A DNA stretch of 27,970 nucleotides, taken from IMG/VR virus record IMGVR_UViG_3300009173_000061, positions 1 through 27,970 of that record; one strand, given 5' to 3'. Shown here piece by piece: positions 1 to 27,970 of this stretch (position 1 is its first letter; every line of letters starts with the position of its first letter). The notes beneath the pieces are model-generated. The model searched no databases. It was not told the origin of the DNA and saw nothing but the letters and a program-made list of their open reading frames with translations. Source of the DNA: a virus. The translations under genes and the position numbers were made by a program.

Positions 1-935
1 AAACTCACCATTGCCTTCATAGCATTATAGAAGTCTTGACCGACAGGATTCTCTACCACCTGTGGCTGGAGCCACTGCTCTAATTCTCCACGGAGCTTCG
101 ACAAAAGCGCACCAGCTTCCTCCGATGTATAACCTCCCGGCTGAATTTGTTCAATATCATCTGGGTGCATACCGGGCAGCAAGGAACCATCTCTTAAATC
201 AAATACGTTTGGATAAATGCCTCCGGTCTTTTCGTCGTCGGCACCAAATATTTTTGCATCAGTGTTGGCAAGAGCCTTGTGATAACCTCGTCCTCGGACA
301 ACATATTCTTGATAGTCCTGAGAAATTTCATCAGTCATCTCGGCACCCACAGTCCTATCTCGGTTCTGATCTCGATCAACTGACACGCTCGGAGGCACAT
401 TAATCAAAAGCACACCAACGTCATATCCCCATGCCTGCAATTCTTTTATTCTGGGGATTATTTTTAAACCTTTCTCCGCATCATCGCAGTCGGGACTGTC
501 CTTTGGACACTCTACGCCCTCTCCCGTAGTATCAAAAATGAGTGGGGTGCCAGTAGCCAAAAAATTAATTGTTCGGTTGCGAACTCCGTTCTGAAAGATT
601 TTTCTCGACTGTTGTTGAACTTTAAAAAGGTCGGGATCTTGTGATTTAGTAGCAAACTTTAAAGAAACTCCGAAGGCTGGGAATACATCTTCAATTGCAA
701 CATCTGGGTTGGAGTCTTCAAACCCCATAGGGGCAGAAATTCCAATCTGTCCAGAAATAAAACTTTTACCTGAACCCGCTGGTCCCAAGACAAAAAGAGC
801 CTTGAATGGGTGCTTGTTTTTCCTAATAGTTTTCTCTGACAACAACTCAGGATACTCTAGAAAGTAACTCCCCTGTTCCTCCAGTGCCTCCTTAATAAGT
901 TGTTTCATTGTTTGCAGCGTTATATCACTTGCCAT
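1..935 (-). CDS. P-loop kinase / zeta-toxin-like ATPase, 3' end cut by the window edge
   Basis: The frame is open from the ATG at 935 to base 1 (311 codons), so the C-terminus is missing. A Walker A motif GPAGSGKS lies near residues 50-57, and a stretch reading LINVPPSVSVDRDQNRDRTV comes near residue 180. That layout, a P-loop followed by a hydrophobic strand and an Arg-rich lid-like segment, is typical of small-molecule or polynucleotide kinases and zeta-toxin-like phosphotransferases. The substrate cannot be read from the sequence. The start overlaps the end of the upstream membrane-anchored gene by 11 bases, so the two are probably co-translated. It is the last gene of a late-looking group (head-internal protein, membrane metallopeptidase, membrane protein), which may hint at a role in the virion or the late phase. 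The P-loop is sure. The kinase subtype is inferred. Confidence 0.7.
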   Translation of the reverse strand, partial: MASDITLQTMKQLIKEALEEQGSYFLEYPELLSEKTIRKNKHPFKALFVLGPAGSGKSFISGQIGISAPMGFEDSNPDVAIEDVFPAFGVSLKFATKSQDPDLFKVQQQSRKIFQNGVRNRTINFLATGTPLIFDTTGEGVECPKDSPDCDDAEKGLKIIPRIKELQAWGYDVGVLLINVPPSVSVDRDQNRDRTVGAEMTDEISQDYQEYVVRGRGYHKALANTDAKIFGADDEKTGGIYPNVFDLRDGSLLPGMHPDDIEQIQPGGYTSEEAGALLSKLRGELEQWLQPQVVENPVGQDFYNAMKAMVS

Positions 936-1473
936 TATTTTGTTCCTCCAAAGTCTTTTTAGCTTTATTAATCTCTAATTCATGCACAGCCAACCAATTC
1001 ATAGCATCACTAAATGTATCCCATTGGACCATATGCTCATATGGTTGCATACCTGACTTAATTAGTGCCGCCGATGACTGTTTGTACTCAATAAGCGCAT
1101 AATTATTTAAATTCCAAACACCCTTAAGTTCTTCTTTTCTTGGATTAGCCCACAGCGTTGCGATCCCATCTGCATCTTCGGCGTTTATTCTTATTCGTGT
1201 TTTTTCGCCACTCAGCAATTCAACCTCGATCCCGTCTGGATTATTGATGGTCTTTTTTAAAATATCCTGAGCCTCGTCTATCGTGGCTGCATAAGCTTCG
1301 TGCCAATATCTCATTCTTCCATAGTGGGTCATACAGTCTCTCAGTAACCTTATTGCTTGGATTTGTGCGATAGTCATTGTCCTGATTGCGGCTCCTGTAG
1401 TAAATAGACTGGAAGTAGTCTTACCAACCAAGTATCCCACAAAAAATATAATGATATACCAAGGAAAATCCAT
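925..1473 (-). CDS. membrane-anchored protein of unknown function
   Basis: The 182-residue product begins with one hydrophobic segment (about residues 4-22) and then has a soluble, mixed-charge domain rich in Trp and Ala. This is consistent with a single N-terminal membrane anchor. I do not recognise the family. Its ATG shares a base with the stop of the upstream metallopeptidase-like gene (TAATG at 1475-1471), and its stop lies inside the following kinase gene, so the three genes look translationally coupled. Pairing with a multi-pass membrane protein suggests both act at the host membrane, but that is inference. Confidence 0.7.
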   Translation of the reverse strand: MDFPWYIIIFFVGYLVGKTTSSLFTTGAAIRTMTIAQIQAIRLLRDCMTHYGRMRYWHEAYAATIDEAQDILKKTINNPDGIEVELLSGEKTRIRINAEDADGIATLWANPRKEELKGVWNLNNYALIEYKQSSAALIKSGMQPYEHMVQWDTFSDAMNWLAVHELEINKAKKTLEEQNNGK

Positions 1474-2357
1474 TATTTTGTCTTTTCCAGTGCGTCTAAA
1501 AGCAAATCAAACTCATCGTGATCTAGTGCATTTTCCATCTTCAAACAGGTCATCACTTCTGAAAAATGTTCCTCAACCATTTCTTTTGGCGAGGTATGTT
1601 TCCCACTCATTTCTCCAATAGCGTTGTTATACCACTCGGCACCTGCCATGTAATAATAATTCGCACTTAGAAAGTTCTTTACCGTAATTTGAATCGGCGC
1701 AATGTTTTTTAAAGGTAAGCCGTGGACAACATGTAGTCCAAGAAGATTGATTCCATAGCCACGCATTTCAAAACGTGATCTATGCCGACTCGGAATTCCC
1801 GGCGTCAAGTTCAGCAGAAAAACCAACGATGCCAACCACCAAGGGCTAAACCAAATTGATAATATAGACATTAGCGAAAGGGTTGACAAAATCTGAGGCG
1901 ATAGATACAGTAAAGAAAATAGAACATTACCATGCGATGCCGCATCTGCCAAATGCACACCTTCATGAGCCAAAACAAGAATGCAGCCACGCACCTTTGC
2001 CGTACCCAACGCTTCAAGGTCGCCCCACTCTTTATACTTCTCTGGGTCTATAGACTTATAGTGCCCACCGATTGCTTTCAGTTTCTCTTCGTCGGTAAGA
2101 GTTTTGGCATCCAACAACTCAAACATCTTTTTGTCTGCAACTGGATAATAAACATGAGGATAAACGGTTGTTATGAAGTTCGTGAGGAACCTCTTATTAA
2201 AAAACAAAAGCCCACCTATGAGTTTCATAAGTGGGTGATCTTTTGTTCTTATTCTTGTGCCGTAAGTCTCATATAATGAGTCACGCAGAACTTTGTATGC
2301 GTTTAGTGCTTGCCCACCTGAAATGGGTACACCACCGCCGTCGATTTTTCTTCCCAT
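1473..2357 (-). CDS. membrane HExxH metallopeptidase-like protein
   Basis: The 294-residue product has HEGVH at residues 131-135, the zinc-binding HExxH pattern, on a predicted helix (ILVLAHEGVHLAD). Two hydrophobic segments follow (about 145-165 and 167-187). A conserved-looking FEMRGYG comes next, whose Glu197 is a candidate third zinc ligand, 62 residues after the second His. An HExxH helix followed by a Glu in an E-x-R-G/A-Y context is the gluzincin-type arrangement of zinc peptidases. A possible membrane-embedded active site is therefore reasonable, but no substrate can be named. The Shine-Dalgarno site before the ATG is weak (GTGATGG), and a terminator-like hairpin lies just upstream. 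The stop overlaps the next gene's ATG. The motif is certain; peptidase activity is not. Confidence 0.65.
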   Translation of the reverse strand: MGRKIDGGGVPISGGQALNAYKVLRDSLYETYGTRIRTKDHPLMKLIGGLLFFNKRFLTNFITTVYPHVYYPVADKKMFELLDAKTLTDEEKLKAIGGHYKSIDPEKYKEWGDLEALGTAKVRGCILVLAHEGVHLADAASHGNVLFSLLYLSPQILSTLSLMSILSIWFSPWWLASLVFLLNLTPGIPSRHRSRFEMRGYGINLLGLHVVHGLPLKNIAPIQITVKNFLSANYYYMAGAEWYNNAIGEMSGKHTSPKEMVEEHFSEVMTCLKMENALDHDEFDLLLDALEKTK

Positions 2358-2375
2358 TGACCATCACTCACAACG

Positions 2376-2416
2376 AAAAAAGGAGAAAGTAGAAAGACAA
2401 GTCTTCCTTTACTTTC
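2376..2416 (-). terminator. probable Rho-independent terminator after the head-internal protein gene
   Basis: On the minus strand the arms GAAAGTA and TACTTTC (2416-2410 and 2391-2385) enclose a second pair, GGAAGAC and GTCTTTC (2407-2401 and 2398-2392), with a two-base offset on one side and a tiny loop. The T-rich stretch CCTTTTTT follows at 2383-2376. The hairpin starts at the stop codon of the acidic/basic gene (2411-2409). It would separate that abundant-looking transcript from the metallopeptidase gene downstream. Confidence 0.55.
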
Positions 2417-3077
2417 GTCGCTTTGCTTTAGTGCTTCGGGTAGCTTTACGGGAACGTGTTGGCGTTGGTCGCTTAGTACGCTTAGTGCGTGATTCATTGC
2501 GTCTGCTGCGTGATGCTTCGGCTTCTCGTACAAGACGAGCAGCGACACGTCGAGCAACCTCTTTCACCAAGTCGTCATCGTCGTCGCCATCGGCGTCGTC
2601 GTCATCAGATTCAGTTACAGGCTCTTCGTCGTCTTCATCATCATGCTTAGCTTCGTATCGTCTAGCGGGAGGCTCTTCCTCGCCACCCATCGGATCTTCA
2701 GCAGCAGCCATCGGATCTTCAGCAGGCATTTCTTCACCACCCATCGGATCTTCAGCAGGCATTTCTTCACCACCAGCATCACCAGATGTGCTGACAGGTA
2801 CGCCAGTTACATCAGATACAGCCTTTGCGATTGCATCTACAATTGCGACAACATCTTCTTCGGCAACATCAACAGCACCACCCATTTCATCGGGTAGCTC
2901 TTCAGCACCCATTTCATCCGGTAGCTCTTCAGCTTCGGCATCAGCAGCCATAGGATCTTCACCGGGAAGTTCCTCTTCTGCGTCATCCTCGAAAAATCGA
3001 TCACTAAATGTATCGATCTCTGCTAGCCTCATCATGCGACGAATCGTGTTCTCTTCTAGAAGTTTCTTCTTACTCAT
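2409..3077 (-). CDS. low-complexity acidic/basic protein, candidate head-internal (capsid-targeted) protein
   Basis: The 222-residue product has three zones. The first is a short N-terminal amphipathic leader, LLEENTIRRMMRLAEI (residues 6-21). The second is an Asp/Glu/Pro-rich middle with internal repeats, GGEEMPAEDPM twice in tandem and EELPDEMG twice. The third is a Lys/Arg/Ser/Thr-rich tail of about 45 residues that could bind DNA. Leaders of this form precede many low-complexity proteins in T4-like marine phages. The RLAE within it resembles the LxE cleavage site of the T4 gp21 prohead protease, so the leader may be a capsid-targeting sequence removed on maturation. That reading is inference. 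A good ribosome site (AGGAG, nine bases before ATG) is present, and a terminator-like hairpin follows the stop. Confidence 0.75.
   Translation of the reverse strand: MSKKKLLEENTIRRMMRLAEIDTFSDRFFEDDAEEELPGEDPMAADAEAEELPDEMGAEELPDEMGGAVDVAEEDVVAIVDAIAKAVSDVTGVPVSTSGDAGGEEMPAEDPMGGEEMPAEDPMAAAEDPMGGEEEPPARRYEAKHDDEDDEEPVTESDDDDADGDDDDDLVKEVARRVAARLVREAEASRSRRNESRTKRTKRPTPTRSRKATRSTKAKRRK
2710..2774. repeat. tandem 33-base coding repeat (two copies)
   Basis: Two copies identical over 32 bases lie at 2710-2741 and 2743-2774, a 33-base period. They encode two successive GGEEMPAEDPM units of the acidic region. Partial further copies of the EDPMGGEE unit flank them. Perfect identity at the DNA level suggests recent slippage or unequal recombination. 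Confidence 0.85.
2881..2934. repeat. tandem 27-base coding repeat (two copies)
   Basis: Copies at 2881-2907 and 2908-2934 differ at only a couple of bases and encode the repeated EELPDEMG-containing nonapeptide in the acidic part of the candidate head-internal protein. Confidence 0.8.
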
Positions 3078-3203
3078 TGTTATTTTCTCCTAACATTAAT
3101 GTTTCAAGTTAACAAAAACTTGTCTTTCTTCATTCTATAAATAGTTCCCCGACTGCGAAAAGGCGGGAAATTGTCTCTTAACCTTTAATAATTAGATAGT
3201 CAC

Positions 3204-3452
3204 TTAAAAAGTGCCTTTATCGTTCTTCGCTAAGGCTTTTCTAATCTTAATTAGTGTTGCGTCCTCAATTTGCTTAACTCTTGGAAAACTAATCCCTTCT
3301 CGTTTTGCAATTTCTCGGAGCGTCATCGATCCATGTTTCTTAACAGCAATAAGAGTGCAGTTAAGGTCGTCCTCATAATTTAGCCATTGTCGGCAATCTT
3401 TGTTTGGACAGGACACATCCAGCTTCCTACATAATTTAGCACATTCTCTCAT
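3204..3452 (-). CDS. sigma factor region 4-like helix-turn-helix regulator with Cys-rich N-terminus
   Basis: The 82-residue product has a clear helix-turn-helix at residues 43-74. Its LREIAKREGISFPRVKQIED matches the pattern of sigma70 region 4.2 (LxEIAxxxGISxxRVxQIE), the part that reads the -35 box. No region 2, which would read the -10 box, is present in the protein. The N-terminus has C4, C8, C15, C20 and C32, which could hold a metal. A stand-alone region 4 recalls T4 gp33, a sigma region 4 analogue that binds the polymerase beta flap during late transcription. Function as a middle or late co-activator is an inference. The gene lies directly upstream of the candidate head-internal gene, where late transcription might begin. 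Confidence 0.7.
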   Translation of the reverse strand: MRECAKLCRKLDVSCPNKDCRQWLNYEDDLNCTLIAVKKHGSMTLREIAKREGISFPRVKQIEDATLIKIRKALAKNDKGTF

Positions 3453-3463
3453 CTCATTCTCCT

Positions 3464-3787
3464 TTAAATACCAGTTTCTTTTTCTAATATATCAAAAATT
3501 GTTTCAATCTCATTCTCATTCAAGCCAAACTTTTTTTGAATCTCTGTGGCTTCGGCACGTTCCTTTTTAATGACTGATTGTTGTCGTTTACTTTGACGCT
3601 CATGCCTCTCTTTGCATTCACTAATATACTTGATTATTTCTGGATTTTCTTCCAAATAACCACTTATTAAAAATCTAAAAAACTCTCCTTGCTTTATTCT
3701 ATCGTAATGCAGCTTAATCTTCAAATCGGCGTGTCTTTTGTCTGTTTCATAAAACACAACTCTTTTATTTATCTCCCCATATGCCAT
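3464..3787 (-). CDS. small charged protein, possible ribbon-helix-helix-like N-terminus
   Basis: The 107-residue product has an N-terminal strand-like segment (KRVVFYE, residues 8-14) followed by two predicted helices. A long charged coiled-coil-like helix (about 55-85) and a short C-terminal acidic helix complete it. The strand-helix-helix start is reminiscent of ribbon-helix-helix DNA binders, but I do not recognise the family. Its ATG shares a base with the stop of the IMP dehydrogenase gene (TAATG), and the sigma-like regulator follows 11 bases later, so it sits among probable regulators. Confidence 0.65.
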   Translation of the reverse strand: MAYGEINKRVVFYETDKRHADLKIKLHYDRIKQGEFFRFLISGYLEENPEIIKYISECKERHERQSKRQQSVIKKERAEATEIQKKFGLNENEIETIFDILEKETGI

Positions 3788-4818
3788 TAGCGATACCTTT
3801 TTAAAATATGCGCTGAGCTTTCAGCCTGACCCGCATCTGTCTGGCGAATAAACACTGCCTTACTTTGGAGTTCCCACATTGATCTTGCGCCAGTATAAGA
3901 AAACCCAGACTTAATATTGCCCTTCATTTCTTGAAGGATTTTAGTTACATCGCCCTTCCAAGGCACCATACTTGAAATGCCCTCTGGAGAACTTGATTTT
4001 CCTCGCCAATTCATTTGAGCGTCCCTACTTGCCATTCCACGATACTGTTTAAAGTTTCCATCTGGAGTTTTAAGAAGTTTTCCCGGCGACTGATCCGTTC
4101 CTGACAAAAGGGAGCCGACCATAACAAAATCTGCTCCTGCTGCGAAAGCTTTCACTACATCGCCAGCATTTCTAATCCCGCCATCGGCAATAATCTTTAC
4201 GTCGCCTGTCCACTCAGAACGGGCACAATCAAAAATAGTTTGAAGACCCGGTACGCCATGCCCCGTTTGGACCCTTGTGGTACAAATACTTCCACCGCCA
4301 ATATTACATCGAACGGAGTTTGCGCCCCACTCTGCTAAAGCGTCGAATCCTTCAAGTGTCGCAACGTTGCCAGCCATGATATGAAAATCTGGAAATTTTT
4401 GCCGCAAAAAAATTAGTGCATTCTGCATTAGCGAGTGATGCCCGTGTGCAACATCTATACACAATAAGCTTGCACCAGCACGAACTAACTCCTGTGCTCT
4501 TTCTTTATAGTCGCCCGTGACGCCAATAGCCGCACCGACAACAGCATCTTGTGGAAGACACTCAATGTGCTTACACTGGTCTTCAACAGACATATACCTG
4601 TGGATAATTGCCATGCCACCACTTGAGTGCATTGCCGCCGCCATATTAGATTCAGAAATTGTATCCATCGGGCTTGCAATAATAGGAAGCTCCAAGTGAA
4701 GTTTTTCATCTAGATCGCTCCCAATATCAATTTCTTCTCTAGAGTTAATGTCGCTGTATTGTGGTTCCAACAACACGTCTTGATAAGCCAATGCTTCTTT
4801 GTTAAGATATATGCTCAT
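3787..4818 (-). CDS. guaB: IMP dehydrogenase-type protein lacking CBS domains
   Basis: The 343-residue barrel protein belongs to the IMPDH/GMP reductase family. It has the catalytic-loop sequence GGGSICTTR with catalytic Cys179, the nucleotide-binding IADGGI, and MVGSLLSGTDQSPG. The details favour IMPDH over GMP reductase: AHGH, the TDQSPG form after the barrel glycine loop, YRGMAS, a PEG in the flap, and a C-terminal TDAGQAESSAH. The length, however, is that of a GMP reductase, because the usual pair of CBS regulatory domains is absent between residues about 85 and 95. IMPDH converts IMP to XMP with NAD, the committed step to guanine nucleotides. Loss of CBS would remove allosteric purine control. 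The start overlaps the end of the methyltransferase gene by 17 bases. Confidence 0.85.
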   Translation of the reverse strand: MSIYLNKEALAYQDVLLEPQYSDINSREEIDIGSDLDEKLHLELPIIASPMDTISESNMAAAMHSSGGMAIIHRYMSVEDQCKHIECLPQDAVVGAAIGVTGDYKERAQELVRAGASLLCIDVAHGHHSLMQNALIFLRQKFPDFHIMAGNVATLEGFDALAEWGANSVRCNIGGGSICTTRVQTGHGVPGLQTIFDCARSEWTGDVKIIADGGIRNAGDVVKAFAAGADFVMVGSLLSGTDQSPGKLLKTPDGNFKQYRGMASRDAQMNWRGKSSSPEGISSMVPWKGDVTKILQEMKGNIKSGFSYTGARSMWELQSKAVFIRQTDAGQAESSAHILKRYR

Positions 4819-5317
4819 TTTTTATTCCTTTTGAATTTATAGTATATATTTTTGGGTAATTCCCACCATATAGAGCCGTCAGTTCTGGTCTAAACACAAC
4901 CACCGCAGACGGGAACGGTGCAGAGTTTTTGCTGTCGCCAAACTTCAACCTGCCTTTAATAAAATGTATTTCATGTGCCTTCATGCAATACTCATGCCAA
5001 TACTTAGTATCGGTACGGGATGGGATCAAGCATACCACCACTGTTTTTTGCTTCTGTCCCTCTTCATATGCCTTCTTAATCCACTTGGCGATGCCCCTAC
5101 CATATGGAGGGTTCATAAATACTGAATTTCCAGACCAGTCTTGAGCCAGACCATCATCTTCTTTAGTAAAATATTTTTCACACTTTGCTGTGGCGTCTGT
5201 TGCACAGGGATCTAAAGTAAAATTATACCTTTGGGAGAGTTCGTCAAAAAAGCCTTGCGGAGTTGCCCAGCCGTCGTTCTCTGAACTAAACATTACTTTT
5301 AGTGTCTTCTTGTCCAC
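4802..5317 (-). CDS. phage DNA N-6-adenine methyltransferase (Dam type)
   Basis: The product matches the phage Dam family. It has a WATPQGFFDEL start, a TLDPCAT segment corresponding to the cofactor-binding region, and the catalytic NPPYGRG, the D/NPPY motif of adenine-N6 methyltransferases. A FPSAVVVFRP strand closes the fold. At about 171 residues it is the usual length. I choose the GTG at 5317 because a strong GGAGG lies six bases upstream (5328-5324). The TTG one codon earlier is too close to it, and the ATG at 5293 has no ribosome site. It probably methylates phage DNA to avoid host restriction or to mark replicated DNA. Recognition of GATC is suggested by the family and not shown here. 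Confidence 0.88.
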   Translation of the reverse strand: MDKKTLKVMFSSENDGWATPQGFFDELSQRYNFTLDPCATDATAKCEKYFTKEDDGLAQDWSGNSVFMNPPYGRGIAKWIKKAYEEGQKQKTVVVCLIPSRTDTKYWHEYCMKAHEIHFIKGRLKFGDSKNSAPFPSAVVVFRPELTALYGGNYPKIYTINSKGIKNEHIS

Positions 5318-5579
5318 CAAGTACCTCCGCTACAATTTTTTGAGCCAACTTCCAACAGTCTGGACAATACAAGTTTACTTTTCCTTCTTTTTCTCTGACG
5401 ACAACACGCCAAGACTCCACCATGCTCCGGTCTTTTTTATCAAACGTAATTTGACAGTTCAAACATTCGTCATCGATCTTGTCGAACATGTTGAGCTTCT
5501 GTTCCATTTCCTTCTCAGCCAACTTTTTATCTTTGTTGATCCGCTTCTGGTTGTTTCTTTTTATTTTATTCTTAGACAT
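5286..5579 (-). CDS. small zinc-ribbon protein (CxxC ... CxxC)
   Basis: The product starts with a Lys/Arg/Asn-rich segment (about residues 1-30) and ends in a domain with CLNC and CPDC about 35 residues apart. Between them lies SWRVVVREKEGKVNLY, as expected for a zinc ribbon. The ATG at 5579 forms TAATG with the dUTPase stop, and a longer in-frame reading to 5639 would lie wholly inside dUTPase, so 97 residues is preferred. The basic N-terminus and zinc ribbon suggest nucleic-acid or polymerase binding, but no function is known to me. It overlaps the methyltransferase start by 32 bases. Confidence 0.7.
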   Translation of the reverse strand: MSKNKIKRNNQKRINKDKKLAEKEMEQKLNMFDKIDDECLNCQITFDKKDRSMVESWRVVVREKEGKVNLYCPDCWKLAQKIVAEVLGGQEDTKSNV

Positions 5580-6037
5580 TATTCTCCCGTACTTCCTAGT
5601 GCGCCCGTGCCCCGGTTGCTCATCGTAATAGTTTCCCAACCATATAAGTCTCCATTGTGCGTCTCTAACGCTCTAAAATGCACGGTCGGCACCATCACCA
5701 ATTGAGCAATCTTTGTACCCGGCTCAATATATTGTTGAGTTGTGCCAATGTTATGCAAATCAATGAACACTTCACCATCGTAGCCACTGTCAATACAGTG
5801 TGCCCCAACAATCAAGTCTCGCTTTGCTGCCATCCCCGAACGGTTCATTACCTGTAACATAAAGCCATGTGGAATACCAAACCTCAACCCAGTCTGCAAC
5901 AGCCTGTTTCTACCGGGCGTGATCTCTAAACGTTCACCGTCTTCTGGTGAGAAAAATACATCCAGCCCCGCATCACTGGGATTCGCTCGCACTGGTGGGG
6001 TAACGTTCTCTCTTACTCTACTATATTCAATAATCAT
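5579..6037 (-). CDS. dut: dUTP diphosphatase (dUTPase)
   Basis: The 152-residue protein is a trimeric-type dUTPase. All five motifs are visible in order: DAGLDVF (about residues 23-29), NRSGMA (65-70), a third motif around IDSGYDGEV, PGTKIAQLV (about 106-114) and the C-terminal RGTGALGSTG. The third motif carries the catalytic Asp and the Tyr that stacks on uracil. The enzyme removes dUTP and supplies dUMP for thymidylate synthesis. A strong AGGAG precedes the ATG. It lies just downstream of the polymerase III alpha gene and is coupled to the zinc-ribbon gene. Confidence 0.93.
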   Translation of the reverse strand: MIIEYSRVRENVTPPVRANPSDAGLDVFFSPEDGERLEITPGRNRLLQTGLRFGIPHGFMLQVMNRSGMAAKRDLIVGAHCIDSGYDGEVFIDLHNIGTTQQYIEPGTKIAQLVMVPTVHFRALETHNGDLYGWETITMSNRGTGALGSTGE

Positions 6038-6047
6038 TCTGTTTCTC

Positions 6048-9000
6048 CTATCCTAATAGTTTAAAATTATGTTTCAGGCTGCGGGTGCTGAATCCCCATT
6101 GCTCATCATATTCTAGCTTTGCCATGTAAGGGTGGTTGACGTGTAGAACATCCCTCTCAGGGTTCACCCCCCAGCATTTAATGTTTGTAGAGATTCCTGA
6201 CGAGTCTACAACTGTAACGATCCAATAAGTTTTTCCGTGTTTCGTTTTCTTCGGAATAATTTCCCTTGGTACGAACCAACACACACCCAAAGCAGGATCG
6301 TATTCTCCCAAGGGTGGAACACAGTGATGGTCTAGTTGACTTTGGATTGCTTGATCCATAATTAAGTTCATTGGAAAAACCCCAGATAAGTTCACAAGAT
6401 ATTCTATCTTTTCTTCGTCGGTGAAATCTCCCTCAGCCGCATACCGTTTAATATTGGTGTCCAGATGAGATTGAGTTCTTGGTCGATCTACAGCCACGGA
6501 CGACCAGAAGTGTTTGAGTCCGGTAAACCTATCATCCACCAAGGTGTTCAAGGCTTGGCTTCGGGTGAGCACATCCAACGCCTTCTTGTTCAGCTTGCTA
6601 TAAATAATCTCTTCACTAAAGATAAAATCCTCAATGGATGCGAAGGGGCGATTTTTAATAATTTGTTCCATTGCTGCATCACCCAAGCCCTTAATTGAGG
6701 TCAGTGGTTGAATCAGCGTCTTTCCATCCTCGGAAATTTCCCATACCTTGCCAGATTTATTAATATCTAGAGGGGCAATTTTGAAACCCATCGACTTGGC
6801 AATGTTGATCGCTTTTTCTTTTCTAGACTCTGGCTCCTTGTCCAAGAACGCCGCCATCCACTCCGCTGAATAATAATTCAGCAACCATGCACATTGATAA
6901 GATAGAATGCTGTATGATACGGCATGACTCTTGTTGAATCCATACCCTGAGAAATACTCAAACGTTTGCCACAAAGTCTTCGCAGCTTCTTCCGTCAATC
7001 CCTTTTCAACACACCCTTCAACAAACCTATCATGTAACGCTATCTTTACTTTAGCCTCTTTGCCAGTGCCTCTCTTGGTGAGAACCTTCCTAAGCATATT
7101 CCCCTCATCCAAAGAAATATTTTTACCAAGCTTGTGTGCCAGCAATGCAATTTGCTCTTGAAAGATGAGGAATCCATAAGTCTCTTCAGTAACTTCCCTA
7201 GCCTCGTCACAAATGTAAGAAACGCTCTCTGGGTCTTTGACTGCTGCGATATAATGTTTATCTACCTTTGCGCTCAAAGGACCGGGACGGAAAATAGCCG
7301 TGACTGCTGCCAGATCAATAATGCTATTGGGCTTTGCCCTTTTGCAGAAGTTTTGTGAACCTGTCTCTGTGAACTGAAAAATGCCAGCCCAACGACCTCG
7401 GTGAAAAATGTTTTTATAAACATTCTCGTCTGACATATCTAACACGTCAGGATGTAGGTGTTCGTCGTAGTATGCTTTAATCTCTTCAAACGTTGGCTCT
7501 TCGATACCACAATGCCTCTTCAAAATATGACGAATTGAACCTTCAATCATACGCAAAGAGGCGAGTCCAAGAATGTCAAATTTAATGAACCCCATTGGTT
7601 CAAGATGACGAACGTTCTGTCCCTCTGCCCAAGGAGTTTGCCTCACTCCACCGCTATAGATCAAAGGCATGTTTTTATCAAGGTCTTCGGCAATAACCAC
7701 GCCACCAGCATGGCGTGAACAAGAGCGTACCTGTCCCACCAGCCTCTTAATGTGTGTTTCTACTTGTGGATACTTCCGCAAAAAATCTTTCAAGGTTCTA
7801 CTGTGTTCCATAACTTCTTCCCAAGTAGGAACATATATGCCAGCAGACTGACCACGCAACTTCTTAACAATCGGAGTTGCCTCTTTCAACATCTTGTTGG
7901 TTACAGGATTAACCTCAACAAAAGGAATGTTATAGAACTTTGATACATCTTTGACCAACGACCGAAGTTGCAAAGTGTTCCAGTTTGAAATTGGGACAAC
8001 AGTGTTCTCGCCCCACTCCTTAACCAGCAGTTCTTTAATGGTCATTGGATCGCTTACATCATAATCAATGTCTGGGTATCCCTTGCCACCCTTGGTCAAG
8101 AACCTCTCAAACTGGAGCCTATATTTAATAGGATCAACTTGCGTAATGTTCAAGGCATACGCAACCAGCGAACCAGCAGCCGAACCACGACCGGGACTAA
8201 CCAATTGAATGGCAGATGATTTATCTGCAATTGCTTTCATGGTGAGAAAGTATTTGCTGAATCCTCGATCTTTAATAACCTCCAACTCTCTTTTCAGTTG
8301 ATTGATGTATTGTAGAGTCTTTTCGTCGTCCATCGGCTCTACAATTTTACGCAAGCCCTCGACGGATGACTGGGACAACGCTTCGTCTGCGGTCATACCA
8401 TCAGGCACCACGAAATCTGGTAGCCTTACCTCGTTGTCTGGCATGAAAGATTCAATTCGGTCATGGGCAATTGAGTGTGTGTTTGTAATAGACTTTAGAA
8501 CTAGGTCGTCATCATACGCAACGCCACACTTAGCAGAATACCGCTGGTATGCCTCCCACATCTGGTCGCCATTTTTAGGATACAGTTCATATGCCATGTC
8601 TTCAATAGACTCTGGTAGCGCAGTATCCGTATTACTTCCCTTGCTGTTAAGCCACGCAAGCTTGCGGTAAAGCTCCCTATCCTTCCACGCCTCTGGCGTT
8701 GGATAGTGGCTGTCGGCAGTAGAGATTAGTTCAAACCCAAACTCTTCCTGAATCTTGATAATGTATCTGTTCACTTCGTGCTGCTCTGGAACAGAGTTCC
8801 ACTGCAACTCGCCGTACCACCTGTCTCCAAAAATATCTTGCATGTTGCGGGTGGTTTCTCGCATCGCCTCAAGAACAGCCTCTTCGCCTGCGTCCTTGTT
8901 ACGCCAGAAATCATTAGAGTAGATCCCACTCAAGCAAGCTGACGCAACAATCACACCCTCGCTATGCTCACGCAACAAATCATAATCAATGCGAGGGAAT

Positions 9001-9491
9001 CTATAAAAGTTCTCTGGCAGAAACGACTTTGAGATCAGGGAGAAAATATTAGTTAATCCCGTCTGGTTTTGAGCCAGTAGAATCAGGTGACTACGCTGCC
9101 GAAGAATATCATTTTGCTGCCGAGTTTCAGTTTCAATAACTGTGCCCTGTGAGACTACCTTCTTTTTGGAACCTCGACCTTTCTTTTGAGATTGCTTCTC
9201 ATCATAAACCTTTTGCCACTCAGCAATTGATTTAATAAAGTAAGCCTCAACACCAAAGATGGGTTTGAAATCTTTACCATCTTCATGCATTCTCTTCGCA
9301 TGAAGCACTTGATATGCCAGCCCATTGGCATTGCCATGATCAGTTAAAGCAAGAGCATCCATACCATTGCCATAGGCGTAGTCCATGTGCTCTTGTGGGT
9401 ATCCTATTCCATCAAACGGTGAACCCGCTACGCTATGAGCGTGAAGCCCCACAAAGGGGATTGAGGACTGTGTTCGTGCTGTGTCGGTCAT
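6048..9491 (-). CDS. dnaE: DNA polymerase III alpha subunit (DnaE type) with intact PHP metal site
   Basis: The 1147-residue protein is a full-length bacterial family C polymerase. The N-terminal PHP domain keeps all nine metal ligands known from active PHP exonucleases: H17, H19, D27, H52, E82, H135, C186, D260 and H262. A Lys/Gln-rich insertion of about 30 residues (97-126) interrupts it. The palm has GRGSAAGSLVAY, catalytic D474 and D476 in PDIDYD, and a third acid, D639, in KFDILGL. A fingers/HhH region and an OB-fold-like domain (near 1070-1115) follow. No separate DnaQ-type proofreader is seen in the window, so PHP may proofread. The start forms ATGA with the upstream gene's stop, and a perfect sigma70 promoter sits 84 bases upstream. 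Confidence 0.95.
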   Translation of the reverse strand: MTDTARTQSSIPFVGLHAHSVAGSPFDGIGYPQEHMDYAYGNGMDALALTDHGNANGLAYQVLHAKRMHEDGKDFKPIFGVEAYFIKSIAEWQKVYDEKQSQKKGRGSKKKVVSQGTVIETETRQQNDILRQRSHLILLAQNQTGLTNIFSLISKSFLPENFYRFPRIDYDLLREHSEGVIVASACLSGIYSNDFWRNKDAGEEAVLEAMRETTRNMQDIFGDRWYGELQWNSVPEQHEVNRYIIKIQEEFGFELISTADSHYPTPEAWKDRELYRKLAWLNSKGSNTDTALPESIEDMAYELYPKNGDQMWEAYQRYSAKCGVAYDDDLVLKSITNTHSIAHDRIESFMPDNEVRLPDFVVPDGMTADEALSQSSVEGLRKIVEPMDDEKTLQYINQLKRELEVIKDRGFSKYFLTMKAIADKSSAIQLVSPGRGSAAGSLVAYALNITQVDPIKYRLQFERFLTKGGKGYPDIDYDVSDPMTIKELLVKEWGENTVVPISNWNTLQLRSLVKDVSKFYNIPFVEVNPVTNKMLKEATPIVKKLRGQSAGIYVPTWEEVMEHSRTLKDFLRKYPQVETHIKRLVGQVRSCSRHAGGVVIAEDLDKNMPLIYSGGVRQTPWAEGQNVRHLEPMGFIKFDILGLASLRMIEGSIRHILKRHCGIEEPTFEEIKAYYDEHLHPDVLDMSDENVYKNIFHRGRWAGIFQFTETGSQNFCKRAKPNSIIDLAAVTAIFRPGPLSAKVDKHYIAAVKDPESVSYICDEAREVTEETYGFLIFQEQIALLAHKLGKNISLDEGNMLRKVLTKRGTGKEAKVKIALHDRFVEGCVEKGLTEEAAKTLWQTFEYFSGYGFNKSHAVSYSILSYQCAWLLNYYSAEWMAAFLDKEPESRKEKAINIAKSMGFKIAPLDINKSGKVWEISEDGKTLIQPLTSIKGLGDAAMEQIIKNRPFASIEDFIFSEEIIYSKLNKKALDVLTRSQALNTLVDDRFTGLKHFWSSVAVDRPRTQSHLDTNIKRYAAEGDFTDEEKIEYLVNLSGVFPMNLIMDQAIQSQLDHHCVPPLGEYDPALGVCWFVPREIIPKKTKHGKTYWIVTVVDSSGISTNIKCWGVNPERDVLHVNHPYMAKLEYDEQWGFSTRSLKHNFKLLG

Positions 9492-9763
9492 ACTTTCTCC
9501 AGTCTGCTGACTGCTAATTCTAATTCATCTTGTGCTGATTTAATGCAATCAACAACTTCTTCTATATCTTCCCTATTATACAACATATACATCAGGCTGT
9601 CAACAAAAAACTTCTGTTCAGTTGTCAATTCATAATAATAATTGGGAAAGCCTACATCTTCCTTCTCTAGATAAGAAACACTATTGTATTTCCCCTCCAG
9701 TCTTGATTGCACAGCCTTACTTTCCTTCACTGTCATTTCCAAATCCAATTGGGTTCCACTCAT
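9488..9763 (-). CDS. small acidic helical protein of unknown function, upstream of dnaE
   Basis: The product of up to 91 residues is acidic and mostly helical, with a Tyr-rich middle (NYYYELT) and an EEVVDCIKSAQDELE helix near the end. I do not recognise it. The ATG at 9763 has no evident ribosome site and overlaps the upstream gene by 47 bases. An internal ATG at 9736 with a weak GGA nearby would give 82 residues, so the start is uncertain. The stop overlaps the dnaE ATG as ATGA, so it is probably co-translated with the polymerase. Its codons contain a perfect TTGACA-17-TATAAT promoter. Confidence 0.65.
   Translation of the reverse strand: MSGTQLDLEMTVKESKAVQSRLEGKYNSVSYLEKEDVGFPNYYYELTTEQKFFVDSLMYMLYNREDIEEVVDCIKSAQDELELAVSRLEKV
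9575..9603 (-). promoter_or_regulatory. sigma70 promoter, perfect consensus, upstream of dnaE
   Basis: TTGACA lies at 9603-9598 and TATAAT at 9580-9575 on the minus strand, with 17 bases between them. It is embedded in the coding sequence of the small acidic protein, 84 bases before the dnaE start. Confidence 0.75.
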
Positions 9764-10595
9764 GATATTTTAACCTCTCCGGTCTGATAATTTGTTTGCT
9801 TTCTTTTGAACCAATGTACTGTTCATACCCACTCCATGTGTCTATGTTGTGATACCACGGAACCTCGATCTGTTTGTCTATTATAACAGATTCAAAAACT
9901 TTGTCAAGGGAAAAATGTCTTGCAGAGTATTGTTTATGTAGGGGCAATCTTTTCCCATCGCTGCCCATCATATTAGTTCCTTGCTTCTTAACCACGTCAC
10001 GGCATTTTTTAAAATCCTCGGCGTCAAATGTGAATCCAAGGTAGTGCCCTTTTATAACAGACTCTCCCCCCGTTGTCAAGCAAAAAGGTTGTCTGCTTGA
10101 AATTGTTTTTCTGTGTTCACGCAAGACTTCAACTGGATATACCCCGTAAGGAAAAGAAACATAGTATCTGTCTGGAGCCACCCATTTACTTAACTGCTTG
10201 CTTAGGTGATATGCTGTTACGGCACCGTGTAGGACACTCCAACTAAGACAGTCTCTCCTGTCTCTGTCCTTCGGGTGTATCGGCACATAAAAAATTGGAA
10301 TCTTACGCTCTTCTTGAGTGGGGAACGGACCTCGATTGAGTGAAACTGGATCGTATACCGACTCACCGACACGGTGTCTTATAAGAGGTTGCATATTAGC
10401 ATGACACACAATCCAGATCGTTTCACACCCAGCCATTGCACTCTCATACACTGCTCGTTCCACCGCAAGATAATCTAGTCCAATGGGCATCAATGAATCG
10501 TGCCAAGGAAAATTAAACTCAAGTGGTTGACCAGCGACAGGTACAATCCCAGCCAAATGGAAAGAGTTTATATTTTGTGGTCCATTCTCAATCAT
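9717..10595 (-). CDS. degenerate nucleotidyltransferase-like (GT-A fold) protein
   Basis: The 292-residue product begins with HLAGIVPVAGQP, then MPIGLDYLAVERAVYESAMAGCETIWIVC. This follows the layout of sugar-phosphate nucleotidyltransferases: a hydrophobic strand with a V/PxAG loop, a conserved Pro segment, a helix and a second strand ending in IVC. The glycine loop lacks the usual Arg, and the Lys of the following PK motif is replaced (SLMPIG), so normal catalysis is doubtful. It could be a changed or inactive member. Its start forms ATGA with the upstream gene. Two near-consensus sigma70 promoters lie inside it. The sugar or base substrate is unknown. The family call is from motif layout only. 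Confidence 0.55.
   Translation of the reverse strand: MIENGPQNINSFHLAGIVPVAGQPLEFNFPWHDSLMPIGLDYLAVERAVYESAMAGCETIWIVCHANMQPLIRHRVGESVYDPVSLNRGPFPTQEERKIPIFYVPIHPKDRDRRDCLSWSVLHGAVTAYHLSKQLSKWVAPDRYYVSFPYGVYPVEVLREHRKTISSRQPFCLTTGGESVIKGHYLGFTFDAEDFKKCRDVVKKQGTNMMGSDGKRLPLHKQYSARHFSLDKVFESVIIDKQIEVPWYHNIDTWSGYEQYIGSKESKQIIRPERLKYHEWNPIGFGNDSEGK
9880..9907 (-). promoter_or_regulatory. sigma70 promoter, extended -10, inside the nucleotidyltransferase-like gene
   Basis: TTGACA (9907-9902) and TATAAT (9885-9880), both perfect, are separated by 16 bases. The -10 box is preceded by TGT, an extended -10 element. It could drive the small acidic gene and dnaE. Confidence 0.65.
10051..10079 (-). promoter_or_regulatory. 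sigma70 promoter, extended -10, inside the nucleotidyltransferase-like gene
   Basis: TTGACA (10079-10074), 17 bases, then TATAAA (10056-10051), preceded by TGT. It lies about 170 bases upstream of the promoter at 9880-9907 in the same reading frame. Confidence 0.6.
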
Positions 10596-11266
10596 ATAAA
10601 TTCTACAAACTCTGTTTTCGGATAAATAGTTTTTTCGTCTGGCTGTACTTCTCTTTTAACAACCTCGATCTTTCCACGAATGCCGTGATCCTGCATCATT
10701 TTCAAGACCTTCAACCGAACATAGGAATCGGACCAGTCTGGATCTTTTAGCTGCGCCCCCGTCATGTATGAAATAGCTGCTGCGTCCTTTTTGTCGGGGT
10801 GGTAGCCATCAAGCCTCTCGGTTGGATAAAAGAATACACACTTAACAAAGTCTGTTGTATCTTCTATGACATGAATGTCATGTGACATTCCAGAATATAC
10901 ATTAATCCAATCCACAACTTTAAATTTATCACACTTCTCATATGGCGTCGGCAATCCCTCAATATTGTCTCCGTTGTTAGAAACTATCAGCTTTTGACCG
11001 ACAGCGACAACGTATGTTTTGTTCGATGCTATCACAATTAATTTATTATTCTCTATACGCAGCCGAGAAACCTTTTCCCCAAAAGGAATTAACCCCGCAA
11101 GGGAAAGGGACATACATAAAGCGTCCCATTCTTCTCGACCACCTTCAATTATATTTGGGGGGTTTGGATTAAAAAATATGACCGGGCAAGTGTTTTTGTG
11201 AGCGTACTTTAAAGATTGCAGATCGCCACCTAACACCACCCGGTCATACTCTAAATCATAAATCAA
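10592..11266 (-). CDS. conserved-looking phage protein of unknown function
   Basis: The 224-residue product opens with YDRVVLGGDLQSLKYA, a strand-glycine-helix start that resembles the beginning of a Rossmann-type nucleotide-binding domain. A Pro-rich NPNPPN follows. Later segments include SGMSHDIHVIEDTTDFV, FFYPTERLDGYH and SYMTGAQLKDPDWSDSY. The pattern looks like a protein shared by marine phages, but I cannot name a function. ATGA junctions join it to genes on both sides (the transglycosylase upstream, the nucleotidyltransferase-like gene downstream), and the pair may act together. Confidence 0.65.
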   Translation of the reverse strand: MIYDLEYDRVVLGGDLQSLKYAHKNTCPVIFFNPNPPNIIEGGREEWDALCMSLSLAGLIPFGEKVSRLRIENNKLIVIASNKTYVVAVGQKLIVSNNGDNIEGLPTPYEKCDKFKVVDWINVYSGMSHDIHVIEDTTDFVKCVFFYPTERLDGYHPDKKDAAAISYMTGAQLKDPDWSDSYVRLKVLKMMQDHGIRGKIEVVKREVQPDEKTIYPKTEFVEFI

Positions 11267-11766
11267 CGTTGTTCTCTTTTAATTTTGTTTACTTCTGCCA
11301 ACAACTTGCTCGCAGTTCTTCGCACACTTCTAGAATATCTCACGCCAGATTCATTAGGGGTCTTGCCCTTACATCTAAAGCCAGCCAAATAAGCACACAA
11401 TCCAATCTTATATTTTCCCCTACCATATCTGTGAGTGAAGTAGGAAAGTACCCTGCTTCCTGCCCAAATGCTAGTTGTGGGATCAAACAATTGTTTGCAA
11501 GTATATTTTGGATTGCCAACCTTTTTTGAACCAGTATATTTTGGAAGAACTTGAGTCAACCCACAGGCACCAGCCTTGCTTTTAGCTTTTGGTTTCCATC
11601 GGCTCTCATGATGAATCAACGCCACCAGAATTTCTGGTTTGACGTTGGTTGCCTCTGCTGCGGCAACTACAGTGGACATGTGCTTACATGCGTACTCTGC
11701 TCTGTCTGGATAGTCGCCTATACCTATTGATACAGATGCCAAGCACAATAATTCCACCAAGGTCAT
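11263..11766 (-). CDS. lytic transglycosylase (SLT/goose-lysozyme-like fold)
   Basis: The 167-residue product has the transglycosylase signature ALIHHESRWKPKAKSKAGACGLTQVLP. Glu54 in HHESR is the expected catalytic acid, and GLTQVLP is the second conserved block. LFDPTTSIWAGSRVLSYF follows and matches the third block, with a Tyr-rich CAYLAGF at the fourth. It cleaves the glycan strand of peptidoglycan. A hydrophobic N-terminus (residues 1-17) without positive charge could be a signal or signal-anchor, so a lysis role across the inner membrane is possible. A role in DNA entry cannot be excluded. It lies close to a lipoprotein gene, which fits an envelope function. Confidence 0.88.
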   Translation of the reverse strand: MTLVELLCLASVSIGIGDYPDRAEYACKHMSTVVAAAEATNVKPEILVALIHHESRWKPKAKSKAGACGLTQVLPKYTGSKKVGNPKYTCKQLFDPTTSIWAGSRVLSYFTHRYGRGKYKIGLCAYLAGFRCKGKTPNESGVRYSRSVRRTASKLLAEVNKIKREQR

Positions 11767-11768
11767 TG

Positions 11769-12068
11769 CTACTCGCCTTTCGCAGCGTCATCAAAGTATA
11801 ATCCCACTACATGATTTTCTAAAATCACACTAAAGCAGGTTTTACCAACTTCAATATCCTCAATCATGCCACTGTTAACGATGAGCAGTGCTCCTGTCTC
11901 GCCATTAAATTTTTCACAATCAGGCGCTACTGCCAACAGCTTAACTAAAGAATAGGCTGGGGCAATAGTCACTCCCTCTGGGATTAAAACTACCGATGGT
12001 TCCTCGTTGGCTTCTTGAGGTTGGCATTCAATCAATAAGTGTCGATTGCATGGAATAAATTTACTCAT
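11769..12068 (-). CDS. GroES-like co-chaperonin (gp31-type candidate)
   Basis: The 99-residue product starts CNRHLLIEC, corresponding to the opening strand of GroES (DRVLVKR). A loop with VVLIPEG follows, then VKLLAVAPDCEKFNGETGALLIV and a VNSGMIEDIEV segment typical of the beta-barrel core. It closes with FSVILENHVVGL, like the last GroES strands. The length equals GroES. Phages of the T4 group use such proteins (gp31) to enlarge the host GroEL chamber for capsid folding. The ATG at 12068 is chosen because GGAG lies eight bases upstream. The longer frame back to 12248 lies over the lipoprotein gene. Identity is inferred from pattern, not from alignment. Confidence 0.6.
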   Translation of the reverse strand: MSKFIPCNRHLLIECQPQEANEEPSVVLIPEGVTIAPAYSLVKLLAVAPDCEKFNGETGALLIVNSGMIEDIEVGKTCFSVILENHVVGLYFDDAAKGE

Positions 12069-12069
12069 C

Positions 12070-12372
12070 TTAATGTCTCCTGTGGCACACGACTCGTTTG
12101 CCGTGGTGATTGTGATAATGTCGGCGGTGATTGTGACCCCTGTTGCTCCGAACCGTATGATGACGGGGAGCCACATGCGTGTGGTGTGGTCTAGGTCTTG
12201 GACGCACAACCACCGTTCTCGGTGGTGAACGTTGCACCCTAACCACAATCACAGGCTTGGGCTGCTCCACTGTATAAGAATACACCACTGGCGTTGTTCT
12301 TATGTGAGCATGACAACCAACGGTTGTCGCCAGCAATGCTGCCGCAATTGTACCTTTCATAATTCTCTTCAT
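12070..12372 (-). CDS. His/Arg-rich outer-membrane lipoprotein
   Basis: The 100-residue product has a classic lipoprotein signal peptide: basic MKRIMK, a hydrophobic core AAALLATTVG, and the lipobox Cys at residue 20. The residue after Cys is His, not Asp, so sorting to the outer membrane is expected. The mature 81 residues contain about 15 His and 15 Arg, with Pro-Arg and His-His runs in the C-terminal half. It may bind metal ions, or interact with lipopolysaccharide or peptidoglycan. A strong AAGGAG lies eight bases before the ATG. The GroES-like gene follows and the lytic transglycosylase lies beyond it, so an envelope or lysis role (a spanin-like outer part) is possible but unproved. Confidence 0.75.
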   Translation of the reverse strand: MKRIMKGTIAAALLATTVGCHAHIRTTPVVYSYTVEQPKPVIVVRVQRSPPRTVVVRPRPRPHHTHVAPRHHTVRSNRGHNHRRHYHNHHGKRVVCHRRH

Positions 12373-12384
12373 AGAGAGTTCTCC

Positions 12385-12651
12385 TTACTTACAAATGTCG
12401 CAAACCTTTGCGTAGAAATCAGAAAGCTGATCCATACAATCTCCACCCTTCATGAGTCGATAAGCCTTCACAGCCATTCGCATCTGATCCTTATCAAGCT
12501 TATGGTTGTCAAGATAATCTTTTCGCAAATCACGCTTCTGCTCTTTATAAACTTCCATGTGATCTTCGATCACCTCAAAGCTCTTAATAAAGGTTTCGAT
12601 GTTTTGCTCCACCTTATCGGTATTGCTGTCGGTTGTTAGTTTAGCACTCAT
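12385..12651 (-). CDS. small helical protein of unknown function
   Basis: The 88-residue product is almost entirely helical and charged. It contains VEQNIETFIKSFEVIEDHME, EQKRDLRKDYLDNHKL and MRMAVKAYRLMKGGD. A coiled-coil-like helix followed by a Lys/Arg-rich helix is reminiscent of GapR-type (DUF2312) DNA-binding proteins, but this is only a resemblance. Two Cys lie near the end. It is preceded by AAGGAG and by a near-consensus promoter at 12692-12720, so it is the first gene of its unit. Confidence 0.65.
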   Translation of the reverse strand: MSAKLTTDSNTDKVEQNIETFIKSFEVIEDHMEVYKEQKRDLRKDYLDNHKLDKDQMRMAVKAYRLMKGGDCMDQLSDFYAKVCDICK

Positions 12652-12691
12652 TTCTCTCTCCTTTGGGTGTTCCCCAATTGTTTATATGTAT

Positions 12692-12720
12692 ATCATACCC
12701 TAAATTGGTCAGCTTGTCAA
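12692..12720 (-). promoter_or_regulatory. sigma70 promoter, intergenic
   Basis: TTGACA (12720-12715), 17 bases, TATGAT (12697-12692). It lies in the 98-base gap between the RNR stop and the small helical gene, about 35 bases before the AAGGAG site. This is one of the few intergenic promoters seen here. Confidence 0.75.
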
Positions 12721-12749
12721 GTCTTTTTTTCAGTTTTTTTCTCTTGCGA

Positions 12750-15170
12750 TTACCCGCACTTAGCATAGCCACACGATGTACAGGTTACGCACCCATCTTG
12801 ATAGATTAGGGAGATGGCGTCACAACTGTGACAAGCTCTGTCACTCGGAACTTCACCGTCCTGAATATAGGTCTTGAGAATGCGAGCAATACAGCGAGCA
12901 AAGCTGAACATGTCACTGTCTTTGTCCTTCTGTAGTTGCTCAACCATAAACCTAGCCCTCGCACCGTGCCTAAGACCCAACGAAATCATGCGAGTAAACG
13001 AAGAGTTGTTGGGGTTGTCAAACGCCTTGACCATATCCTTAATTGTAATTGTATCACCATTGAAACCAAATGTCAAGTCATATCTGTTGTTTTTTGTCTT
13101 AAAATGATGCTTAGTTAATACACCAGCAGTGTATTTCTTGGGAATCTCAATCATATTTGCTTCGCCACCCATGATTTCGTATGGTTTCCCTTCCATCAAG
13201 CCAACCAAGATTGTCCACTTCTCGCCGCCAATTGTGGTGTGGTGAATATCGCAGTCTAAAATCTCTGGTCGTTTTGGCGACTCATGTTGTGGAAAATCTG
13301 TAGTCTCATCTCGTTTTGCCAACAAGACGCCACTCCTACTTCCATCAACATAAACAGTAACACCTTTAAGACCTTGCCGCCAGCCCTCTAGATACAACTC
13401 GCCAACAACTTCAGGACTGGTCCCTTTTGGTAAATTAATAGTTGAACTGATTGCGTGATCAATATGCTGCTGAATCACTGATTGAATTTTAATTCTTTTT
13501 TGCCAGTCAATTTGGTCAGATTCTACAAAATACTTGGGAGGATTTTTTCTGCCCGTGGCTTCAAAGTATTCACGAACATTGTGGTGGTGGACCTCAAACT
13601 CTTTCCACCTGTCTCCAACATCATCCACAAAATCAGCCTCCACCTCGGATTCGCTATGGTCCAGTTTCCGTCGTCTAATATATGAATTACGAAACACTGG
13701 CTCAATCCCTGAACTGGTCTGAGACAAAATTGAAACACTGCCCGTAGGAGCATTGGTGAGAATAGAAATATTTCTTCGCCCATACTCCTGCAACAGAGTT
13801 AAAATATCAGCAGGTAATGTTTTAATGAATGCGTTGTCTTTCTCTTTCTCCCAGTCAAAGACCGGGAAAGCTCCACGCTCTCGACCCAGCACCACGCTCT
13901 CACGATAGGCTTCTTCTTTCAGGGTTTTATAAATTTTTTCAGTGACAACAATTGCCTCTTCGGAATCATACGGTAGTCGCATGAGAGCCAACACATCGGC
14001 TAGACCGTGTGTTCCCAAGCCTGTACGCCTTCCGTCTTCACAAGCCCTAAGAAGTTTTGACCACAATTCCATTTCGTCTTGCGTGTCCGACACCTCCATA
14101 ATATTCCGAAGCTTCTCTGTCTCCAACTCTACTAAATCATCTGACAGCCTCATGGACACCCGAACTACATCAGCAAACTTTTCAAAATCAAACTTTGCAT
14201 CCGAAGTGAACCCATTGTCAACGAAATTTTTAAGATTAATAGAAATCAACCTACAGCTATCATAAGCGGAGAGGGGGATCTCTGAACATGGGTTGGTACA
14301 AATAGTTTTAAATCCCACATCAGCATAACACTCTGAGGGAAGATACTTCTCAATATTTCCCCACATCAGTAAGCCCGGTTCGGCTGTGGTTGTGGCTGAT
14401 TCTACAATTGTATTCCACAACTCTTTAGCTGCGATATGCTTAGTTATAGTAGGTGTTTCGCTATCAACTGGATACTGCAAGGTGAACTCTTCGTCGTTCT
14501 CAACAGCCTCCATAAATTCGTCGCTTATCTTAATTGAAACATTCGCACCTGTAACTTTTGTCAGGTCTTGCTTCATAGTCACGAACTTCTCAATGTCGGG
14601 GTGGCGAACATCCATCGTGATCATGAGCGCACCTCGTCTTCCATTCTGTCCAATCATTCGACAGACATAAGAATAAAAGTCTGCAAAGCTCCATGCTCCC
14701 GTAGTCGTACCAGCAGAGTTATTTACTGTGGTTCCGTCCGGTCGCAGATTAGATATATCAAGACCAACGCCACACCTACGCTTAAATAAATTAGCAAGAT
14801 CCCTCCCTGCGTTAACGATGGAAGAGATGTTGTCTCTAGGTGACTCAACCACCACGCAGTTTGAAAGCGACACATTGACATGATCATTTCCTATTCCCAT
14901 CATGGGAGAACCCTGTGGGACAATATATTTAAAGTCCCTCAGATAATTATAAATCCGTTCCTCGCTGAGTTCGTGCCCAGCGTTAAACTTTTCTTCCATT
15001 CTGGCAAATTCCTTTGCCAGTCGGTGATGCATATCATCTGGTGTTTTTTCTAGGAATTCACCTTCTCTGTTCTTGAGAGCATACTTTGTCATCCAGACAT
15101 TTGTTGCCAACTCATCGCCTTTAAAATAATTTAAAGTTTCCTTCTTAACTTCCTCAGCATTAGCTGTCAT
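12750..15170 (-). CDS. nrdJ: class II (B12-dependent) ribonucleoside-diphosphate/triphosphate reductase
   Basis: The 806-residue product is a monomeric-family adenosylcobalamin-dependent RNR. The active site is complete: redox Cys105 (SNCVV), Asn293-Cys295-Glu297 in NPCSEI carrying the thiyl-radical Cys, and Cys306 in DSCRLISINL. The phosphate-binding NAPTGSVSILSQTSSGIEPVF follows. A C-terminal zinc-ribbon-like tail with CHSC, CVTCTSCG and CGYAKCG carries the reducing Cys pair. The start at 15170 is chosen over one 36 codons earlier because that extension lies over the helicase end and a GGTGAGG site lies just before ATG. It makes dNTPs independently of oxygen but needs B12 from host or environment. 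No NrdB-like subunit or intein is present. Confidence 0.94.
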   Translation of the reverse strand: MTANAEEVKKETLNYFKGDELATNVWMTKYALKNREGEFLEKTPDDMHHRLAKEFARMEEKFNAGHELSEERIYNYLRDFKYIVPQGSPMMGIGNDHVNVSLSNCVVVESPRDNISSIVNAGRDLANLFKRRCGVGLDISNLRPDGTTVNNSAGTTTGAWSFADFYSYVCRMIGQNGRRGALMITMDVRHPDIEKFVTMKQDLTKVTGANVSIKISDEFMEAVENDEEFTLQYPVDSETPTITKHIAAKELWNTIVESATTTAEPGLLMWGNIEKYLPSECYADVGFKTICTNPCSEIPLSAYDSCRLISINLKNFVDNGFTSDAKFDFEKFADVVRVSMRLSDDLVELETEKLRNIMEVSDTQDEMELWSKLLRACEDGRRTGLGTHGLADVLALMRLPYDSEEAIVVTEKIYKTLKEEAYRESVVLGRERGAFPVFDWEKEKDNAFIKTLPADILTLLQEYGRRNISILTNAPTGSVSILSQTSSGIEPVFRNSYIRRRKLDHSESEVEADFVDDVGDRWKEFEVHHHNVREYFEATGRKNPPKYFVESDQIDWQKRIKIQSVIQQHIDHAISSTINLPKGTSPEVVGELYLEGWRQGLKGVTVYVDGSRSGVLLAKRDETTDFPQHESPKRPEILDCDIHHTTIGGEKWTILVGLMEGKPYEIMGGEANMIEIPKKYTAGVLTKHHFKTKNNRYDLTFGFNGDTITIKDMVKAFDNPNNSSFTRMISLGLRHGARARFMVEQLQKDKDSDMFSFARCIARILKTYIQDGEVPSDRACHSCDAISLIYQDGCVTCTSCGYAKCG
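13048..13076 (-). promoter_or_regulatory. sigma70-like promoter inside the 3' part of nrdJ
   Basis: TTGACA (13076-13071), 17 bases, TACAAT (13053-13048) on the minus strand, within the RNR reading frame about 300 bases before its stop. It could support transcription of the small helical gene and those beyond. Confidence 0.5.
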
Positions 15171-16563
15171 TTTCCTCACCCTTCTTTTTTCTCTTGCTTC
15201 TAAAATCTTTATACTTTTCACGAAGCAGTGCTTGTTGTTTCTTCGCAGAGTTCTCGGTGATCTGTGCAATGGTTTCATCAGTCTTCGCCAAGACTTTCAT
15301 GTGTACATTTCTAGTGTCCATGAAAATTGGAAAGACAATACCATCTGGTCCATTACGATTTTTTGCAATGAAGATTCTTCCCTCGTTTGAGGTTTTATCT
15401 TCGATGGTGCGTGAAATTGTAAAAATAAAATCTGCTACAAAACATTTATTGAATGCCTCTGAAATTGATTCCATTGTAATCACCTCTGCATTAAGTCCAG
15501 AGCGATTAGTCTGTGAAGCTGTCCAAACGGGACAACAATACTTCTGAGACAACGCCCTTAGCTCTTCATAAATAGATTCCAACTCGTTTCTTTTTTCTTT
15601 TCTTTGATGAATTGGGCGCAATAAATCTCCGTAATCTACAATCACCACATCTGGTGTCATCCCTAATCTAATTAGTTTTTCCAAATGGTTTTCAATCGTT
15701 TGTGTTGTAGCAGTTTTCGTAGGATACTCCTTAACAATAAGCCTACCCTCTAGATCCTTTACCCTTTTATAAATCTCTTCCTTGCTATTCCACAAGTCGT
15801 TCAGTCCGATTCCTGTGATGCAACTGTCATATCTGGAGGCAACAACAGTGTCTCCCAACTCCAGCGTATAATGAATTACAGTCTTCCCTTCTTTGACTGC
15901 CTGTGCGCCAAGGTGAACCAAAGCCATTGACTTACCAACGCCCGTGGGTGCTATCACAACACCCAATTCTCCACTACCTAAGCCCCCATGCAGAAGAGAG
16001 TCCACCAGATTCCAACCAGTTGAAATTGGATTGCGAGATTTGATCTCAAACCGCCTCTCAAAATCTGCAAGATAATCGTAGCCACAATCATTATCACAGC
16101 CAAGCTTTAGAGCATTGTCAATCATCTTTCTAATTTCATCGTAAGATGAATTGTCATCTTTAAGGATGAGATCGGCTGACTCGATCAGAGCACCTTTTAG
16201 TTTCTGCTTCCGGCAAAAATTAAGAGACACGTCTTTAATATATTGAGCGCCGTCGATCTTACTTTCAGAAATAACCCTTGCAAAAAACTGCTTAATTTGT
16301 TGAGCTACAAGCTCATTACAATCTTCTAGTTCTGTCCGTAAGATTGTAACCATCGTGTCTTGTGATGGGTGTGACTCATACTTGTCTCGATAGTCAAACA
16401 CTTTCTCAACGAATAACTGAAGGTACTTCAACTCCAAAAACTCTACGTCCAGAACTTCTCGGATTTGATCTGAAAATGTTCTGTCTTGATAAATTAGAGC
16501 AGCAAATCCCTCTTGAAATTTGGTTCCGTATTTTGAAAAATCATTCTGTTCTCGCTCTGTCAT
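15160..16563 (-). CDS. dnaB: DnaB-like replicative helicase
   Basis: The 467-residue product has an N-terminal helical domain and a RecA-type motor. Its DnaB-style linker segment is RNPISTGWNLVDSLLHGGLGSGEL. Walker A APTGVGKS lies at residues 205-212. Walker B VVIVDYGDLL lies near 309-318, followed by a SQTNRSG block and an IAKNRNGPDG arginine-finger-like segment. It would unwind the fork 5' to 3' and should act with the Pol III alpha encoded here. No primase domain is attached and none is seen nearby. Its ATG directly follows the stop of the 5' nuclease gene (TAA-ATG), and its end overlaps nrdJ by 11 bases. Confidence 0.9.
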   Translation of the reverse strand: MTEREQNDFSKYGTKFQEGFAALIYQDRTFSDQIREVLDVEFLELKYLQLFVEKVFDYRDKYESHPSQDTMVTILRTELEDCNELVAQQIKQFFARVISESKIDGAQYIKDVSLNFCRKQKLKGALIESADLILKDDNSSYDEIRKMIDNALKLGCDNDCGYDYLADFERRFEIKSRNPISTGWNLVDSLLHGGLGSGELGVVIAPTGVGKSMALVHLGAQAVKEGKTVIHYTLELGDTVVASRYDSCITGIGLNDLWNSKEEIYKRVKDLEGRLIVKEYPTKTATTQTIENHLEKLIRLGMTPDVVIVDYGDLLRPIHQRKEKRNELESIYEELRALSQKYCCPVWTASQTNRSGLNAEVITMESISEAFNKCFVADFIFTISRTIEDKTSNEGRIFIAKNRNGPDGIVFPIFMDTRNVHMKVLAKTDETIAQITENSAKKQQALLREKYKDFRSKRKKKGEENDS

Positions 16564-17532
16564 TTAATATCCCACTGAAATGCGTTTAAAATTTTGAAAC
16601 AAATCATTCCAATTCCACTCACCGAAGCCGTCTTGAATCATCATCTTTCTAATCTCAGTCTTGTTGAAGGCTGGGTCAAAATTCTCTACCGCATAGCGAA
16701 CCTTACCCTTCCCCTGTACTGAGATGCTTGGTGAATACAATTGCATCATCTTATAGTTTAACTCAACTTTGTCATATTGTTCAACAATATTTTGATAAGC
16801 TTTAACTTTATTATCTTCACTCTCGCTCTCAGTGAGGCAGTGTTGATACACTTCATCAAGAGTATAAGAATGTTCCTCCGACAAGAATGGTAGCCGCTTA
16901 GCCACTGTGGGTAGACCAACGCCACTGACCCCGCCCAAATTATCGGATTTGTCACCTACGATTGCCCTAGCAAGAGCAAAGTTCAACGGGTGAATACCAA
17001 ACTTTTCTGTGATGGAAAGTTTATTCAAAATCTCTTTTTGGATTGGTCTGAATAAGATTGTTTCATCATCACACAACTGAATAAAATCTTTGTCGCTGGA
17101 AACTATAACCTTTTGCCAACCCTTGAGGTGAGAGAGCCGCACCATTTCAGCAATTATATCATCAGCCTCGACGCTCTCTAATACCATCTGTACAATCGGC
17201 ATAGCGTTAAGATACTCTGCCAGTCTGGTCTGTTGCCAAATTTTATTCTCTACTTCTTCATTCTCAGACAAGTTTCTTATCTGTCGATTAAGGCGAATTG
17301 GTTTGCGACCCTCTTTGTAACTCTTAACAAGAGTCTTCCTTTTTTGTGAGCCGCCTGCTCCATCCCAACACACAATAATCATGTCAGGTTTTGTTTCTCT
17401 AACCAGCTTTTGTAATATTTTTAAGAACCCCTTCATTCCTCCAATCGGCTGACCGTTGGTAGACAATGATGGGTCTACAATGTATGCCCTGAAATACATA
17501 TTTAATGCATCAATTATTACCGCTCTCTTCAT
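16564..17532 (-). CDS. 5'-3' exonuclease (Pol I 5' nuclease / T4 RNase H family)
   Basis: The 322-residue product carries the flap-nuclease acid set: D8 in IIDALN, D57 in CWDG, E122 and D124-D125 in EADD, D147 and D149 in SSDKDF, and D194 and D197 in GDKSDN. The helix-hairpin-helix-like GVSGVGLPTVAKRL follows. It would remove RNA primers and flaps from lagging-strand fragments. Together with the separate family A polymerase it provides the two halves of bacterial Pol I. The ATG at 17532 is preferred over an in-frame start ten codons earlier, because AGGAGGT lies seven bases before it. Confidence 0.9.
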   Translation of the reverse strand: MKRAVIIDALNMYFRAYIVDPSLSTNGQPIGGMKGFLKILQKLVRETKPDMIIVCWDGAGGSQKRKTLVKSYKEGRKPIRLNRQIRNLSENEEVENKIWQQTRLAEYLNAMPIVQMVLESVEADDIIAEMVRLSHLKGWQKVIVSSDKDFIQLCDDETILFRPIQKEILNKLSITEKFGIHPLNFALARAIVGDKSDNLGGVSGVGLPTVAKRLPFLSEEHSYTLDEVYQHCLTESESEDNKVKAYQNIVEQYDKVELNYKMMQLYSPSISVQGKGKVRYAVENFDPAFNKTEIRKMMIQDGFGEWNWNDLFQNFKRISVGY

Positions 17533-17543
17533 AACTATACCTC

Positions 17544-18278
17544 CTATGTGAGTACAAGACACCTTGGATTAAATTTATTATTCAACAAGCCGTGGTTCTC
17601 ATGTCTATATCCATATGGATTACACAGTACATTCGTGTCTCCCACGGTATAATCGCAAGATTCGTGTGTGTGTCCGTGCAACCACAAAGATGGCTTGCTA
17701 TCCAGAATAAGGTTGCTCATATCACAAACAAAAAACCTATTCAACTCTGAACCTTTAAATTTTGAATTAATGCTAAGGTCTGTTGGTAAGTGGTGTGTTA
17801 CAACCACGTCACCCTGCTGAACATTATCAGTAAAAAACTCTTGGGTCGTTTTGTTCTCGTCATACACCCAACGTTTGAACCCTTGGATGGCTCTAAAGTC
17901 TGTCATCTGACCTTCCCATGCCCAATTGCCGGGACCATCTGCGAACCACATTGTTGCACCAATGAATCTCTGACCGTCAATCTCTGCGACATTATTATTT
18001 AGCCAATGAAAGTTTTTATATCTCTTAGAGATTTTTTGTAATGCACGATTGACCACCCCTCGATTAGAACTATAATATTCGTGATTTCCTGCAACGTATA
18101 CAACGTTGGGAACCCTTGAACAAAGAATCTTTAAAACATCATGTAGTGTATCGACAGTTCCCAAGTCGCCTGCAACTACCAATACATCTGCGCCTTCTAC
18201 TGGAAGGTTCTTCGCAAAGTACCGACCTTTATCATCATGGAACTCGCAGTGAATGTCACTAATTAACTGGATCTTCAT
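17544..18278 (-). CDS. calcineurin-like metallophosphoesterase
   Basis: The 244-residue product has every metallophosphoesterase motif: D8-x-H10, GD with D38, GNHE at 64-67, THH around 161-163 and GHTH at 202-205. It therefore binds two metals and hydrolyses a phosphoester. The substrate is unknown. Phages use such enzymes on DNA ends (SbcD/gp46-like), cyclic nucleotides and protein phosphates, but it is too short for SbcD and has no partner ATPase here. Its start overlaps the dCMP deaminase end by 20 bases, and the 5' nuclease follows after 11 bases, so a nucleic-acid role is plausible. Confidence 0.9.
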   Translation of the reverse strand: MKIQLISDIHCEFHDDKGRYFAKNLPVEGADVLVVAGDLGTVDTLHDVLKILCSRVPNVVYVAGNHEYYSSNRGVVNRALQKISKRYKNFHWLNNNVAEIDGQRFIGATMWFADGPGNWAWEGQMTDFRAIQGFKRWVYDENKTTQEFFTDNVQQGDVVVTHHLPTDLSINSKFKGSELNRFFVCDMSNLILDSKPSLWLHGHTHESCDYTVGDTNVLCNPYGYRHENHGLLNNKFNPRCLVLT

Positions 18279-18711
18279 AACCTACCTCTATTTCCTCCGT
18301 AAATTTATATGAACCCCACTCGGCGGGTCCAACTGTATAGACTACTTTCTTAATACCAACAAACTTCATAACTTCGTGGCACATTGAACAAGGTTTGCTC
18401 ATCTTCCACTCGCCTAGCTTGTTTACTCTTGCAGTATAAATTACTGCCCCTTGTGTTGTAGATTTGTCGAGTCCAAGAATACATGCTGTCTCTGCATGTT
18501 GTGTTGCTCGACCCGGTTGATCTCTGAACCTCTGCCCGAAGGCAGTATGGTTATCACTATTGGCTGCAATATTTAGAATTGAGCCGCCCTTAACCAGAAC
18601 CGCCCCATGCCTAAATGTATCATGCCCAGATTGCTCTGCTGCCTTAGCCGCCATTCTCAATGCTCTTACTTCTTTACACACTGCTCCACCTAATAAAAAG
18701 CCTTCGTCCAT
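18259..18711 (-). CDS. deoxycytidylate deaminase-like protein
   Basis: The product has the zinc-dependent deaminase signature: HAE (residues 72-74 from ATG 18711) and PCSMC (107-111). His72, Cys108 and Cys111 would hold zinc and Glu74 would shuttle the proton. It probably converts dCMP to dUMP, joining dUTPase in feeding thymidylate synthesis. A cytidine-type substrate cannot be excluded. The start is uncertain. A GTG at 18762, just after the recA stop, would add 17 residues without a good ribosome site. The ATG at 18711 lies only about three bases after the expected start of a TTGACA-17-TATATT promoter, which would give a leaderless message. Confidence 0.85.
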   Translation of the reverse strand: MDEGFLLGGAVCKEVRALRMAAKAAEQSGHDTFRHGAVLVKGGSILNIAANSDNHTAFGQRFRDQPGRATQHAETACILGLDKSTTQGAVIYTARVNKLGEWKMSKPCSMCHEVMKFVGIKKVVYTVGPAEWGSYKFTEEIEVGYEDPVN

Positions 18712-18720
18712 GTTAGATAT

Positions 18721-18749
18721 AATATAACACGGGCGAAGGTTTTTGTCAA
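18721..18749 (-). promoter_or_regulatory. sigma70 promoter, extended -10, at the dCMP deaminase start
   Basis: TTGACA (18749-18744), 17 bases, TATATT (18726-18721), preceded by TGT. Transcription should start a few bases before the ATG at 18711. It overlaps the possible GTG-started extension of the same gene. Confidence 0.65.
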
Positions 18750-18764
18750 GGCATATTTTCACTT

Positions 18765-19901
18765 TTATGCTTCTTGAGGTTGTGACTCTTCTTCTCCATC
18801 CACATCATAAAAATTGGAGGCATCACCCTCACGTCGATCAAACTTTAAAATAATCTCATCGTCCATGATTTCTAGGATTCTATTTTTAAACTTTTCGCTT
18901 TCCAGCTTCTCATCCCAACCACTAGATTGAAACTTTTCGCTGGTGCCATCGGCATACTTGAGCGTATACCATGCACCGCTGTTCACCACATTGTCTGTGC
19001 CCTTCACAGCCTCAAGCCAACTTGCCTGATCTTGGATGCCGACTTCGCCGCCCCACAAAATCTTGAAAGCACATTGCCTACCTTGAGTCCCAAAGCGAGA
19101 CTTCTGAATCTTTACCTTTACTTCGGAGCCGATACGATAACCGTGTTCATCCACAATAAAAGAAGCCTTTGCCTTTCGTCCGGTCAGCCACACACGCAAG
19201 CTATAAGTATAGTGCATTGCCTTACCCCCCGGCGTGAAGTACGGAGTTGTCATGGCTTCCGCCACGTTGCTTGTAATGTTTGTCTTTAGCTGATTCAAAA
19301 CCAGTAAGGTGGCTTGAGCATTTGCAATCGGCTGCACCAGTTTCGCCATACCTTTAGAGAGGATTCGTGGCTTCACTGCCATTGAACTCAAAGGGTTATA
19401 GTCTCCCTCAATGTCGGTCCTACTTGGTGTCAAGGCTAGACTGTCCCACACAAACAACAGTCTATTGTCAGAACTAGCCAACAACTCTTCAATTGTTTCC
19501 AGCACAAACTCGACCGACTCTGCCTGTACATAAAGAACCTCTTCGACATTACACCCAGCCGCTTCAAGAAACGATGGATCAATTGCAGATTCAGCATCAA
19601 AATAAACCACATCAATACCCATTTTTTGAGCATTGGCTGCGGTCTGTGCCGCCATATAAGATTTACCTGTAGATTCCAAACCAGCAAATTCTGTCACCTT
19701 GCCAACTGGAACTCCACCTAACTTGCCTCGACAAATAATACTGTCTAGCCAGCGAGAGCCAGTCGGAATAAAATCCACTACCTCCGTGGGGCTTCCATTT
19801 GTCAAATCAAATGCAACATTTGACCCTGCTCGTTTGTTGATAAGCTTCCGCATATCAGCGACGGAAAGCTTTCCCGCCTTGTCATTGTTCTTTTTAGCCA
19901 C
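18765..19901 (-). CDS. uvsX: RecA/UvsX-type recombinase
   Basis: The 378-residue product has Walker A GLESTGKS (74-81), an ESAIDPSFLEAAG helix region, Walker B LLFVWDSL (about 147-154), and LVLNQLKTNI with the glutamine that senses ATP. The PGGKAMHYTYSLRVWL strand block follows, and an acidic C-terminal tail (EGDAS...EEESQPQ) ends the protein. It coats single-stranded DNA and pairs homologous strands for recombination-dependent replication and repair. The start is GTG at 19901 with AAGGGA eight bases upstream. The gap before it holds a duplicated hairpin element followed by a T-run. Confidence 0.92.
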   Translation of the reverse strand: MAKKNNDKAGKLSVADMRKLINKRAGSNVAFDLTNGSPTEVVDFIPTGSRWLDSIICRGKLGGVPVGKVTEFAGLESTGKSYMAAQTAANAQKMGIDVVYFDAESAIDPSFLEAAGCNVEEVLYVQAESVEFVLETIEELLASSDNRLLFVWDSLALTPSRTDIEGDYNPLSSMAVKPRILSKGMAKLVQPIANAQATLLVLNQLKTNITSNVAEAMTTPYFTPGGKAMHYTYSLRVWLTGRKAKASFIVDEHGYRIGSEVKVKIQKSRFGTQGRQCAFKILWGGEVGIQDQASWLEAVKGTDNVVNSGAWYTLKYADGTSEKFQSSGWDEKLESEKFKNRILEIMDDEIILKFDRREGDASNFYDVDGEEESQPQEA

Positions 19902-19944
19902 TGTATTTCCCTTATTATAAAATGTTTGATAACATTAAAAAAAT

Positions 19945-19978
19945 GAGACACCTGATAACCCTGTGCCTCCCTGTGGGA
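19945..19978 (-). repeat. duplicated intergenic hairpin element, copy 1 (before recA)
   Basis: A block shared exactly over 30 bases with 20257-20286 starts 12 bases after the stop of the 71-residue gene. On the minus strand TCCC-ACA-GGGA forms a small hairpin (19978-19968). GAGGCAC and GTGTCTC (19969-19963 and 19951-19945) then form a seven-pair stem with an 11-base loop and one G-U pair. ATTTTTTTAATG follows, so this copy also looks like a terminator or attenuator. Confidence 0.75.
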
Positions 19979-19989
19979 CTTACTAATCT

Positions 19990-20205
19990 CTACTTCGTTT
20001 GAACAAACTGATAGAGTTTTTCAGCCTCCACAAGAACGTCTTCTGTTGCATAGGGAGTGATTGGCTTACGGTGGTAAGCGCCATCATTCTCTGCAAGGAA
20101 ATGTTCATTGCTTTCTTGTCGCCCATTGCGACTCTCAAGGATTCCGATTGCCATTCCTAGCAAATCGGTGCGTAGTTCATACGCATTTCTACTGTCATTA
20201 CTCAT
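19990..20205 (-). CDS. small conserved-looking phage protein of unknown function
   Basis: The 71-residue product contains NAYELRTDLLGMAIGILESR and ends PYATEDVLVEAEKLYQFVQTK. A helix with an (N/P)-YE(L/I)R start followed by a PY-xxEDVLxEAxKLYxFV end is a pattern seen in small proteins next to replication genes in T4-like marine phages. No activity is known to me. GGAGG precedes the ATG. It sits between ssb and recA, with a copy of the same hairpin element after ssb and another after itself. Confidence 0.75.
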   Translation of the reverse strand: MSNDSRNAYELRTDLLGMAIGILESRNGRQESNEHFLAENDGAYHRKPITPYATEDVLVEAEKLYQFVQTK

Positions 20206-20252
20206 AATATACCCTCCAAGGTTGTGTGTGTGTTGAGTAACACGTTAAAGTT

Positions 20253-20286
20253 GAGGCACCTGATAACCCTGTGCCTCCCTGTGGGA
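20253..20286 (-). repeat. duplicated intergenic hairpin element, copy 2 (after ssb)
   Basis: This is the second copy, 308 bases from the first, starting 13 bases after the ssb stop. The minus-strand stem GAGGCAC/GTGCCTC (20277-20271 and 20259-20253) is perfect over seven pairs with the same 11-base loop AGGGTTATCAG. TCCC-ACA-GGGA precedes it. There is only a weak T-run after this copy (AACTTTAACG), so simple termination is less likely here. Confidence 0.75.
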
Positions 20287-20298
20287 TTGCTCTAACTT

Positions 20299-21051
20299 CT
20301 AACCGAGCAAGTCATTAAACGCATCTTCAACCGTATTAGAAGTATTACTAGAACTGTTATACTTCGTGGTTTCAGAAGAGGATTCCTCAGCCGATTCGTC
20401 ATCCGACGCAAGGTACTCATCCAGCATGGTTTGTACATCCTGTGGAGTCTTGCGATCAAACAACCCGTCGATCTCAGGGATTGCCTCAAGCATTTCAGCA
20501 CACTGCTCATCCGTCAATTCAGGACACACCGAAGTGGTCTTTCGTGACGGGGTGAGTCGTGTCTGTGGAAACGACGCTCCCGCTGGCTTACCATAAACCA
20601 TCGTAAGGTCAGTGCCCTCGGACGGATCAGTAATATCACCGTACTCAGGATTGAGAACAAGGTTAAGAAGCTGCTCATACACAGTCTTACCGTATCCCCA
20701 AATTCGCACACCTTTGCTCTCTTCACCACGCACAATTACGGGCGAGAAGAAACGCTGACGAGCGCCAAGATTCTTAGCCATCTTGACACTATCATCGGTG
20801 CCCTCACTCCAAAGCTGACGAATGAAATCGTCCAATGGATCAGCCTCACCAAAGTTTCGTTTTGGACTCAAAAACCCAGCGTTCTTGCCAAGGTTATAAT
20901 GGAACCAAAACTCCTTGAAAGGATCTCCATCTGCTGTTGGAACAATACGAATCGTCTGTTCCCCATCTGACGGACGCCAGAACTTAGAGTCCTTGCCTCC
21001 GCTGCTTAGCTTATTAAGCTTACTTCTCATCTTTTTTAGATCAATACCCAT
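20299..21051 (-). CDS. ssb: single-stranded DNA-binding protein (T4 gp32-like)
   Basis: The 250-residue product has a basic N-terminus and then an OB-fold-type core. The core has FWRPSDGEQTIRIVP, a HYNLGKNAGFLSPKRNFGEADPL block, VIVRGEESKGVRIWGYGKTVYEQLL, and a YGDITDPSEGTDL segment. It ends in a Ser-rich linker and an acidic tail, VEDAFNDLLG. This is the layout of phage gp32-type SSBs, where the acidic tail recruits partners. It protects single strands and should work with RecA, helicase and polymerase encoded here. A GGAG site is present. The 76-base leader holds two inverted repeats that could serve autoregulation. Confidence 0.88.
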   Translation of the reverse strand: MGIDLKKMRSKLNKLSSGGKDSKFWRPSDGEQTIRIVPTADGDPFKEFWFHYNLGKNAGFLSPKRNFGEADPLDDFIRQLWSEGTDDSVKMAKNLGARQRFFSPVIVRGEESKGVRIWGYGKTVYEQLLNLVLNPEYGDITDPSEGTDLTMVYGKPAGASFPQTRLTPSRKTTSVCPELTDEQCAEMLEAIPEIDGLFDRKTPQDVQTMLDEYLASDDESAEESSSETTKYNSSSNTSNTVEDAFNDLLG

Positions 21052-21073
21052 TTTTACTTTCTCCTATTTAAGC

Positions 21074-21116
21074 GGGTTAATTACCCTTGAGTATATTCGG
21101 CAAATATTCCGAATAT
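21074..21116 (-). promoter_or_regulatory. two inverted repeats in the ssb leader
   Basis: On the minus strand ATATTCGG and CCGAATAT (21116-21109 and 21100-21093) form an eight-pair stem with an eight-base loop. GGGT and ACCC (21086-21074) form a second short stem with a five-base loop. They fill most of the leader between the candidate promoter and the GGAG site. They could be an autogenous operator for the SSB, as known for T4 gene 32, or a processing signal. Confidence 0.5.
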
Positions 21117-21126
21117 CTGTTTTACT

Positions 21127-21156
21127 ACTATACCACAGTAGCGGTGGTTTTGTTAA
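21127..21156 (-). promoter_or_regulatory. candidate ssb promoter
   Basis: TTAACA (21156-21151), 18 bases, TATAGT (21132-21127) on the minus strand. It overlaps the end of the 94-residue gene. Transcription starting near 21120 would give a leader of about 70 bases carrying both inverted repeats. Confidence 0.45.
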
Positions 21157-21412
21157 CCCCAACATTCAAAAAATTGGTGTTGGTGTGAACATATTGATCG
21201 GGGGTTCCGACAACAGTGTTCCAGTTAAAAACTCGGAAACCGTTATTTTCAATATCCCAAACAAGTTCCAAACCTTCAGCGAGATTTCGTTCAGTACCAG
21301 ACCCATTGACCTTGGTATTCAGAAATTCCGTTGGAAGTTCATTTAATTGCACAAAATTCATGGTGCGCTCGTCACCGTTCTTCTTGCGAAATGTTGCTGT
21401 ATATGCTTTCAT
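21128..21412 (-). CDS. small protein of unknown function, upstream of ssb
   Basis: The 94-residue product is predicted to be mainly beta strands: KAYTATFRKKNG, MNFVQLNELP, GLELVWDIENNGFRVFNWNTVVG. A mostly-beta small domain with a WDIExxGFRxFNWNT block suggests an SH3- or DUF2693-like fold, but I cannot assign it. AAGGAGAG precedes the ATG, and a TTAACA-17-TATAAT promoter lies just upstream, so it heads its own unit and leads into ssb. Confidence 0.7.
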   Translation of the reverse strand: MKAYTATFRKKNGDERTMNFVQLNELPTEFLNTKVNGSGTERNLAEGLELVWDIENNGFRVFNWNTVVGTPDQYVHTNTNFLNVGVNKTTATVV

Positions 21413-21435
21413 ATTCTCTCTCCTTTCTTGTTACT

Positions 21436-21464
21436 ATTATAGCCCATTTGGACTAGCTTGTTAA
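21436..21464 (-). promoter_or_regulatory. sigma70 promoter upstream of the 94-residue gene and ssb
   Basis: TTAACA (21464-21459), 17 bases, TATAAT (21441-21436). The -35 box overlaps the last codons of the tubulin-like gene and the -10 box is intergenic. AAGGAGAG follows at the proper place for the 94-residue gene. Confidence 0.75.
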
Positions 21465-22328
21465 GCTTTTTTTTAATTTTTCTTCACCTTGAATCGCATC
21501 CGAGTAGGACACGCAGTAGGCAAAGTTTTTATCATACTTTGTCTTGTGGATTCTATACGAAATCCTAACGTCTTCTTTTTCTGCTTTGCTTCTAATCTGC
21601 TCCTTTAGTGACTTGAACATTTTGCCGTCCTTTAAGGACTTTTCTTGTATAGCAAAATAATAACACTTTTCTCTCACGTTGTCAAGTGGAAAAAAAGATT
21701 TTTCTTCTCCTGTCTCTACATCAATGATTCCAAATGTTGAAATCCGTGTGTGTATATCTGGTGGTGAGATATTCTCAAGAATCGAGTCTGTATTTTTAAA
21801 AATGTTAATCATGTGGATGGTTGACACCACCGTTTCATTTAACTTCTCATAATACCCTTCGACTGGAACCTCGCCAGCCACCTCTTCGACGCTTGGATTG
21901 TAAATTAAATAAATCCTTTCAAACATTCCCGACCTAGCATACTCTTGCAGAATATAATAAGTCACTCTGTCTTGGATGTACTTGACGCCGCCGATCAAAG
22001 TAATGTCTGGCTTCACATAGAGCAAACTCAAATCATTCCCAGAAGATTTAAGCTGTTCCATGAGTTGAAGAGTTGCCCCTGATATTTTGCCGCCGCCGCC
22101 CACAATAAATAAAATTTCTTCTTCCGATTTGATCTTCTTAAAAAACTTTATTAGACTTGGGCAGGAGGACTCATACAACTCTGAGCTTGTTTGGACTGGC
22201 ATAGAATATACATTAGCGCCTGTGGATTCCACACCCGCATCGATCTTGAATATTTTATATTGAGAATGCTTAGCAAACTCATCTGCCACACGGCAACCCG
22301 CCTGACCTAGCCCAACAATCACATCCAT
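21453..22328 (-). CDS. divergent FtsZ/tubulin-superfamily-like protein
   Basis: The 291-residue product starts MDVIVGLGQAGCRVADEF, the strand-Gly loop-helix of the tubulin/FtsZ nucleotide domain (T1 loop). Residues 74-85, FIVGGGGKISGA, occupy the place of the tubulin signature GGGTGTG (T4 loop), in degenerate form. VKPD (106-109) follows at the T5 position and IYNPSVEEV (142-150) resembles FtsZ IPNDRLL. A long helix (159-178, H7-like) is followed directly by NTDSILE (179-185), close to the catalytic T7 loop NxDxxE/D but spaced by one residue. The length is near that of phage PhuZ tubulins (about 315). It may form filaments for DNA or capsid positioning; this is inference. Its 3' part contains a sigma70 promoter. 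Confidence 0.55.
   Translation of the reverse strand: MDVIVGLGQAGCRVADEFAKHSQYKIFKIDAGVESTGANVYSMPVQTSSELYESSCPSLIKFFKKIKSEEEILFIVGGGGKISGATLQLMEQLKSSGNDLSLLYVKPDITLIGGVKYIQDRVTYYILQEYARSGMFERIYLIYNPSVEEVAGEVPVEGYYEKLNETVVSTIHMINIFKNTDSILENISPPDIHTRISTFGIIDVETGEEKSFFPLDNVREKCYYFAIQEKSLKDGKMFKSLKEQIRSKAEKEDVRISYRIHKTKYDKNFAYCVSYSDAIQGEEKLKKSLTS
21657..21685 (-). promoter_or_regulatory. sigma70 promoter, extended -10, inside the tubulin-like gene
   Basis: TTGACA (21685-21680), 17 bases, TATTAT (21662-21657), preceded by TGT. It lies about 200 bases before the gene's stop, in codons for LDNVREKCYY. Confidence 0.6.
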
Positions 22329-22329
22329 C

Positions 22330-22650
22330 TTAATCCTCGACCGACTCTAAAATGTATCCATTGTAAAACCGACCACGGGTAGCAGCTTTATCCTCTTTAA
22401 CCTTCATAACAGCGAAGCTATCGTGTCCAAGGACGTGAGCTAGAGCATCTAGGACTTCACTAATATCAGCGATCTCTTCAATGGATGGTTGCTCTAGAAA
22501 CTCACCCACCTCTTCTTGTAACTTTGCCTTAAGCGCACGGGTGTACTCTTCAACGTCCACAGCCTTGTGCCACTTGAATTCTTTTTCTTTATTAACCAAG
22601 ATGGTCGGAATTTCGTCCCGAACCAGCTTGTTATATACTGTTGTTGCCAT
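22330..22650 (-). CDS. MazG-like NTP pyrophosphohydrolase
   Basis: The 106-residue product has the all-alpha NTP pyrophosphohydrolase layout: YNKLVRDEIP at the start, EEVGEFLE (ExxE, residues about 46-53), and IEEIADISEVLDAL with the second metal-binding ExxD. It closely follows the pattern of the small house-cleaning family (YNKLVRDKIP type). It would hydrolyse a nucleoside triphosphate to the monophosphate, cleaning up damaged or unwanted nucleotides. Lowering of (p)ppGpp has been proposed for some phage MazG proteins. Its start overlaps polA by 20 bases and its stop is one base from the tubulin-like ATG. Confidence 0.85.
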   Translation of the reverse strand: MATTVYNKLVRDEIPTILVNKEKEFKWHKAVDVEEYTRALKAKLQEEVGEFLEQPSIEEIADISEVLDALAHVLGHDSFAVMKVKEDKAATRGRFYNGYILESVED

Positions 22651-23836
22651 TTGTTAACTCCTTCATGTTTCCAAAATCTTTACCCACCCGCACGTTCACC
22701 CTGAACTCGCCAAATGGAGTATCACCAAACAACTTGATGACATGTGGTATAATATAACACTCTTTCTCTTTAATGTCAAGCACTAAATTGTCATGAATGC
22801 AAAAACTTATTCGTGACTCCTTGTCTTGAAGATAATCATTCACAGCAAGCAACTGTCCCAAGAACACATCGCTGGTTGTGCTTTGAATAATGTAATTCAA
22901 GGCATGTTCCTCATCTGCTGGAATTGTCCTGTCACAAACTGTCTCCACTTGGCTCCCATTGAAGTAACTTCGTACAACAATGGATCTATTATACACCGCT
23001 TCTGCTTTTTTGTTAAGGGCTTTCGGATTATAAAGCCAAGCAAATATCTTTTTCTTAGCCTCGTCCCTCGTTACGCCACCCCCAAAAATATTTTTTATGT
23101 TCCAATTATGCATGTCTTCTGTGGGCTGGTCCTTGCCAGACAGGGCTAAGAGCGTTCTAAGCTCCGCTGCATTGAAGTCTAGCTCAACAAACAAGTCGTT
23201 GGTTGGTTGCAGAATCTTTCTGTAATCTTTATCCATCGTCAAGATCGGAAAGCTTTTCTTGTGGGTGGTTAGCCGACCAGTCTTAGTGCCGAATACATTA
23301 TAAGAAATTCTTGGATTCCTCATGTTAACAATTTGCTTCCAAAAATTCCTAACCCTTGTGTTGTGCCGCTCACTATTAAGAGCCGATGGGTTCAACGCAA
23401 GGTCGTTGTTTCCTATGTCTCCCATTACCTCGCTCAGCTTGACCATAAACTCATAGTTCTTTGGCTTTGGATAGGCGTCAAAGACCGCTGCCGTAATTAA
23501 ATTTTTAACACGGCAATACTCATAAAGAAAATTCTCCGGTACTAAATCATAAAAACAATGTTCGTCCAGTGAAACCTTAGCCTCAAGGAAAGAACGTAAA
23601 TATGCCTTCATCTTCTTACTAACTGATTGCCAGTGGGGGCGAATGTTCTCTGGACACACTTCATCCAATGACCGTCCACCACAGTAAATCTGGGCATAAT
23701 CAATTTTGCGTCCCTTTAGAGCAGGGGCATATGACCACGTTTGTGATAAATTTTCTGGGATACTGTCATAAACAATTGTGTCGCCAGTAAAAACCCCAAC
23801 ACAATGCTTCTTGTCATCCAACAATTGAAATGGCAA
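22631..23836 (-). CDS. polA: family A DNA polymerase, polymerase domain only
   Basis: The 401-residue product has the TGRL block (residues 187-190). Motif A is FVELDFNAAELR with catalytic D220. Motif B is a perfect O-helix spacing R257-K261-F265-Y269. Motif C is HDN at 348-350, where Pol I has HDE, so the catalytic Asp349 is kept and the neighbouring Glu is Asn. No 3' or 5' exonuclease domain is present. The residue equal to E. coli Phe762 is Phe265. With the separate 5' nuclease this could process Okazaki fragments while the phage DnaE copies the bulk DNA, but which enzyme replicates the genome is unproved. Two promoter-like sequences lie inside it. Confidence 0.88.
   Translation of the reverse strand: MPFQLLDDKKHCVGVFTGDTIVYDSIPENLSQTWSYAPALKGRKIDYAQIYCGGRSLDEVCPENIRPHWQSVSKKMKAYLRSFLEAKVSLDEHCFYDLVPENFLYEYCRVKNLITAAVFDAYPKPKNYEFMVKLSEVMGDIGNNDLALNPSALNSERHNTRVRNFWKQIVNMRNPRISYNVFGTKTGRLTTHKKSFPILTMDKDYRKILQPTNDLFVELDFNAAELRTLLALSGKDQPTEDMHNWNIKNIFGGGVTRDEAKKKIFAWLYNPKALNKKAEAVYNRSIVVRSYFNGSQVETVCDRTIPADEEHALNYIIQSTTSDVFLGQLLAVNDYLQDKESRISFCIHDNLVLDIKEKECYIIPHVIKLFGDTPFGEFRVNVRVGKDFGNMKELTNGNNSI
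22751..22779 (-). promoter_or_regulatory. sigma70 promoter, extended -10, inside polA
   Basis: TTGACA (22779-22774), 17 bases, TATATT (22756-22751), preceded by TGT. It lies about 100 bases upstream of the MazG-like start, just after the codons for the HDN motif. Confidence 0.65.
22988..23016 (-). promoter_or_regulatory. sigma70 promoter inside polA
   Basis: TTAACA (23016-23011), 17 bases, TATAAT (22993-22988). It lies within the codons following the polymerase O-helix. Confidence 0.6.
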
Positions 23837-23845
23837 CTAATTCTC

Positions 23846-25105
23846 CTAAAATTTGAACTTGCCCTTGTCTCGGCGCATCAGATTATTTCTAAGTCTCGTT
23901 TGTATCTGTTCATCTGTCAAATCAAAGAACTCAAACCTCTGTGGAGGCTGAACTCTTTTGAACTTATCACTAATGTAACACATTCCTCTCTCGTTGTCAA
24001 GGAATTTTTTGTATTCGATCCCTTTTTTTACAACATTGTCAAAATGCACCTGCTTCCAATCCCTGCGGGACTCCCTTGCCCTCGCAAAACAATACAGCCT
24101 CAACCAATAGTCGTCTGTATATTTTTCTTCAAGCTCTTCTTCCGTAACCATCATCCTCTCAATCAATTCGGACCTCGTACTGCAACCACTAGCGCCTGCG
24201 TGAATTTTAGTAATCATCGGACCCTGTGCTACATACTCATTATACCACCCCACACAATAATGTTTAGTTAAATTTAACTCAAATCTGTAAGAACGGTGAA
24301 AATATCTTTTAAACATTGATTCTTTCGACGTGGCTCCATGTCTTCGCATGTATCTTTTCATTGCCCTTGAATTAAGGTCTGCGACCAGACGCCAAGGAGC
24401 ATTCTTGTCTACGAAAAACCCGAACCTTTCAGCCGCACGTCTAAAAAAGTTAAAGTTTGCATCCAGAATGAAGCCTTTATATTTCAACGAGTCGTCAGCA
24501 TGACTAGCATCAGTAAATTCAATGACAAGACCGCTGAACATTGGGCTTCCAAACTTTGATGCTAAAAAACCACTGCGAGTGACGGGGAAATACAAAGAAA
24601 CATAGTCGATGAACTGAACGTACTGGTTCATGAATGATTCAAAGTTAACAATCTTCTGATCCCTCTTAGAGTCGATAAACGACGAGTCCCAAATCTCATT
24701 TAGAGCGCCGTTCCAATCGTGATAAGCTTTATGAATACTTACCCACCCCTTTTTAGGAGTTAGCCCAGCGTAGACAGACCGATCAGGGTTTATTGTCCCA
24801 CGGCTAGCAGCATTTTCCATATATTTTTTTAAATCTTCCCAAGCATCTGCAACAAAATTTAAAGCAAATATTGTTTTAGTGGTGCCGCCGAGTTGTTTTA
24901 ACTTCCCCTCGTCAGGATAAATGATGTGTCCGTCAGGATCGACTCTACCATACAAAAGGCTCTCATACCACATGTCAATAGAATTCGGACCCAACTGCGG
25001 GAAAGAGTGTTTTTTATATAAGTCCCTCCAGTAAAATGAACCGAAAGACTTTAAAGAATTATTACCCTTGGGATTGTTTAGGTCCGTAACGTTTGACTTC
25101 GCCAT
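23846..25105 (-). CDS. large protein of unknown function, probably structural
   Basis: The 419-residue product is rich in aromatic residues and charged. It contains FYWRDLYKKHSFPQLGPNSI, a YFPVTRSGFLASKFGSP block, FILDANFNFFRRAAERFGF and KRYMRRHGATSKESMFKRYF, and ends in a basic tail (RRDKGKFKF). I do not recognise a fold. It follows the 833-residue baseplate-like gene after two bases, so a tail or baseplate role is likely by neighbourhood. It forms the last late gene before the polymerase block. A sigma70 promoter in its last 155 bases appears to serve polA. Confidence 0.7.
   Translation of the reverse strand: MAKSNVTDLNNPKGNNSLKSFGSFYWRDLYKKHSFPQLGPNSIDMWYESLLYGRVDPDGHIIYPDEGKLKQLGGTTKTIFALNFVADAWEDLKKYMENAASRGTINPDRSVYAGLTPKKGWVSIHKAYHDWNGALNEIWDSSFIDSKRDQKIVNFESFMNQYVQFIDYVSLYFPVTRSGFLASKFGSPMFSGLVIEFTDASHADDSLKYKGFILDANFNFFRRAAERFGFFVDKNAPWRLVADLNSRAMKRYMRRHGATSKESMFKRYFHRSYRFELNLTKHYCVGWYNEYVAQGPMITKIHAGASGCSTRSELIERMMVTEEELEEKYTDDYWLRLYCFARARESRRDWKQVHFDNVVKKGIEYKKFLDNERGMCYISDKFKRVQPPQRFEFFDLTDEQIQTRLRNNLMRRDKGKFKF
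23972..24000 (-). promoter_or_regulatory. sigma70 promoter, extended -10, at the late/early boundary (for polA)
   Basis: TTGACA (24000-23995), 17 bases, TACATT (23977-23972), preceded by TGT. It lies in the last 155 bases of the structural-type gene and about 135 bases before the polA start. Confidence 0.6.
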
Positions 25106-25107
25106 TT

Positions 25108-27609
25108 TTAACTACCTCCCGTTGGAGGTGTTACACCCGCTGGCAGATTCGGCATAGGATTATCACCTACGCCACCTTCATTTGGAGATGTTGTACCCGG
25201 TTGTAACGTCGCAGGATTCTCTTCTGCACAGGCTTCTGGTCTTCCTTGTGCTGGGTTTCCAGAGCCATCTGCCTGCCACTTGCATTCCAAAGTTGTTTCA
25301 AATTTACCAGACTCAATCGCAGACTCGACTTTCAGGACCATGTAATAGCCACCCAGCCCCAAGTCTCTGGCAATATCTCCAGTCCCTCCAAAGGCTGTTG
25401 ACAAAGCTACTGCTTTAGGGGTCGGTGCCAGCGAGGTAGGATTAATAAATACCATCGCTCCCGGCACCCACAGCGAGTTACCATACAAACTAACATCAGC
25501 ATTATATAATTCTCTTGATTGTAACAATGGAGAGCTTTCCGATACCATTTTTGCCTCTTTCAAGCCGGGTGCATCTTCTTTTTGAAATGTGACCTTCTTT
25601 AGAAGCCCACGATCTGCTCCGATCTTCAAATGATAAATCCCCTTCTTTAAATCATCAGCCTCGTTACCCTTAAGATTCCCGACCTTGATGGCGGCAGCAT
25701 AAAAATAAGCATAATCAAAAGACTTCAATCCAAATCTGTTTGCGTCGGACGGATAGGGCATTATTGAAGACGGATCATCAGAATTGATTTTATGTTTATT
25801 AAAATCCCTCGCCTTCTTGGTGCCTTTTTTAATTCTATCTGATCCGTCGTCGGTAGCTGGAGCATTGATCATTCTGAATCCCATTCTAGCTCTTGAGTTT
25901 CCGGCTTTAATCCCCCAGCAATTTGTTCCTAGTGCGGGTGAAATTAGTGCGGTGATTGCCTGCTTGATAAAGTCCTTGACGAAAAACTGATCCTTACCCT
26001 TCTTTACAACCTTATCCATGAACCAAATCATAAACATGTTCAGAGAAACAGGAACATCCGAGATACAAATAATTTCTTCGGTTCCCGTTCGTGGGTCTGT
26101 AAACTGTAGCGGTCCCATAATCATTTTTATTTCAGACACTACACTCTTGGGGTGTTCATACAAGACGCTGAGCGCAATATCAATCAGTGCTCCAAAGAAA
26201 AAATAGTTAAGCACATATTCTGAGCCATCGCCTGCCTCGTCGTCATCATACTCTTCCGCAATCTCATTTATATCGACCTTGCCAGAATTTACCCAATCAT
26301 CAATGGCATCAACCGCACTTGCCATTGAGCCACCAGATGCCCCGGTTCCCACTTGTTCTGCCCAAGCTGGGTTCGGATCTCTAGCTGCCGCCAACCGTCG
26401 TTTGGCTGCATCACCCTGCGTCAACTGAGTGTTGCCCCTTCCTACATCGGGGAAGATGCCCATTAAATTTTCCTGCCACTGACCCACTTCTTCTTGAGGA
26501 ATTTTTACCGAGAAGACTCTCTTGGAGTTCATCAATTCAGATATAAATCTTTTATAGGCAAGTGATAAATCCTCTCTTCGCTCAGCTTTTAAGTCATCAA
26601 TATCCTCTTTTATTTCTTCTCTTTGCTTTTTAGCATCCTCGTCATCGATCTCTTTACACTTCTCGGCAGCATTAACAGCACTAATCTCTGCTTCTTTTGC
26701 CTTAATTGATTTATTTCTAGCATCGACTCGCTCCTTTGCGCCGCCAATCAAGAGAACATCAGCATCAGGATGAGAAAGCACACCTTCCATATATGCAATG
26801 TAGTCAATCTCAATCTCAACTGCGCCATTCTCTTTAAAGTCGAACTTGTGCTGAGTCATGGTCAGCGTCAAGGTTCCCGTTGCCGCATTAAGATAATCTA
26901 CAACAGAACCAGCAGCTTCGGTCCTAACCCCTTGAGCATCAATATGAAACTTAGGTAATGCCCAGCCAACCATAGCTTTAATTTTAAAGTATTTCTTGTT
27001 GTACGAATTCTCTCCTTCAAAAGTATAAAACTTTCTCTGCCGTTGAATCAAATCAATGAAGCGAACTTCTTGTTTGCCGCCACCAGCCTGTAGCTCATGA
27101 GTTTGTTGTACCGTCAACAACTCTTCCATTGATTGAAAATACAATGTTAACTTCGCTTCAATATTTTTGTCAGCTTCGGCGGGGTTTGATCCAGCCAGCT
27201 TCCAATCAAAACTTTTAATACCTATACCTGCGCCTCTACCTGCACGACTGGCAGTTATATTTCTAACTGTCTCTGGTGTCATATAATCATCGAAAAACAA
27301 CTCTACGTCTTCACCTTCACTGTCCTCGGTGGGATAATAAACTTTAAATAAACGAATCCGTGGGACAAGATAAGAAAGTTGCGCCGGGGTTATTTCCATC
27401 AACCCCTCTTGACCTTCTTTCGTCACCATTCTAGTTACAAATTGATTTGGTGCGCCGACAGCCTGTACAAAATGTTCGTACTTGAAGTGTTTACCTTGCC
27501 GATTATAAAATATAGGCCAATTGTCCATTAAAAAACAAGATTCTTGCAAACGCCGAGCGGCAATTTGCTTGTCCTCATCTTTAATAGTGTGCATTTTTTC
27601 TTCAGACAT
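25108..27609 (-). CDS. large baseplate/tail structural protein (hub-like C-terminus)
   Basis: The 833-residue product has an N-terminal mixed domain (residues 1-285) with SYLVPRIRLFKVYYPTED and SFDWKLAGSNPAEADKNIEAKLTLYF. A highly charged helical, coiled-coil-like stretch follows (about 285-355). A further domain has a hydrophobic helix (YFFFGALIDIALSVLYEH). Near the C-terminus is GGYYMVLKVESAIESGKFETTLECKW, the pattern (GYYxVxxVxxxIxxGxFxTxLxC) of baseplate hub proteins such as gpD/gp27 types. The last 70 residues are Pro/Gly/Asn-rich and probably flexible. It sits directly after the LysM/gp53-like gene. A baseplate role is inferred from these two points. Confidence 0.65.
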   Translation of the reverse strand: MSEEKMHTIKDEDKQIAARRLQESCFLMDNWPIFYNRQGKHFKYEHFVQAVGAPNQFVTRMVTKEGQEGLMEITPAQLSYLVPRIRLFKVYYPTEDSEGEDVELFFDDYMTPETVRNITASRAGRGAGIGIKSFDWKLAGSNPAEADKNIEAKLTLYFQSMEELLTVQQTHELQAGGGKQEVRFIDLIQRQRKFYTFEGENSYNKKYFKIKAMVGWALPKFHIDAQGVRTEAAGSVVDYLNAATGTLTLTMTQHKFDFKENGAVEIEIDYIAYMEGVLSHPDADVLLIGGAKERVDARNKSIKAKEAEISAVNAAEKCKEIDDEDAKKQREEIKEDIDDLKAERREDLSLAYKRFISELMNSKRVFSVKIPQEEVGQWQENLMGIFPDVGRGNTQLTQGDAAKRRLAAARDPNPAWAEQVGTGASGGSMASAVDAIDDWVNSGKVDINEIAEEYDDDEAGDGSEYVLNYFFFGALIDIALSVLYEHPKSVVSEIKMIMGPLQFTDPRTGTEEIICISDVPVSLNMFMIWFMDKVVKKGKDQFFVKDFIKQAITALISPALGTNCWGIKAGNSRARMGFRMINAPATDDGSDRIKKGTKKARDFNKHKINSDDPSSIMPYPSDANRFGLKSFDYAYFYAAAIKVGNLKGNEADDLKKGIYHLKIGADRGLLKKVTFQKEDAPGLKEAKMVSESSPLLQSRELYNADVSLYGNSLWVPGAMVFINPTSLAPTPKAVALSTAFGGTGDIARDLGLGGYYMVLKVESAIESGKFETTLECKWQADGSGNPAQGRPEACAEENPATLQPGTTSPNEGGVGDNPMPNLPAGVTPPTGGS

Positions 27610-27627
27610 AAAGAACCTCCACTAAGT

Positions 27628-27969
27628 TTACAACGGACCACGAAGGGCGGCGACTGCTCTTTCTAAAGGAAGAGGGATTTCTAAAACGTCACCAAGTTCT
27701 ACAGATGCCTCGGTAGGCTTTTGATTAAACCACGCAATTACCCACCAAAATTTTGAATTCCCATAATATTCGTGAGCCAATTTAAAATAACGATCTCCAC
27801 GCTTCCATGTGTGCGTAACGATCTCAAGCTTCGCATAATCATACACATCTGGATGGTACATGTTTGGTGTCAGATATTGGCGAATGAATTTCCGATTGCG
27901 CTTTTTTAAATGCTCTTCGTATAATTCTTCCGAATTTCTCACTACAACTTTGTTTTTATATCTAGACAT
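27628..27969 (-). CDS. LysM-like baseplate protein (gp53/XkdP type)
   Basis: The 113-residue product has a LysM-like module at residues about 52-101. It contains THTWKRGDRYFKLAHEYYGNSKFWWVIAWFN and then ELGDVLEIPLP, matching the phage tail variant of LysM in which WxGDxxxxLAxxYYG is followed by WWxIxxxN and GxxLxIP. Such domains occur in T4 gp53 and in XkdP/gpX-type proteins that build the baseplate or join tube and baseplate. The ATG is at 27969, one base from the window edge, so its ribosome site lies outside. Its stop is 18 bases before the 833-residue gene. Confidence 0.75.
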   Translation of the reverse strand: MSRYKNKVVVRNSEELYEEHLKKRNRKFIRQYLTPNMYHPDVYDYAKLEIVTHTWKRGDRYFKLAHEYYGNSKFWWVIAWFNQKPTEASVELGDVLEIPLPLERAVAALRGPL

Positions 27970-27970
27970 T

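Follow-up and report, generated by a model that had tools for sequence, protein, structure and literature searches.

The phage fragment analysed here, 27,970 bases long and referred to as the window, contains a T4-like replication module in which lies the gene of a diverged protein of the tubulin/FtsZ superfamily (291 aa, 21453..22328, minus strand). Membership of the superfamily, which the predicted fold and profile homology both indicate, is almost certain. We call the protein TubA, a name given here to a new, reduced family that is a new variant of the tubulin/FtsZ superfamily and not a new fold. As for its function, we give about an even chance to TubA being a guanine-nucleotide-binding, hydrolysis-impaired tubulin homologue that would serve replication as a nucleotide-gated scaffold. 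A first-pass annotation had proposed a diverged member of the superfamily in the replication block at these coordinates; the coordinates hold, the strand is minus, and the proposal is supported by the predicted fold, by profile homology with controls and by conserved synteny.

How is a tubulin fold recognised in such a sequence? Sequence searches of the PDB with the window's TubA find no relative, PF00091 gives no signal, TIGR00065 does not rise above its cut-off, and the Pfam, PHROG and NCBIfam libraries contain no model that TubA matches above cut-off. The AlphaFold2 model, built with 42 family sequences, has a pLDDT of 90.9 and a pTM of 0.90, with low confidence at residues 287-291, and its predicted structure is the two-domain tubulin/FtsZ fold with a central H7 helix. 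When this model is compared with the PDB by Foldseek, all 50 matches listed are FtsZ or TubZ (E 2.8e-12 to 1.8e-10, TMq 0.63-0.74), and structural alignments put the identity to FtsZ at 9-13%. Seven matches in BFVD have E <= 0.001, six of which reach a TMq of 0.51-0.82; two are named FtsZ or cell division protein and the others carry no informative name. Rossmann-type proteins in BFVD reach a TMq of at most 0.41 against TubA, compared with 0.82 for the best FtsZ-like match. By a condition named beforehand, the tubulin reading was to fall if the fold lacked a tubulin-type domain or if a Rossmann family matched better; both outcomes were looked for, in fold and in profile, and neither occurred.

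Profile-profile comparison agrees with the model. By hhalign, a TubA profile of 112 sequences aligns with a combined FtsZ+PhuZ+TubB profile (TubB being a second FtsZ-like protein, described below) at 96.6% probability and a score of 78.8 over 159 columns, against at most 21.8 for 11 unrelated families from the same phages and at most 23.8 for reversed profiles. Significance is reached only with this pairing: against the separate profiles the same TubA profile scores 33.3 for FtsZ (16.8%), 40.9 for PhuZ (62.2%) and 25.2 for TubB (2.6%), and a 42-row TubA profile gives nothing significant against TubB, E. coli FtsZ or one PhuZ. The alignment spans S1 to H7 and places N144 on EcFtsZ N165, Y160 on F182 and N164 on N186.

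Which parts of the nucleotide pocket are kept? Conservation was counted over 112 non-redundant sequences (<90% identity, query included). The T1 nucleotide loop GLGxAGC (residues 6-12, 22293..22313, minus) has G6, G8 and G11 in 111 of the 112, the remaining case being a gap, and C12 in 106; the VGLGQAGCR picked out in the first pass spans residues 5-13, and its glycines are near-invariant across the family. At the place of T4 stands the loop G-G-G-G-K-I-S-G-A (residues 77-85, 22074..22100, minus), within the VGGGGKISGA already seen at residues 76-85. The canonical GGGTG(S/T)G is absent and the family reads GxGx(I/V)SG, so T4 is indeed non-canonical. KPD, at residues 106-108, corresponds to the FtsZ T5 loop. 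The H7-like helix suspected from the sequence is present in the model as a core helix (residues 159-178, 21795..21854, minus) carrying Y160, N164, H172, M173 and N175, of which N164, H172 and M173 hardly vary, if at all, across the family. N164 is found in all 112 members, position 160 is Y or F in 96 (H, N, D or S in some others), and N144 (21897..21899, minus) is kept in 110. The aligned EcFtsZ residues N165, F182 and N186 are those we take, from FtsZ and tubulin structures, to be guanine contacts. As judged from the alignment, TubA keeps the positions of the guanine-contact residues (N144, Y160, N164), and it probably binds guanine nucleotide.

The catalytic side is another matter. The acidic residues of T7 complete the active site of the neighbouring subunit. 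At the place expected for T7 and H8 (residues 178-194, 21747..21797, minus), TubA has no conserved acidic residues and the model shows no helix; this stretch ranks near the top of the protein in variability (97.7th percentile). The string NTDSILE (residues 179-185), earlier taken for the T7 loop, reads NxDxxxE and not NxDxxE/D, and is there by chance, N-x-D-x-x-(x)-D/E occurring at this place in only three of 112 members including the query. All 112 members keep the same distance, 32 residues, from N164 to I196. Helix H8 is missing from the model, and so is H9, which would lie between S7 and S8; TubB, modelled in the same way, shows both, which means that the method as such is not to blame for their absence from TubA. 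By the alignment, the T7 catalytic loop of TubA is lost rather than merely non-canonical, and by the predicted structure H8 and H9 are lost as well. Nor were the C-terminal H11 and tail used in PhuZ and TubZ assembly found in TubA, in which the stretch after S10 is short and variable (alignment A1). Impaired hydrolysis is likely on these grounds. The idea that GTP turnover is altered or absent, already voiced in the first-pass annotation, stands as a probable prediction, supported by predicted fold, profile homology and synteny, with T4 non-canonical and T7 lost.

TubA is by no means confined to the window. A scan of IMG/VR with the single protein returned 52 relatives, a profile scan returned at least 591 matches, and a divergent member used as query added a further branch. 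The median dN/dS of 0.075 over 149 closely related pairs indicates strong purifying selection on the protein. Among 50,697 annotated phage records there is no relative, and no published description of the family was found among open-licence papers. The sole match in a cellular genome comes from a WOR-3 MAG (CP070664.1, 2245201-2258046), where the phage gene order PolA-TubA-SSB-UvsX makes it probable that the stretch is phage DNA and not a cellular gene. This module sits in a single-contig MAG chromosome and may be a provirus or an assembly chimera.

What surrounds the gene? Besides a UvsX-like recombinase, a gp32-like single-strand DNA-binding protein (SSB), a DnaB-like helicase, an exonuclease and a ribonucleotide reductase, the window encodes a family-A polymerase, a DnaE-type polymerase III alpha and a baseplate-wedge-like protein. 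The short family-A DNA polymerase (PolA, 401 aa, 22631..23836; PF00476, E 3.7e-13) overlaps the ORF of a small MazG-like protein (22330..22650) that separates it from TubA; these are the two neighbours claimed in the first pass. A WYL_2/Sm-like small protein (21128..21412; PF10902 at E 9e-4, below its cut-off) lies between TubA and the SSB (20299..21051; phrog_1192, E 6.6e-24), and the UvsX-like recombinase follows (18765..19901; phrog_97, E 9.5e-55), all on the minus strand. The MazG-like protein, named from its YNKLVRDEIP motif, has no Pfam or PHROG match; a homologue is found upstream of TubA in 40 of 83 relatives. The order of the main genes is strongly kept: PolA lies within 1.5 kb upstream of TubA in 79 of 83 non-redundant loci and the SSB downstream in 84 of 85, and a search begun from PolA found TubA downstream in 26 of 26 independently found loci, often only a few bases past the end of the polymerase. 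At best, such a gene order shows co-expression of TubA with PolA, SSB and UvsX and not a shared mechanism; on balance it favours a role in replication.

Several other features of the window deserve mention in their own right. The short PolA occurs together with the full-length DnaE-type polymerase III alpha (6048-9491), its motif C appears to read HDN and not HDE, and it has no match among annotated phages. An ORF resembling nucleotidyltransferases and an unknown one, both without PHROG matches, lie at 9717-11766, with a lysozyme-like ORF after them (named by eye). A conserved intergenic hairpin, CCCACAGGGAGGCACAGGGTTATCAGGTGCCTCA, is present in two copies on the minus strand (19932-19978 and 20240-20286) that flank a 71-aa ORF. 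It occurs in 70 of 371 loci, in relatives often 28-38 nt before uvsX, and its stem shows compensatory changes in some loci (AGGCAC/GTGCCT vs GGGCAC/GTGCCC); for CCC, the loop GGG would be another possible partner. It has no Rfam match and is possibly an RNA regulatory element.

A 166-kb TubA contig also encodes TubB, a 364-aa FtsZ-like protein (L134:1027-2121, minus; alignment A2) that stands for a second FtsZ-like family in marine phages. It matches PF00091 (E 3e-6) and TIGR00065 (E 9.5e-8) without reaching either curated cut-off, has canonical T1 and T4 motifs and (T)FDSKDLE as T7, and its model shows the full tubulin topology, H8 and H9 included. Annotated phage records contain no TubB. Seven contigs, of which two are near-identical, carry both TubA and TubB. 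A full hmmsearch scan found no TubB in a 184-kb TubA contig, a quicker search found none in other long TubA contigs, and most TubB contigs tested are without TubA; a strict pairing was rejected, as the genes often occur apart. In sister phages that have TubB (L251-L256), a hidden divergent TubA was sought between PolA and SSB; none was found, and other ORFs occupy the spot, exonuclease-like (279-285 aa) and HD-domain-like as named by eye. In one contig the gene beside TubB weakly matches a gp55-like late sigma factor (phrog_234, E 0.018).

How could a tubulin of this kind work? We infer that the standard pocket of TubA binds GTP or GDP and that, with the T7 acidic residues missing, the protein would not turn over GTP canonically, which would make it a nucleotide-gated scaffold, in the form of stable non-dynamic oligomers or a small assembly, with the task of organising the phage replication complex. 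Would such a protein still polymerise? The catalytic mutant D190A of PhuZ still needs GTP to polymerise and forms stable filaments (PMC4244570), so filaments of TubA would be compatible with a loss of catalysis taken by itself. In phiKZ TubZ, tubulin and FtsZ the longitudinal contact is formed by T7, the base of H8 and S9 (PMC3678025), and the usual contact is doubtful in TubA because H8 is lost. Filaments of TubA are possible, if somewhat doubtful.

The same loss of the longitudinal-interface elements T7 and H8 would suit a protein that never polymerises, a monomeric nucleotide-sensing accessory of a short PolA/SSB/UvsX replisome, and so would the near-constant position of TubA behind PolA. 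However, adjacency is expected for any co-expressed replication gene and an interaction with PolA is putative, and we regard this alternative as rather unlikely. Less likely still is a dynamic cytoskeletal filament of the PhuZ kind that positions replicating phage DNA via GTP hydrolysis. PhuZ has the same fold and centres DNA (PMC4244570), and the TubA gene lies in a replication block; against this, the T7 catalytic motif is missing in 109 of 112 members, the model has neither H8 nor H9, the T4 signature is altered, there is no conserved C-terminal tail, and TubA matches neither phrog_4733 nor PF22334 (a control PhuZ matches phrog_4733 at E 1.2e-105). Chimallin was detected in the 201phi2-1 control and in none of ten long contigs, a weak argument, as chimallin diverges fast and the contigs may be incomplete.

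Could TubA act on the host instead, capping or poisoning the division filaments of FtsZ? An FtsZ-like protein that keeps the nucleotide face and lacks the T7/H8 face could well serve as a one-sided cap, but TubA is highly diverged from FtsZ and sits among replication genes, and the phage FtsZ inhibitors we know of (e.g. lambda Kil) are short proteins without homology to FtsZ; we hold this to be very improbable. The same low standing is given to a two-tubulin system in which TubB, with its canonical motifs, would supply T7 to TubA: the seven shared contigs favour it, and the long TubA contigs without TubB and the absence of TubA from most of the tested TubB contigs speak against it. The reading of TubA as an ordinary dinucleotide-binding Rossmann enzyme, to which 11 of 42 members give a semblance by weakly matching TrkA_N through the GxGxxG loop (best E 3.5e-4), is rejected by the fold, H7, the profile evidence and the structural scores given above, and is extremely improbable unless the model is wrong.

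The tubulins known in phages come chiefly from jumbo phages that form a nucleus and from plasmid-like prophages. In uncultured marine phages there is now a large family, unannotated and under strong constraint, that widens the known uses of the superfamily. Tied to PolA, SSB and UvsX and without the T7/H8 face, TubA would be a clean case of tubulin function without canonical GTP hydrolysis, and the genomes with both TubA and TubB, if confirmed, would be those of phages with two tubulin homologues. The broadest picture is that widespread marine phages have fixed a degenerate, non-hydrolysing tubulin beside their DNA polymerase as a part of the replisome and not as a dynamic cytoskeleton, some of them having a canonical FtsZ-like protein as well and so being two-tubulin viruses; this we put forward as a speculation that may well prove wrong.

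Where does TubA stand among known systems? With FtsZ (PF00091/PF12327, TIGR00065), the source of its best PDB matches together with TubZ, it shares the fold, the T1 loop and the positions of the guanine-contact Asn and the H7 Asn; unlike FtsZ it lacks GGGTG(S/T)G, the T7 NxDxxD, H8 and H9, and it has no FtsZ_C match. The closest structure is A0A6J5RW92, an 'FtsZ Cell division GTPase' of an uncultured Caudovirales phage in BFVD (TMq 0.82, E 8.8e-12), which differs from TubA in its length of 452 aa, has 14% identity to it and has a better E-value against TubB (2.4e-21). TubB belongs to the same superfamily and in part to the same genomes, but has the T7 loop and the helices H8 and H9 that TubA lacks. 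FtsZl-1 and FtsZl-2 (Makarova and Koonin 2010, PMC2875224) are likewise diverged FtsZ-like families recognised from profiles and gene context; unlike TubA they are described as cellular, in membrane-remodelling contexts. Of the partition features of TubZ, no tubS-like repeat array was found at 19800-22700 and no TubR-like neighbour in the window, which is a fragment. PhuZ, the best-studied phage tubulin, and phage TubZ (phrog_4733, PF22334) differ from TubA in family, C-terminal tail, T7 and T4, and TubA alone is found beside PolA and SSB; they have in common a phage-borne tubulin fold of similar length (291 aa in TubA vs 315 aa) and, for PhuZ and TubA, a possible link to replicating phage DNA.
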